A program made the position numbers and the translations under genes. A DNA stretch of 64,000 nt from Bacteroidales bacterium. GTDB taxonomy: Bacteria > Bacteroidota > Bacteroidia > Bacteroidales > UBA932. The notes under the pieces were generated by a model. That model was given only the letters and a program-made list of their open reading frames with translations. It searched no databases and was not told where the DNA came from. The stretch is from positions 1 to 64,000 of the forward strand of contig JAEEXZ010000005.1 of assembly GCA_016288055.1 (NCBI GenBank), read 5' to 3'. Of the stretch, positions 1 through 64,000 are shown in pieces (within the stretch, counting starts at the first letter, position 1; every line of letters starts with the position of its first letter).

Positions 1-731
1 TCTATATCCCCAACGGACCGCACCTGGGCAACAAGGTCATCCGCTTCAACGACGTCTCCAAGGCCTACGGGGACAAGCTCCTGTTCGAGCATCTGTCCTT
101 CGAGCTGCCGCCGGCAGGCATCGTGGGCGTCATCGGCCCGAACGGCGCCGGCAAGACTACGCTCTTCCGCCTTATCATGGGCATCGAGAAGCCGGATTCC
201 GGCAGCATCGAGATCGGCGAGACCGTGAAGATTTCCTATGTGGACCAGCAGCACCGGTCCATCGACCCGGACAAGACCGTGTACGAGACCATCGCCGGCA
301 ATTCCGAGTGGGTGCGCATGGGAGGCCGTGACGTGAACGCCCGCGCCTGGGTGTCCCGCTTCAACTTCTCCGGAGCAGACCAGGAAAAGAAGTGCGGCGT
401 GCTCTCCGGCGGTGAACGCAACCGTCTGCACCTGGCCCTGACCCTGAAGGACGAGGGCAACGTGCTCCTGCTGGATGAACCTACCAACGACGTGGACGTG
501 AACACCATCCGAGCCCTGGAAGAGGGTCTGGACGGGTTCGCCGGCTGCGCCGTGGTGGTCTCCCACGACCGCTGGTTCCTGGACCGTATCGCCACGCACA
601 TCCTGGCCTACGAAGGTGAAGGAAAGGTGGTGTTCTTCGAAGGCAACTACCAGGAGTACGAAGAGAACAGAAAAATGCGCCTGGGAGATACGGAACCCAA
701 GCGCTTCAAGTACAAGAAACTGATGGAATAA
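1..731 (+). CDS. ettA: Energy-dependent translational throttle protein EttA (ABC-F ATPase), C-terminal part; 5' end outside the window
   Basis: Open frame from position 3 (YIPNGPHLGNKVIRFNDVSKAY...), Walker A GPNGAGKTT, signature LSGGERNR, Walker B LLLDEPTND. Confidence 0.9.
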   Translation, partial: YIPNGPHLGNKVIRFNDVSKAYGDKLLFEHLSFELPPAGIVGVIGPNGAGKTTLFRLIMGIEKPDSGSIEIGETVKISYVDQQHRSIDPDKTVYETIAGNSEWVRMGGRDVNARAWVSRFNFSGADQEKKCGVLSGGERNRLHLALTLKDEGNVLLLDEPTNDVDVNTIRALEEGLDGFAGCAVVVSHDRWFLDRIATHILAYEGEGKVVFFEGNYQEYEENRKMRLGDTEPKRFKYKKLME

Positions 732-734
732 TCC

Positions 735-1640
735 TTAGACGAGCGCCGCCAGCCATTCCAGCCAGGCGGCGTCTGTGTTATCGAAGGTGGCGTACTGGTT
801 GTCGTCAATGTCAAGGACAGCCGTTACGTCGCCTTTTTCGTTGAATACCGGCACCACGATCTCCGACTTGGATTCGCTGCTGCAGGCTATGTGGCCGGGG
901 AACTCCTCCACGTCGGGGACCACGATGGTCTTTTTCTCTTTCCAGGCCGTGCCGCACACGCCCTTTCCAAAGCCGATACGGAAGCACGCCGCCGTTCCCT
1001 GGAACGGTCCCAGTACCAGTTCCGAGTCTATGACGCGGTAGAAGCCCGTCCAGAAGAAGTGCATCTTTTTGGCGATGAGGGCGGCCAGGTTGGCCATCCG
1101 TGCCACGGTGTCCGTTTCGTCTCCCAGATACAGTTTCGCATCCTGGTACAGACGCAGGTAGGAGAAGGTCTTCAGGGACAGGTGGCAATAGCCATCCGGA
1201 TTCTTGTCCAGGTAGTTTTGATGGTACTCCTCGGCCGGATAGAAGTTCTTGAGCGGCTCCAGCTGGGTCACCAGCGGCACGCCCAGTTTGGCCGATACCT
1301 CCTGGAACACGGTCTCAATCACGGCGCGGTCCTCTCCGTCCACATAGAACACGCCGCTGCGGTAGCGGGTTCCCTCGTCATGGCCCTGCCGGTTGAGGGT
1401 AAGGGGATCTGTCACCGTGAAGAACATGCGCGTGAGAAAATCCAGGCTCACACGGTCCGGATTGTAACGCACCCGTACAGTCTCGGCAAAGCCGGTCGTA
1501 TCTGTATATACTTCTTTGTAGGTGGGATTATCGGTATTGCCGTTGGCATAACCGGGCATGGCCTCGGCCACTCCGTCCACTCCTTTGAAAAAATGCTCGA
1601 CGCCCCAGAAGCAGCCGCCGGCAAAGTAAATCTCTTTCAT
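735..1640 (-). CDS. msrA: MsrA peptide-methionine (S)-S-oxide reductase fused to a GAF-type free methionine-R-sulfoxide reductase domain
   Basis: N-term GGCFWGVEHFF motif; C-term GAF with FWTGFYRV..LGPFQG..ACxRIxxGKGVCGTA...HIACSSESKSEIVVPV. Confidence 0.88.
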   Translation of the reverse strand: MKEIYFAGGCFWGVEHFFKGVDGVAEAMPGYANGNTDNPTYKEVYTDTTGFAETVRVRYNPDRVSLDFLTRMFFTVTDPLTLNRQGHDEGTRYRSGVFYVDGEDRAVIETVFQEVSAKLGVPLVTQLEPLKNFYPAEEYHQNYLDKNPDGYCHLSLKTFSYLRLYQDAKLYLGDETDTVARMANLAALIAKKMHFFWTGFYRVIDSELVLGPFQGTAACFRIGFGKGVCGTAWKEKKTIVVPDVEEFPGHIACSSESKSEIVVPVFNEKGDVTAVLDIDDNQYATFDNTDAAWLEWLAALV

Positions 1641-1701
1641 ATCTTAACTAACCTTGAGCCACAAAGATAAACATTTCGCCCGAATCTGCAACCGACGCCG
1701 C

Positions 1702-1797
1702 TGACGATCTTAAGCAGGATTTGCGGTGAATTACGCTTTTGTTCGTCAGTGGTGACGATCTTAAGCAGGATTTGCCGGGAATTACGCTTTTGTTCGT
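1702..1797. repeat. Two tandem copies (51-bp period) of tgacgatcttaagcaggatttg(c/c)(g/c)g..gaattacgcttttgttcgt
   Basis: Direct comparison of 1702-1746 with 1753-1797. Confidence 0.85.
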
Positions 1798-1800
1798 AAG

Positions 1801-1872
1801 GGCCCACGGCCGAAGGAATTTATTTTTCGCAAGGCTTTGCGAAAAACCAAATTCCTTCGGCCATCGCAACGC
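1801..1872. repeat. 72-bp hairpin repeat, copy 1 (ggccgaaggaattt...aaattccttcggcc with inner cgcaag/ctttgcg dyad)
   Basis: Identical sequence at 2117-2188; self-complementary arms. Confidence 0.9.
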
Positions 1873-1882
1873 TCCCGCGCAG

Positions 1883-2000
1883 CCTGTTTAAAGCACACTT
1901 TCGGCCTCCTGACCCCTATCACTGTGCTTTAACCCCACCTCGCGCACCTGTTTAAAGCACACTTTCGGCCTTCTGACCCCCATCACCGTGCTTTAACCCC
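1883..2000. repeat. Two copies of a ~54-bp dyad repeat (cctgtttaaagcacactttcggcc..ctgacccc.atcac.gtgctttaacccc)
   Basis: 1883-1936 versus 1947-2000; internal ttaaagcac/gtgctttaa dyad. Confidence 0.85.
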
Positions 2001-2116
2001 CGGATGAACAAGTCCACCGAGAGGTGACAGGGCATCTCCGTCATTCTGAACTTCCCTCTAGCGAAGAATATATTTGTCGCATTAGGCCAATGGCCGAATG
2101 GTCCCACGGCTGACTG

Positions 2117-2188
2117 GGCCCACGGCCGAAGGAATTTATTTTTCGCAAGGCTTTGCGAAAAACCAAATTCCTTCGGCCATCGCAACGC
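2117..2188. repeat. 72-bp hairpin repeat, copy 2
   Basis: Matches 1801-1872. Confidence 0.9.
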
Positions 2189-2283
2189 CCACGCGCACCG
2201 TAAGCACACCGAAATCGCAACGCCCACGCGCACCGTAAGCACACCGAAATCGCAACGCCCCCGCGCACCGAAAGCACACCGCA
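2179..2283. repeat. Three tandem 35-bp repeats (atcgcaacgcccacgcgcaccgtaagcacaccgaa)
   Basis: 2179-2213, 2214-2248, 2249-2283; the third copy is slightly diverged. Confidence 0.9.
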
Positions 2284-2307
2284 CCCCCCCCCCGGGGGGC
2301 ACCGGCG

Positions 2308-3585
2308 CTAATCCCGGAACAAATCCCGTGCGGGAAGCTGTGAAGAGAAGCGGCCGCGGAGGTTCTTGAAGAGGGCGGCGGTGTTGCGCGTGAAGCGGGA
2401 GCCGCGCCAGGCGCTGGTGTTGGTCACCATGATCCAGGTCTCTCCGTCGGGATAGACTTTGATAAGGGCCGATGTCCCCGAGAACGAACCGGTGCGCGTC
2501 CACTCACCGTCCGGTTTGCAGTCCACCCAGCCCAGGCCGAAGGTACTCTCGTCGAAGTAGTGCGTCATCTGCCCCACGGAAAAAGGCTCCAGGATATCCG
2601 GAACGGGCCCGTGCCCGTCGATGGAACACACCAGGCGGGCCAGCTCCACGGAAGAGCCGATCCAGCCGCCGGCCCCGTACAGGCCGGAAATGTAATTGCC
2701 TCCGTAACACTTCTCTACGGATGCGAACTTGCCGTCGAAGGAGGGTCCCGGCTCCGCCTCCGGATGCATGTAGTAACGGGTCTCGCCGGGGAGACGGTCT
2801 TTCAGGTAGTCCCCGCCCAGGGCGAAGTGCCGGCAGCCGGCCGGCCCGAAGACTTCCTTCTGCATGAACTCCTCATAGGACATTCCCGACGCCTTCTCGA
2901 TGACCAGCGAAAGCAGCAGATAGCCGAAGTTGGAGTATTCCTGATAGCTCCCCGGTTCAAAGGTGAGCCGGCGGGCCAGTTCCTTGCGCACCAGATAGTC
3001 TGTGGTGGGGGGCTCCGAGAGATTGTGCTGCTGCATGAATCGGCCCGTATTGAACATCACGTCGCCTCCGCGCTGGGAAAAACCGCCCTGATGGCGCAGC
3101 AGGTGTTCTACCGTCATCTGGTAGTAGTGGTCGTCTTTGATGCAGGAGTCGTATTCGTTAAGGATGCCGAAGGGGCCGAAGACCGGCGTCTCCAGAAAAA
3201 CCTTTCCCTGTTCCTGCAGCCGCATGATGCCCACGGCGGTGAGCAGCTTCGAGACCGAAGCCAGACGCATGCGGATGTCCGGGTTCATGCGCGTGGTGGC
3301 ATCGGCCCATCCGTAGCCCCGCGCATAGACGAGGGAATCGTTGCGCACGATGGCGAGCGACGCTCCGTGAAGGCCCCAGAAGTTGAGGAAACTGTCGATG
3401 GAATGGTCCATCTTCGGGAGCTGGGAAAGCTCGTTGTCAAGCGTTCCGTGCAGATCCTCCTTCCATGCGATGGCCTCTTCCCGGGCCGGGAGGAAGGATG
3501 CGCCGGAAAAACGCTGCTTCCCGCCCAGCAGATAGCCTGCCAGCAGGAAGACCGGTACGAGGTATATGAAACGCCGGGGCCTCAC
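2308..3585 (-). CDS. Serine hydrolase, beta-lactamase class C/penicillin-binding-like family
   Basis: Signal-like N-term; SVSKLLT motif (SxxK), YSNFGY (YxN-like), 425 aa. Confidence 0.85.
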   Translation of the reverse strand: MRPRRFIYLVPVFLLAGYLLGGKQRFSGASFLPAREEAIAWKEDLHGTLDNELSQLPKMDHSIDSFLNFWGLHGASLAIVRNDSLVYARGYGWADATTRMNPDIRMRLASVSKLLTAVGIMRLQEQGKVFLETPVFGPFGILNEYDSCIKDDHYYQMTVEHLLRHQGGFSQRGGDVMFNTGRFMQQHNLSEPPTTDYLVRKELARRLTFEPGSYQEYSNFGYLLLSLVIEKASGMSYEEFMQKEVFGPAGCRHFALGGDYLKDRLPGETRYYMHPEAEPGPSFDGKFASVEKCYGGNYISGLYGAGGWIGSSVELARLVCSIDGHGPVPDILEPFSVGQMTHYFDESTFGLGWVDCKPDGEWTRTGSFSGTSALIKVYPDGETWIMVTNTSAWRGSRFTRNTAALFKNLRGRFSSQLPARDLFRD

Positions 3586-4187
3586 TTAATGAGACCGGCG
3601 CGGCGGCCGAAGTCGATGATGTAGTCTGCCGTGCCGTCGATTCCCAGCACGGAACTGTCCACACATAGATGATAGTTCGAGGCATGTCCCCATGCTCCGA
3701 AGGTGTAGTAATTGTAATAAGTCTCGCGGGTGCGGTCTTTCTTCCGCATGAGTTTCTCGGCCTCGTCTTCGGTGAGGTTTTCCTCCTTCATGAGGCGCTG
3801 GATGCGGTATTCCTCGGGCGCGCCGATGAACACGTTCAGGCACTTCTTCTCCCGCAGGATGTAGTCTGCGCATCGGCCGATGATGACGGCGTCCCCTTTC
3901 TCCGCGATGCCGCGGATGACTTCGCTCTGGATGTTGAACATGACGTCGTCGTTGACGTACCCGCTGTCCATGTAGCTGAGGCGGCTGGAGGCGAAGAAAC
4001 TGCTCATGGAGAAGAGGCTGCGTTTCTCCTCGCCGGCGAACAGGTTACGCGAATAGCCATTCTCCTCCGCGACCTTGGAGATGAGTTCGTTGTCGTAGAA
4101 GGGAATCCCCAGTTTTTTGCCGATGGCCTGGCCGATGGAACCGCCACCGCTGCCGAATGAACGGCCGATATTGATGAGGGTGTTCAT
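3582..4187 (-). CDS. Cytidylate kinase-like family protein
   Basis: INIGRSFGSGGGSIGQAIGKKLGIPFYDNELI; 4-nt overlap with the downstream hydrolase. Confidence 0.85.
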   Translation of the reverse strand: MNTLINIGRSFGSGGGSIGQAIGKKLGIPFYDNELISKVAEENGYSRNLFAGEEKRSLFSMSSFFASSRLSYMDSGYVNDDVMFNIQSEVIRGIAEKGDAVIIGRCADYILREKKCLNVFIGAPEEYRIQRLMKEENLTEDEAEKLMRKKDRTRETYYNYYTFGAWGHASNYHLCVDSSVLGIDGTADYIIDFGRRAGLIK

Positions 4188-4193
4188 ATGCGT

Positions 4194-5594
4194 TTAGATT
4201 TGACTGCCCAGGATGGAAGGATCGTCTCCGTCTTTGAGCCGGCCCAGTTTCCTCAGGAGTCCGGCCGCAAAGATGCCGGTAAGGAGGGCCGATACAATGT
4301 CGGAGATAGGGAAACTGTACCACACTCCGTTCTCGGACTCCAGGAGCGCCGGGAGCAGATAGATACAGGGAAGGAGGAACAGCAGTTGCCGGGACAGGGA
4401 CAGCAGGATGGACTTGCGCACCATGCCCAGGCACTGGAAGAGGTTGGTGGTTACCATCTGGAAACCCACGATGGGGAAGACCACGTTCATTTTCTGCAGG
4501 CCCCGGGAGGCTTTCTCCATGAGGACGGGGTCGTTGGTGAAGATGTTCACGGCCGTTTGCGGCAGGAACACGAAGACTACCCAGCCCAGCGTGGTGACAA
4601 GGGTGGCCCACAGGGCCGTCTTGACATAGACGTCCCGCACGCGGGCATACTGCCGGGCGCCGAAGTTATAGCCGGCGATGGGCTGCATGCCCTGGTTGAA
4701 TCCCATCACGATCATTACGAACAGGAACACCAGCCGGTTCACGATTCCGTAGGCGCCGATGGCCAGGTCTCCGCCCCATTTGACCAGTTGCTGATTGATG
4801 AACAGCACCACGATGCAGCTGGCGAGGTTCATCAGGAAGGGGCCCAGGCCGATCGCGAGGGAGTCCTTGGCGATTTTCCAGTCCACGCGGAACATCTTCG
4901 GGGAACGGGGCAGGTGAAGGAACCGTTCCGGGTCAAGGAAGTACCACAGGGTATAGCACAGGGACATGAACTGGCACAGGACGGTGGCCAGGGCGGCTCC
5001 CTGGATGCCCATGTCCAGCACATAGATGAAGACAGGGTCCAGGATGGCGTTGGAAACGACCGTGAACAGGGTGAGCTTCATGGCCAGCTTCGGATTGCCG
5101 GAGGACCGCACCACGGAGTTGAGGCCGAAGTACAGGTGCGTGATGATGTTGCCCAGAGCGATGACCGTCATGTAATCGCGGGCAAAGGGGAGGGTGGCGT
5201 CCGACGCCCCGAAAAAGCGCAGGATGGGATCCATCCACAACAGCGTCATCACCGTGAAGACAAGGCCGGTGAGGATGTTCAGCGTGACCTCGTTGGAGAG
5301 GACCTTGCCGGCCACCTTGTAGTTCTTCTGGCCCAGGAGCACGGAAATCATGGTTGCCGCGCCCACGCCCACCAGCGTACCGAACGCGGTGGAGATGTTC
5401 ATCAGCGGGAAGGTGATGGCCAGGCCGGCGATGGACAGGGAGCCCACATCGGGAATATGGCCGATGTAAACGCTGTCCACCATATTATACAGCGAAGACG
5501 CCGTCATGGCGATGATGCCAGGAACGGCGTATTGCCTGATGAGCGCGCCGATGGGCTTGGTGCCCAGTTCTGTAGGGATGGCGGTACTACCCAT
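4194..5594 (-). CDS. MATE family efflux transporter
   Basis: 466 aa, multiple TM segments, MATE-like LIRQYAVPGIIAMTASSLYNMVDSVYIGH. Confidence 0.9.
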   Translation of the reverse strand: MGSTAIPTELGTKPIGALIRQYAVPGIIAMTASSLYNMVDSVYIGHIPDVGSLSIAGLAITFPLMNISTAFGTLVGVGAATMISVLLGQKNYKVAGKVLSNEVTLNILTGLVFTVMTLLWMDPILRFFGASDATLPFARDYMTVIALGNIITHLYFGLNSVVRSSGNPKLAMKLTLFTVVSNAILDPVFIYVLDMGIQGAALATVLCQFMSLCYTLWYFLDPERFLHLPRSPKMFRVDWKIAKDSLAIGLGPFLMNLASCIVVLFINQQLVKWGGDLAIGAYGIVNRLVFLFVMIVMGFNQGMQPIAGYNFGARQYARVRDVYVKTALWATLVTTLGWVVFVFLPQTAVNIFTNDPVLMEKASRGLQKMNVVFPIVGFQMVTTNLFQCLGMVRKSILLSLSRQLLFLLPCIYLLPALLESENGVWYSFPISDIVSALLTGIFAAGLLRKLGRLKDGDDPSILGSQI

Positions 5595-6640
5595 TAATCG
5601 TTCAGGATTTCCAGTTCAAAGATGAGCGGAGCGTAGCCCGGGATGGCGCTGCCGCTGCCGCTGGCTGCGTAACCGTGCTTGGACGTGAACAGGACGGTGG
5701 CCTTCTGGCCCTTCCACTTCATGAGGGAAAGACCGCCCTTGAAGCCTGCTACAAGCGAGGAACTGCCGCCCATGGAGATATCCGAATATTTCTCGGAGAA
5801 GGTGACGGACTGGGGTTCGTAGGTGCGCTGGGAAGAATAGATGCCGGCGTCCTTGGCCACTTTCTCAAGGGTGGTGTCAAAGATGGTCCCGTCCAGGCGT
5901 TTGCCGGTGTAGTTGATCTTTACGGTGGCGGTGGAAGAAAGGGCGTCCTCCTCGTTGAAGCCGGACACGTCGCTCACGAAGAAGAAACTGTTGTCGGGTT
6001 CCGCCTCCTCGTCATAGGAAGTGGATTCAATGACGCCATACTGCTCGAGCACGTAGTTGCGGAGCCGGACGATTTCGTCCGCGTTGGGGTCCTGCGTCTG
6101 TCCTTCGAGCGTAATTTCGTAAATGAAGTGAGTGCTGCCGGAGCAGTTGTCGATGTATTCCTGCTGGGTTTTGTAACGGCTGGAGGTGAGCATCCAGGCG
6201 GGGATGACGGCCGTACGGGTGCCGCCGATACGCATGCCCTGCAGCATGGCATCTACGCCGGCATAGCTGTAGCCGCTTCCGACGTACTGGTATTTGGGGC
6301 CATAATAGGCGCTCTTCGAGTAGGTGCCCAGCTGGCGGGCCAGTTCCTCGCTGGTGGTGGAGGAAATGGTGCCGTCCAGCGTGCGGATGGTGGAGGAAAC
6401 CAGCACGTAGGGGTTTGCGTCGTCCCACTGTTCTCCGGAGCCGGCCTTGTCACTGATGACGTACAGGCCGTTTGCATCGGCGGCGACTCCGGGATGGTTC
6501 TTTTCCATCCAGAGCTGGATATATTCTTTGGCGTGCTGTCCGGTGGTAGATACAGTCTGTTTGGCGCAGGAGCCGGCCAGGAGGCAGGCGGCGGCCAGGG
6601 GAATCAGGATTGTTTTATTCATTGGGCAAAATTTCTTCAA
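5594..6640 (-). CDS. FKBP-type peptidyl-prolyl isomerase-like lipoprotein
   Basis: Lipobox LLAGSC; FKBP-like VKINYTGKRLDGTIFDTT...FTSKHGYAASGSGSAIPGYAPLIFELEI. Confidence 0.75.
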   Translation of the reverse strand: MKKFCPMNKTILIPLAAACLLAGSCAKQTVSTTGQHAKEYIQLWMEKNHPGVAADANGLYVISDKAGSGEQWDDANPYVLVSSTIRTLDGTISSTTSEELARQLGTYSKSAYYGPKYQYVGSGYSYAGVDAMLQGMRIGGTRTAVIPAWMLTSSRYKTQQEYIDNCSGSTHFIYEITLEGQTQDPNADEIVRLRNYVLEQYGVIESTSYDEEAEPDNSFFFVSDVSGFNEEDALSSTATVKINYTGKRLDGTIFDTTLEKVAKDAGIYSSQRTYEPQSVTFSEKYSDISMGGSSSLVAGFKGGLSLMKWKGQKATVLFTSKHGYAASGSGSAIPGYAPLIFELEILND

Positions 6641-7166
6641 TCAAAATGTAATAAGCCAGGGCGCTCAATGCAGGAATCGTGCCCCGCTCGGTTTTTCCGT
6701 AGCCATATTTTCCGGTAAAGAGAATATAGCCCTCGTCTCCGGGCTGCACGCCCGCCAGGCCGTCTGCCAGTCCCCGGACCAGGGTATTGTCCAGAGTGAG
6801 GGTGTCCAGCTTGAACCGGCTGGCGTCCGAAAGGCTCCAGTGCGCCTGGGTGGCCAGGCTCTCCAGGTTGGTAGCCACCAGATTGGAGGCCGACAGAGAG
6901 GCCGACTGAAGCGTGAAGCAGCCATAGTAGAGCGAAACGCGCTGCCCCCATCCGAGGGAATCCCGCGTGGGATCGAGCGTGTCCTTCAGGATAACCCTGT
7001 ATGCCCCTCCGTTACGGGTGAGCGTGGCGGTGGGGTCGTTCGCCATCTGGGTGCGCACGAAGTTTTCGATGTAGCCGGTCTGCTTGTCGTAGGTGGTCTG
7101 CAGCGACTGTTTGGTGCAGGCCGCCAGCGCAAGGAGCGAGGCCGATATGAGGAGAAGCTTTCTCAT
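6615..7166 (-). CDS. Second FKBP-like lipoprotein
   Basis: MRKLLLISASLLALAAC lipobox; LADGLAGVQPGDEGYILFTGKYGYGKTERGTIPALSALAYYILIEEI; start chosen inside the longer ORF. Confidence 0.7.
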   Translation of the reverse strand: MRKLLLISASLLALAACTKQSLQTTYDKQTGYIENFVRTQMANDPTATLTRNGGAYRVILKDTLDPTRDSLGWGQRVSLYYGCFTLQSASLSASNLVATNLESLATQAHWSLSDASRFKLDTLTLDNTLVRGLADGLAGVQPGDEGYILFTGKYGYGKTERGTIPALSALAYYILIEEILPNE

Positions 7167-8248
7167 GCAAGGTAGTCTTTGAGGATCTGTTCCAGGTAGG
7201 CGGGCGCCGCTTCGGGAGAGGGAATGTCTTCGCCGATGAGGATCTTGCCGCCGGCGGCATTTTCGTGGCCGCCGCCATGGAAATGGCGCTGGGCCAGCTG
7301 CTGGGCGCTGGTGCCCTTCTTGGAGCGCACGGACACGCGGAAGTGCCCGGCGTCTTCCTTCACCAGGACGCTCAGTTTCACCCGGCCGATGCTCAGCGGC
7401 ACGTTCACCAGGCCTTCGCTTTCGCCGTCCTGCATGTCGAAGTGCTGCTGGATATCCTGGGTGAGGACCATGTAGGCGGCTCCGTTGGGCAGGATGCGGA
7501 GCTGTTCGCTCTGCATGTAGCCCATCAGGCGCACCCGGTTTTCCCGGTAACTGTTGTAGAGCTTCTGGAGAAGGGCATCCCGGTCCACGCCGGCGGCGAG
7601 CAGTTCCGACGCCATCCTGAACGTCGAAGGAAACACCGAATTGGCAAAGTTGTTGGTGTCGGTGGTCATCCCTGCCATCAGCACGGTGCCCACTGCCGTT
7701 TTTGCCTCCGGAGTCCATGCCCCCTCGCTCGCAGATAAACGGGCCGATGCTCCCTCGGGGGCATGGGACTCCGGAGTCGAAAGGGCTTTCAGCAACCAGA
7801 AGACGACCTCCGAGGCGGAGGAGATCTCCGGTGTGGAGAACACCAGGCCGAAGGCTTCCGTGTCCGGGTTCAGGTGGTGGTCCACAAGGACTTTGGGGGC
7901 TTTGGAAGCGCTGAGGACAGGTTCCAGGCCCTCTACCCGGTTGAAGGCGTTGGCATCGGCCAGGATGATGAGGTCTGCTTCGGCGATGCGGGTACGGGCG
8001 GCGTCTCCGTCCTGGTCTGCGCAGAGGCAGGGGACTGCTTCCGGCAGGATGAAAAGGAGGTTCGCCGCGGGGGTGTCGGGAAGGACGACGGCGGCGTCTT
8101 TCCCCAGGCTGCGCAGGTACAGCGCCAGGCCGGCCGTCGCGCCCAGGGCGTCTCCGTCCGGATGCGTGTGGGCCAGGATTATAGGGCGTGCCGAGGCGGT
8201 TATCCACTGCCTCAGGACCGGGATATTTTCCTGTCGGATGAATTCCAT
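7163..8248 (-). CDS. nrnA: DHH/DHHA1 phosphoesterase, NrnA-like oligoribonuclease/pAp phosphatase
   Basis: AHTHPDGDALGAT, VDHHLNPD, TTDTNNF, C-term GGGHENAAGG. Confidence 0.9.
   Translation of the reverse strand: MEFIRQENIPVLRQWITASARPIILAHTHPDGDALGATAGLALYLRSLGKDAAVVLPDTPAANLLFILPEAVPCLCADQDGDAARTRIAEADLIILADANAFNRVEGLEPVLSASKAPKVLVDHHLNPDTEAFGLVFSTPEISSASEVVFWLLKALSTPESHAPEGASARLSASEGAWTPEAKTAVGTVLMAGMTTDTNNFANSVFPSTFRMASELLAAGVDRDALLQKLYNSYRENRVRLMGYMQSEQLRILPNGAAYMVLTQDIQQHFDMQDGESEGLVNVPLSIGRVKLSVLVKEDAGHFRVSVRSKKGTSAQQLAQRHFHGGGHENAAGGKILIGEDIPSPEAAPAYLEQILKDYLA
7706..7776. repeat. Near-perfect inverted repeat inside the nrnA coding region
   Basis: ctccggagtccatgcccc... / ...ggggcatgggactccggag, arms about 19 bp with one bulge. 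Confidence 0.85.
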
Positions 8249-8288
8249 GCGCAGAGTTTTTTCAGCTCCGCAAATTTACAAAAGATTA

Positions 8289-8319
8289 TTGCTTTTGAGA
8301 AATGATTTTGCTAACTTTG
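8289..8319 (+). promoter_or_regulatory. Bacteroidetes-type promoter TTG-N20-TAACTTTG
   Basis: ttg 8289-8291, taactttg 8312-8319, upstream of the gene at 8353. Confidence 0.6.
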
Positions 8320-8352
8320 TCGGAACTTTTGAAATAATAAAACAACACAATA

Positions 8353-9054
8353 ATGAACAAATCTGTCAAAATTGCTCTCGAGATTGGTCTCGCAGTCGTT
8401 ATCTGCCTGCTCACCTTCTTCATCATCAAGAGCGTCCAGAAGCCGGTGCAGTTCAAGAAAGAGGTGGCTGCCCGCTCCCAGGTCGCCATTCAGCGCCTGA
8501 AGGACATCCGTACCCTTCAGGAGGCCTTCAAGAGCGTGAACGGCCGTTTCTCTCCCACCGTGGATTCCCTCAAGCTGTTCTATGAGACCGGCAAGATGGA
8601 CATCGTGATGCAGATCGGCTCCCTGGACGACTCCCTCGCAGTGGCCAACACCGAGGCTATCAAGAAAGCCAACCGCAACCTGAAGCCCGCCGAGATGACC
8701 GCCAAACTGGCTGCCGCCTATGCCGCCGGCCAGAAAGTCGTGTTCTCCACCGTCACCGAGATCCCTGTCCGCGACACCCTGTTCCACAGCCGCAAGGACT
8801 TCGTCATCGATTCCCTGGCTTTCATTCCCTTCTCCGGTGGTGAGCCCGTCCAGATGGAATCCGCCATCAAGACCGTCTCCGGTGTACAGGTGCCCCTGTT
8901 CGAGGCCCGCATGCCTTACAAGGCTCTGTGCAAGGGTCTGGACAATCAGCTCCGCATCAACCTGGATGCCGAGCGTAAGGACCAGAACAAGTACGAAGGC
9001 CTGCAGGTTGGCAGCGTGACCGCTCCCAACAACAACGCCGGTAACTGGGAATAG
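8353..9054 (+). CDS. Hypothetical protein with N-terminal TM anchor
   Basis: 233 aa; ALEIGLAVVICLLTFFII TM segment. Confidence 0.8.
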   Translation: MNKSVKIALEIGLAVVICLLTFFIIKSVQKPVQFKKEVAARSQVAIQRLKDIRTLQEAFKSVNGRFSPTVDSLKLFYETGKMDIVMQIGSLDDSLAVANTEAIKKANRNLKPAEMTAKLAAAYAAGQKVVFSTVTEIPVRDTLFHSRKDFVIDSLAFIPFSGGEPVQMESAIKTVSGVQVPLFEARMPYKALCKGLDNQLRINLDAERKDQNKYEGLQVGSVTAPNNNAGNWE

Positions 9055-9068
9055 TATTCCGTCCATCC

Positions 9069-9734
9069 ATGGACCGTACAGACACATCAAACAAAGGAAT
9101 ATCCATTCAAGTCTCCTTGAGTGGATTTTCTTTTAATGGTTCGCCCTGGCTCACGCCCGAACGAGTATTCACCATCCCGGAGTTCCAGCGCCGCTACGAC
9201 CATGTGGAGATTTCGCTCCTCACCCCCAAGGTGGCCCTGGTTCCGGACGCTTTCCTGGATTCCGCATCGGCCCGGAAAGCCCTTTCGGAGGTGGCCTCGC
9301 TCCGCGAGTCGGACTTTGTGGAAACCGTTCCGGTTCCCGGTCTTGCCGCCACCCTCGTGTTCTCCAACTCCCTGGACGAGTCCCTGTCCAAAGTAGTGGC
9401 CCAGACCGTGCTGCCCACCTCCGGCACGCCCGCCCGCGTGCTCCCGGAACTTTACTATCTCCTGTGCCGGCTGGACTCCCTTCCGGACTACAACAAGATC
9501 GTCGCCTCCTGGCACGGCGGCTACCTGCATCTGGCAATAGCACAGGGCAAGAGCCTGTGCCTCGCGAATGTCTTCGAAGCGCCGGACTTCACCACGGCGG
9601 AATACTTCCTTTTCCTCAGCCTCAAGCGTCTGCAGCTTAATCCGGAAGTATCCACCGTCTGTTTCCGCACCCCGCTGGATCCCGATGCGGAAATGTCCCT
9701 GTATCGCTACTTCAAATCCGTGGTGCAGTTATGA
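9069..9734 (+). CDS. DUF3822-like protein
   Basis: 221 aa; 4-nt overlap with rsmD, arrangement typical of Bacteroidetes. Confidence 0.6.
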   Translation: MDRTDTSNKGISIQVSLSGFSFNGSPWLTPERVFTIPEFQRRYDHVEISLLTPKVALVPDAFLDSASARKALSEVASLRESDFVETVPVPGLAATLVFSNSLDESLSKVVAQTVLPTSGTPARVLPELYYLLCRLDSLPDYNKIVASWHGGYLHLAIAQGKSLCLANVFEAPDFTTAEYFLFLSLKRLQLNPEVSTVCFRTPLDPDAEMSLYRYFKSVVQL

Positions 9735-10261
9735 GGATTATCGGCGGAAAACTCAAGGGCAAGAGTGTCCTGCCGCCGGCAGGATACAAGGCGCGTCCCA
9801 CCACGGATTTCGCCAAGGAGGGCCTGTTCAATATCTTGGACAACGAATATGAGTTCGAAGACCTGAAGGTCCTGGACCTGTTCGGGGGAACCGGTTCCAT
9901 CGCCTTTGAGTTCGCCTCCCGTGGCGCGTCCCGCGTTTACAGCGTGGAAATGGCCCGGGAAAACGCCAGCTTTATCAAGACGGAAGCCGCTCGCCTGGGA
10001 CTGTCCAACGTCACCATGGTGCGCGACAATGTCTTCGACTTCCTCCCCATCTGCCGGGAGAAGTTCGATATCATCTTCGCAGACCCGCCCTATGCCCTGG
10101 AGGGCCTTGCGGGCCTGCCCGATCTGGTTTTCTCACTGGATATTCTGCATCCGGGATGCTATTTCATCCTGGAGCACGGGGATGAGCATTCCTTCAAGGA
10201 GCATCCCCGCTTTGTCAAGGAACGCTCCTACGGACGCGTTCACTTCTCCTTTTTTGAATAA
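9731..10261 (+). CDS. rsmD: 16S rRNA (guanine966-N2)-methyltransferase RsmD
   Basis: MRIIGGKLKGK..RPTTDFAKEGLFNIL...DLFGGTGSIAFE...FADPPY. Confidence 0.95.
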   Translation: MRIIGGKLKGKSVLPPAGYKARPTTDFAKEGLFNILDNEYEFEDLKVLDLFGGTGSIAFEFASRGASRVYSVEMARENASFIKTEAARLGLSNVTMVRDNVFDFLPICREKFDIIFADPPYALEGLAGLPDLVFSLDILHPGCYFILEHGDEHSFKEHPRFVKERSYGRVHFSFFE

Positions 10262-11775
10262 TAGGTAAAGGCAGCTTTCGCTCCTTCCGCATACAGGCCC
10301 ATGGTGACGCCTGTGAATCCGCCGGCGACTTCCGTGCTCAGGAGGGCGCAGCGGAACTGTCCCATCGGCTTCCAGTCCTGCCCGTCTTCCGACACCAGGA
10401 AGTGGTAATGCAGGCCGTCGGAGGTAATCTTCAGATGGGCTGTCGGATGGGATAACGGAAGAGTGGCGGCGGTGTAATCGATGCTCAGTACCTTGTTCCG
10501 GACGACGGCCTCGGCCTTGTTCCCGCTGCGCCTGACGGCCAGTTCCACATGGGCCTCGTGGGTTTGATAGACGGTGAGGCCGGCTTCTCCGTCGTTGAGC
10601 AGGAGTACTTCCGTCTCCACGCTGGCCACTTCACTTTCCTGACGGCAGGCGACGAAGGTGGGATGGTCGTTGCCGGACAGGGAACCGCTTCCCTGCAGGA
10701 TGAGGCGGCCGTTCCCGCTATCGTAGCGGCTGGAATCCGGGTTCTGGATATAGAGCCAGTCGGGGCCCAGGGGACGCTCGAAAGATTCCGTGTATTCGCT
10801 GGTGCGGCGGGGAGCGCTGCCACCCATTTCCTGGGTGATGGGCTTTCCGTCATTGACCACCGGCCAGCCTTTCTCCCAGCGTACGGGGGCCAGGAAGGTC
10901 TCGCGGCCCAGGTGGTGATAGTTGCCGCCGAAGTTGCGGTAGGCCAGGAAGACAACCCACCAGGAGCCGTCGGGCGCCTGGACAAAGTCTCCGTGGCCGG
11001 TTCCCTGGATCTGGTCCGTCTCGGTCTCGTGGCGGCAGTGAGTAAGGATGGGATTGTTCGGGCAGGCCTCGTAAGGGCCGTAAGGAGAGCGGCTGCGGGC
11101 GACGGTGAGCGAATGGGCCAGCTCGGTTCCTCCTTCGGAAATGAGCAGGTAGTACCAGCCTTTTACCTTATAGATATGCGGTCCTTCCGGGAAGCGTCCG
11201 CCCATTCCTTTCCAGATGGGGCGGCTCTCGGTGAGCTGCTCTCCGGTGGCGGGATCTATCTCGCAAAGGGTGATGGTGGCGTCCGGGTTGCTTACGTAAT
11301 AGCACTTCCCGTCTTCAAAGTAGAAAGAGGGGTCGATTCCGCCCTGTTCCAGCCAGATGGGCTCCGACCAGGGACCGGCGGGGTCTGTGGCGGTCACGTA
11401 GAAATTGCGCCCCAGGGTTACGTTGGTGGTGATCATGTAGAACACGCCCTCGTTGTAACGGATGGTGGTGGCGTAGATGCCTTTGTCGGCGGTGGTCTTC
11501 TCCAGCGGAAGCTGGGTCTCGCGGTCAAGGACATTGCCGATGAGTTCCCAATGGAAGAGGTCCCGGCTATGGTAAACCGGAACGCCCGGGAAGTACTGGA
11601 ACGTGGAGTTCACAATGTAGTAATCGTCTCCGACACGGCAGATGGAAGGGTCCGGGTGGAAGCCGGGAAGGATGGGATTGCGGAACGAGAATTCGGTGAC
11701 TCCGTTCACGGAGGACTGGCAGGCGGCCGATAAGAAGCAAATGGCGGCCAAAAGAATAAGAGAAAGGCGTTTCAT
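10240..11775 (-). CDS. Glycoside hydrolase family 43 protein (beta-xylosidase/arabinofuranosidase-like), exported
   Basis: FRNPILPGFHPDPSICRVGDDYYIVNSTFQYFPGVPVYHSRDL; C-terminal beta-sandwich. Confidence 0.93.
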   Translation of the reverse strand: MKRLSLILLAAICFLSAACQSSVNGVTEFSFRNPILPGFHPDPSICRVGDDYYIVNSTFQYFPGVPVYHSRDLFHWELIGNVLDRETQLPLEKTTADKGIYATTIRYNEGVFYMITTNVTLGRNFYVTATDPAGPWSEPIWLEQGGIDPSFYFEDGKCYYVSNPDATITLCEIDPATGEQLTESRPIWKGMGGRFPEGPHIYKVKGWYYLLISEGGTELAHSLTVARSRSPYGPYEACPNNPILTHCRHETETDQIQGTGHGDFVQAPDGSWWVVFLAYRNFGGNYHHLGRETFLAPVRWEKGWPVVNDGKPITQEMGGSAPRRTSEYTESFERPLGPDWLYIQNPDSSRYDSGNGRLILQGSGSLSGNDHPTFVACRQESEVASVETEVLLLNDGEAGLTVYQTHEAHVELAVRRSGNKAEAVVRNKVLSIDYTAATLPLSHPTAHLKITSDGLHYHFLVSEDGQDWKPMGQFRCALLSTEVAGGFTGVTMGLYAEGAKAAFTYYSKKEK

Positions 11776-11837
11776 GGCAGATGAAAGTGAAATCTATCTC
11801 GTCCAAATATACGAAAAATAACTAAATTTGTAAGAAT

Positions 11838-13109
11838 ATGGCTCAGTTAGTATTCATATCGGCCGAAGAGGCCGTCCGTGCGGTGCGCAGCGGAGACCAC
11901 ATCCACCTCTCCAGCATCGCCAGTGTTCCGCACATCCTCATCGAGGCCCTGTGCCGCAGGGCCGGTGAACTCACGGACGTCCACTTCCACCACTTTCATA
12001 CGGAAGGCCCTGCCCCCTACGGCAGCGCTGAATATGCCGGATCTTTCTTCGACCAGGGTTTTTTCGTCGGCCCCAACCTGCGCGCCAGCGTCCAGGCCGG
12101 CGTGGCGGACTATCTACCCGCACACCTGTCGGAGTCACAGGCCCTGTACCGCAGCGGAGCCCTTCGCTGTGACGTGGCCATGGTCCAGGTCTCTGAGCCT
12201 GTGGACGGAATGGTGTCCCTCGGTACCTCCGTGGACTGTTCCGTCGCCGCCCTGGAGGTGGCCCGCGAGCGCATCGCGGTGGTGAACCCCCGCGTTCCCT
12301 TCGCTTTCGGAGATCTCATCCCGGTGGAGCGCTTCACTGCCCTCGTCCGGGATAACCGTCCCCTTATCACCAAGGACTATGTCCAGCCTTCCGCGACGGA
12401 CATCGCCATCGGCCGGCACTGCGCAGAACTGGTTCCGGACGGGGCCTGCCTGCAGATGGGCATCGGCTCGCTTCCCAACGCGGTGTGCGCCTCTCTTTCC
12501 GGCCACAAGCACCTGGGCCTGCACACGGAAATGTTTGCCGACGGTGCCCTGGACCTCATCCGGAAGGGCGTCATCGACGGCTCCTGCAAGGCCATCGACC
12601 GCGGGCAGGTGGTGGCTTCTTTCCTGCTGGGTTCGCAGCGGGTGTACGACTTCATCGACCGCAATCCCGCCGTGCAGATGCGGGACATCGCCTATACGAA
12701 CGACCCTTGTGTCATCGCCCGGAACCCAAATGTGGTTTCCATCAATTCCGCCGTGGAGGTGGATCTTACCGGCCAGGTGTGCGCGGATTCCATCGGCACG
12801 CGTATCTATTCCGGTACGGGCGGCCAGCTGGATTTCGTGCGGGGGGCCAAGATGTCGAAGGGGGGCAAGGCCATCATCGCGCTGGCTTCGCGCACTTCGC
12901 ACGGGGAGCCCAAGATCGTCCCCGTCCCGAAACCGGGCGCCGGCGTCGTCACGCCCCGCGCGGACGTGCAGTGGGTGGTGACGGAATACGGTGCCGTGAA
13001 CCTCTACGGCAAGTCCCTGCAGGAACGGGCGCGGCTGCTCATTAGTATCGCCCACCCCGAAGACCGCGAAGCCCTGGAGCGCGCGGCTTTTGAACGATTT
13101 GGAAAATAA
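11838..13109 (+). CDS. Acetyl-CoA hydrolase/transferase family (4-hydroxybutyrate CoA-transferase-like)
   Basis: 423 aa; LQMGIGSLPNAV...LHTEMFADG; GGQLDFVRGAKMSKGGKAIIAL. Confidence 0.88.
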   Translation: MAQLVFISAEEAVRAVRSGDHIHLSSIASVPHILIEALCRRAGELTDVHFHHFHTEGPAPYGSAEYAGSFFDQGFFVGPNLRASVQAGVADYLPAHLSESQALYRSGALRCDVAMVQVSEPVDGMVSLGTSVDCSVAALEVARERIAVVNPRVPFAFGDLIPVERFTALVRDNRPLITKDYVQPSATDIAIGRHCAELVPDGACLQMGIGSLPNAVCASLSGHKHLGLHTEMFADGALDLIRKGVIDGSCKAIDRGQVVASFLLGSQRVYDFIDRNPAVQMRDIAYTNDPCVIARNPNVVSINSAVEVDLTGQVCADSIGTRIYSGTGGQLDFVRGAKMSKGGKAIIALASRTSHGEPKIVPVPKPGAGVVTPRADVQWVVTEYGAVNLYGKSLQERARLLISIAHPEDREALERAAFERFGK

Positions 13110-13116
13110 GAACCAT

Positions 13117-13908
13117 ATGCATACAAGAGAAGAAAAAGTGGCGGCTTTCGGCCGCCTGCTGGATATTATGGACGCCCTTCGGGAGAAATGCCCCTGGAAT
13201 GCGGAGCAGACCTTCGATTCCATCCGCCGTCTCACCGAGGAGGAGGTCTATGAACTGAGTGACTCCATCCTGGAAGGAGACCGCCAGGCTACGGCCAAGG
13301 AAATCGGAGATCTGCTCTATCACATGGTCTTCTATGCCCGCATGGGACAGGAGGAAGGTGCGTTTGACATTGCAGATTCCATCCAGAAAGTCTGCGACAA
13401 GATGGTGTTCCGCCATCCGCATGTCTTCGGCCCCCATGCCGGCGAGGCCACTACGGCCAAGGAAATCGCAGACAACTGGGAGCTGGTCAAGGCTAAGGAA
13501 AAAGATGGCAACAAACGTATCATGGCCGGCATTCCCAAGGCCATGCCCGCGCTGGTGAAGGCCGTCGCCATGCAGGAAAAAGCCCGTGGCTGCGGCTTTG
13601 ACTGGGAAAAGAAAGAGGATGTCTGGGCCAAGGTCCAGGAAGAGGTTGGGGAGGTGACCGAGGCGTCCCGTTCCGATGACCCCTCCGCGCTGGAGATGGA
13701 ATTCGGAGACCTGCTGTTCTCTGTACTGAACGCCGCGCGCCTCTACGGTGTGGATCCCGAGGCGGCCCTGAACCGTTCCTCCGAGAAGTTCCGCCGCCGT
13801 TTCACCTACCTGGAAGAGCAGACCCTCCGCAAAGGCATATCCTTCAAGGATCTCAGCCTTGCCCAGATGGACGCCATTTGGGACGAGGCCAAGGCGAAGG
13901 GCCTGTAA
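13117..13908 (+). CDS. mazG: Nucleoside triphosphate pyrophosphohydrolase MazG
   Basis: [27 protein letters not shown]...[13 protein letters not shown], duplicated MazG domains. Confidence 0.93.
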
Positions 13909-13955
13909 AACTCGAAAAAAATTCGTATCTTTGCAGGCTAAAACACAATTGCATT

Positions 13956-15050
13956 ATGGCAGAGAATACGTTGCTGGAGAAGGTCCTGAGCCTTCAGGAC
14001 AAATACAAGAAACTGGAAGAACAACTGGCCGATCCCGAGGTAATCGGGGACATGAAGAAGTTCGTCCAGCTCAATAAGGACTACAAGGAACTGCAGCCCA
14101 TCATCGCCGCCGGTCTGGAATACAAGAGACTGGTGGAGGAGCTTTCGCAGGCCAAGGATATCCTCATGAATGAAAAGGACGAGGATCTTAAGGAAATGGC
14201 CAAGGACGAGATTGCAGAGATAGAGCCCAAACTTCCCGAGATGGAGCAGCAGATCAAGCTCCTCCTCATTCCGGCCGATCCGGATGACAGCAAGAACGCC
14301 ATGGTGGAAATCCGCGGCGGCACCGGCGGCGACGAAGCCGCCATCTTCGCCGGAGACCTCTTCCGCATGTACCAGCATTTCGCGGAGCGCCGCGGCTGGA
14401 AACTGGAAATCTCCGACCAGGCCCCCGGTACGGCCGGCGGCTACAAGCAGATTGTGTTCAAACTCTCTTCGAGCACCGACGGCGTGTACGGCATCATGAA
14501 GTATGAGTCCGGCGTGCACCGCGTGCAGCGCGTTCCCCAGACGGAAACCCAGGGCCGCATCCAGACATCGGCCGCCTCCGTCGCCGTCTTCCCCGAAGCC
14601 GGCGAGTTCGATATCGAGCTGAATCCGGCCGATATCCGCAAGGACCTCTTCTGCGCATCGGGCCCCGGCGGACAGGGCGTGAACACCACGTATTCCGCCG
14701 TGCGTCTTACCCACATCCCTTCCGGTATCGTGGTACAGTGCCAGGAGGAGCGCTCCCAGCTGAAGAACCTGGACCGCGCCATGGAAGAGCTCCGTACCCG
14801 TCTGTACAACATGGAGCACCAGAAGTACCTGGACGGCATCGCCGCCAAGCGCAAGACCATGGTATCTACCGGTGACCGCAGCGCCAAGATCCGCACCTAC
14901 AACTACCCGCAGGGCCGCGTGACGGACCACCGTATCGGCTGGAGCATGTACAACCTGCCCGTCTTTATGGACGGTGACATCCAGGAGTGCATCGACCAGC
15001 TGCAGATCGCAGAAAACGCAGAACGTCTCAAAGAAGCAGGAGAAGAATAA
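13956..15050 (+). CDS. prfA: Peptide chain release factor 1
   Basis: [33 protein letters not shown]. Confidence 0.96.
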
Positions 15051-15051
15051 T

Positions 15052-15507
15052 ATGGCACGCAATCCCGAAGACCTCAAAGCCCTTGGCCGGCACACCGAGT
15101 ACAGCCAGGACTATGCCCCCGAGGTGCTGGAGACTTTCGTGAACCAGCATCAGGAGAACGACTACTGGGTCCGTTTCAACTGCCCGGAATTCACCACCCT
15201 GTGTCCCATCACGGGCCAGCCGGACTTCGCCGAAATCCGCATCAGCTACGTCCCCGACGTCAAGATGGTGGAATCCAAGTCCCTGAAACTGTATCTGTTC
15301 AGCTTCCGCAGCCACGGTGATTTCCACGAGGACTGCGTCAACACCATCATGAAGGACCTGGTCAAGCTGATGGATCCCAAATACATCGAGGTTACAGGTC
15401 TCTTTACGCCCCGCGGCGGCATCTCTATCTACCCTTACGCCAACTACGGCCGTCCGGGTACCAAATGGGAGCAACTCGCCTGGGAGCGCCTTGCCAAACA
15501 CGAATAA
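15052..15507 (+). CDS. queF: NADPH-dependent 7-cyano-7-deazaguanine reductase QueF
   Basis: [48 protein letters not shown]. Confidence 0.96.
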
Positions 15508-15538
15508 AAAAACCGGTCTTTCACGGACCGGTTTTTTT
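15504..15538. terminator. Bidirectional intrinsic terminator between queF and fabZ
   Basis: aaaaaaaccggtctttcacggaccggttttttt. Confidence 0.9.
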
Positions 15539-15956
15539 ATGCTTTCGGGACAGCCGCCAGGGTAATGCGTCCCTGGCAGCAGCGTATTCCGCCGACGGAC
15601 AGGGTGGCTTCGCAGACAAAGAGGCTGCCTTTCCTTTCCACCAGGATAGCACTTGTCTCGCACAGGTCTCCGGGACGGACTTCGTGGCGGAACTTGACGT
15701 TGTCCATTCCCCGGTACACCATCAGGTTGTCCTTGAAGGCCTGCGGATAGAGACCGCTGCTGGCCTGGGCCATCATCTCGCAAAGGATGACGCCGGGGAC
15801 GATGGGGTTGCCCGGGAAGTGCCCGTCACAGAAAAAGGGATGGTCGGGGACGCGGTAGCTGGCATGGCAGACACCATTTTCGTCCATCTCCATGGTATCC
15901 ACCAGCAGCATGAGTCCCCGGTGGGGAAGTATCTTCTGGATTTCTTCCTTATTCAT
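15537..15956 (-). CDS. fabZ: 3-hydroxyacyl-ACP dehydratase, FabZ-like
   Basis: ILPHRGLMLLVD...CDGHFPGNPIVPGVILCEMMAQ. Confidence 0.88.
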   Translation of the reverse strand: MNKEEIQKILPHRGLMLLVDTMEMDENGVCHASYRVPDHPFFCDGHFPGNPIVPGVILCEMMAQASSGLYPQAFKDNLMVYRGMDNVKFRHEVRPGDLCETSAILVERKGSLFVCEATLSVGGIRCCQGRITLAAVPKA

Positions 15957-17208
15957 TGTTATAAGGTCTGAAGGCGACGCAGGCGTTGTGGCCGCCGAAG
16001 CCGAAGGAGTTGGACAGACCCAGGGTGAGCTTGGTCTTTACGGCTACGTTCGGGGTGTAGTCCAGGTCGCATTCCGGGTCCGGGGTGTCCAGGTTGATGG
16101 TGGGAGGGCAGATGCCTTCCTTCAGGGCCAGGATGGTGGCAATGGCCTCCGTAGCACCGGCGGCGCCGAACATGTGGCCGGTCATGGACTTGGTGGAGGA
16201 GATGTGTGCCTTGTAGGCAAAATCTCCCAGGGCAATCTTGCAGGCCTGGGTTTCGGCCAGGTCGTTCAGGTGGGTGCCCGTACCGTGTGCGTTGATATAG
16301 AGATTGTCCTTGGATGCGTCGAAGTGGGCCTCGCTGAGGGCGTCCATGATGGAACGGGACTGCGTGCTGGCGTCCGGACGGGGAGCCGTGGCGTGGTAGG
16401 CGTCGCAGGTGTTTCCGTAACCCACCATTTCACCGAAGATGGTGGCGCCGCGCTGCTTGGCGTGCTCCAGCTCTTCCAGGATGATGACGGCGGCACCGTC
16501 GCCCATCACAAAGCCCTGGCGGTTCAGGTTGAAGGGCAGGGAAGAGTATTTGGGGTCCGTGGCACGGGTGAGGGCCTTGGCATTGTAGAAGCCGGCTACG
16601 CCCAGCGGAATGGTGGCATGCTCGGAGCCGCCGGCGATGATGGCGTCGGCATAACCGTGGCGGATGGCGCGGAAAGCCTCGCCGATGCAGTGGGAGGACG
16701 TCGCGCAGGCCGTGACGATATCCAGGCACGGGCCCTTGGCCTGGTGCTTGATGGCGATGTGGCCGGCCGCGATGTTGGAAATCATGGTGGCGATGAACAG
16801 CGGGGAAATCCACTTTCCGGTGGGGTCCTCGATCATCTTCTGGGTTTCGCGGAACTGCACGTCAAAACCGCCGATACCGGAGCCTACATATACGCCCAGG
16901 CGGAAGGGGTCGATGTTGCAGTTCTCTCCTTCTGAAACCAGACCGCTCTGCTGCATGGCCTGCCAGGCGGCGGCCATGGCATACAGGGTGAAGTTGTCCT
17001 GTTTGCGGATGAAGGGTTTTTCCATGCCGAAGTTTTCGGCGTTGAAGTCTTTCACTTTGCCGGCGAAGGTGACGGGCATGTCTTTGAATTCCTCCACGTA
17101 ATCAATGCCGCAGTAACCGTTGCAAAGATTCTTCCAGAAGGTATCGACATCCTGTCCAACGGACGAAATCACGCCCATGCCGGTAATAACAACTCTCTTA
17201 GGTTCCAT
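15949..17208 (-). CDS. fabF: Beta-ketoacyl-ACP synthase II
   Basis: VVITGMGVISSVG; active-site TACATSSH; NAHGTGTHLND; GHMFGAAGA. Confidence 0.95.
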   Translation of the reverse strand: MEPKRVVITGMGVISSVGQDVDTFWKNLCNGYCGIDYVEEFKDMPVTFAGKVKDFNAENFGMEKPFIRKQDNFTLYAMAAAWQAMQQSGLVSEGENCNIDPFRLGVYVGSGIGGFDVQFRETQKMIEDPTGKWISPLFIATMISNIAAGHIAIKHQAKGPCLDIVTACATSSHCIGEAFRAIRHGYADAIIAGGSEHATIPLGVAGFYNAKALTRATDPKYSSLPFNLNRQGFVMGDGAAVIILEELEHAKQRGATIFGEMVGYGNTCDAYHATAPRPDASTQSRSIMDALSEAHFDASKDNLYINAHGTGTHLNDLAETQACKIALGDFAYKAHISSTKSMTGHMFGAAGATEAIATILALKEGICPPTINLDTPDPECDLDYTPNVAVKTKLTLGLSNSFGFGGHNACVAFRPYNNE

Positions 17209-18127
17209 ATATCAGTTTTTCTGCTCCGTTAATAATATCGTTAACAATGTCGGCGGCGCTTTCCCGCTGCCGGATCATACCTGCCACTTCGCCCGCGAGG
17301 AAACTGCCGCCGGCAAGGTCTCCGTCGAAGACGGCCTTGCGGAGGGAGCCCGTGCCGAAGGCGCGGATTTCATCGGCCGATACCGAAGGATCCGCCTCCA
17401 TCTTGGCGAACTGCTTGGTGAAGGGGGTCTTGAGTGCGCGCACGGCATCCCCGAGGCTTTTCCCGGTAACCATGGTGCCGATGTCCGAGGCCTTGATGAG
17501 GCGTTCCTTGTAAACATCGTGCACGCGGCACTCGTCGGCTACCAGAAAACGCGTGCCCACCTGGACGCCGCAGGCGCCCAGCATAAAGGCTGCCGCTGCG
17601 CCGCGTCCGTCGAAGATGCCTCCGGCCGCGAGGACCGGGATGTGCACGGCGTCCACCACCTGCGGGACCAGCGCCATGGTGTGCGTGTCTCCCACGTGGC
17701 CGCCGCTTTCGGCGCCCTCGGCGATGATGGCCGTCGCGCCCAGCTCTTCCATCTTGATGGCGTAGGCTACGGAAGCGACTACCGGAATGACGCGGATACC
17801 GGCGGCCAGCCACTTCTGCATGTAGGGGGCGGGGGAGCCGGCTCCGGTGGTGAGGATGCGTACGCCTTCTTCCACCACGAGGTCTGCGATCTCGGCGGCA
17901 TTGGGGGCGGCCAGCATGATGTTCACGCCGAAGGGTTTGTCGGTGAGGCTGCGGGCCTTGCGGATTTCTTCGCGTACGGCCTCGGTGCCGTAGTTGATGG
18001 AGGAAATCAGGCCCAGGCCGCCGGCGTTGGAGACAGCCGCAGCCAGGCGTGCATCGGCAATCCATGCCATGCCTCCCTGGAAGATGGGCTTCTCGATACC
18101 CAGTATTTCGGTAATAGCCGTTTTCAT
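17198..18127 (-). CDS. fabK: Enoyl-ACP reductase II / nitronate monooxygenase family (FabK-like)
   Basis: PIFQGGMAWIADARLAAAVSNAGGLGLI...EGAESGGHVGD...AAGGIFDGRGAAAAFMLGACGVQVGTRF. Confidence 0.88.
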   Translation of the reverse strand: MKTAITEILGIEKPIFQGGMAWIADARLAAAVSNAGGLGLISSINYGTEAVREEIRKARSLTDKPFGVNIMLAAPNAAEIADLVVEEGVRILTTGAGSPAPYMQKWLAAGIRVIPVVASVAYAIKMEELGATAIIAEGAESGGHVGDTHTMALVPQVVDAVHIPVLAAGGIFDGRGAAAAFMLGACGVQVGTRFLVADECRVHDVYKERLIKASDIGTMVTGKSLGDAVRALKTPFTKQFAKMEADPSVSADEIRAFGTGSLRKAVFDGDLAGGSFLAGEVAGMIRQRESAADIVNDIINGAEKLIYGT

Positions 18128-18248
18128 ATAAGAGTGCAAATGTAGTGATTTTAGCGCACATTTACAAAATGGGCCTCCCTTGCCGTCCCTCCGGAGGGGC
18201 AAGTGGATTTTTTTTGCTATCTTTGTAGGATGCATTTTTAACCTATTT

Positions 18249-19055
18249 ATGCGAACAACAGAACAATCTTCTCACTACGACCATCTGGACGCGATGTCCA
18301 CTTTGGAAATCCTCAAAGGAATCAACGCCGAGGACTGTGGCGTTGCCGCGGCGGTGGCCCAGGCCATCCCCGCCATAGAAAAAATCGTTGACGGCATTGT
18401 CGAGCGCGTCCCCCGGGGCGGCCGCATTTTTTATCTGGGCGCCGGTACCTCCGGCCGTCTGGGTATCGTGGACGCATCTGAGATTCCTCCGACCTACGGC
18501 GTGAAGGACCTGTTCATCGGCCTGATGGCCGGCGGCGACGGGGCCATCCGCAACGCTGTGGAAGGGGCCGAGGACGACTGGGAGCAGGGCTGGCTGGACC
18601 TGGCCCCGTTCCACGTGACGAAGGAAGATACGGTGATCGGCATTACGGCCAGCGGCGGCGCTCCGTATGTGGTGGGAGCCCTTCGCAAAGCCCGCGAAAT
18701 GGGTATGCTCACCGGCGTAGTGACCAATAACTCCGAAAGCCTTTCCACCGAGGCGGCGGAGGTGCCCATGGTGGCTCCCGTCGGCCCGGAATTTGTGACG
18801 GGTTCCACCCGCATGAAGTCGGGCACGTCGGCCAAGCTCATCCTGAACATGATCTCCACGGCGGTGATGATCCGCCTGGGCCACGTGCAGGGCAACAAGA
18901 TGGTGGATATGCAGCTCACCAACAAGAAACTGGTGGACCGCGGCACCCGCATGATCATGGAAAAAACCGGCATCACGGACTACGAGAAAGCCAAGGCCAT
19001 GCTCCTTGAGTACGGCCAGGTACGTGCTGCCGTGGACGCCTATCTGAAAAAGTAA
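18249..19055 (+). CDS. murQ: N-acetylmuramic acid 6-phosphate etherase MurQ
   Basis: GRIFYLGAGTSGRLGIVDASEIPPT..GVVTNN..EVPMVAPVGPEFVTGSTRMKSGTSAKLILNMISTA. Confidence 0.95.
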   Translation: MRTTEQSSHYDHLDAMSTLEILKGINAEDCGVAAAVAQAIPAIEKIVDGIVERVPRGGRIFYLGAGTSGRLGIVDASEIPPTYGVKDLFIGLMAGGDGAIRNAVEGAEDDWEQGWLDLAPFHVTKEDTVIGITASGGAPYVVGALRKAREMGMLTGVVTNNSESLSTEAAEVPMVAPVGPEFVTGSTRMKSGTSAKLILNMISTAVMIRLGHVQGNKMVDMQLTNKKLVDRGTRMIMEKTGITDYEKAKAMLLEYGQVRAAVDAYLKK

Positions 19056-19060
19056 GACCT

Positions 19061-19492
19061 ATGTGGCAGAGACAACAGACCCTGTACCTTCTTATCGCCG
19101 CCATCCTGGTGGCCGTGATGTGTTTTAATAACGCCTATACGGTGGCCAATCCCGAAGGACTCCTCCAGGTGAGCTACTGGAAGCTGCAGGCGCCCTACTT
19201 CGGCATCCTGCTGGGCATCCTGGCGTTCCTGGTGCTGCTCTCCCTGGTCACATTCAAATCCCTCATCCTGCAGATGCGCCTGTCCTCGCTCTCCGGCATC
19301 GTCGCCCTGGGCATGCAGGCATGGCTCGCATACATGTACTTCACCTTCGAAGGACCGGTGTTCAGCCTTACGGTCATCCTGCCGCTGGGTATCTGCGTCT
19401 TTTGCTTCCTGGCTGCCCGCGGCGCCTTCCAGGACCAGCTGATGGTGGAAAGCGCCATGCGCATCCGCGAAAGAAGAAAACACAAAAAATAA
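19061..19492 (+). CDS. DUF4293-like membrane protein
   Basis: 143 aa, MWQRQQTLYLLIAAIL; four predicted TM segments. Confidence 0.7.
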   Translation: MWQRQQTLYLLIAAILVAVMCFNNAYTVANPEGLLQVSYWKLQAPYFGILLGILAFLVLLSLVTFKSLILQMRLSSLSGIVALGMQAWLAYMYFTFEGPVFSLTVILPLGICVFCFLAARGAFQDQLMVESAMRIRERRKHKK

Positions 19493-19506
19493 TACAAAAT
19501 ACTACT

Positions 19507-20439
19507 ATGAAACCTACCTTACTCGTTCTGGCTGCCGGCATGGGCAGCCGTTATGGCGGACTCAAACAGATGGATGGTCTGGGCCCCCACGGAGAAACCA
19601 TCATCGACTATTCCATCCACGATGCGGTGGAAGCCGGTTTCGGTAAAATCGTGTACATCGTCCGTGATTTCTTCAAGGCCGATATGGAAGCCCACGTGAA
19701 AGAGCGCTACGCCGGTGTGAAAACCATCGACGGCGAACCCCTCCAGTTTGTCTTCGTCACCCAGGAACTCGACAAGATTCCCGCCGGATTCACCGTGCCG
19801 GAAACCCGCGTCAAGCCCTGGGGTACCGCCCACGCCATGCTCATGGCCGCCGAAGCCATCCACGAGCCCTTCGCCGTCATCAACGGCGACGACTTCTACG
19901 GTAAGGAGTCCTTCAAGATTCTGGCCGACTGGTGCCGCGCCCACGAGAAGACGGAAGGTCAGTACTGCATCGTAGGTTTCGAGCTGGAGAACACGCTCAG
20001 TGAAAACGGCAGCGTCTCCCGCGGTATCTGCTTCTACGACGACAAGAACATCCTCACCGGTATCGCCGAGCACCTGGAAATCGCCAAAGAGGCCGACGGA
20101 AAGGTGTACGGCAACAACTCCGTCACCGGCGAGAATCACGTGGAACTGGCCGCCAAGGCCCTCTGCTCCATGAACATGTGGGGCTTCACCCCGGACTACT
20201 TCGCCAAGAGCGCAGCCATCTTCGAGGATTTCCTGAAGAAGAACATCATGGAGCCCAAGAAGGAGTTCTACATCCCTTACGCAGTTGACGTAATCGTGAA
20301 AGGCGGCAAGGGCAGCTGCGAAGTGCTCTCCACTCCTTCCCACTGGTTCGGCGTCACCTTCAAGGAAGACCGTCCCGGCGTGGTGGCAAAGTTTGCCGAC
20401 CTGGTAGCCAAAGGCGTTTATCCCAGCCCCCTGTATTAG
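19507..20439 (+). CDS. Nucleotidyltransferase family protein (sugar nucleotidyltransferase fold)
   Basis: LVLAAGMGSRYGGLKQMDGLGPHGETIIDYSIHDAV; VINGDDFYG. Confidence 0.85.
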   Translation: MKPTLLVLAAGMGSRYGGLKQMDGLGPHGETIIDYSIHDAVEAGFGKIVYIVRDFFKADMEAHVKERYAGVKTIDGEPLQFVFVTQELDKIPAGFTVPETRVKPWGTAHAMLMAAEAIHEPFAVINGDDFYGKESFKILADWCRAHEKTEGQYCIVGFELENTLSENGSVSRGICFYDDKNILTGIAEHLEIAKEADGKVYGNNSVTGENHVELAAKALCSMNMWGFTPDYFAKSAAIFEDFLKKNIMEPKKEFYIPYAVDVIVKGGKGSCEVLSTPSHWFGVTFKEDRPGVVAKFADLVAKGVYPSPLY

Positions 20440-20443
20440 CCTT

Positions 20444-21367
20444 ATGCAACTGTTTGCCCGCAAAGTCAACAACTATGACCTCTATGCCAATCACGCCTGG
20501 TATGTGCCGGGCGTGAAGGGCATGTTCGCCCTCCTCGGTATGTTCCTCCTGGGCAACCTGCTGGGCGCCATCGTCATGAGCATCCTCCTGCTTTTTGTTC
20601 CCCAGGAGATTGTGATGGAATATGAGATGGTGGTGGTATATCCGCTGTCATTTTTGCCTGCCATGGTGTATGCCGCCTCCAAGAGCCAGCGCAACAGCCT
20701 TTTCGAAGCCGGTTACAAACTTAACAGCAACCACTTCGGCCCGTTCAAGGGATGGCAGCTGGCCCTCGTTACCGTGGTCCTCACCTACAGTTACATGTTC
20801 GCGTCGGACTACATGAACTATCTCAATTTCAAGCTGACCACCGGAACGCCCCTCATGAAGCAGTTCTATGACGCTCTCATGGAGGCCCTGGAAAAAATGA
20901 TGGCGGGCCCCTTCTGGAGTTCCTTCCTGGTGACGGCCATCTTCGCGCCCGTCTTTGAGGAGTGGCTGTGCCGCGGCATGGTGCTTCGCGGGCTGCTGAG
21001 CAAGATGAAGCCCGGCTGGGCCATCGTGATATCGGCCCTCTTCTTCGCCCTTATCCACATGAATCCCTGGCAGGCGCTCAACGCCTTCTTCATCGGCGTG
21101 ATCATGGGCTACGTTTATTACAAGACGGGTTCCCTGTGGCTCACCATGCTCATCCACTTCGTGAACAACGGCACCTCGGTAATCCTTACCCAGGTCACCT
21201 CCTTCGAGGAATCCAGCTATTTCTACGAAATGATGGACCACACCTCCTACGGGGTAATCAGCCTGGTGGCCGTGGCTGCCCTGGTGGCTTGCCTCTATGC
21301 CTTCAAGCGCATTCCGCTGCAGCAGGAGCGCGGGAATATCGACACCGTGGAGTTAAAAGTTGACTAA
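20444..21367 (+). CDS. CPBP family intramembrane glutamic endopeptidase
   Basis: FAPVFEEWLCRGMVLRGL...FALIHMNPWQALNAFFIGVIMGYVYYKTGSLW..MLIHFVNN. Confidence 0.9.
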   Translation: MQLFARKVNNYDLYANHAWYVPGVKGMFALLGMFLLGNLLGAIVMSILLLFVPQEIVMEYEMVVVYPLSFLPAMVYAASKSQRNSLFEAGYKLNSNHFGPFKGWQLALVTVVLTYSYMFASDYMNYLNFKLTTGTPLMKQFYDALMEALEKMMAGPFWSSFLVTAIFAPVFEEWLCRGMVLRGLLSKMKPGWAIVISALFFALIHMNPWQALNAFFIGVIMGYVYYKTGSLWLTMLIHFVNNGTSVILTQVTSFEESSYFYEMMDHTSYGVISLVAVAALVACLYAFKRIPLQQERGNIDTVELKVD

Positions 21368-21673
21368 ATGGAAAAATGGGCCTGGCTTAAGCGCAGCGAG
21401 CACAACTACCTGCTCCCGTTCGTGATCGTCATCACGGCGGTGGTGGCGTTGTGGCTGCTGTTCTTTGCGCACAACAGCGTGCTCAACTGGATCAAAGCCT
21501 CCGTGGAGGAGCGCAGCCAGGAAGCCGAGATGGCCCGTCTGCAGGGAGAAATCGACGAGATGGACCGTGAGATCGAGAATCTGCGGAACAATCGCGATTC
21601 CCTGGAATCCTTTGCCCGCGAAACCTATCACTTCGCCGCCCCCGGCGACGATGTGTATATCGTGGAAGAATAA
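21368..21673 (+). CDS. FtsB/DivIC-like septum formation initiator
   Basis: 101 aa, one TM plus coiled coil, ends ETYHFAAPGDDVYIVEE. Confidence 0.8.
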   Translation: MEKWAWLKRSEHNYLLPFVIVITAVVALWLLFFAHNSVLNWIKASVEERSQEAEMARLQGEIDEMDREIENLRNNRDSLESFARETYHFAAPGDDVYIVEE

Positions 21674-22464
21674 TTCATCGCACTGTAGATTGTTGCGGTG
21701 TGGATGGCGGCGGTGACGTCGTGGCTGCGAAGCCAGGTGGCACCTCTCTCCAGCGCCGCAAACTGTACGACTTGAGTAGCGGGCATTGCCTCTTCGGGGG
21801 TGATGCCCAGCTTTTTATAGATCATGCTCTTACGGGAGACGCCCACCAGCGTTTCCACCGGGAAGGCCTTCACCACTTCGTCCAGCCGGGAAAGCAGCTC
21901 GTAGTTCTGTTCCAGTGTCTTGGAGAAGCCGAAACCGGGGTCCAGGATCCACTCGCGGATGCCGTTCTCCTCGGCCTTGATGGCGAACTTCCTGAAATAG
22001 TCGATCACGGCGGCGGTGACGTCGTCGTCCGGATAGTCCGTCAGTTGCTGCATGGTTCCGGGCGTTCCCCTCATGTGCATGGCGATGTACGGTAGTCCCA
22101 GCCGTCCCACCGTCTCCAGCATCTTCGGGTCCAGCTCTCCGGCGCTGATGTCATTCACAATGAACGGGCCGATGGTATCGTACACCCGCTGCACAATCTC
22201 GGCCCGGTAGGTGTCGATGGAGATGCGGGGCATGGCTCCCATCTGCTTAAGTGTCGGCTCGAACCGGGCCCATTCCTCCTCGAGGGAAGGCTGCGCACTG
22301 CCGGGGCGGGTGCTGCAGGCACCCAGGTCCACGACGTCGGCGCCGTCTTCGAACATTTTCTCTATTCGGTGGAGGGCGATATCGGCCTGGGGAGCACGGC
22401 TTCCGGAATAGAAGGAATCGGGCGTCAGGTTTACGATGCCCATGATCTTGACGTTATTGACCAT
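21628..22464 (-). CDS. folP: Dihydropteroate synthase
   Basis: KIMGIVNLTPDSFYSGSR; GADVVDLGACSTRPG; DPGFGFSKTLEQNYELL. Confidence 0.93.
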   Translation of the reverse strand: MVNNVKIMGIVNLTPDSFYSGSRAPQADIALHRIEKMFEDGADVVDLGACSTRPGSAQPSLEEEWARFEPTLKQMGAMPRISIDTYRAEIVQRVYDTIGPFIVNDISAGELDPKMLETVGRLGLPYIAMHMRGTPGTMQQLTDYPDDDVTAAVIDYFRKFAIKAEENGIREWILDPGFGFSKTLEQNYELLSRLDEVVKAFPVETLVGVSRKSMIYKKLGITPEEAMPATQVVQFAALERGATWLRSHDVTAAIHTATIYSAMNYSSTIYTSSPGAAK

Positions 22465-22468
22465 TTGT

Positions 22469-23518
22469 CTATAAAAGCATTAGAATTGCCAGCATGACCA
22501 CGCAAAAGCCCTGGGCGGTCACTCTTCTTCTGGTGACATGGCGTGTGGAAAGGGCGTCGGGGTCACCGTTCAGGTCCTCCACCAGCGTTTCCGGGCAGTG
22601 ACGTGCGTCCCACTTGTGCATGAGCTCGCCGTCATAGAAGAAAGAGCCGCCGCCATTGGAACGGTTGAGGGTGATGAGCGTTTTATAATCGGCATAAAGG
22701 AGCTGGACGTCGGCCGGGAGAGGGACGTCTTCCGGGCGTCCGGCCACGAGCACCAGCGGCAGCGCCTGCGAGAAGGAGGCGGTGCGGTACTGCTCCTCCA
22801 CAAGGGCCCAGTTTGCTTTGGCAGGGTCATAGACGGAGAAGATGACGACGCGGCCGACGGCTGCCATCTCGTCCTGGTATTCCCCGTTGGCGTCGGAGAT
22901 ACTGAGGATGGGCGCGCGGCGGAACTCCTCCTCGCCGGCCTCGTCGTCGAGCGAGGCAAACAGGCGAGCCCCCCAGTTAAAAGGCGTGAAATCCACCACG
23001 GGAAGATGCCGGTTGCTGTAGATGGCCCCCGCCACAATGGCCAGCGTCGCAAAGAAGGCCGATACGGCCTTGCGTTTCCGCGCCCGGCCGAACTCCTTGA
23101 AGGGCGTAAAGGCGAACGCCGCCAACAGCAGCAGTCCCACATTCTTGAGGAAACTCTGCGCATGGGTCAGATGGATGGCCTCGCCGAAGCAGCCGCAGTC
23201 CATAGGCGCGTCAAAAATCCAGAGCAGCAGCGTCAGCACGGTGAACCCGCCCAGCAGCACATAGGAAAGGAGGGCCGACGCCTTCCGCAGTACACCGGTA
23301 ATAAGGCCGATCCCCACCAGGCACTCGGTGAAAGAGAAGAGAACGCCCAGAATCCTGGCCGCCGGAGTAATCCAGGCCAGGTGCAGGAACTTGAGGTACT
23401 CCGTAACGATGAGCATGGTTCCCACCGGGTCGCTCAGTTTGAGAATGCCCGAGACCAGGAAAACGATGCCCAGCAGGCCGGCGGCGCGGCGGCGGAGTCT
23501 CAAGTACACTCTGTTCAT
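22469..23518 (-). CDS. DoxX/MauE-like membrane protein (Bacteroidetes BT_3928-type)
   Basis: Four N-terminal TM segments, FGEAIHLTHAQSFLKN, C-terminal thioredoxin-like part. Confidence 0.7.
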   Translation of the reverse strand: MNRVYLRLRRRAAGLLGIVFLVSGILKLSDPVGTMLIVTEYLKFLHLAWITPAARILGVLFSFTECLVGIGLITGVLRKASALLSYVLLGGFTVLTLLLWIFDAPMDCGCFGEAIHLTHAQSFLKNVGLLLLAAFAFTPFKEFGRARKRKAVSAFFATLAIVAGAIYSNRHLPVVDFTPFNWGARLFASLDDEAGEEEFRRAPILSISDANGEYQDEMAAVGRVVIFSVYDPAKANWALVEEQYRTASFSQALPLVLVAGRPEDVPLPADVQLLYADYKTLITLNRSNGGGSFFYDGELMHKWDARHCPETLVEDLNGDPDALSTRHVTRRRVTAQGFCVVMLAILMLL

Positions 23519-24195
23519 GACAGGAAAGGATCTACGGCTGCCTGGATTTTGGCGAAGATGTCGTCCGGAGGGAGCATGTGGCCGTTGGCGTCGGAGCAGT
23601 CAATCCGGCGGAACTTGGCGTCCCTTTCCGTCTCCTTTACATACAGGTTGCGGACGTTTTTCTGGAACTCGATGGATGCCTCGTGGATGTCCTGGGCGCC
23701 GGAAAGGTAGTTGCGGTCGTCACCCTCGCGGTGCATGGTGAGGCTTTGCTCGACAAAGCCGATGGGAACGTCCAGGAACAGGTTCAGGTCCGGTTTCGGA
23801 AGCTCGAAGTTGCCGTACTCGGTGTTGAAGATCCAGTCCCGGAGGGCGTCGCGTTCGGCCCCTTCCGGCAGCTTGGAGCACTGGTAGGCGATATTGGAAT
23901 ACACGTAACGGTCCAGCAGCACGGTCTTGCCCTCTTCCAGGGCCTTCTTGATGTCCGGACCCGCTCCGTGACGGTCCTCGGCGAACAGCAGGGCCACCAG
24001 CTGCGGATGCACCTGGTCATTGGCCCCGAAATCCCCCCGCAGGAAACGCGAGATGAGGTCCCCGTACACAGGAGCCTGATACCGGGGGAAATGGATATAT
24101 TCCAAATCCCCGCACCGTTTCGTCAAATATTCCTTGAGCAGCTTGACCTGGGTAGATTTTCCCGCCCCGTCAAGGCCTTCGAGTACAATAAGCAT
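23515..24195 (-). CDS. tmk: Thymidylate kinase
   Basis: LIVLEGLDGAGKSTQVKLLKEYL; LFAEDR; LLDRYVYSNIAYQ. Confidence 0.92.
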   Translation of the reverse strand: MLIVLEGLDGAGKSTQVKLLKEYLTKRCGDLEYIHFPRYQAPVYGDLISRFLRGDFGANDQVHPQLVALLFAEDRHGAGPDIKKALEEGKTVLLDRYVYSNIAYQCSKLPEGAERDALRDWIFNTEYGNFELPKPDLNLFLDVPIGFVEQSLTMHREGDDRNYLSGAQDIHEASIEFQKNVRNLYVKETERDAKFRRIDCSDANGHMLPPDDIFAKIQAAVDPFLS

Positions 24196-24300
24196 ATTTC
24201 CGTGTTAATCCTACAAATTTACGAAAAATATCTTAGTCATAATACTCGGGGCGTCTTTCTTAAGTTAGCGGCTCCGGGATAATTGATTCCCGGGAACACG

Positions 24301-24333
24301 AAAACAGGACTGCCGTCAAGGACAGTCCTGTCA
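24301..24333 (-). terminator. Intrinsic terminator downstream of infB
   Basis: Minus strand gacaggactgtccttgacggcagtcctgtttt. Confidence 0.75.
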
Positions 24334-24364
24334 AATATCTGCGTAGGAATGATTTCATCGAAAG

Positions 24365-27076
24365 CTACAGGCTGCGCTTGATCTCCACAATCTGGAACGC
24401 TTCGATGATGTCTCCGGGGTGAATGTCGTTGTAGCGTTCGAGGCCGCAACCGCATTCCATGCCGGCGGGCACTTCCTTGGCGTTGTCCTTGCCGCGCTGC
24501 AGGGAAGCCAGTTCGCCGGTGTAAACCACGATACCGTCGCGGATGAGGCGGACCTGGGCTTTCTGGGTGAGCTTGCCTTCCTTCACCAGACATCCGGCGA
24601 TGGTACCCACCTTGGAAATCTTGAAGGTCTGTTTGACCTCGGCGGTGGCGGTGACTTCTTCCTTCTTCTCCGGCTCCAGCATACCCTCGATACCTTCCTT
24701 CACCTCGTTGATACAATCGTAGATCACGGAGTAGAGGCGGATTTCGATGCCTTCCTTCTCGGCGGCGCGGCGGGCTTCGGCGCTCGGACGCACCTGGAAG
24801 CCGATGATCACGGCGTCGGAAGCCTCGGCCAGCAGGACGTCGGACTCGCTGATGGCACCCACGGCCTTGTGGATGACGTTCACGCGCACCTCCTCGGTGG
24901 AGAGCTTGATGAGGGAGTCGGACAGGGCTTCCACGGAACCGTCCACGTCACCCTTGACAATGACGTTGAGCTCCTTGAAGTTGCCGATGGCGATACGGCG
25001 GCCGATTTCCTCCAGGGTGAGGTGCTTCTGCGTCTTGATACCCTGGATGCGGATGAGCTGCTCGCGGCGCTGGGCGATGGACTTGGCTTCCTTTTCGTCG
25101 GCCATGATGTTGAACTTCTCACCGGCGGCGGGAGCGCCGTTGAGGCCCAGCAGGGATACGGGGGTGGAAGGTCCTGCGACCTCTACCTTCTGTCCGCGCT
25201 CGTTGTACATGGCCTTGACGCGTCCGTAGTAGCTGCCGGAGATAATCACGTCTCCTACGTGTACGGAACCGTCCTGCACCAGCACGGTGGCCAGGTAGCC
25301 GCGTCCCTTGTCCAGGGAGCTCTCGATGACGGCGCCGCTGCCCAGCTTGTTGGGGTTGGCCTTGAGTTCCAGGAGGTCGGTCTCGAAGAGCACCTTCTCC
25401 AGGAGCTTATCCACGTTGAGGCCTTTCTTGGCCGATATCTCCTGGCACTGGTACTTGCCGCCCCAGTCTTCCACCAGGATGTTCATTTCTGACAGCTGGC
25501 GGCGGATGGTGTCGGCGTTGGCGCCGGGTTTATCAATCTTATTGATGGCGAAGACCATGGGAACGCCGGCGGCCTGTGCATGGGCGATGGCTTCCTTGGT
25601 CTGAGGCATCACGGCATCGTCGGCTGCGACGATGATGATGGCAAGGTCCGTCATCTGGGCGCCTCGGGCACGCATGGCCGTGAAGGCTTCGTGGCCCGGC
25701 GTATCCAGGAAGGTGATATGGCGTCCGGAGGGCAGGGTTACGTTGTAAGCGCCGATGTGCTGGGTAATACCACCGGCCTCACCGGCGATCACGTTGGACT
25801 TGCGGATGTTATCCAGCAGGGAGGTCTTACCATGGTCCACGTGGCCCATCACGGTAATCACCGGCGGACGTTCCACCAGATCCTCCTCGCGGTCCGGCTC
25901 CTGCTGCTCGATTTCCTCTGACAGCTCGGCCGTTACGAATTCCACTTTATAGCCGAATTCCTCGGCCACGAGGACCAGGGTCTCGGCGTCCAGGCGCTGG
26001 TTGATGGATACCATCATGCCCAGGGACATGCAGGCGCCGATAACCTTCACCACGGGGGTGTTGTTCATGAGGGTGGCGAGGTCGTTCACCGTTACGAATT
26101 CGGTGACCTTGAGCACCTTGTTCTCGGCTGCGGCGGCTTCCATCTCCTCCTGGGAGCGGATGGCGGCAATCTCACGCTTCTCCTTGCGGTGCTTGGCGCC
26201 GAAGTTGTTGCGGGTGCTCTCGTTCATCTTGGCGTAGGTCTCCTTGACCTGCTTCTGGATTTCCTTCTGGAGTTCCTCCTGCTCGGCCTCGGTCATGGCG
26301 GGTTTGAAGCGGTCGCCCTTCTTGTTACGGCCTTTGCCACCGCCCTGAGGGGCGTTGTTGTCGTTCTTTTTCTTGGGAGCTTTCTCTGCCTGGACCTTGG
26401 TGACGTCCACCTTCTGGGAGCCGCTGGCTTTGATACGCTCGCGCTTTTTGGCCTTCTTGGGATCGAACTGGGTAAGGTCGATCTTGCCTACAACCTTGAA
26501 GGGAGCGCCCACTGGGGTCGGGGTGGGGGCTTGCTCGGCGACAGGTTCTTCTACGGCAGGTTCTTCCACGGCGGGTTCGGGTTCCTGGACGGGCTCCGGT
26601 TCGGGCTCGACTACGGGTTCGGGTTCCTGGATAGGTTCCGGCTCCTGGACGGGCTCCGGTTCGGGCTCGACTACGGGTTCGGGTTCCGGCTCGGCCACGG
26701 GCTCGACTACGGGTTCAGGTTCGGGTTCCTGGACGGGCTCCGGTTCGGGAGCCGCCACGGGTTCGGGGTCGCGGGAGAGGTTGTTGCTCTTGATCACGGT
26801 AACGCGCTCGGGCTCAAACTCGTCCTCTTCCTCCTCCTGTTTCTTGCCGGCCTTGTCCAGGATTTCGGTGAGTTTCACGTCCACCTTTTCGGCCGCCTCT
26901 TTCAGTTCCAGGTCTTTGCCGAACTTTTTGTGCAGGTCCGGCAGGAACTCGTCAGAGATTTTGAGATTCGGATTGGCGTCCTCGATGCCGGCACCCTTGG
27001 AATTGAGGAATTCCACGAGGGTGTCCAGCCCGATATTGAATTGTTTGATAAGTTTCGAAAGTCTGATTTCTGCCAT
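24365..27076 (-). CDS. infB: Translation initiation factor IF-2
   Basis: 903 aa; [41 protein letters not shown]. Confidence 0.97.
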
Positions 27077-27096
27077 ATATAACCCCTTTAATAATT

Positions 27097-28368
27097 CTAT
27101 TCTTCTTCAAATTCGGCGTGCAGGATCTTCAGCACGTCTTCCACGGTCTCGTCTTCCAGGTCTGCGCGGGTAGCGATCTCGACCGGGTCGAGGGCCATGA
27201 CGCTGCGGGCGGTGTCGCAGCCGATGGACTGCAGACGCTCGATCACCCACGGCTCGATGACGTCGGTGAACTCGCTCAGAAGGACGTCGTCCTCCTCTTC
27301 CTCGTTCTGCTGGATTTCACGCCAGACCTCGATCTCGCGATCCACCAGCATGCCGGCCAGCTTGATGTTCACGCCGCCCTTGCCGATACCCTTCTTGACT
27401 TCATCGGCCTGCATGTACACCTTGATCTTCTCGTCGGGTGCGGTGCCCAGGTCGATGCGGGAGATGCGGGCCGGATTGAGGGCGCGCTGGATCATCAGGG
27501 ACGGGTTGGAGCTCCACTGGATGACGTCGATGTTCTCGTTGCGCAGCTCGCGCACGATGCCCATGATGCGGGAACCCTTCACGCCGATGCAGGCGCCGAT
27601 CGGGTCGATGCGGTCGTCGTAGGATTCCACAGCCACCTTGGCGCGCTCGCCGGGGATGCGGACCACTTTCTTGACAGTGATGAGGCCGTCGTAGATTTCC
27701 GGAACTTCCATCTCGAAGAGTTTCTCGAGGAAGCTGTCGGTGGTGCGGGAAAGCACGATGTAAGGCGTGGTGTTGTTCTTCATTTCCACGCTCTTGATGA
27801 TGGCGCGGACAGAGTCGCTCTTCTTGAAGTGCTCGCCGGGGATCTGCTCGCTCTTGGGCATGCGCAGCTCGTTGCCGTCCTCGTCCAGGATGAGCACCTC
27901 GTTCTTCCAGGTCTGGTACACCTCGCCGGTGAAGATTTCACCTACGCGCTCGGAGTACTTTTTGAAGACGTTGGCTTTCTCGATATCCATGATACGGCCC
28001 TGCAGGTTCTGACGGATGTTCAGGATACCGCGGCGGCCGAAAGAGGCCAGGGAGAGTTTGCGGGCGAAGGTGTCGCCGATTTCATAGTCGTCGTCGCCGG
28101 TCTCGGCCTTGATCTCATCGAGGGTAATCTGGGTCACGGGGTCTTCCACTTCCTCCACCACTTCGAAGTTCTGGTAGATTTCGCAGTCTCCCTTGTCCAC
28201 GTTGATAATCACGTCGAAGTTGTCGGCGCTGCCGTAGGTCTTGGCGAGCTGGGTGAGGAACACATCCTTCAGTACGCCCAGCATCACCGGACGGTCAATG
28301 CTTTTCTCTTCCTTGAAATCCTTGAAAGCGTCAATCAAGGTGATTTCTTTCTCTTTTTCTTTTGCCAT
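27097..28368 (-). CDS. nusA: Transcription termination/antitermination protein NusA
   Basis: [29 protein letters not shown]; acidic C-term; start chosen at MAKEKEK. Confidence 0.95.
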
Positions 28369-28384
28369 TTTGGTTATTCTGTTT

Positions 28385-28798
28385 TTATTTGAATTCAATT
28401 ACGGGACGCACCGAGTTGACTGTGCTCATGGGAATCTCGGTTTCGTCCACCGTGACGGTTTCCCCGGTGTAGGCCTTGAGGGTGCCTTTCACCTTCTTGC
28501 CGCCTTTCAGCCAGACGTCCACGCCGGTGCCGATGGCCTTCAGAAACTGTCCTTCCACCTTGAAGGGACGGTCCAGGCCGGCCGATGAAACCGTGAGGGC
28601 GTAGTCTTCTACATCCTGGTCGAAGGCCTCGTGCACCACTTTGTCAAGGGCGGCGCAGTCTTCCCAGTCCACGACTCCTTCCTTCTTCTCGATGACCACC
28701 TCTATGTCATTGTCCTTGGAAACGGTCACTTCCACCAGGAAGCAGCCTCTTTCCTCAACAGCGGCCGCTACGGCCTCGATAATCTGTTCTTTCGTCAT
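28385..28798 (-). CDS. rimP: Ribosome maturation factor RimP
   Basis: IIEAVAAAVEERGCFLVEV; GLDRPFK; upstream of nusA-infB. Confidence 0.92.
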   Translation of the reverse strand: MTKEQIIEAVAAAVEERGCFLVEVTVSKDNDIEVVIEKKEGVVDWEDCAALDKVVHEAFDQDVEDYALTVSSAGLDRPFKVEGQFLKAIGTGVDVWLKGGKKVKGTLKAYTGETVTVDETEIPMSTVNSVRPVIEFK

Positions 28799-28808
28799 GT
28801 CTTTGTTT

Positions 28809-28842
28809 AAAAAAGAGGTAGGGGACCGGCGTCCTCTACCTC
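28809..28842 (-). terminator. Intrinsic terminator/attenuator in the rimP leader
   Basis: Minus strand gaggtagaggac-gccg-gtcccctacctc followed by TTTTTT. Confidence 0.75.
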
Positions 28843-28852
28843 GTTCACAGTG

Positions 28853-28883
28853 CAAATATACGCACTTTTCCCGGAATAACCAA
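28853..28883 (-). promoter_or_regulatory. Bacteroidetes-type promoter TTG-N20-TATATTTG for rimP-nusA-infB
   Basis: Forward-strand caa (28881-28883) and caaatata (28853-28860). Confidence 0.75.
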
Positions 28884-28933
28884 ATATTGAGCAATTATCT
28901 CCATTTTGAACATGGGCAAGCCTGAAGCCCCGT

Positions 28934-29614
28934 TTAGAACTGATGGCTAAGATTAATGCCGTTGCCGTTGAAGGAAACAGCGAAGCGCTTGCAGCCGTTG
29001 TGGCCGATGATGCACATCGTAATGCCGCTCACGATGCAAGCGGCTCCGGCAATGGCGAGACCGTTCACCGTGGCGGACGGTGGTGCATTGCGATAAGGCT
29101 CCTGGTCCCGATCCTCGGAACGGGCATATTTCAGCAGGCTTGTACATAACCAGGGCAGACATAACGCAGCTCCGCTGTAAGTAACAATCTCTCCTACATT
29201 GTAGAGCGTCCTGTAGGGCTTGAGTTTCTCCTTGTACACCTCCGGGCCGAAGAGGGTCTTCATCTCGGCCGTATTCATCTTGTACACTCCTTCGAGCAGA
29301 AAACTCGAACCCCGGACTGTGACCATCCCGGGATTGAGCGTTTTGTCGAAGACAAGGCCGTTCTCGTCAAAAAACACCTCGCACCCGTCCTGAAAGCGGA
29401 TACTCTTCATATAACTGAAGGGGACCCTGGTCGGCAATGCTTCCAGGCCGATGTTCTCCAAATAGACCCGCGGCTTGGTAGTGAAGAACTCCTTCCGTTC
29501 AATCTTGCGGACCTTCCGCATCACTGTATCTCCAGGCGCCGTACGGATCTCCTCCTGCGCGGCCAACGCCCAGGGGAGGAAAATACAAAACAGCAGTAAA
29601 ATTTTTTTGTGCAT
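28934..29614 (-). CDS. Hypothetical exported protein
   Basis: 226 aa; signal peptide MHKKILLLFCIFLPWALAAQ; two hydrophobic segments. Confidence 0.7.
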   Translation of the reverse strand: MHKKILLLFCIFLPWALAAQEEIRTAPGDTVMRKVRKIERKEFFTTKPRVYLENIGLEALPTRVPFSYMKSIRFQDGCEVFFDENGLVFDKTLNPGMVTVRGSSFLLEGVYKMNTAEMKTLFGPEVYKEKLKPYRTLYNVGEIVTYSGAALCLPWLCTSLLKYARSEDRDQEPYRNAPPSATVNGLAIAGAACIVSGITMCIIGHNGCKRFAVSFNGNGINLSHQF

Positions 29615-29649
29615 AGTTATTTAATAGATTAAAATGTATAACGGAAAGA

Positions 29650-29960
29650 CTTGTCATTTACCTAACCATCTATAGAATGCGCTAATTGCTATAGCATCCA
29701 AATAGATATTGGAACGAAAAACATGATATATGACCTTTCATTGAGGTCAGTAAGTAAGAATGCGGTTGCATTCAAAGCGATCAATAATAGCGTGGCATAT
29801 ATTGGGTTACGGTATTGGCTGTTTTAATACGCAAGCGCTTCATTACAAGCGAACGGAATAAGTATACGAGTTGCGCCAATATTAGGATGACGCCTGGAGG
29901 GCCACCACGCCCTTTCCAGTTAGGTTCGTGATTTGGGTCTGAATCATTTGGGAAAATATC
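29650..29960 (-). pseudogene. Possible frameshifted small membrane-protein remnant
   Basis: Two minus frames give VILILAQLVYLFRSLVMKRLRI... and TLLLIALNATAFLLTDLNERSYIMFFVPISIWML*. Confidence 0.35.
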
Positions 29961-30681
29961 AAAAGCGGATTCTCCACGGATTCCCTTTTTCCGAGAGTTG
30001 CATCGGAAAGACATATGAATAGATTTCAGGGTTCTCCTTCATGAACATCCGGACAGTATCTTTGACTGCCTCTAGACGCTTAACCAGAGCTGTATCATCT
30101 GGAGAAACCCTATACGGCTTATCCACGCCAGCTAGAACTGTCAACTCGTCGGTCTTCCTGTCATATCGGCAAATGGCATCAATCCTTTTCCGCGTCCAGA
30201 TCTTATACTTTTCATGATCAAAACTCCGACTTACAAGACCATCCCTATAGTAAGCCATTGGCAAGAAATTTTCCCAATAGTCAGGGCGATTCTCCGGATA
30301 TAATTCGGGATGTTCCAGCCAATATAAAGGATGTCCGTCTACACGGTATCCTGCACTATCGATAGAATCAAAAATAAATACCGAATCCGTATAGTACGCA
30401 TACCGAGGTTCGTTTTCCTTGAAATAATCCATCCAACGTTTGCTAGATTTACTAATCGATGAGGAATCTATATCCCATTCCCTATAAAAGTAATCATTGA
30501 CCTCCTTCAGATTTTTGGGCAAGCGGTAGTAACTTTGGGCATACCCTACTATCATATCATTCAAGGGACATTCGTATGTTATATCTCTAGTGACATATAA
30601 AACATCTTTTCTGATACGTTCACGGGTATTGCACGCCGTGATGCAGATCATTATGGCCAGAACTGTACAACACTTATTCAT
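29959..30681 (-). CDS. Hypothetical lipoprotein
   Basis: 240 aa, lipobox-like ICITAC; AT-rich region. Confidence 0.65.
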   Translation of the reverse strand: MNKCCTVLAIMICITACNTRERIRKDVLYVTRDITYECPLNDMIVGYAQSYYRLPKNLKEVNDYFYREWDIDSSSISKSSKRWMDYFKENEPRYAYYTDSVFIFDSIDSAGYRVDGHPLYWLEHPELYPENRPDYWENFLPMAYYRDGLVSRSFDHEKYKIWTRKRIDAICRYDRKTDELTVLAGVDKPYRVSPDDTALVKRLEAVKDTVRMFMKENPEIYSYVFPMQLSEKGNPWRIRF

Positions 30682-30690
30682 TTTGATATA

Positions 30691-30840
30691 TTATTTTAGC
30701 GGAAATAACTTCGCCAACGCCGCAGCAAATTTGCCGGCCTCAGCCTTATTGTAGGCAACATCTATCATATGCTCACTTCCTCCTTTTCTCTTCACCTGCA
30801 GATAATACCCCGCTGGCAATGTCCTTACTGCAAAATGTTG
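30691..30840 (-). pseudogene. C-terminal fragment of an unidentified protein
   Basis: QHFAVRTLPAGYYLQVKRKGGSEHMIDVAYNKAEAGKFAAALAKLFPLK* with no start upstream. Confidence 0.4.
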
Positions 30841-30862
30841 CTATTTGCATCTATATAATCCA

Positions 30863-31339
30863 TCATTCCCACAATTCGTATTCCTCTTTCAACCATTTGC
30901 ATGGTTGATTACGATAGTGATCATACAAACGATCTTCCACATGAAAGTCATCCCATACTGCGCTACGTTCCCGACCTCTAGCCTCCTCCTTTGAGCATTT
31001 TGTTATTTCTCCCGTTTCTGTGTTATAGAGTGCGAAACTATTCTCAAACTTGTCATAAATATACTTTATATGAGGAACGAGAAACTCCTCTTTAATTGGA
31101 ATATTTCCGACAATTCTCCAACGCCCATTTCTAAGAACGCTATCATAGACGGTGACTCTAAATAGCGTCTTGCAATCTTTCAGAATGAACAAGTCCTCAA
31201 GCGGAATATCCGACTTATAGTCAAAAAAGAGGTATTCGCCATGAGGAAGTAACTGCGCATAACAAAAGTATTCCCCATGAACAGGAATTTCGATAATATC
31301 TCCCAACCTTTTTCTTTTTCGGTAGGTATTATTTGCCAT
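30863..31339 (-). CDS. Imm26-like immunity protein
   Basis: RKRLGDIIEIPVHGEYFCYAQLLPHGEYLFFDYKSD resembles the Imm26 N-terminal pattern; follows a toxin-like tail by 3 nt. Confidence 0.6.
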   Translation of the reverse strand: MANNTYRKRKRLGDIIEIPVHGEYFCYAQLLPHGEYLFFDYKSDIPLEDLFILKDCKTLFRVTVYDSVLRNGRWRIVGNIPIKEEFLVPHIKYIYDKFENSFALYNTETGEITKCSKEEARGRERSAVWDDFHVEDRLYDHYRNQPCKWLKEEYELWE

Positions 31340-31342
31340 TAT

Positions 31343-31549
31343 TTAGTGCATTAAATATTTCTTACGAGCTTCCTCGTATCGAGATCTGTTGGGATTCTTA
31401 GGACTCACACCATTGATTCTATTGCCCGATGTCCCTCCTGTCGACTGAGCGCCCCCGTGTTATTCTATCATCTGCGACGTCATCTACCCTATTAGCGGCC
31501 TGAGCAATGAAGGAAGGATACCCCACCACGTTGTAATTTCAGGTGCCAC
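31343..31549 (-). pseudogene. Frameshifted C-terminal remnant of a probable polymorphic-toxin-like protein
   Basis: NYNVVGYPSFIAQAANRVDDVADDRIT then, after a shift near a G run, GGAQSTGGTSGNRINGVSPKNPNRSRYEEARKKYLMH*. Confidence 0.45.
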
Positions 31550-31744
31550 TTAGTCTTTAACAATCTGGCGAAGGTTCTTGTCCTGATCGATCTCCCAGAT
31601 GTCATACGTCCCGTCCCGGTCAAAGTCGACGACCGCCGTAGCGCGGGCTTTGAACCCTTTCTCATCGGCCTCCATAATAACCGACACTACAAGCAGTTCT
31701 GGCAGGGAAAAAGCAGGTAAGTTTTTCGGTTACGAATCATGTAT
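31550..31744 (-). pseudogene. Collapsed type IV prepilin-like remnant
   Basis: Minus frame *PKNLPAFSLPELLVVSVIMEADEKGFKARATAVVDFDRDGTYDIWEIDQDKNLRQIVKD*. Confidence 0.6.
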
Positions 31745-31846
31745 CGTTGAAATTGCGGACCAAATATACATGCTGAATTTGGATTAATCAATACTTTCCC
31801 CCGTCTCGACCTGCAGAAATGTATCACTTTTGACAAGCCCCTGCAG

Positions 31847-31948
31847 GAGTGTTGTGTTTTGCTAGGTCCGAGCACGAAACAGGCCCTTCTGGTGCTCGAG
31901 TGCTGGTTTTCGGTAGGTTCGAGCACGAAACAGGCCCTTTTGGTGCAC
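31847..31948. repeat. Two tandem 51-bp repeats containing gagcac...gtgctc dyads
   Basis: gagtgttgtgttttgctaggtccgagcacgaaacaggcccttctggtgctc versus gagtgctggttttcggtaggttcgagcacgaaacaggcccttttggtgcac. Confidence 0.85.
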
Positions 31949-32080
31949 GAGTGCGGTCACCGGGGGGGCGGTGGCAGAGAGAGGGTGTTAAAACGTCTTA
32001 TGATTTTGGTTTTAAAACGGACCAAGGTTATGTATAAATACACGAGAGGTAATCTCGAACACGCTGTAAGGTGCTATAAA

Positions 32081-32127
32081 TCAATGGTTTGGCTTTAGGC
32101 GCAGTAGCCTAAAAGCCAAACCATTGA
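32081..32127. repeat. Long hairpin (about 20-bp stem, one bulge, 6-nt loop)
   Basis: tcaatggtttggctttaggc gcagta gcctaaaagccaaaccattga. Confidence 0.9.
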
Positions 32128-32152
32128 TAGCGAGTTATTTATAAAGATTCGA

Positions 32153-32701
32153 CTACCGGGCTGTCCAGGCCGGAATATTGTTCTCCTGCATGAAGGCGAG
32201 AACGGTGTCCAGGCTCTCGAAGCGGGCGGTGCCGTCCAGGTACACGTTCACCTGGAAGCCGCGGCGCTGGCTGATCTTGTACAGGTTCTTGAGGGTTTCC
32301 AGGACGCAGTATTCGGCGGCGATGCCGCAGACGGTGACGACGTCGCCGGGAGCGAAGAGTTCATCCTCCTCATCTTGGGTGAGCCCTACGAAGGCGCCAT
32401 ACTCCTCACGCTCGGGGAGGCGTCCCTTCAGGATGAAGCGCATGCGGTCCTCGGCGAGGCCTTCCAGCATGTTGTCCGGGATGGAGGCGCCGGCGGTGTG
32501 GTGCACGCAGTGAACAGGCCAGGGACCGCCCTGGGCCTTGAAAGAGCAGTGGTTCACGGGATGCCAGTCCAGCGTGAAGTACACGCGGTCGAACTGGTTT
32601 TTGACGGCGTTGATGGCGGGGAGTACGCCGGCTGCTCCGGGAACGGTAAGCGTTCCGTCGATGAAATCTTTCTGAAGATCTACTGCAAGAAGAATGTTCA
32701 T
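32153..32701 (-). CDS. pncA: Nicotinamidase / isochorismatase family
   Basis: LLAVDLQKDFIDGTL; DWHPVNHCSF; VCGIAAEYCVLET. Confidence 0.85.
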   Translation of the reverse strand: MNILLAVDLQKDFIDGTLTVPGAAGVLPAINAVKNQFDRVYFTLDWHPVNHCSFKAQGGPWPVHCVHHTAGASIPDNMLEGLAEDRMRFILKGRLPEREEYGAFVGLTQDEEDELFAPGDVVTVCGIAAEYCVLETLKNLYKISQRRGFQVNVYLDGTARFESLDTVLAFMQENNIPAWTAR

Positions 32702-32716
32702 AATATATATTAATGT

Positions 32717-33418
32717 TTAAAGTCTTTTAATCCAGCCTATGCTGTCCGGCCCTTCATTGAATAGCAGGTCCAGAGCGCTGAGGCGGGGCGTAAAGCCGCC
32801 CATGCGGTCGCGGAACACCTGGTAGTAAGGCCGCGCAAGTCCCAGGTCTTCCAGTACGGTGTCCGTGTGTTTGGGGTGGATGGCGTAGCGGTAATCGTCG
32901 GGCACGCTGCCCGGTGCGGAAAACTCCTTCGTGGGCTGCAGCTCGCAGGCGATGCCTGTCTTGTCAAGAAGAAAGCGTGCCGTGCTCAGGTTGAGCTCCC
33001 ACAGCGTCCGCGGCCGGGCGTCCAACAGCGCGAACAGCCCGTCCCTGTAATACTCATAGTAGGCCGATGTCTCATACGCCGTATCCAGCGCCCGCTGCGT
33101 ACGAACGATCCAGGGAGTGGAGTAGTCCACCAGGACGGAGGAAATGCCCCTTTCCGGAGCATTTGCCCGGACAGGGTCGCGAAGCGACGCTCCGGAAAGG
33201 GGCATTTCCTCCGTCTTGTGCAAAACCGGCACCTGAAGCATCTGCACACCGTCTCCGGCCAGGATGTAGCAGCGGTTTCGGTAACTCTGTTTCTGGTAGT
33301 TCTCGCAGGCTTCAACCAGCACCGGAGACGGCAAAACCCTGTCGGGGGACAGGGTCATGTCTCGCGCTGCCAGGGCCAGCCAGCTCAGCGGCGGAAAATA
33401 TGCGCTGGAAAGCAGCAC
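32717..33418 (-). CDS. WbqC-like family protein, probable GTG start overlapping the lpxA stop
   Basis: VLLSSAYFPPLSWLALAA...NYQKQSYRNRCYI...YSTPWIVRTQRALDTAYETSAYYEYY. Confidence 0.8.
   Translation of the reverse strand: MLLSSAYFPPLSWLALAARDMTLSPDRVLPSPVLVEACENYQKQSYRNRCYILAGDGVQMLQVPVLHKTEEMPLSGASLRDPVRANAPERGISSVLVDYSTPWIVRTQRALDTAYETSAYYEYYRDGLFALLDARPRTLWELNLSTARFLLDKTGIACELQPTKEFSAPGSVPDDYRYAIHPKHTDTVLEDLGLARPYYQVFRDRMGGFTPRLSALDLLFNEGPDSIGWIKRL
33135..33214. repeat. Perfect 26-bp inverted repeat with 28-nt loop inside the wbqC-like CDS
   Basis: acggaggaaatgcccctttccggagc (33135-33160) / gctccggaaaggggcatttcctccgt (33189-33214). Confidence 0.95.
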
Positions 33419-34215
33419 TATTTGCGGGCGCGGGGCTTGGAGATAATGCCGCGCTTGGACCCGCGGATGAACCGCAGGATGTTGTCGCGGTGCTCGGAAG
33501 CGGGGAAGTTGGCCTCGATGTACTCCAGGGCCTGGCTTACGTTCATTCCCTGGAAATAAATGGCGTCGTAGATGGCCTTGATCTCGTTGATGGTCTCCTC
33601 GGTGAAACCGCGACGCAGCAGGCCTACGCGGTTGATGCCCTCGAAGCAAATGGGTTCACGGCCGGCCAGCACATAGGGCGGCACATCCTTGGTGATCTTG
33701 GCGCAGGCGGCCACGAAGGCGTGGGTGCCCACTTTGGAGAACTGGTGGGAAGCGGTCTTGCCGCCCACGGTGACCCAGTCTTCGATGTCGGTCTCTCCGG
33801 CAAAGCCCACGTAGCTCACTACAATGCAGTGATTGCCCACGCAGCAGTCGTGCGCGATGTGGGCGTAGGACATCACCAGGGTGTCATTGCCGATCTTGGT
33901 GAGCGCTTTTCCGCTGGCTTTGGTGCCGCGGTTGATGGTGGCGCACTCGCGGATGTTCACGCGGTCTCCGATTTCCACCCACGACTCCTCGCCCTCGAAC
34001 TTGAGGTCCTGGGGGATGGCTCCGACGACGGCGCCGGGGAAAACGGTGCAGTCCTTGCCGATCTTGACGTGGTTGTAAATGGTTGCGTTGTTAAGGATTT
34101 TGGTGCCTTCGCCAATCTCTACATCGGCGTCAATGAAGGCGAACGGTCCCACTTCTACGTTGTCGCCGAGCTTTGCGCCCGGGCTGACAATCGCCATAGG
34201 GTGAATCTTAATCAT
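33418..34215 (-). CDS. lpxA: Acyl-ACP--UDP-N-acetylglucosamine O-acyltransferase
   Basis: Hexapeptide repeats; IHPMAIVSPGAKLGDNVEVGPFAFID; HIAHDC. Confidence 0.95.
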   Translation of the reverse strand: MIKIHPMAIVSPGAKLGDNVEVGPFAFIDADVEIGEGTKILNNATIYNHVKIGKDCTVFPGAVVGAIPQDLKFEGEESWVEIGDRVNIRECATINRGTKASGKALTKIGNDTLVMSYAHIAHDCCVGNHCIVVSYVGFAGETDIEDWVTVGGKTASHQFSKVGTHAFVAACAKITKDVPPYVLAGREPICFEGINRVGLLRRGFTEETINEIKAIYDAIYFQGMNVSQALEYIEANFPASEHRDNILRFIRGSKRGIISKPRARK

Positions 34216-34224
34216 AGTAGTATT

Positions 34225-35064
34225 CTATTTGAGCAAGGCCCTGAGGGCCTTTGCGGCTTTCGTGTTGATGGTGTGTCCGGACTTGTAGGCGGTGACGCGG
34301 GCGTTGAGGTATCCTCCGGCGAGACGGATGTCCCCCAGAAGGTCCAGCATCTTGTGGCGCCCGCATTCGTCCTCGAAGTGCAGCTGGGGATTGCCCATGT
34401 AGCCGTCATCGGTGACGACGAGCGCGTTGGAGAGGTCTCCGCCCTTGATGAGTCCGTTTTTGAGCATGGGCTCGATCTCCCGGTAGAAACAGAAGGTGCG
34501 GCAGGGGCCGATCTCGCGGGCATAGTCCACGCTCTCGTCCCAATGGGCCTTCTGGATGCCCAGCACGGGGGAGTTGAAATCTACGGTGGTATCGGCCGAA
34601 GGAGTATCGGCCGGCTCGATGCGCACCCAGGAACCGGTTTTCTCGTCCTTCACCTCGAGGGCGTAGGGGACGGTGATGTACCGGCGCGGGGCGTCCTGCT
34701 CCTGAAGTCCGTCCGGGTCGATGGCCTCCGCATACAGGCGGGCGCTGCCGTCCAGGATGGGGACTTCGATGTTGTCCAGCTCAATACGGGCGTTGTCCAC
34801 GCCCATGCCGGTGAGCACGCTCATGATGTGCTCGATGGTCACGGCCTTGGCCTCGCCGCACTCGATGGTGGTGCTGCGTGCCGTATTGGTGACATATTCG
34901 GCCAGGGCGGGAACTTCCGGGCAGCCGGGCAGATCCGTCCGGGAAAAGACGATGCCGGTGCCGGCAGGGGCGGGCATCACCTTCATGTGGGAATAGGTGC
35001 CCGTGTGCAGTCCCTTGCCTTCAAAAAGGTATTCTTTCTTAAGCGTGTGTTGGTTCTTCGCCAT
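34225..35064 (-). CDS. lpxC: UDP-3-O-acyl-N-acetylglucosamine deacetylase, stand-alone (no FabZ domain)
   Basis: TIEHIMSVLTGMGVDNARIELDNIEVPILDGSA; GRHKMLDLLGD; 279 aa. Confidence 0.93.
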   Translation of the reverse strand: MAKNQHTLKKEYLFEGKGLHTGTYSHMKVMPAPAGTGIVFSRTDLPGCPEVPALAEYVTNTARSTTIECGEAKAVTIEHIMSVLTGMGVDNARIELDNIEVPILDGSARLYAEAIDPDGLQEQDAPRRYITVPYALEVKDEKTGSWVRIEPADTPSADTTVDFNSPVLGIQKAHWDESVDYAREIGPCRTFCFYREIEPMLKNGLIKGGDLSNALVVTDDGYMGNPQLHFEDECGRHKMLDLLGDIRLAGGYLNARVTAYKSGHTINTKAAKALRALLK

Positions 35065-35071
35065 GTGGGGT

Positions 35072-36067
35072 CTATTCTTCGGCAGCCCTCTTGAACAGGG
35101 CGTATGCTTTCATGTAAAGTTTGGCGTCGATGACAGGGGAGCCCAGCAGCACCTGTCCGCCCTTGCGGATGTTGCCGATGACGCCGCCCTGTGCCAGGAT
35201 GGTGGTGTGGTCGGCGATCTTGAGGTGACCGGCGATGCCCACCTGGCCGGCGAAGATGCAGTATTTGCCCACTTCGGTGGAGCCGGCGATACCCGTCTGG
35301 GCGGCCATGGCGGTATGGTCTCCGATGATCACGTTGTGCGCGATCATGCAAAGGTTGTCGATGCGTACGCCGTTGCCGATGATGGTGGATTCCATCTGGG
35401 CGCGGTCCACGGTGGAGTTGGCTCCGATCTCGACGTCGTTGCCGATGATGACGTTGCCCAGGTGTTCGATCTTCTCCCAGGAACCGTCCTCGCGGGGCGC
35501 GTTGCCAAAGCCGTCGGCGCCGATGACCACCCCGCTGTGCAGGATGACGTTGTTGCCGATGACCATGCCGGGATAGATGCGTACTCCGGGATAGAAGGTG
35601 CAGTTGCTGCCGATTTTGCAGTTCTCGCCGATATACACGTGTTCGCGGATGACGGTGCCGTCCCCGACAGTCGTGTGGCGGCCTACGTAGGCGAAGTCTC
35701 CCACATAGACGTTCTTGCCGAACTTGGTGCTCCAGAAATACTTGGCGCGAAGGCTTCTGTGGCACTTTTTCGTCTTCTTCTGGTCGCCGATGTACTTGAG
35801 AAGCTCGGCGATGGAAGAGTAGGCGTTTTCTACGCGCACCAGCGTGGCTTTGACGGGCTGCTTGGGCTCGAAATCCCGGTTCACGATGAGGATGGAGGCC
35901 TCGGAGGTGTACACATACTCCTCGTACTTGGGATTGGCGAAGAAGGACAGGGTTCCGGGCTTGCCGTGTTCAATCTTGGCAAGTTTGGTAGCCTTGGCGT
36001 TCTCGTCACCTTCGACGGTGCCTTTCAGCAGTTGTGCTAAGAATTTGGCTGTGAGTTCCATTGTCAT
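35072..36067 (-). CDS. lpxD: UDP-3-O-(3-hydroxymyristoyl)glucosamine N-acyltransferase
   Basis: Hexapeptide repeats; [19 protein letters not shown]. Confidence 0.94.
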
Positions 36068-36086
36068 TCTGAACGAAGTGAAGAAT

Positions 36087-37607
36087 CTATATTAAGGGCT
36101 CGGCCGTCATGGCGGCGGGCTGAGGGATTCCCATGAGTTTGAGGATGGTGGGCGCCACATTGCACAGGGCACCGTCCTTGACGGTCTTCACCTCGTCGCC
36201 GGCGTTGATCACCACGAACTGAACGGTGTTCAGGGAGTGGGCGGTGTTGGGGGTACCGTCGGGGTTGACGGCGTAGTCGGCGTTGCCGTGGTCGGCGGTC
36301 ATCAGGACCACATAGTCCTTGGCAATGGCCTCTTCCACCACTTTGCCCACCAGCCTGTCGATGCAGGAGACGGCGGTGGTGATGGAGTTGTAGATGCCGG
36401 TGTGGCCTACCATGTCACCGTTGGCGAAGTTCAGGATGATCATGTCCTGCTTGCCGCTGCGGATCTGGGCGATCAGCTTTTCGGCCACTTCGGGGGCGCT
36501 CATCTGGGGCAGCATATCGTAGGTGGGGACCTTCGGGCTGTTCACCAGGATGCGCTCTTCGTTCTCGAACACGGTTTCGCGGCCGCCGTTGAAGAAGAAG
36601 GTGACGTGGGCGTATTTTTCCGTTTCCGCGATGCGCAGCTGGTGCTTGCCGGCTTTGGAGACGGTCTCGCCGAGGGTGTCGTTCACAAGTTCCTTGTCGA
36701 AGAGGATGTGGACGCCCTTGAAGGAGGCGTCATAGGGAGTGAGGCAGCAGTAGTACAGGGGAATGGTGTGCATGCCTTCCTCCGGCATGTCCTGCTGGGT
36801 GAGGACGGAGGTGAGCTCGCGGGCGCGGTCGTTGCGGAAGTTGTAGAAGATGATGGCATCTCCTTCCTCGATGGTGGCCACGGGCTTGCCGTTCTCGGTG
36901 ATGACGATGGGTTTGATGAATTCGTCGGTGACGTCTGCGTCATAGCTGGCCTGGATACCGGCCTGGGCGCTCTCGAAAGCGGCGCCCTTGCCCTCGACCA
37001 GCAGGTCGTAGGCTTCTTTTACGCGGTTCCAGCGCTTGTCGCGGTCCATGGCGTAGAAGCGGCCGCAGACGGAGGCTACCTTGCCGGTGGTCTCGGCCAT
37101 CTTCTCTTCCAGCTCCTTGACGAAGCCCAGGCCGCTGTGGGGGTCCGTGTCACGGCCGTCCATGAAAGCGTGGACATACACTTTGTCCAGTCCTTCTTCC
37201 TTGGCTACGCGCAGGAATTCATACACGTGGTCCAGGGAACTGTGTACGCCGCCGTGGGAGGTGAGACCCATCAGGTGCAGCTTCTTGCCACTGGTTTTCA
37301 CGTATTCGTATGCGGCCTTGATCTCGCTGTTTTCCAGGAGCTTGTGCTCGCGGCAGGCGATATTGATCTTTACGAGGTCCTGGTACACCACACGTCCGGC
37401 GCCCAGGTTCATGTGACCCACCTCGGAGTTTCCCATCTGCCCGTCCGGCAGACCGACGTACTCACCGCAGGCCTGAAGATGGCCGTAGGGGTATTTCTCG
37501 CGGAGTGCGTCGATGTTGGGGGTTCCCTGGGTCCAGATTGCGTTGGAGTAGTCGTGGCGGCCTTCGCCCCAACCATCCAAAATCATTAATAATACTTTCT
37601 TGTTCAT
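36087..37607 (-). CDS. gpmI: 2,3-bisphosphoglycerate-independent phosphoglycerate mutase
   Basis: [33 protein letters not shown]. Confidence 0.96.
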
Positions 37608-37665
37608 TATTGTAACCTAATCTTGAGCAAAACAAAAGACTGTCCACTTGGGGCAGCCTGCAAAG

Positions 37666-38715
37666 TTACAAATTATTTGCGGAAATCCGAAGGATTTGCC
37701 GGGTCTCTTTCGTGACGCGCACCGCGTGGTCGATGCAGTATCCGAGGACGGCCAGTACGTGGTGAGGGTCCCGTGCGCTCTTGAGGAGGGGGATGAAGGG
37801 CTTCTCGTCGGCGGGGATGTGATGGTCCGTGAACCAGTCCTGCATTTTCTTCTTCCCGGGGGCCCCAAGCGGGCGGATCCAGTCGCCGCTTTCCCATCGG
37901 CCCTCAAAGAATTCTCCGGCCTTGTCCCGGTCCAGGATGAGCATCCCTGCCGGCTGCTTCACCTCCTTGGCGGCGTCCCAGGGCTCTTCGGTGATGACGA
38001 ACTGCTTGTCATCCTGAGGAGACGAAGTCGACGAAGGATATATAGATTCTTCGCTTCGCTCAGAATGACAGCTCACCTCCTCTGCGAAGCGTTCCATATC
38101 CCGATTCAATGTCTGGATGAAGGAGGGGTTGATTTCGGCGAAAACAGGGAAGACCTGGTTGCGGATTTTGTTCCGCTTGTAGTCGTTGGAGGCGTTGGTT
38201 CGGTCCTCGCGCCAGGTGAGGCCGTGCTCGGCGGCGTAGGCTTCGATATCGGCCCGGGTCATGTCCAGCAGCGGGCGGAGGAGGGGAATGTCGCTGAATT
38301 CCGGGTCGGGGATAAAGCCCTGGGGCTTCATGCCCACGATACCCTTCAGGCCTGTCCCGCGCAGGAGGTTGAGCAGGAGCGTCTCGGCATTGTCGTTGGC
38401 GTTGTGGGCCACGGCGACGGCTTCGTAACCGTGTTCGCGGCACAGCTCGCCGAACCAGTGGTAGCGGAGGCGCCTTGCCGCCATCTCGATGGAGATGCCG
38501 TTCTGTGTTGCGTATGTTTTTGTGTCAAAGCGCTTTACGTGGATGGGGATGCCGTGCTCCGAAGCCCATTTGCGTACAAAGGCTTCGTCTTCGTCGCTTT
38601 CTTTCCCGCGGAGGGAGAAGTTGCAGTGCGCAATGGCGAAAGGCCCGCCTTCCAGACGGGCCTTTTCTGCCAGGCACATGGAGTCGATGCCTCCGCTGAC
38701 GGCGACCAGTAGCAT
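37666..38715 (-). CDS. tilS: tRNA(Ile)-lysidine synthase
   Basis: LLVAVSGGIDSMCL PP-loop; AVAHNANDNAETLLLNLLRGTGLKG. Confidence 0.92.
   Translation of the reverse strand: MLLVAVSGGIDSMCLAEKARLEGGPFAIAHCNFSLRGKESDEDEAFVRKWASEHGIPIHVKRFDTKTYATQNGISIEMAARRLRYHWFGELCREHGYEAVAVAHNANDNAETLLLNLLRGTGLKGIVGMKPQGFIPDPEFSDIPLLRPLLDMTRADIEAYAAEHGLTWREDRTNASNDYKRNKIRNQVFPVFAEINPSFIQTLNRDMERFAEEVSCHSERSEESIYPSSTSSPQDDKQFVITEEPWDAAKEVKQPAGMLILDRDKAGEFFEGRWESGDWIRPLGAPGKKKMQDWFTDHHIPADEKPFIPLLKSARDPHHVLAVLGYCIDHAVRVTKETRQILRISANNL
38007..38070. repeat. Interspersed repeat of the cattctgagcgaagcgaagaatct type inside tilS (translated [10 protein letters not shown])
   Basis: tcatcctgaggagacgaagtcgacgaaggatatatagattcttcgcttcgctcagaatgaca. 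Confidence 0.8.
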
Positions 38716-38719
38716 CGGC

Positions 38720-39745
38720 CTACTTCTTTCCTGCGATGGCGTAGGTGAAGCCCAGCTCGAAGAATTCCTTGAACTGGATACCCTTGGCATCGATGGGACC
38801 GCCTGCCTGGGAAGCCTTGACCAGCACGAGGGGATCGTAGATCATGTAGGTGCTCAGGTTGATGGCGAAGAAACGGGCCACTTTCCAGCTGATCTTGTTG
38901 TCCCAGGTAATACGGGGCTCTACCTTGGGGGTGAGGTAGTTGTAGAACAGGGTGGCCTGTGTGGCGTAGGAGAAGTTCCCGTTAATCACCCAGCTCATGT
39001 CCAGCTTGAGCTGGGCACCGAATTCCATACGGTGATTGCGGTACTCGTCCGTGCTGCCCTCGACAAGGTCCATACCGTAGGTCTTGCGAAGTTCCGGGAT
39101 GGAAACGATTACGGCACCTCCGGAGACCGGGGCAACGTTGAGGGAGAACCAGGGCTTCGGGGTCCAGAGCACACCGACACCGACATTGATGTAGGCGGGG
39201 GCGAACAGGCCGCTCTTGAGCTTGCGGGCGTCCAGCCAATCCTGCTTGGTGGGCTCGTCCTGTCCGTCGGCGGCAGGGGTCTTGTAGTCGTAGTTGTTGT
39301 CGAACTGGGTGCGGAAGTCGAAACTGGCGGAATAGGCCAGGTGCTTCACGGGCGTCTCGTAGCCCCACTTGGACTCGAAGTAGATGCGGTCCTTGTTCTT
39401 CTGGAGAATGGGCTTGTCTGCGCTGTACAGGAAGCCGTAGTCCAGCACCAGGTGATTGGTGCCGATGAGTTTGCCTTTGGCGTAGTTGCAGCTGCCGTCA
39501 ATGTTGCCGGCCAGCGTAACGGTGTTGTAACCACCGGCGGCCCACTGGCTCAGGAAAGTCTGGCCGAAGCTGAGGTTGGTCACGAGCTTGTTGTCCCAGT
39601 AACGGGGCTTTTCCACCTTCTCGGGGACGTCTTCGGCTGCGCTGAGGGCAGCCGCTGCCTCTGCGGCAGCCGTCTGGGTGTTCTGGGCCCATGCCGCCAT
39701 GGCGACAAACAGGCCGGTCAGGGTGAGGAACAGAGTTTTCTTCAT
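38720..39745 (-). CDS. DUF3078-like outer membrane protein
   Basis: Signal peptide MKKTLFLTLTGLFVAMAAWAQ; WDNKLVTNLSFGQTFLSQWAAGGYNTVTLAGN; aromatic C-term. Confidence 0.8.
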   Translation of the reverse strand: MKKTLFLTLTGLFVAMAAWAQNTQTAAAEAAAALSAAEDVPEKVEKPRYWDNKLVTNLSFGQTFLSQWAAGGYNTVTLAGNIDGSCNYAKGKLIGTNHLVLDYGFLYSADKPILQKNKDRIYFESKWGYETPVKHLAYSASFDFRTQFDNNYDYKTPAADGQDEPTKQDWLDARKLKSGLFAPAYINVGVGVLWTPKPWFSLNVAPVSGGAVIVSIPELRKTYGMDLVEGSTDEYRNHRMEFGAQLKLDMSWVINGNFSYATQATLFYNYLTPKVEPRITWDNKISWKVARFFAINLSTYMIYDPLVLVKASQAGGPIDAKGIQFKEFFELGFTYAIAGKK

Positions 39746-39756
39746 AGGTAGAACGA

Positions 39757-41235
39757 TTAATAGGAACGTGCGAACAGCACACGCTGGTGGGAAGGCTTGC
39801 CGGTGTAGATGCACTTGCCTTCTTCCATGCAGACGGCACTGTCCACGGGAATGCAGCGGATGGTTGCTTTCGTCTCTTCCTGGATGCGGGCCTCTGTCTC
39901 GGCGGTGCCGTCCCAGTGGCACAGCAGGAAGCCGCCCTTCTCGATCTCTTCCTTGAACTCCTCCCAGGTATCCACCTTGCGGATGGAAGCGTCGCGGAAG
40001 GCGAGGGCTTTGTTGTAGATATTCTTCTGGATGTCGTCCAGCAGGCCGATGATGCGGTCTTCCAGACCCTCCAGCGGTTCGGAAATCTTTTCGAGGGTGT
40101 CGCGACGGGCTACCTCGACGGTGCCGTTCTGCAGGTCGCGGGGACCCATGGCCAGGCGTACGGGCACGCCCTTGAGCTCCCACTCGGCGAACTTGAAGCC
40201 GGGGCGGAGGGTGTCACGGTCGTCGATCTCGACGCTGTGGCCTTTGGCCTCCAGGGCCTTCTTCACTTCGTACATCTTGTCCAGGACGGCGTTGCGCTCC
40301 TCGTCGCTCTTGTAGATGGGAACCATGACTACCTGGATGGGGGCCAGGGCCGGAGGAAGGACCAGGCCGTTGTCGTCTCCGTGGGCCATGATGAGGGCAC
40401 CCATCAGACGGGTGCTCACGCCCCAGGAAGTAGCCCAGACGTAGTCCTGCTTACCTTCCTTGTTGGTGAACTGCACGTCGAAGCTCTTGGCGAAGTTCTG
40501 GCCCAGGAAGTGGGAAGTACCGGCCTGCAGGGCCTTTCCGTCCTGCATGAGGGCTTCGATGGTCATGGTGTCCAGGGCGCCGGCGAAGCGCTCGCCGGGG
40601 CTCTTGTGGCCTACCACCACGGGCAGGGCCATCACCTCGCGGGCGAACTTGGCATAGACGTTGACCATCTGCTCCTTGCGTGCCTCGGCCTCTTCGGCGG
40701 TGGCGTGGGCGGTGTGGCCTTCCTGCCACAGGAATTCAGCCGTGCGCAGGAACAGGCGGGTGCGCATTTCCCAGCGCACGACGTTGCACCACTGGTTGCA
40801 CAGGATGGGGAGGTCTCTCCAGCTGTGGATCCAGTTCTGGTAGGTGTTCCAGATGATGGTTTCGGAGGTGGGGCGGACGATGAGCTCTTCCTCAAGTTTG
40901 GCTTCGGGGTCCACCACGATGCCGTTTCCGTTAGGGTCGTTCATGAGGCGGTGGTGGGTGACCACGGCGCACTCCTTGGCGAATCCGGCTACATGTTCGG
41001 CCTCACGGCTGAAGAAACTCTTTGGGATGAACAGGGGGAAGTAGGCGTTCTTGACGCCGGTTTCCTTGAACATGTCATCCAGAATACGCTGCATCTTTTC
41101 CCAGATGGCGTATCCATAGGGTTTGATGACCATGCAGCCACGGACGGCGGACTGCTCCGCGAGGTCTGCTTTCACAACAAGGTCATTGTACCACTGCGAG
41201 TAATTTTCTTCCCGTTTGGTTACCTCTTTTGCCAT
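39757..41235 (-). CDS. proS: Prolyl-tRNA synthetase
   Basis: 492 aa; [36 protein letters not shown]. Confidence 0.95.
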
Positions 41236-41382
41236 AATTGTATTTGCTTTTTTACGTTTTTGTCTTTAATATTGTCTGAAGGATGCCGGAGAAAAGGTAC
41301 GGATATTGCATTATCTACCCCCGGGGCCGGCAATCCGGCCACAAAGATACTTATTTTTATTGGATTATAAGGAGGAAGTAAG

Positions 41383-42621
41383 ATGAAAAAGCTATTCTTG
41401 GGATATGCCGCCGCGGCGTTAGCCGCCATGTCCTGCTCTTCCATGGCCAGCCTTCAGACCCAGGTTTACGATGACGGCATCTACAACCGTCCTTCCGTCG
41501 CCGAGGTCCCGGCCGGCAACGTGTACGACGAAGAAGTGGATGTCCTTCTGGCCCAAAGCAAAGAATCCCCCGTCTATATTGTCAGTGAAGGCGACACGCT
41601 CGTAGTGCCTGCCGGCAAGTCCGTGCGCTTCGGCGATTCCGCCATCACGATCGTGGACACTACACAGCCCGCCTGGGCGTGGGATTATTCGTGGTATTAC
41701 AGCCCCTGGTACTTCCGGCACTATACCGGACCCTGGTACTATGGCAGCTGGGCGTGGGACCCCTGGTACTATGGCAGCTGGGCGTGGGACCCCTGGTACT
41801 ATGACAGCTGGTATTTCGACAGCTGGTACTACCGCCCGTGGCACTATCGGCCCTGGCACCGCGCCTACTGGCACAGTTACGGTTACTGGAGCTGGCACAG
41901 CCCCTGGTATTACAGCAGCTGGGCATGGGATCCCTGGTACTATGACAGCTGGTACTACCGTCACCACTATTACGGTTATCATGGCTATTACGGCCATTAT
42001 TCCCACTCGCGCCATCTGTTCGGCCCCGAGAACAACGGCCGCCAGAGCGTAACTCGCAAGACGAGGTCGTCATCGGCCTACGGCAGCGGTACGCGCAGCA
42101 GCCGCACCGCCCGTTACAGCCGTTCTTCCGGAACGCGCTCCAGTTATGGCACCCGTTCCAGCTATGGCACCCGTTCCACGGTTAGTCGTTCCCATTCGGG
42201 CAATGCGTCCCGCGTGCGCTCCAGCAGCGAAGTCCGTTCGCGCTCCAGAAGCGCAAACCGTACGCACTCCGGAAACGTTTCCCGTTCCAGCGGAGGCTCC
42301 AGCCGTTCACATTCCGGCAGCTCCGTCCGTTCGCACAGCAACTCGAACTACCGTTCGTCGGGCAGTTCCAACCGTTCGCACGGCAGCTCGAACTATCGTT
42401 CTTCGGGAAGCTCCAGCCGTTCCCATTCCGGCAGCTCCGTCCGTTCGTCCGGCAGTTCCAGCCGCAGCAGTTCGCGTTCGTCGGGCAGCAGCCACTACAG
42501 CGGCAGCCGTTCTTCCGGCGGCAGCAGCCATTATTCCGGCGGAAGCCATTCTTCCGGTGGCAGCCGCTCTTCCGGTGGCAGTCATTCTTCCGGCGGCAGC
42601 CGCTCCGGAGGACGTCACTAA
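41383..42621 (+). CDS. Trp/Tyr-repeat and Ser-rich lipoprotein of unknown function
   Basis: Lipobox AAMSC; WYYGSWAWDP repeats followed by a long RSSGSSRSHSGSS-type tail. Confidence 0.85.
   Translation: MKKLFLGYAAAALAAMSCSSMASLQTQVYDDGIYNRPSVAEVPAGNVYDEEVDVLLAQSKESPVYIVSEGDTLVVPAGKSVRFGDSAITIVDTTQPAWAWDYSWYYSPWYFRHYTGPWYYGSWAWDPWYYGSWAWDPWYYDSWYFDSWYYRPWHYRPWHRAYWHSYGYWSWHSPWYYSSWAWDPWYYDSWYYRHHYYGYHGYYGHYSHSRHLFGPENNGRQSVTRKTRSSSAYGSGTRSSRTARYSRSSGTRSSYGTRSSYGTRSTVSRSHSGNASRVRSSSEVRSRSRSANRTHSGNVSRSSGGSSRSHSGSSVRSHSNSNYRSSGSSNRSHGSSNYRSSGSSSRSHSGSSVRSSGSSSRSSSRSSGSSHYSGSRSSGGSSHYSGGSHSSGGSRSSGGSHSSGGSRSGGRH
41731..41820 (+). repeat. 30-bp tandem coding repeats encoding PWYYGSWAWD
   Basis: ccctggtactatggcagctgggcgtgggac at 41731 and 41761, degenerate copy at 41791. 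Confidence 0.95.
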
Positions 42622-42636
42622 TCGTAATGAACCATC

Positions 42637-44358
42637 ATGAAAAAGACTGTTTTATTTGTGGCGGCCCTCACCGTGACGGTGGCGGCGTCGGCCCAATCCT
42701 GGCAGGACGCCCTGCTTTATTCTGAAAACAATTACGGCGGCACGGCGCGCAGCGTCGCGCTGGGCAATGCCCTCACGGCCGTCGGCGGAGATATGGGTTC
42801 CATCGGCCTGAATCCGGCCGGGTCGGCTGTGGCAGGCTATTCCCAGATGGGCATCACCTTCGGCCTGTCGGGGTCTGCGGCATCGGCCACCAGCACGGAT
42901 CCGGAAGTCGCTTTCGGAGACCGCGTGCAGACCAACTGGGCACGGCTTAAAATGCCCAATGTCGGCTTTGTTATCAACATGAACACGGGGAACCGCAGCG
43001 GCCTGCGCAGGGTTTCGTTCGGCTTCGTGTCCAATGCTACCCATGATTATACTTCCCGCATGTATGCAGGCGGCGTGAATGCGTCCAACTCTTTCTGCGG
43101 CAGCGTGGCTTCGTCGGCCGCCGGTTATCCGGAGGATGTGCTCTCCGGGGCTTCTTCCACCTGCGACTGGTGGAACCTGGATGAGTTCAACGATACCTAC
43201 GGGCTTGACTGGAGAGATATGGTGGCCTACCGCAGCGGTATCTTCGGTAACGTGAACGGCCGCTACCTGGGCCTCACGGACTGGGACAAGGACGGCCATA
43301 ATACCGGCGTCCTGGCACCTCTTTACCAGAAGTTCGGCTTCCAGACTAAGGGTTACAAGCACGATTTCCTGCTCAACGTCGGTTTCAATTTCAACAACGA
43401 GGTCTATTTGGGCGCGTCCGTAGGCCTTGTCCGGCTTGCTTACGGCCAGTCGGAATACTGGTATGAGGCTCCCAACGGTTACGACGAGTTCCCCGCCATC
43501 CCGTTTGACACCAACCCCAACGCCCGGTTCAATTATCTGGAGATGAAGCGCATCTTCGAGGCCACCGGTTCCGGCGCTTACCTCAAGGTGGGCGTCATCT
43601 ATGCTCCGGCCGGAACGGGTCTCCGTATGGGCGCCGCCCTGCAGACTCCTACCATCACCAACATAGACACGCGCATGTCCTATTACGGAAAGGCTTCGGT
43701 CACGGGCGTTGCCCTGCCTTCCGTCACCTCTCCCGAGTGGGACGACGCCTATGCCCTCGTGAGCCCGTGCCGCTTCAATGCCGGTCTCGCTTACACGTTC
43801 GGCAAAGCCGGCATGCTCAGCGTGGATTATGAGGTGGCCAATTACCGCCAGGCCTTCTTCCGCAACCAGACGGAAAGCCGCATTTACTATGACAAGTCTT
43901 ACTTCGACTACGCCAATGCCGACATTCGTGATATCCTGGGCATAAGCCATATGCTCCGCATCGGCATGGAAATCAACCTTGCAAAGGGACTTGCCCTGCG
44001 CGGCGGTTACGGTTTCACCACCGCACCCCAGCACAATCGCCTGAACTGGGAATACGATCCTTCCGACAACCTGGATCACCTCGTGGTGAATCCGCTCTCG
44101 GCCCAGGATCGCCTGTCCCTGCTGAAGCAGCAGTTCTCCGTAGGTTTCGGCTACACGCACGGAGCCTGCTACACGGACTTCGCCCTCCGTTACCGCATCG
44201 ATCCCCGCGAGTACTACACGCCGTACCGTTATTACGACTACGAAGGAACCGACTATACGGACAAATATGAGGTGGAGGAAGCGCCCTACGCCGTACCGGA
44301 AGTGTCTGCCAGTTACCGCCGTCTTGAGGCCATGGTTACCTTCGGCGTGAGATTCTGA
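42637..44358 (+). CDS. FadL/TodX-like outer membrane protein
   Basis: Signal peptide; ALLYSENNYGGTARSVALGNALTAVGGDMGSIGLNPAGSAVAGYSQ. Confidence 0.82.
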   Translation: MKKTVLFVAALTVTVAASAQSWQDALLYSENNYGGTARSVALGNALTAVGGDMGSIGLNPAGSAVAGYSQMGITFGLSGSAASATSTDPEVAFGDRVQTNWARLKMPNVGFVINMNTGNRSGLRRVSFGFVSNATHDYTSRMYAGGVNASNSFCGSVASSAAGYPEDVLSGASSTCDWWNLDEFNDTYGLDWRDMVAYRSGIFGNVNGRYLGLTDWDKDGHNTGVLAPLYQKFGFQTKGYKHDFLLNVGFNFNNEVYLGASVGLVRLAYGQSEYWYEAPNGYDEFPAIPFDTNPNARFNYLEMKRIFEATGSGAYLKVGVIYAPAGTGLRMGAALQTPTITNIDTRMSYYGKASVTGVALPSVTSPEWDDAYALVSPCRFNAGLAYTFGKAGMLSVDYEVANYRQAFFRNQTESRIYYDKSYFDYANADIRDILGISHMLRIGMEINLAKGLALRGGYGFTTAPQHNRLNWEYDPSDNLDHLVVNPLSAQDRLSLLKQQFSVGFGYTHGACYTDFALRYRIDPREYYTPYRYYDYEGTDYTDKYEVEEAPYAVPEVSASYRRLEAMVTFGVRF

Positions 44359-44393
44359 CACCCTTTTTCTGCCAATTTGGCAGGGCGTGCCCC

Positions 44394-44410
44394 TTGGCAC
44401 GAAGTTCGAT
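44394..44410 (+). promoter_or_regulatory. Weak sigma-54-like match upstream of dnaK, preceded by a CTGCCAA-T-TTGGCAG dyad
   Basis: ttggcacgaagttcgat; dyad 44369-44383; the -12 GC element is not conserved. Confidence 0.35.
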
Positions 44411-44418
44411 AAATTCCT

Positions 44419-44455
44419 GGCGTCGCCCGACAATGGGCGGCGCCGGTTTTTTATT
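44419..44455 (+). terminator. Intrinsic terminator between the OMP gene and dnaK
   Basis: ggcgtcgcccgacaatgggcggcgccggttttttatt. Confidence 0.75.
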
Positions 44456-44481
44456 AGAAAACAATAAAAGGTAATTATATT

Positions 44482-46365
44482 ATGGGTAAAATCATCGGTA
44501 TCGACCTGGGAACAACCAATTCCTGCGTCGCTGTGATGGAAGGCAACCAGCCTACCGTCATCATCAATAACGAGGGTCAGCGCACCACTCCTTCCGTGGT
44601 CGCCTTCACCGACGGCGGCGAGCGTAAGATCGGCTCGCCTGCAAAACGTCAGGCTATCACCAATCCTAACAACACGGTGTTCTCCATCAAGCGTTTCATG
44701 GGTGAGACCTATGATCAGGTGAATGCAGAAGTGGCCCGCGTGCCCTACAAGGTGGTACGTGGAGAGAATAACACGCCCCGCGTGGACATCAACGGCAAAC
44801 TCTATACGCCGCAGGAAATCTCGGCCATGATTCTTCAGAAGATGAAGAAGACCGCCGAGGAGTACCTGCGTCAGGAAGTGACGGAGGCCGTTATCACGGT
44901 TCCTGCTTACTTCTCCGACTCCCAGCGTCAGGCTACCAAGGAGGCCGGCCGCATCGCGGGCCTGGATGTGAAGCGTATCATCAACGAGCCCACGGCGGCT
45001 GCCCTGGCCTATGGCCTGGACAAGAAGGACAAGGACATGAAGGTGGCGGTCTATGACCTGGGCGGCGGTACTTTCGATATCTCCATCCTGCAGCTCGGTG
45101 ACGGCGTTTTCGAGGTGCTCTCCACCAACGGTGACACCCATCTGGGCGGTGACGACTTCGACCAGGTGATCATTGACTGGCTGGCCGCCGAGTTCGCGGC
45201 CGAAAACGGCGGTATCGACCTCAAGAAGGACCCCATGGCCCTGCAGCGTCTGAAGGAAGCGGCCGAGAAAGCCAAGATCGAGCTTTCCAGCCAGACTTCC
45301 ACCGAAATCAACCTGCCGTACATCATGCCTGTGGACGGCGTGCCCAAGCACCTCGCCAAGACCCTCACCCGGGCCAAGTTCGAGCAGCTTTCCGATGCCC
45401 TGTTCCAGCGTTCCATCGCCCCTTGCCGCCAGGCCCTGAGCGATGCACACCTGAACCCCTCCGACATTGACGAGGTCCTGCTCGTGGGTGGTTCCACCCG
45501 TATCCCTTATGTGCAGGAACTGGTGAAGAACTTCTTCGGAAAGGAGCCCAACAAGAGCGTGAACCCCGACGAGGTGGTCGCCATCGGCGCCTCCATCCAG
45601 GGTGGCGTGCTGGCCGGCGACGTGAAGGATGTCCTGCTGCTGGATGTGACCCCGCTGAGCCTGGGTATCGAGACCCTGGGCGGCGTGATGACCAAACTCA
45701 TCGAGTCCAACACCACCATTCCGGCCAAGAAGAGCCAGATCTTCTCCACGGCGGCCGACAACCAGCCCGGTGTGGAAATCCGCGTCCTGCAGGGCGAGCG
45801 CCCCATGGCCAAGGACAACAAGCAGATTGGCATCTTCCATCTGGACGGCATCGCCCCGGCACCCCGTGGCGTACCTCAGATCGAGGTGACCTTTGATATC
45901 GATGCCAACGGTATCCTCAATGTGAGCGCCGTGGATAAGGCTACCGGCAAGGAGCAGCACATCCGCATCGAGGCCTCCAGCGGCCTGTCCGACGCCGAAA
46001 TCCAGCGCATGCGGGACGAGGCCAAGGCCAACGAAGCCGCCGACAAGGCCGAGAAGGAGCGCATCGACAAGATTAACAGCGCCGACGCCCTCACCTTCCA
46101 GGCCGAGAAGTTCCTGAAGGAGAACGGCGACAAGGTTCCGGCCGATATCAAGGGCGAAGTGGAAACCAACTGCAACCTCCTGAAGGAAGCCGTGAAGGCC
46201 CAGAACGTGGCGGATATCGACCGCTATTCCGAGGCCCTGAACAAAGCCTTCGAGAAGATGTACCAGGCGGGCCAGCAGGCCCAGGGCGGCCCTCAGGGCC
46301 CGTTCCAGGGCGGTCCCCAGGGTCCTCAGCCCGGTCCGCAGGACCAGGGTCCGGACGAGCAGTAA
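44482..46365 (+). CDS. dnaK: Molecular chaperone DnaK
   Basis: [34 protein letters not shown]; 627 aa. Confidence 0.98.
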
Positions 46366-46388
46366 TTCGCTGAATGAGCATACGATGA

Positions 46389-46426
46389 GCGGTTGGCCGA
46401 AGGGCCGGCCGCTTTTTTTGTTTTTT
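46389..46426 (+). terminator. Intrinsic terminator downstream of dnaK
   Basis: gcggttggccgaagggccggccgctttttttg. Confidence 0.85.
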
Positions 46427-46448
46427 AACAAATATCATTGTATCTTTG
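46418..46448 (+). promoter_or_regulatory. Bacteroidetes-type promoter TTG-N20-TATCTTTG
   Basis: ttg 46418-46420, tatctttg 46441-46448, 21 nt before the ATG at 46470. Confidence 0.7.
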
Positions 46449-46469
46449 TATAATACTTAGAAGAAGGAA

Positions 46470-48425
46470 ATGAAATCTGTTAAATGGATAATGGTCCTTT
46501 CCGTTTCCATGCTTCTGGTAGGTTGTGCCTCACAGCGTAAACTTGCCAGACTGGGTGCCGAACGGGTGGACGTATTCAAGAAAGATCTGGCGGATTTTCT
46601 TCCGGACCAGACCGAGGGCGTATTTGAACCGCCCACCGAGATTGTCACCACCGATGAAAACGGCAAAGAAGTCATCCTCATGGCCACCCGTGTGGATGAG
46701 GAGACCGGCGATACCGAGGTGACCGATGTGTTACAAGCCGCCGTGGTGACGGCCCGATTCCAGAACCGGGCCGAGCGCGCCGGCAAGATTGACCTGGAGT
46801 TCCGGATCCGGGTGCCCGAGTCCATGCTGGACAAGAACTGGGAGATTACCCTGGAACCCCACATGTGCATGCAGGGGGATGTGACCTGGCTGGACCCGGT
46901 CATCATTACCGGTACGTCTTTCCAGAACCGGCGCTTGCGCGGGTATGAGCGCTATCAGCGGCTGGTGGACAGCATCGTCACGGATTCGCTGGACCTCACC
47001 TGGCGCTGGCAGCTGGAACGCTTCATCGAACGGAACATCCCGGAGCTCTATGCGTTCCGCTCAGACTCTTCCTACGTGAGCGAAACCTCCTGGTATGGCG
47101 TGAACGGGGTGGAAGCCATCCGCCATTACACCAACCAGTGCCGCCGCAACCGGAACCAGTACAAGATAGACCACCTGGAGGATTATTTCAAGTCCTATGT
47201 GCGTTCCCCTTATCAGGAGAATGCCCGCCTGGACACCCTCCTGGACGGCAACGGCGCCCCGTTCCTGTATGATTATGCCGAGACGGTGGACACCCGCCCC
47301 AAGCTGCGCAAGATTGGCGTGGTGGTTTCCGGCGACATCCGTCGCGACGGCCGGTTGCTGTACAACATCCCGCCCACGGACACGCTCAATTTCTATGTGA
47401 GCAGCCTGTCCAGCTTTGCCAAGGACATCATCCGCTACAAGAAGGAAGTGGTGTACCGCCGCAAGGACGAGAGCACCTCGCGCAACATCATCTTCCCGCT
47501 GGCCAAGTCGGGCCTGTATCCGGAACTGGGGGACAACGCCCGGGAAATCCGGATTATCGAGGAAACCCTCAAGCAGCTTCTGCTGCATGACACCTACGAA
47601 CTGGACAGCCTGGTCATCCGGGCCAACAGTTCCCCGGACGGTCCTTACCGCCGCAACCTGGAGTTGTCGGCCCAGCGTTCGGCCTCCGTGTCGCGCCACT
47701 TCAACGCGTTTATGCGTCACCTGCGCGATTCCGTGGTAGCGGCCCAGGGCTACGCCGTGGATTCCACCGGCCGCATGCAGGCGGCTTTCCAGGTGGAACT
47801 GCCCAAGATCCAGTCCCACGCCACCCCGGAGAACTGGGATGGCCTGGATGCCCTGGTGGCCCAGGATCCCAGCTTCACGCCCACCGACCGCAACCGCTAT
47901 GCCCGTCTGCGGAAGGAGAAGCCCGAAGACCGCCGGGACTACCTGATGAGCCAGGAACGTTTTGGCCCGTATATCCGCGAACAGCTCTATCCCCGCCTGC
48001 GCCGGGTGGACTTCGATTTCCACATGCACCGCCGGGGTATGGTGAAGGATACGGTGGAGACCACCGTGCCGGATGATATCTACCAGGAGGGCCTCCAGGC
48101 CCTGCGGGACCGCGATTACAACAAGGCCATCGAGCTCCTGGCTCCGTACAAGGATTACAACACGGCCGTGGCCTATCTGGCCATGGACCGCAACCTGAGT
48201 GCGCTGCAAATCCTGGAGAAAGAGCCGGAAACTCCGGCCGTCCATTACATGATGGCCATCCTCAAGTCCCGTATGGGTGACTTCCAGGGCGCTGTGAACG
48301 AATACCTGGAAGCCTGCCGCGGAGACCGTATGTACATTGCCAGGGGTAACCTGGATCCTGAGATTTCGGTGCTCATCAAGCGCTATCAACTTCATGTTAC
48401 TCCGGAGGAGGCGGATATGCCGTAA
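46470..48425 (+). CDS. Lipoprotein with OmpA-like and TPR-like regions
   Basis: Lipobox LLVGC; RANSSPDGPYRRNLELSAQRSASVSRHF; repeats near YQEGLQALRDRDYNKAIELL. Confidence 0.75.
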   Translation: MKSVKWIMVLSVSMLLVGCASQRKLARLGAERVDVFKKDLADFLPDQTEGVFEPPTEIVTTDENGKEVILMATRVDEETGDTEVTDVLQAAVVTARFQNRAERAGKIDLEFRIRVPESMLDKNWEITLEPHMCMQGDVTWLDPVIITGTSFQNRRLRGYERYQRLVDSIVTDSLDLTWRWQLERFIERNIPELYAFRSDSSYVSETSWYGVNGVEAIRHYTNQCRRNRNQYKIDHLEDYFKSYVRSPYQENARLDTLLDGNGAPFLYDYAETVDTRPKLRKIGVVVSGDIRRDGRLLYNIPPTDTLNFYVSSLSSFAKDIIRYKKEVVYRRKDESTSRNIIFPLAKSGLYPELGDNAREIRIIEETLKQLLLHDTYELDSLVIRANSSPDGPYRRNLELSAQRSASVSRHFNAFMRHLRDSVVAAQGYAVDSTGRMQAAFQVELPKIQSHATPENWDGLDALVAQDPSFTPTDRNRYARLRKEKPEDRRDYLMSQERFGPYIREQLYPRLRRVDFDFHMHRRGMVKDTVETTVPDDIYQEGLQALRDRDYNKAIELLAPYKDYNTAVAYLAMDRNLSALQILEKEPETPAVHYMMAILKSRMGDFQGAVNEYLEACRGDRMYIARGNLDPEISVLIKRYQLHVTPEEADMP

Positions 48426-50701
48426 TGAAAAAGCTGGTACTCATGGCATGGGCCCTGGCCCTGCCGCTGCTGGCCCTGGCCCAGCAGCCCACCGGCTGGA
48501 ACACCCGTTCGGCCGGTACCAACTGGGAATTGGGCGTAGCGGGGGGCTTCCACAATGTCTGGAACCCCATGCGGGATTACACCATCAAGATTGACCCGCA
48601 TATAACGTCCGCCATGGAGGTGAGCCTGTCCAAGTGGTTCACCCCGCAGCTGGGCGCCCGCCTGGCCTGGGAAGGCTGGCAGGTGGAACACAGCTATACG
48701 GAGCCCTTCAGCTTTGCCTATATCCATGCCGACCTCCTGTGGAATGCGTCTTCGCGGATCTGGGGCTATGACCCTTCCCGCGTCTGGGATGTGATTCCGT
48801 ATGGACACTTCGGCTATCTGCATGAGTGGCGTGGTGAGCAGGTGATTGAACGCGAATACGGGGCTGGCGTGGGCCTGATCGGCCGTGTCCGGCTGGGCCG
48901 GCGCGTGCACGGTACCCTGGATCTTCGCTCCATCCTCCAGAACGGGGCGGGCTCCCAGGGCATTGGTATCGGCCTGTTGAATTCGGCCCAGCTGGGTCTT
49001 TCCGTGACCCTGGGCCAGGTGGGCTGGAAACCGGCATCGGCCGGCGATGTGCTGCCTGGCGAGCTGGGAGACAACTGGTTCGTGTCGGCGGGCTTTGGCG
49101 TGAATTCGCTCACGCAGCTTTCCTTTGAGCAACCGCGCCTGACGGGCTCGGCGGCCCCGGCCTTCGAACTGGCCGTCGGGAAGTGGGTGAGCCCCGCCAT
49201 CGGCGTCCGGGTGGCCCTGCAGGGCATCGCGTATGCCGGACATGGTAACGACCCCCGCGAGTATGTGACGGCTTCGGCCACCAGCGGGGAGTGGGCCTAC
49301 CGCGAACAGTTTAATTTCGTATATCCCCATATCGACCTCTTGTGGAATGTCCGCAATACCTTCCGCGGATACCAGCAGCGGGGTCTGATGATGGCTCCCT
49401 ATGCGCACTTCGGCGCAATCCAGGAGTTCGGAAACGGCCATGACGGAGACCGGGAATATGCCGCTGGCGCCGGTCTGCTGGTGCAGGGACCGGTTTCCGG
49501 GGCCCTGGGCTGGCACCTGGATTTCCGGGGCACGGCGTTCACCGCTGCCGCCACCGGCGACCGGCAGGCCCCCCATTCCGTGGGTCTCACGGCCCTTGCC
49601 GGCCTCCAGTACAGCCTGGGCAGGCCCGATTGGAAATTCTCGGGCGCTGCCGCCCCCCGTCGCATCCAGTCGGATGCCCTGCCTCTTTTCAAGGCCGGGC
49701 AGGGCTGGTTCGTCCAGACCTCCGTGGGGGTGCGCTCGCTCTTTGATATCGGCCAGTATTTCCAGATTCACAGCGTGGACAAGCCTGTGGCCTGCGGAGA
49801 ACTGGCATTCGGCAAATGGTTCTCGCCCGTTTCCGGTTTCCGCGTGGGCGTGAGCGGCCTTTCCCAGGTGTTTGAAGACCAGCTCGCTGGTTATGCCGAT
49901 TTCCATGCCGACTACCTGTTCAACCTCTTCCAGTGGATTTCGCCCAATGAGCGCCGCGTCTGGAACCCCATCCCGTACCTTTCGGGCGGTTATCTGGCCG
50001 GCTATCAATTTGGCGATCCGGCCCGTGGCGCCGGTCCTTCCGGCTGGGTCTGGGGCGGCGGCCTGCTCAACACCATCCGGCTGTTCCCGCAGCTGGACCT
50101 GACGCTGGACGTGCGCGGAACCCTGATTCCGCCCTATGCCGACATCGCTCCCGGACATGGCTATATGGCCGCCGCCGAGGCCCTGCTGGGACTGCAATAC
50201 CGTCCCGACGAGAAGCCCTGGTATCCGTCGGAGCAGACGGCGCCCCGCAAGGAGCGTCATCTGTGGGCCCTCTCCACCAACCTGGCCGATTATGTGGACT
50301 ATGGAAATGCCAATCTGGAGCTCCTCTACGGCGTAGCGCGCCACTGGACCCTGGATGCCCTGGTGAAATATGGCCTGTTCAACGGCGGAAACTACGACCA
50401 GCGTGAACGCTATGCCGTGGGTGCCCGCTGGTGGCCCTGGTACACCTATTCCGGCCTCTGGGTGCGTGGCCTGGTGCAGACCGAGAACTACGCCCGCAGC
50501 GGCGTCCCCGTCTTCCAGGATGGCAAGGGACAGGCCTGGGGTATGTCCCTGTCGGCTGGTTATTCCCTCATGCTGCTCAAATGGCTGAACCTGGATCTGG
50601 GTGCCGGTGTCTGGGGCGGCCGCCGCGGTCTCCCCGGCGGGCAGCAGGACTGGTTTGCCGAGCCCGAGATGATTACCGTAGGATTGATGTTTGTTTTTTA
50701 G
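48425..50701 (+). CDS. Outer-membrane protein with three tandem barrel-like modules and a DUF3575-like C-terminal domain
   Basis: Repeated (E)(L/V)(A/S).(G/S)KW.(S/T)P..G.R...and (A/I)D(L/Y)L(W/F)N signatures; starts by TAATG overlap; C-terminal F. Confidence 0.75.
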   Translation: MKKLVLMAWALALPLLALAQQPTGWNTRSAGTNWELGVAGGFHNVWNPMRDYTIKIDPHITSAMEVSLSKWFTPQLGARLAWEGWQVEHSYTEPFSFAYIHADLLWNASSRIWGYDPSRVWDVIPYGHFGYLHEWRGEQVIEREYGAGVGLIGRVRLGRRVHGTLDLRSILQNGAGSQGIGIGLLNSAQLGLSVTLGQVGWKPASAGDVLPGELGDNWFVSAGFGVNSLTQLSFEQPRLTGSAAPAFELAVGKWVSPAIGVRVALQGIAYAGHGNDPREYVTASATSGEWAYREQFNFVYPHIDLLWNVRNTFRGYQQRGLMMAPYAHFGAIQEFGNGHDGDREYAAGAGLLVQGPVSGALGWHLDFRGTAFTAAATGDRQAPHSVGLTALAGLQYSLGRPDWKFSGAAAPRRIQSDALPLFKAGQGWFVQTSVGVRSLFDIGQYFQIHSVDKPVACGELAFGKWFSPVSGFRVGVSGLSQVFEDQLAGYADFHADYLFNLFQWISPNERRVWNPIPYLSGGYLAGYQFGDPARGAGPSGWVWGGGLLNTIRLFPQLDLTLDVRGTLIPPYADIAPGHGYMAAAEALLGLQYRPDEKPWYPSEQTAPRKERHLWALSTNLADYVDYGNANLELLYGVARHWTLDALVKYGLFNGGNYDQRERYAVGARWWPWYTYSGLWVRGLVQTENYARSGVPVFQDGKGQAWGMSLSAGYSLMLLKWLNLDLGAGVWGGRRGLPGGQQDWFAEPEMITVGLMFVF

Positions 50702-50716
50702 AACCTTATAACTTAG

Positions 50717-51439
50717 ATGTCTATGAAAAAGATAGTATGGGTGGCCGTTTTCCTGGCCGCAGGTGCCCTGGCTTTTACCGCCCAGGCGCAGATTGAAACC
50801 AATGCCGTCATCGAGGCCCGCCAGCAAGTGGACCAGAAAGAGAAAGATTTGCAGGACGCCCAGCAGAAGGCCAGCCAGGCCGCGAAAGATAGTCAGCGCG
50901 AACTCTCCCAGCTCAAGAAGGACGAGGACCGGCAGGTGAAGGATTTTAACGATGCCCGCCGGGCCGTGAAACTGGGCAAAAAGTCCATCAAGGCCAAGCA
51001 GGCTTCCATCAAGGCCCAGAAATCGGCCCTGAAACTCCAGAAGAAGAGCATGCAGGCCGACGGACGGCTGAGCCTGTCGGACAACGAGGCCCTGGATCAG
51101 TCCCAGCGTGCCCTGCGCAACGACGAACAGTCGCTCAAGGATGCCAAGCGGGACCTGAAACTGGCCCAGGAACAGGAGAAAGTGACCAAGAATGAGCTCA
51201 AACAGACCCGCGACCGCATCAAGCTGGTCAAGAAAGGCCTTTCGTCGGCCAAGAAGGAAGTGAATGCGGCCAAGCAGCAGGTGCGCAAGTCCAAAAAGGA
51301 TTTGAAGGCCCAGGAGGACCTCGCCGGCAAGCAGAACGAGGAACTGGACAAAGCCCTGCAGGATGCCGAGAAGGCCGCCCGCAAAGCTGAATCTGCCGGG
51401 AAGAAGGCAGATGCCGCCATGGAGAAAATAGCTGAATAA
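50717..51439 (+). CDS. Exported coiled-coil protein of unknown function
   Basis: Signal peptide to AQAQ, then about 215 aa of charged heptad-like sequence. Confidence 0.8.
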   Translation: MSMKKIVWVAVFLAAGALAFTAQAQIETNAVIEARQQVDQKEKDLQDAQQKASQAAKDSQRELSQLKKDEDRQVKDFNDARRAVKLGKKSIKAKQASIKAQKSALKLQKKSMQADGRLSLSDNEALDQSQRALRNDEQSLKDAKRDLKLAQEQEKVTKNELKQTRDRIKLVKKGLSSAKKEVNAAKQQVRKSKKDLKAQEDLAGKQNEELDKALQDAEKAARKAESAGKKADAAMEKIAE

Positions 51440-52555
<1,116 letters not shown>

Positions 52556-52567
52556 GCGCTCCCGCTT

Positions 52568-53203
52568 ATGGCCGATAACTATCTGGAAAAAAGGCAGGCC
52601 GAACTGGCGGCCTCGCAGAAAACCGTCATCCGGCGCAACCACATTTCGCTGGATACGCTCCTGCGACGCAGCCGCAGCTACCGGGGCTATGACCCTTCCC
52701 GCCGGGTGACGGAGGAAGAGCTGAAGACCCTGGTGGCGGCCGCCGCGCTGGCGCCCTCCGGCATGAACCGGCAGCCTTTGCGTTATCGGCTGGTAGGCGC
52801 AGACGAGGCGTCCCTGGTGTTGCCCCACATCACCCTGGGTGCGGCGCTTCCCGAGGAGCATCTCCCCAAGCCCGGCACCGAGCCGCAGGCCTTCCTGGTC
52901 GTTTGCAGCAGCGTTCCGGAGGACCGGGTGGTGGACATGGACCTGGGCTTTGCCGCCCAGAGCATCCTGCTCAAGGCCACGGAAATGGGCCTGGGCGGGA
53001 TTTTTATCCTCAATTTCCGGAAAGAAGCCGTCCGGGAGGCCCTGGACCTGCCTCTGGCGCCCGTGGCCATCATCGCCATCGGCAAACCGGCCGAATCCAT
53101 TTTCCTGCTGCCGGCTTCCTCGCCGGATGCCTCCCTGAGCTACTACCGCAAGGACGGCGTCCACTTCGTCCCCAAGCTCACCCCCGATCTGCTCATTATC
53201 TGA
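52568..53203 (+). CDS. Nitroreductase family protein
   Basis: RRSRSYRGYDPSRRVTEEELKTLVAAAALAPSGMNRQPLRY; GLGGIFI. Confidence 0.88.
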   Translation: MADNYLEKRQAELAASQKTVIRRNHISLDTLLRRSRSYRGYDPSRRVTEEELKTLVAAAALAPSGMNRQPLRYRLVGADEASLVLPHITLGAALPEEHLPKPGTEPQAFLVVCSSVPEDRVVDMDLGFAAQSILLKATEMGLGGIFILNFRKEAVREALDLPLAPVAIIAIGKPAESIFLLPASSPDASLSYYRKDGVHFVPKLTPDLLII

Positions 53204-53221
53204 CAGGCCGGTGGCAGAAAT

Positions 53222-53375
53222 GGGGAAGGTCTCATTTTGGGGCCGCCACCTTCCCCGGCAGTTCGGCTTCTCAGGGCCCTCAGTGGTTGTTCCCATGGGG
53301 AAGGTCCCCGGCATAAAAACAGACCTTCCCCAAATCACAGCAAGACCTTCCCCACGTGCCCCGGGGACCTTCCTC
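53222..53375. repeat. Cluster of about six GGGGAAGGTC-type motifs in both orientations
   Basis: Sites beginning near 53222(+), 53248(-), 53297(+), 53322(-), 53344(-), 53366(-, degenerate). Confidence 0.8.
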
Positions 53376-53484
53376 AATAGCTAAATCCGGTATAAACGGA
53401 GAGTGACACAACAAAAAAAAGCAGCTGGAGAGCGGATTCGGAGTGAAGCGACGCAGGGGGTCTGGGGGATTAGGCCCCCAGTGA

Positions 53485-54711
53485 GGGTATAATTGACAAA
53501 AACGGTTGGTAACCTTGACAAAAGTGGTTGGTGACGGCCGCCGCGAGGAGGGCCGTTTCTAGTAGCCCCCCGCAGCGGCGAGCCGTAGCCGCCGAGCCTG
53601 GTTATGCGAGGCGGCGTCACCGGTTACCTTTCTTTTTCTCGTCATTGAAAAAGAGGTACCACTTGATGAAGTTATCTACTCTTGACTCCGCCAGGCCTCG
53701 GTGAGATCTTATCTGGTCTTTAATGTGCCCAAAGAAGGCTTCCAGTGCGTTTGTGGTTTTCGGAACCCCGGGACAATCTATGTATGTAAATAGGTTTGGC
53801 AGAGCCCTTTTCAAGTGGATATAAGCCTTCCTCAAGTCATTGTGTACGTAGTACTCCTGATGTGTTTGAGGGACGACCGCTTTCTGAAAGACATACTCCC
53901 TGTTCTCTTCCACCCAGTTGGAATATACATTTAACCACCACAACTTATCGTTAACTGTATACACATCACTGAGTTGTTGCACTATGTTCCGGAATAGTCT
54001 TGTTTCTGGATATCTTGGTTTTTGAGTGATTGATGCCAGACAATCTCGTTGAACATGAACAACGCAACGCTGCCGGGGCACATCTGGGTATACATACTGG
54101 ACAGCCCGTATAATGTTGTCTCCACCATCCGTTGTAACCCCGATGACATCATATCCTAAATCTCTGATGCTGAGCAGATCTGCTGCAATCTCGTTTTGAT
54201 CTTCGTGTGCGGCAAAACGATAGAAGATGGTCCGCTTCAGGTTCTCTGCGCGGTACACAATCAAGCAATGATCATCAGAATAATATGTGCCATCAATGAG
54301 TAGATAGATTGGTCTGGTCGTATTCATGGTCCAGGAGGGTGATGTGTCGAGATACTCATCAAACCATCTGTGGAGCTGACGGGCACTATATCCGCTATCG
54401 TGCGCTATATCTTCAATGGTCTGTTTGCCAAGAACCCATTTGCGGAACCAGACGAGCCGGTTGCTTCTGCTAACACCTTCTTTACGTTTGACAAATGAAG
54501 CTCCGCAATCCTGGCATTTATACCTTTGGCGGCCCTCCCTAAGGCCCCAACGAATGATACTCAAAGAGCCGCATTTGGGGCATCTTTGACGTCTCCTTAT
54601 TTTCGGCATATCGCTACTTTATTGAAACGATTTTCAATAAGGTAGTCATAAATATCAATAAATCAAATACTTATAGGGTGTTTCACCAACCGAAAATGGC
54701 AATTATATCCC
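53485..54711 (-). mobile_element. Insertion sequence, about 1.23 kb, with imperfect terminal inverted repeats and candidate AGTGA target duplication
   Basis: Left GGG-TATAATTGACAAAAACGGTTGGT; right (rc) GGGATATAATTGCCATTTTCGGTTGGT; AGTGA at 53480-53484 and 54712-54716. Confidence 0.8.
53617..54609 (-). CDS. Transposase with N-terminal zinc-ribbon (IS256-like, variant Zn-binding type)
   Basis: RCPKCGSLSIIRWGLREGRQRYKCQDCG; IDGTYY; GVTTDGGDNIIRAVQYVYPDVPRQRCVVHVQRD; NALEAFFGHIK. Confidence 0.88.
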   Translation of the reverse strand: MPKIRRRQRCPKCGSLSIIRWGLREGRQRYKCQDCGASFVKRKEGVSRSNRLVWFRKWVLGKQTIEDIAHDSGYSARQLHRWFDEYLDTSPSWTMNTTRPIYLLIDGTYYSDDHCLIVYRAENLKRTIFYRFAAHEDQNEIAADLLSIRDLGYDVIGVTTDGGDNIIRAVQYVYPDVPRQRCVVHVQRDCLASITQKPRYPETRLFRNIVQQLSDVYTVNDKLWWLNVYSNWVEENREYVFQKAVVPQTHQEYYVHNDLRKAYIHLKRALPNLFTYIDCPGVPKTTNALEAFFGHIKDQIRSHRGLAESRVDNFIKWYLFFNDEKKKGNR

Positions 54712-54730
54712 AGTGAGTGAAACGGAAAGT

Positions 54731-54774
54731 GGCTCAAAAAAAAAAGCAGCTGGAGAGCTGCTTTTTTTGAGCCA
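54731..54774. terminator. Strong hairpin terminator at the 3' end of tRNA-Thr
   Basis: ggctcaaaaaaaaaagcagct-ggag-agctgctttttttgagcc. Confidence 0.85.
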
Positions 54775-54842
54775 CTCATCAGGCTCGAACTGACGACCTG
54801 CGCGTTACGAATGCGCTGCTCTACCGACTGAGCTAAAGTGGC
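54770..54842 (-). tRNA. tRNA-Thr (anticodon CGT)
   Basis: Minus strand GCCACTTTAGCTCAGTCGGTAGAGCAGCGCATTCGTAACGCGCAGGTCGTCAGTTCGAGCCTGATGAGTGGC; cloverleaf fits; CCA not encoded. Confidence 0.93.
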
Positions 54843-54915
54843 TTGAACCGATTGTGATGAATCGGGACTGCAAATATACGGGATTTTTTGTATTTTTGCA
54901 ACAAATTTCTTTTAT

Positions 54916-56430
54916 ATGCGATCTGACATCATTGTGATTGGGGGCGGAGCGGCTGGTTTGGTAGCGGCCATCGGGGCTGCCCGGGAACTGGCCAAAACGG
55001 AAAACGGCGGCACGGTGACGGTGCTGGAAAAAATGCCCAAGGCGGGCCGGAAAGTCATGATTACCGGCAAGGGCCGATGCAATTTTACCAATGTGAAGGA
55101 ATGGGGGGATTTCTCCGACCACATCCGCACCGATGTCAATTTCGTAAGTCCTTCCTGGCATAACCTGACGCCCCAGGGCGTGATGGATCTGCTCAAAAGT
55201 GTGGGCCTGCGCTCCGTGGTGGAGCGTGGCGACCGGGTGTTCCCCGAGTCGCACATGGCCGGTGACGTGGTGGACTCCCTGCTGCGCTGCTGCACCCTGG
55301 AGGGCGTGAAGGTGGTGACCGACTGTGAGGTCAAGACCATCGACCCCACACCCCGCGGCTTCAGCCTGGACTGCGTGCAGACCAGCCGGAAGCAGGTGCG
55401 CATCCCGGTGGACGATCCGCGCAAGCTTCGGCCCGGAAAACCGGCTCCTACCCGCGAGGAACTTACCATCGAGCCGGTAGAGTACACCTGCCGCAAGCTC
55501 ATCATCGCCACCGGCGGCCTGTCCTACCCGGGCACCGGCTCCACCGGAGACGGCTATCTCTGGGCCGAGGAAATGGGGCACCGCGTGGCGCCTTGCTTCC
55601 CTTCGCTCACGGCCCTGGTGCCGGTGGGATACAAGAACCTGGAAACCAATCCTTTGGCCGATGAAATCAAGACGGCGTTCCGTGGCCGTACCGTCTATGG
55701 CAAGACCAAGGAAAGAAAGATAGCCCCGCTGCCCAAATGGTATCCCACCTTCCCGGCGCACATCGAGCGCATCGTGCCCCTGTCGGCCCTGGGAGAGCAG
55801 TTCAACGGCAATACGCTGGAGAATGTGCAGCTCACCCTGCTGGTGGGCGGCGATGCCGTGCAGACGGAATTCGGCGACATTGAATTCACCGACGGCGGAC
55901 TGGAAGGCCCGCTGGGATTCATGGTGAGCCGGCGGGCGGTGAAGGCCCTGAACGATGGCCAGAAAGTGGCCGTGGAACTGGACCTGAAGCCGTCCGTGGA
56001 AGTGGAGAAACTGGATGCCGATATTCACGAGCGCTGGCAGGAAATCATCCACGACGAGCGTTCCAAGGGCCAGTCTTTCCATCGCCTGTTCCGTATCCTG
56101 CTGGGAAAACTGATTCCCTGGAACCTTACCATCCCGTTCCTGGATACCCATGCCGATGTGAGCGTGGACACCCTGGCCGCTGCCCTCAAGGCCTGGCGGA
56201 TGGACATTGCGGGATTTGTGGGCTTTGAGCGCTGCGTGGTCACGGCCGGCGGCATTGACACCTCGGAAGTGGTGGCCAAGACCCTGGAATCCAAGAAACA
56301 GCCCGGCCTCTACTTTGCCGGCGAAGTCCTGGACATGGACTGCGACACCGGCGGATACAACCTGCAAGTGGCGTTCAGCACCGGCTACCTGGCCGGCCAG
56401 AGCGCAGCGAAAGCATTGAATAATAACTGA
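54916..56430 (+). CDS. HI0933/BaiN-like NAD(P)/FAD-dependent oxidoreductase
   Basis: IIVIGGGAAGLVAAIGAAREL; GKGRCNFTN; LDMDCDTGGYNLQVAFSTG. Confidence 0.9.
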   Translation: MRSDIIVIGGGAAGLVAAIGAARELAKTENGGTVTVLEKMPKAGRKVMITGKGRCNFTNVKEWGDFSDHIRTDVNFVSPSWHNLTPQGVMDLLKSVGLRSVVERGDRVFPESHMAGDVVDSLLRCCTLEGVKVVTDCEVKTIDPTPRGFSLDCVQTSRKQVRIPVDDPRKLRPGKPAPTREELTIEPVEYTCRKLIIATGGLSYPGTGSTGDGYLWAEEMGHRVAPCFPSLTALVPVGYKNLETNPLADEIKTAFRGRTVYGKTKERKIAPLPKWYPTFPAHIERIVPLSALGEQFNGNTLENVQLTLLVGGDAVQTEFGDIEFTDGGLEGPLGFMVSRRAVKALNDGQKVAVELDLKPSVEVEKLDADIHERWQEIIHDERSKGQSFHRLFRILLGKLIPWNLTIPFLDTHADVSVDTLAAALKAWRMDIAGFVGFERCVVTAGGIDTSEVVAKTLESKKQPGLYFAGEVLDMDCDTGGYNLQVAFSTGYLAGQSAAKALNNN

Positions 56431-56437
56431 TTATAAT

Positions 56438-57040
56438 ATGGATAAGAAATCTTACGCATTTGGTATGAGCGTGGCTTCCAGCTTCTATCAGCAGGGAATC
56501 CACGTAAACAACGTTGACGACTTTCTCGCAGGCCTGAAGGCCATGCTCACCGGCGCCAAGCCCGCCATTTCCCTGGAAGAAGCCGGGGAGGCCCTGGAGC
56601 AGTTCTACAAGGAACTGGAAGACGAGACCCACGAGCGCGCCGAAGCTGCCGGTGCCGCCGCCAAGGCCGAGGGCGAGAAGTTCCTGGCCGCCATGGCCAA
56701 GGATCCTTCCGTCAAGGCTACGCCCAGCGGGCTCATGTATAAGGTAGTGAAAGAGGGTACGGGCCGCAAGCCCAAGGCCACGGACAAGGTGTACTGCCAC
56801 TACGAAGGCACCTTCCCCGACGGCCAGGTCTTTGACAGCTCCTACAAGCGCGGCGAGCCCATCGAGTTCGGCCTGAACCAGGTGATCAAGGGCTGGACGG
56901 AAGGTCTCCAGCTCATGAGCGAAGGCGCCAAGTACGAACTCTATCTCCCGTACCACCTGGCCTATGGCGAGAGCGGTACCCGTGGCATCCCTCCGTACAG
57001 CGCCCTCAAGTTCGTGGTGGAACTCATTGAAGTGCGCTAG
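56438..57040 (+). CDS. FKBP-type peptidyl-prolyl cis-trans isomerase
   Basis: YCHYEGTFPDGQVFDSSYKRGEPIEFGLNQVIKGWTEGLQLMSEGAKYELYLPYHLAYG. Confidence 0.92.
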   Translation: MDKKSYAFGMSVASSFYQQGIHVNNVDDFLAGLKAMLTGAKPAISLEEAGEALEQFYKELEDETHERAEAAGAAAKAEGEKFLAAMAKDPSVKATPSGLMYKVVKEGTGRKPKATDKVYCHYEGTFPDGQVFDSSYKRGEPIEFGLNQVIKGWTEGLQLMSEGAKYELYLPYHLAYGESGTRGIPPYSALKFVVELIEVR

Positions 57041-57042
57041 TC

Positions 57043-57372
57043 ATGTACTACGTTTGCAAACGGCTGGAGATTTCGTCGGCCCATGCGCTGAACCTCTCCT
57101 ACGAGAGCAAGTGCGAGGACCTGCACGGCCACAACTGGATTGTCAAGATCTACTGCAAGAGCGAAACCCTCAATGCCGACGGCATGGTGACGGATTTCAC
57201 CCATATCAAGCGGCAGATTGGCGGAGCCCTGGACCACAAGAACCTGAACGAGGTCTTTGACTTCAATCCCACCGCCGAGAACATTGCCCGCTGGATCTGC
57301 GACCACGTGGAGAATGCCTATAAGGTGGAGGTGTGGGAGAGTGAGATGAACATGGCCGCCTACGAGCGCTGA
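57043..57372 (+). CDS. queD: 6-carboxy-5,6,7,8-tetrahydropterin synthase
   Basis: EISSAHALNLSYESKCEDLHGHNWIVKIYCKS; LDHKNLNE. Confidence 0.93.
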   Translation: MYYVCKRLEISSAHALNLSYESKCEDLHGHNWIVKIYCKSETLNADGMVTDFTHIKRQIGGALDHKNLNEVFDFNPTAENIARWICDHVENAYKVEVWESEMNMAAYER

Positions 57373-57375
57373 GCC

Positions 57376-57993
57376 ATGTACCGGGTGAACGAAATCTTCT
57401 ATTCGCTGCAGGGCGAAGGCTGGTGGACGGGAACGCCCATGGTCTTTGTCCGGCTTTCCGGATGCAACCTGCGTTGCCCCTTCTGCGACACGGATTTCCA
57501 CTCCTTTACGGAAATGAGCGCGGCGCAGATCGTCGCGGAAGCCCGGCGGGCGGGCGGCCCCTGCAACATCATCTGCCTCACTGGCGGGGAGCCCCTTCTC
57601 CAGGCCGACAAGCCCTTGATCGATGCGTTCCACCAGGCTGGCTACCGCATCCATGTGGAGACCAACGGAACCCGGGAACTGCCCGAAGGGCTGGACTGGG
57701 TAACCGTAAGCCCCAAAGATGATTTCGTTTCCGGCGCCCGCTATGTCGCCCAGCATGCCGACGAGGTGAAACTGGTGTTCCGGGAGGCGGTGTCGGAGGC
57801 CGACAAGGCCCTCCGGGAGCATGAGGTCGAGCGCTGGCGGGACCAGGGCGTGGCAGGGAATTCCCTGCAGCCATGCGATACCGGCGACCCCGTGCGCAAC
57901 CGCGCCCTCTTGCGGGAGGCGGTGCGCTATGTGCAGGACCACCCCTGGTGGCGCCTTTCGCTTCAAACCCATAAATTTCTGAATATCCGATGA
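57376..57993 (+). CDS. queE: 7-carboxy-7-deazaguanine synthase
   Basis: IFYSLQGEGWWTGTPMVFVRLSGCNLRCPFCDTDF; LTGGEPLLQ. Confidence 0.93.
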   Translation: MYRVNEIFYSLQGEGWWTGTPMVFVRLSGCNLRCPFCDTDFHSFTEMSAAQIVAEARRAGGPCNIICLTGGEPLLQADKPLIDAFHQAGYRIHVETNGTRELPEGLDWVTVSPKDDFVSGARYVAQHADEVKLVFREAVSEADKALREHEVERWRDQGVAGNSLQPCDTGDPVRNRALLREAVRYVQDHPWWRLSLQTHKFLNIR

Positions 57994-58784
57994 TTGCCAT
58001 TGTTGTTCCGCGCGGAGATGATGCCCTTTTCGGCACCCTCCTTTTTCAGAAATACAAAGAGTTCCGCGTCTATGTTTCGGACGAGGATCCGGTGGCGGCC
58101 GACTTCGAGACGCGCCTGACCCTGGTGCGCGGCGGCCTGAAGGAAGTGGAGGAGCCGCTGGTGTGCGTCCTGGAAGCGGGCGCGGTGCCGGACAAGGATT
58201 TCCTGCGCCGGGTGGAACGCAGTACCCGCCGGCATCCGGACTTCGATGTCTATCATGTGAATCTGACGGAAGGGAAGCCTTTCCCGCGCAGGATGAGCGC
58301 GGCGAAGTTCTTCCAGCGGGCCGTGGTGGAGCAGGCCCCCGCCCCGCTGTCCTCCTTCATCTTCCGTACGGCCCGGCTCCGGGAAAGGGCGGTCTTCTCA
58401 TCGGCCGGTATCCTGGACCCGCTGCCCACCGTCTTGTCTTGCGCCGCGGCGCGTCCCATTCGGAATGTCTGGCGCCAGCGCCTGGTGTGGACGGCTCCGG
58501 CCCCGGCGTCCGACCCGGTGTCGGTGGAAAAGCGCATCCGCGCGCGCATCGATTTGCTTCGCTGGACGGAGACGTTCTTTGGCGACGGGGACTATCCGCT
58601 GGGAACGGGAAGCCGCCTGGCGCTGTTCGCGGAGACCGTGGCACAGCTCTATCCCAGTTATTCCGAAGAGGCGCTCAAAGAAGTGATGATGGGTTTCCAG
58701 GTGTCGCAGGGGGCCGTACGTAAGGTGCGCGCCGGGATGGCCCTTCGAAGCGCCATCAAGCAGCGCGACAAATCCCTTCGCTAG
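57990..58784 (+). CDS. Hypothetical protein, possibly glycosyltransferase-A-like
   Basis: 264 aa; 4-nt overlap with queE; VCVLEAGAVPDKDFLRRVERSTRRHPDFDVY. Confidence 0.6.
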   Translation: MIAIVVPRGDDALFGTLLFQKYKEFRVYVSDEDPVAADFETRLTLVRGGLKEVEEPLVCVLEAGAVPDKDFLRRVERSTRRHPDFDVYHVNLTEGKPFPRRMSAAKFFQRAVVEQAPAPLSSFIFRTARLRERAVFSSAGILDPLPTVLSCAAARPIRNVWRQRLVWTAPAPASDPVSVEKRIRARIDLLRWTETFFGDGDYPLGTGSRLALFAETVAQLYPSYSEEALKEVMMGFQVSQGAVRKVRAGMALRSAIKQRDKSLR

Positions 58785-58790
58785 CTTTTC

Positions 58791-60656
58791 CTACAACTCA
58801 TAGGGCGGGACATCGCCCCGGTCCACCAATTCCCGGAGAACGCCGGTCCATGCCTCGTCTCCCGGGCCGAAGGCCGTCCTCAGGTCGGCCAGGGTATAGC
58901 GTCCGCCGCGCGAGCCAATCCACTCCCGGATGCGCTGGGCCAGGTTCCGGGGCGTTTCTTTGTGGGAACGGCACACGTCGCATCGGCCGCAGGGAGCGCT
59001 GTCCTCCTGGCCAAAGTAGCGGAGCAGATACCGGGACCGGCATTCGTCCTCCTGTTCCACAAATGCCGTCATGGTTTGCACCCGCTCCCGGAAACGGCTC
59101 CGCAGGAGCTCGTAGCGCTTGGGGGAGAGCTGTACGTTGCCCGGACGCAGCCGGTCGTGTTCGAGATACAGCACGGTGGCGTGGTCGGCCGGGATATAGC
59201 GGACGACGTGGTTCACGCTGAGTCCGTAGAGGAGCTGCCTGAGCTGCGGGACGTCCACCCCGCTCCGCCGGGCCACTTCTTCCTCGTCGATGGGGGTGGC
59301 CACGGAAAAGATGCCGGTATAGAGCCGCATCAGCGATTCCAGTACCGCCGGCATCCGGGCGTCGGGCAAGTCCACGTAGTAGAGCTGGTCCCTTTCGACG
59401 TCTATCCGGATGCGGGTGGGGAGATCCATGTCCTCGGCCAGGTCCCAGTGCCCTTCCCGTTCCAGGTATTTGACGGCATAATAGACCGGTGCCCGTTGCA
59501 GGCCGAAGTGGCTGCAGAAGGCCGCCAGGTCAAATTTCAGCGTCCGGCCGATACCGCTGTCGTAGGGGATTTCGAAGAAGATATGGACTTTCTGATAGAT
59601 GTCTTCGATGAATTCCAGGGTGGGGAAGCTCACCTGTTCCAACTGCCTGAGGCGGGCGGTGTCCGTCGCGTTCCACAGCAGGACGGCCCAGGAGGGCTTG
59701 CCGTCACGCCCGGCGCGTCCCGCTTCCTGGAAGTAGGCTTCGGGGCTGTCGGGAAGGTCGGCATGCACCACAAAACGGACGTCCGGCTTGTCGATCCCCA
59801 TGCCGAAGGCGTTGGTGCACACCATCACCCGCGTTTTTCCGCTCTTCCAGTCTTCCTGGCGCAGCGCGCGCGTGAGGGCGCCCAGCCCGGCATGGTAGAA
59901 GGAGGCCGAAACGCCGGCCTGCGACAGCTGGGCCGCGAATTCTTCGGCCCGGGCCCGGCTGCGGACGTAGATGATGCCGCTGCCCCCCACGCCGTCGCAG
60001 ATGCTCCGGATCTGGCCGTTCTTGTCTTGGCACTGGCGCACGATATAGCTCAGGTTGGGCCGCTCGAAGCCGCTTTTGAGCAGGTTTTTCTGCGGGAAGC
60101 GGAGCTGGTCCATGATGTCGTCGGCCACCAGGGGCGTGGCGGTGGCGGTGAGGGCGATGACGGGGGCGTCCACGCGTTCCCGGAGCGTGCCGATCTGCAG
60201 GTACGAGGGGCGGAAATCATAGCCCCACTGGGAGATGCAGTGGGCCTCGTCCACGACGATGAAGGCTACACGGAGGACGCTGAGGTAGGCCTGGAACACC
60301 CGTGTGTGGAGGCGCTCCGGACTCAGGTACAGGAATTTGTAATCGCCGTAGGCGGCGTTGTTCAGGGCCAGGTCCACCTCGCGGGGGCTCATGCCGGCAT
60401 GGACGGCGATGGCCCGGATGCCGCGCTCCGTGAGCTGTTGCACCTGGTCTTTCATGAGGGCGATGAGGGGCGTCACCACCAGGGTGATGCCATCCCGCAG
60501 CAGGCCCGGGACCTGAAAGCAAATCGATTTGCCGCCGCCGGTGGGGAGGATGGCCAGCACATCCCGGCCTTCCAGGGCCTCCTGGATAATCTCTTCCTGC
60601 ATGGGCCGGAAACGGTCGTAGCCCCAATATGTCTGTAGTACCTCCTTTGGCGTCAT
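58791..60656 (-). CDS. recQ: RecQ family ATP-dependent DNA helicase
   Basis: LPTGGGKSICFQVP; DEAHCISQWGYDFRPSY; QEAGRAGRDG; Zn-binding CxxCxxC. Confidence 0.95.
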   Translation of the reverse strand: MTPKEVLQTYWGYDRFRPMQEEIIQEALEGRDVLAILPTGGGKSICFQVPGLLRDGITLVVTPLIALMKDQVQQLTERGIRAIAVHAGMSPREVDLALNNAAYGDYKFLYLSPERLHTRVFQAYLSVLRVAFIVVDEAHCISQWGYDFRPSYLQIGTLRERVDAPVIALTATATPLVADDIMDQLRFPQKNLLKSGFERPNLSYIVRQCQDKNGQIRSICDGVGGSGIIYVRSRARAEEFAAQLSQAGVSASFYHAGLGALTRALRQEDWKSGKTRVMVCTNAFGMGIDKPDVRFVVHADLPDSPEAYFQEAGRAGRDGKPSWAVLLWNATDTARLRQLEQVSFPTLEFIEDIYQKVHIFFEIPYDSGIGRTLKFDLAAFCSHFGLQRAPVYYAVKYLEREGHWDLAEDMDLPTRIRIDVERDQLYYVDLPDARMPAVLESLMRLYTGIFSVATPIDEEEVARRSGVDVPQLRQLLYGLSVNHVVRYIPADHATVLYLEHDRLRPGNVQLSPKRYELLRSRFRERVQTMTAFVEQEDECRSRYLLRYFGQEDSAPCGRCDVCRSHKETPRNLAQRIREWIGSRGGRYTLADLRTAFGPGDEAWTGVLRELVDRGDVPPYEL

Positions 60657-60710
60657 GGTTTGCTAAGGTAATAATTTTTTCGTATGTTTGTACCTCTTAC
60701 CTTGTAAACC
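60657..60710 (+). promoter_or_regulatory. Promoter TTG-N20-TATGTTTG embedded in an inverted repeat upstream of pnuC
   Basis: ggtttgctaaggtaa (60657-60671) / ttaccttgtaaacc (60697-60710); tatgtttg 60683-60690. Confidence 0.55.
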
Positions 60711-61295
60711 ATGGACTGGATCCGGGCCGTCGAAATCTTTGCCATGCTCACGGGCGTAGCCTATGTGATTCTGGAGATTCTCCAGAAGAATGCCATGTGG
60801 GTGGTGGGCATCTTTACCGGCCTGGCCTGCGCCTGCAGTTTCGCCGTGCAGCACATCTGGGCGTCCATGGCCCTGAACATCTATTATGTGGTCATGTCGG
60901 TGGTGGGGCTGGTGCAGTGGCAGCGCGATGCCGCGGCTGTCGCGCCGGACGCCGTCCACCTGCATGTGCTCTCGCGGCGCACCGCCCTGTGGAGCGCCCT
61001 GCTCTTCGTCTTGCTTTCCCTGGGACTCATCTGGCTGCTGCGCTGGCTGGGTGACGGTGCACCGGTGCTGGATGCCATGGCCTCCGTGCTCAGTGTCATC
61101 GCCACCTGGTGGCTGGCCAAATCCTATCTCCAGCAGTGGCTGCTCTGGATCGTGGCCAACCTCATGACCACCGCCCTCTGCCTGTCCACCGGCCAGTGGA
61201 TGATGGCGCTGCTGTACCTGGCCTACACCGCATCGGCCGTTTATGGCTACATCCATTGGAAAAGGCGGGGAATTGTTGTAAATTTGCCTCTATGA
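60711..61295 (+). CDS. pnuC: Nicotinamide riboside/mononucleotide transporter PnuC
   Basis: 194 aa, polytopic; MWVVGIFTGLACACSFAVQHIW; SVYGYIHWKRRG. Confidence 0.85.
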   Translation: MDWIRAVEIFAMLTGVAYVILEILQKNAMWVVGIFTGLACACSFAVQHIWASMALNIYYVVMSVVGLVQWQRDAAAVAPDAVHLHVLSRRTALWSALLFVLLSLGLIWLLRWLGDGAPVLDAMASVLSVIATWWLAKSYLQQWLLWIVANLMTTALCLSTGQWMMALLYLAYTASAVYGYIHWKRRGIVVNLPL

Positions 61296-62101
61296 AACTT
61301 TTAATAGATTGTGGAGCCACCAAGGCCGACTGGTGTCTGTCTGACGGGCAGAATCGCAAGCTGTTCCGCACACCGGGCTTCAACCTGGCCCAGACGCCGG
61401 AAACGGTGCTGCAAACCATCCTGGACGATGCTGCGCTCAAGTGTGGTCCGGACGTAAGGGAAGTGTATCTGTACGCCGCCGGTCTGGTGGGGGAGCCCGG
61501 CCTGAATCTGGGCCGCTGGTTCCCGGATGCCCGGATTCTCTATGCCTCGGATATGCTGGGTGCCGCCCGGGCCGTTTGTGGCCGGGAGCCGGGCATTGCG
61601 GCCATTATAGGCACGGGCGCCAATACCTGCCAGTATGACGGGCAGGATATCGTGCGCCACGTCTATAGCGGGGGCTTCATCCTGGGAGATGAAGGCAGCG
61701 CTTCCGTGCTGGGCCGCCGCTTTGTGGCCGATTTCCTGAAGGACCAGATGCCCGCCCCCCTCTCGGAGGCCTTCCGGCAGGCGTTCAAACTGGACTATCC
61801 CACGCTGGTGTCCCATGTCTATGGCGGCGAGGCTCCGGCCCGTTACCTGGGCAGTTTCGCCACCTTTATCCTGTCCTACTACGACAAGGAGGCCTATGTG
61901 AAAGCCTTGGTGGACCAGAATTTCAAAGACTTTTTCGAGCGCACCGTCCGCCGGTACGATGCCCTTCCGGTGGGTGTCGTAGGCGGATTCGGCTATGCCT
62001 GCCGGGATATCCTGCGCGAGCTGGGCGCCGGCTACGGCATCGATTTTTCCACCTTCCTGGCTTCTCCCATGGAAGGCTTGCAGGAGTATCATGGCCTATA
62101 A
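61292..62101 (+). CDS. BadF/BadG-type ATPase / N-acetylglucosamine kinase-like
   Basis: LLIDCGATKADWCLSDG; IIGTGANTCQYDG; GFILGDEGSASVLGRR. Confidence 0.88.
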   Translation: MKLLIDCGATKADWCLSDGQNRKLFRTPGFNLAQTPETVLQTILDDAALKCGPDVREVYLYAAGLVGEPGLNLGRWFPDARILYASDMLGAARAVCGREPGIAAIIGTGANTCQYDGQDIVRHVYSGGFILGDEGSASVLGRRFVADFLKDQMPAPLSEAFRQAFKLDYPTLVSHVYGGEAPARYLGSFATFILSYYDKEAYVKALVDQNFKDFFERTVRRYDALPVGVVGGFGYACRDILRELGAGYGIDFSTFLASPMEGLQEYHGL

Positions 62102-62717
62102 AGAGAAGTATCCCTCCGAGCTCTTGTCCCAGGCGGTGGAAGCCATCAGCTCCCTCCCCGGTGTGGGACGGCGCAGTGCATTGCGCCTGGCCCTGCACCT
62201 GGTGAGGCAGCCGGCCGAGAACGTGCATCATTTCACGGACTCCATCAACCGTCTCCGGGACCAGGTGCGCTATTGCCGCTGCTGCCACATGCTGTCCGAC
62301 AGCGAACTCTGTGAGATTTGCGCCGACCGCAAGCGGGACGCCCGCCTCATCTGCGTGGTGGAGAGCGTACGCGACGTGATGAGCATCGAGGCCACCGGGC
62401 AGTACCACGGCCTGTATCATGTGCTGGGCGGCATTATCTCGCCCATCGCGGGGGTAGGCCCCTCCGACCTCACCATCCGGGAACTGGCCGAGCGGGTGAA
62501 GGCCCTGGAAGACCCTTCCGGCGCCGAAGTCATCCTGGCCCTGAGCGGCGACGTGGAAGGCGAGACTACGGCATTCTATATTTATCGGCAAATCGAGGCT
62601 TCCGGCGTGAAGGTCTCGTCCCTGGCCCGCGGACTGGGCTTCGGGGACGACCTGGAATATGCCGATTCGCTCACCCTGGGCCGCTCCATCGTTAACAGAC
62701 AAGAATTCAGACCCTAA
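62091..62717 (+). CDS. recR: Recombination protein RecR
   Basis: SLPGVGRRSALRLALHL; CxxCxxxxxxxxCxxC zinc motif; LGGIISPIAGVGPSDL. Confidence 0.95.
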   Translation: MAYKEKYPSELLSQAVEAISSLPGVGRRSALRLALHLVRQPAENVHHFTDSINRLRDQVRYCRCCHMLSDSELCEICADRKRDARLICVVESVRDVMSIEATGQYHGLYHVLGGIISPIAGVGPSDLTIRELAERVKALEDPSGAEVILALSGDVEGETTAFYIYRQIEASGVKVSSLARGLGFGDDLEYADSLTLGRSIVNRQEFRP

Positions 62718-62729
62718 TCCCTTGACGGC

Positions 62730-63947
62730 ATGAATAATAACGAAGCGTTACGCTGTTTGCTTTGCAAAAAACCCAAATGTTCCCTGCAGGGTTGTCCCGT
62801 CCACACCCCCGTGCCTGAGTGCATGGCGCTGTACCGGGCCGACAAACTGGATGAGGCCGGTGCCCTGCTCTTCCAGAACAACCCCTTGTCGGCCATTACC
62901 TCCCAGGTGTGCGACTGGCGGCAGTTCTGCTACGGGAACTGCGTCCTGAACGTAAAGAAGATTCCCGTCCGCTGGTACGAGATCGAACAGGAGATTTCGG
63001 AGCGCTATCTGTTCCAGCACCGTCTCGTGCGCCATTCCGAGGAGCTCAAGGGACGCCGGATCGCCCTGGTGGGAACCGGTCCGGTGGGCATGGCGGCGGC
63101 CGTATGGCTGTATCAGGCCGGGGCCGAAATCACCCTGTACGACACCAACCTGCGCCTGGGCGGCGTGCTCCGCTACGGCATCCCCGGCTTCCGGCTGGAC
63201 AAGAAGTACGTGGATGTTTTCGAGTCCATGTTCTTCCTGGCCGGCATGCTGTTCCATGGCGGCGTGAAGGTGGGCCGGGACATTTCCCTGGCCCAGCTGT
63301 CGGCCTCCTACGACGCGGTCCTGGTGGGTGCCGGGGCCGAGAAACCGGCCACCTTGAACATCCCCGGGGAAGAACGCTCGGTGCAGGCCCTTCCGTTCCT
63401 GAAAGATCCGTCGGCCTTCCACGTGGGACCCAAGGTGATTGTGATCGGGGGCGGCAACGTGGCCATGGACGCCTGCCGCATGGCCCGGCGCCTGGGCTAC
63501 GAGACCTGGGTCTATTACCGCAAGACCTTCGAGAATATGCCGGCCAACCCCGTGGAGGTGGAGGCCGCCCAGTACGAGGGCGTGCGCTTCAAACTCTTCC
63601 AGGCACCGGTGGAACTGAAGGAGGACGGCGTGGTCTTCCGTGACTGCGAGAACGTGGAGCCGGAGGACGGCGGCCGCGTGGTGACCCGCATCATCGAGGG
63701 AACAGACCATTTCGTGCCCTGCGACACGCTCATTACGGCCATCAGCGAAAAGCCCGACTACGACCTGCTGGCCGGGACGCCGGTGGTGCTGGACGCCAGC
63801 GGCAAGCCCGTGTGGAACGAGGGCCAGAAGCTGGAAGGCCTGCCCAATGTCTGGGTGGCCGGCGATTTCTGCCTGGGTGCCACCACCGTGGTGGAAGCCG
63901 TGGCATCGGCCCGCAAGGCCGTGGAAAACATGAAACAAAGCCTATGA
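62730..63947 (+). CDS. GltD-like FAD/NAD(P)-dependent oxidoreductase
   Basis: CLLCKKPKCSLQGCPVHTPVP Cys motif; ALVGTGPVGMAAAVWLYQAG; VIVIGGGNVAMDACRMARRLG. Confidence 0.88.
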   Translation: MNNNEALRCLLCKKPKCSLQGCPVHTPVPECMALYRADKLDEAGALLFQNNPLSAITSQVCDWRQFCYGNCVLNVKKIPVRWYEIEQEISERYLFQHRLVRHSEELKGRRIALVGTGPVGMAAAVWLYQAGAEITLYDTNLRLGGVLRYGIPGFRLDKKYVDVFESMFFLAGMLFHGGVKVGRDISLAQLSASYDAVLVGAGAEKPATLNIPGEERSVQALPFLKDPSAFHVGPKVIVIGGGNVAMDACRMARRLGYETWVYYRKTFENMPANPVEVEAAQYEGVRFKLFQAPVELKEDGVVFRDCENVEPEDGGRVVTRIIEGTDHFVPCDTLITAISEKPDYDLLAGTPVVLDASGKPVWNEGQKLEGLPNVWVAGDFCLGATTVVEAVASARKAVENMKQSL

Positions 63948-64000
63948 AAGCGCTGCTGATCTACTCCGGCGGCCTGGACAGCACCACGCTGCTGTATGAA
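63944..64000 (+). CDS. queC: 7-cyano-7-deazaguanine synthase QueC, N-terminal part; truncated by window end
   Basis: MKALLIYSGGLDSTTLLYE PP-loop. Confidence 0.8.
   Translation, partial: MKALLIYSGGLDSTTLLYE

Follow-up and report, generated by a model that had tools for sequence, protein, structure and literature searches.

The window analysed here, a 64,000-nt stretch of DNA from an uncultured Bacteroidales bacterium of gut or rumen origin (assembly GCA_016288055.1, contig JAEEXZ010000005.1), carries between dnaK and trpS a set of three genes, designated P1, P2 and P3 (Table 1). P1 and the C-terminal unit of P2 are homologous to the DUF3868/DUF3575 pair of accessory genes of type V pilus loci, from which the arrangement in the window differs by its reversed gene order, the addition of barrel modules to DUF3575 and the absence of pilin genes. 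We interpret the locus, with a probability of about 55%, as a pilus-free offshoot of this accessory pair. The odds are roughly even that P2 and its relatives each constitute one chain with three to nine separate outer-membrane barrels (2-8 OmpA-type modules plus DUF3575), varying in number between species and built on a pilus accessory pair without a pilus.

Inspection of the nucleotide sequence confirmed the coordinates and layout described in an earlier sequence-only reading of this DNA, i.e. a terminator, a promoter and three tightly packed genes ahead of trpS. P1 and P2 overlap by one base (TAATG), P2 and P3 are separated by 15 nt, and trpS starts at position 51443, 3 nt past P3. The promoter agrees with the -33/-7 consensus of Bacteroidota, and a TAnnTTTG box is likewise located 3' of the dnaK terminator in two related loci (L216 and L223).

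Table 1. Features of the P1-P2-P3 region and other features of the window (positions refer to the whole window).
Feature	Position	Strand	Description or basis
Lipoprotein-like protein, 412 aa	41383-42621		rich in 'SWAWDPWYY' and Ser/Arg/Gly repeats
Outer-membrane protein, 573 aa	42637-44358		upstream of dnaK; weak PorV/PorQ family match
dnaK	44482-46365		upstream neighbour of the P1-P2-P3 set
dnaK intrinsic terminator-like hairpin	46389..46419	+	GC-rich, with T run; sequence reading
Promoter TTTG-N20-TATCTTTG	46417..46448	+	Bacteroidota type; sequence
P1, 651 aa	46470..48425	+	DUF3868-type outer-membrane lipoprotein
P1 lipobox LVGC-ASQRKLA, Cys19	46524..46526	+	sequence
P1 OmpA-like domain	47463..48071	+	AlphaFold model, Foldseek, alignment
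P1 TPR-like C-terminus	48075..48386	+	sub-threshold Pfam, AlphaFold model
P2, 758 aa	48425..50701	+	predicted outer-membrane protein with barrels in tandem; three modules of OmpA type + DUF3575
P2 module 1 (M1)	48518..49030	+	eight strands in model
P2 module 2 (M2)	49067..49636	+	eight long strands in model
P2 module 3 (M3)	49700..50203	+	eight strands in model
P2 DUF3575 unit	50255..50698	+	about eight strands; C-terminal Phe at end
P3, 240 aa	50717..51439	+	exported coiled-coil protein
Transposase-like ORF, 330 aa	53617-54609	-	zinc-ribbon-like N-terminus

The lipobox Cys of P1 is followed by small and basic residues, and none of the aligned P1 homologs has an acidic residue in the first positions past it. 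As a general rule, acidic residues at this site act as a surface-export signal, so that P1 probably faces the periplasm. The lipid anchor is followed by (i) a disordered linker (aa 19-87), (ii) beta and helical domains (about 92-330), (iii) a degenerate OmpA-like domain with a helical insert (about 332-534) and (iv) TPR (536-639). The earlier assignment of OmpA-like and TPR-like parts remained below the Pfam threshold for both, but was upheld by the AlphaFold model (pLDDT 80, pTM 0.52), in which the TPR-like helices come after the OmpA-like domain, and, for the OmpA fold, by Foldseek matches to OmpA C-terminal domains of known structure. The alignments used for folding P1 and P2 consisted of sequences from the window and the related loci. 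Ser388 of P1 occupies the position of an Asp which, together with an Arg (Arg403 in P1), forms the diaminopimelate (peptidoglycan) site of OmpA; in 38 of the 38 aligned P1 sequences the Asp is replaced by Ser and the Arg is kept. Canonical contact of P1 with peptidoglycan, as proposed in the sequence-only reading, is therefore unlikely.

Neither P1 nor any other protein of the same genome matches Pfam PF12984 (DUF3868), and the link of P1 with DUF3868 rests on profile homology and domain order. The P1 profile matches true PF12984 proteins of other Bacteroidales (E 1e-19 to 1e-28), which have the domain order DUF3868-OmpA-TPR, seen directly in one PF12984-type relative of P1 (L296), and are encoded next to a DUF3575 gene; in the window, P2 incorporates this neighbour at its C-terminus. 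By these sequence criteria P1 is a homologue of the DUF3868-type lipoproteins, which combine beta domains with an OmpA-like domain and TPR. Searches of PHROGs, NCBIfam and, directly by sequence, PDB yielded nothing useful for P1 or P2. In three genomes, the P1 relatives (L020, L032 and L033) contain in-frame stop codons within the matched stretch. Lipoproteins of ~600 aa resembling P1, some encoded as tandem pairs, are also present in other Bacteroidales families (L301-L314); no DUF3575 or FimA was found in the short stretches around these genes.

The repeated modules previously noted in P2 proved to be real, since pairwise alignments of M1-M3 (27-28% identity) score far above chance, at 15-28 SD above shuffled sequence. 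The earlier reading had overlooked a fourth, different unit, which comprises the last 150 residues of P2; of these, aa 614-730 match Pfam DUF3575 (PF12099) with an E value of 5e-11 and 42.6 bits, against a curated cut-off of 21.1. The AlphaFold model (pLDDT 77) agrees with the proposed multi-barrel outer-membrane protein and shows about 32 strands, divided among four units of eight; it informs on these strand groups and, with a pTM of 0.52, not on the mutual arrangement of the putative barrels. In Foldseek comparisons with the viral set, P2 was aligned with single OmpA-type barrel proteins at target TM values of 0.6-0.75.

The module of P2 corresponds to the N-terminal barrel of ~400-aa barrel+OmpA proteins, which carry PF00691 at their C-terminus and whose genes are arranged in tandem arrays. 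The module also occurs alone, in ~210-aa proteins (L145 and L287), and these stand-alone relatives imply that a single module can be complete by itself. At one of these loci (L287:7645-13463), a barrel-only gene, DUF3575 and P1 are three separate adjacent genes, without pilins, which adjoin a gene for a Wzc-like tyrosine kinase. It is possible that this arrangement represents an intermediate of the fusion.

Among 120 genomes sampled from the family, 58 had matches to P1, some of them only to the OmpA or TPR part; within the genus, 317 of 350 genomes had a match. In the usual neighbourhood, a DUF3575 gene (~190 aa) immediately precedes P1, genes for FimA, FimB-like and large tip-like proteins follow it, and the order DUF3575 - P1 - FimA - FimB is repeated in dozens of genomes. 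Pfam confirms P_gingi_FimA and Mfa2 in representative P1 loci. The genome from which the window derives has such a canonical pilus locus itself (L043, G000:C82), with its own DUF3575 and P1; a Pfam search of this genome for Mfa2 gave no match, and the FimA/FimB-like genes of L043 were identified with custom profiles. The sequence-only reading had not recognized the trio as a named system. Two of its parts can now be placed, as P1 and the C-terminus of P2 correspond to the DUF3868/DUF3575 pair found in type V pilus loci. A match to a fimbrial locus, which the sequence-only reading had regarded as grounds for abandoning its proposal, was found by half, since this pair matches and no pilin gene lies within 5 kb of P1 of the window.

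A different organization characterizes the offshoot to which the window belongs: P1 is the first gene and DUF3575 is fused behind 2-8 OmpA-type modules, so that the gene order is reversed relative to the pilus loci. An initial scan of contigs with P2 as the sole query detected no relative. Genes were called as stop-to-stop ORFs combined with profiles; in these GC-rich genomes, long antisense ORFs misled greedy calling. The number of modules is two in L131/L223, L133/L226 and L224, three in the window, four in L134/L225 and L218, six in L177/L216, L217 and L221, eight in L219, and at least three in L220, which is interrupted by a contig end (paired names denote one genome met in two collections). 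Such fusions are uncommon, with at least three cases besides the window among 399 genomes of the family (module search). The relatives that bear names are Bacteroidales MAGs from rumen and gut and Candidatus Cacconaster, and the genus of the window may be Cryptobacteroides, to judge by its size and company.

A scan with P2 as the driver showed P1 immediately upstream at each of the 10 fusion loci for which upstream sequence was available, and the order dnaK - P1 - P2 - P3 was found in three other genomes (L216/L177, L217 and L223/L131), which corroborates the earlier view that these genes belong together. In L217 the order extends to trpS, and P1 is split across two frames. Genes for FimA/Mfa-type pilins or FimB-type anchors within 5 kb are absent from 10 of 10 fusion loci, including the window, and present at 91 of 110 other P1 loci (Fisher p 2e-7, a value obtained with some short contigs and overstating the evidence because the fusion loci are related). 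In a quick tree, the fusion-type P1s form one clade among the pilus P1s (SH-aLRT 98), so that the fusion context probably arose once. The fusions occupy two recurrent housekeeping sites, one after dnaK with P3 (window, L216, L217 and L223) and the other upstream of gyrA without P3 (L219, L220, L221 and L224).

P3 has a strong hydrophobic periodicity of 3.5 residues (equalled by 0 of 1000 shuffles), in line with its earlier description as a coiled coil. It was detected with P1-P2 only at the dnaK locus; the remaining fusion loci showed P1-P2 alone. The trio as a unit is thus not supported, and P3 would be a lineage-specific addition to P1-P2. P3-like coiled-coil proteins are also encoded apart from P1 in genus g17 (L135-L138 and L144), several of them near genes resembling those for carbamate kinase and ornithine aminotransferase.

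We propose that P2 would form a row of separate eight-stranded barrels in the outer membrane (four in the window), and that P1, held by its lipid anchor in the inner leaflet, would dock on the DUF3575 barrel with its OmpA-like and TPR domains facing the periplasm. Where the set follows dnaK, P3 may bind this P1-P2 platform through its coiled coil; the lack of P3 at most fusion loci counts against this model. P1-P2 would serve as an outer-membrane scaffold or tether and not as a pilus assembly machine. The sequence-only reading instead proposed as possible an envelope-spanning assembly with peptidoglycan contact via P1, an idea in keeping with the OmpA-like fold, the lipoprotein anchor and the exported coiled coil. 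It appears very improbable, given the invariant Ser at the binding position and the fact that P3 is not conserved with the P1-P2 pair; together with the missing surface signal of P1, the replacement of the Asp favours a scaffold over a peptidoglycan-bound envelope bridge. A single very large barrel, closed jointly by all P2 modules, has perhaps the slightest chance of all: Foldseek also aligns P2 along large barrels, LptD and FadL among them, but these are poor superpositions (rmsd ~17-36 Å, target TM <0.3), single-module proteins occur alone, and the number of strands would have to vary from 24 to 72 among species.

It is unlikely, though less so, that P1-P2 continues to act in trans as a platform for type V pili, with pilins supplied from other loci of the same genome. 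P1 is well conserved throughout, and one or more complete pilus loci with genes of the FimA/FimB type exist in the genome of the window. But the pilus locus L043 already possesses a DUF3575 and a P1 of its own, pilin genes are missing near all 10 fusion loci, and both the fused array of barrels and the recurrence at housekeeping sites point to a distinct function. Eight-stranded barrels are not known to form a wide pore, and P2 lacks a peptidoglycan-binding OmpA domain while the OmpA-like copy in P1 lacks the binding Asp; these features speak against an OmpA-type function in envelope integrity or as a pore as the main role of P2, in which the barrels of an OmpA-like oligomer would be joined in one chain with P1 as the periplasmic foot. 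This role, which we regard as quite improbable, would suit the homology of the P2 modules with the barrels of the tandemly encoded barrel+OmpA proteins, and OmpA of P. gingivalis is predicted to combine OmpA1 and OmpA2, the products of neighbouring genes, in a heterotrimer (PMC5300881).

For the DUF3575/DUF3868 pair, the literature (open-licence papers) provided annotation lines only. The fimX and pgmA genes of P. gingivalis are probably the DUF3575 and DUF3868 genes. PgmA is an outer-membrane protein, both genes are dispensable for fimbria assembly, and a possible membrane-stabilising role of PgmA and FimB has been suggested (PMC3436787). If the equivalence holds, this dispensability may count against our model of the pair.

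The fusion loci suggest that the DUF3575/DUF3868 pair works without pilins, so that its core function would be separable and testable. Outer-membrane proteins normally contain one barrel per chain, and a literature search of open-licence papers found no precedent for a tandem or multi-barrel outer-membrane protein. A chain in which only the last barrel is C-terminal would test the recognition and folding of internal barrels by BAM, for which the variable number of modules offers a natural length series.

Among known systems, PorE (PG1058) of the T9SS resembles P1 in being a lipoprotein with OmpA-like and TPR parts, and Foldseek matched P1 with, among others, the OmpA-like domain of PorE. PorE reportedly has the order TPR - beta-propeller - CRD - OmpA, whereas in P1 the OmpA-like domain precedes TPR and the model contains no series of strands that could make up a propeller; membership of the T9SS was rejected on the grounds of this domain order. 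The tandemly encoded ~400-aa barrel+OmpA proteins (possibly of the Pgm6/Pgm7 or OmpA1/OmpA2 kind) share a homologous barrel with the P2 modules, but each combines one barrel with an OmpA domain, in contrast to the several predicted barrels and no OmpA domain of P2. The closest likeness is to the type V pilus accessory pair, with P1 similar to the DUF3868 protein, the end of P2 equal to DUF3575, the genes adjacent and an outer-membrane location expected; the locus in the window differs in having no pilin or tip genes, a reversed order and a DUF3575 unit fused to barrels.
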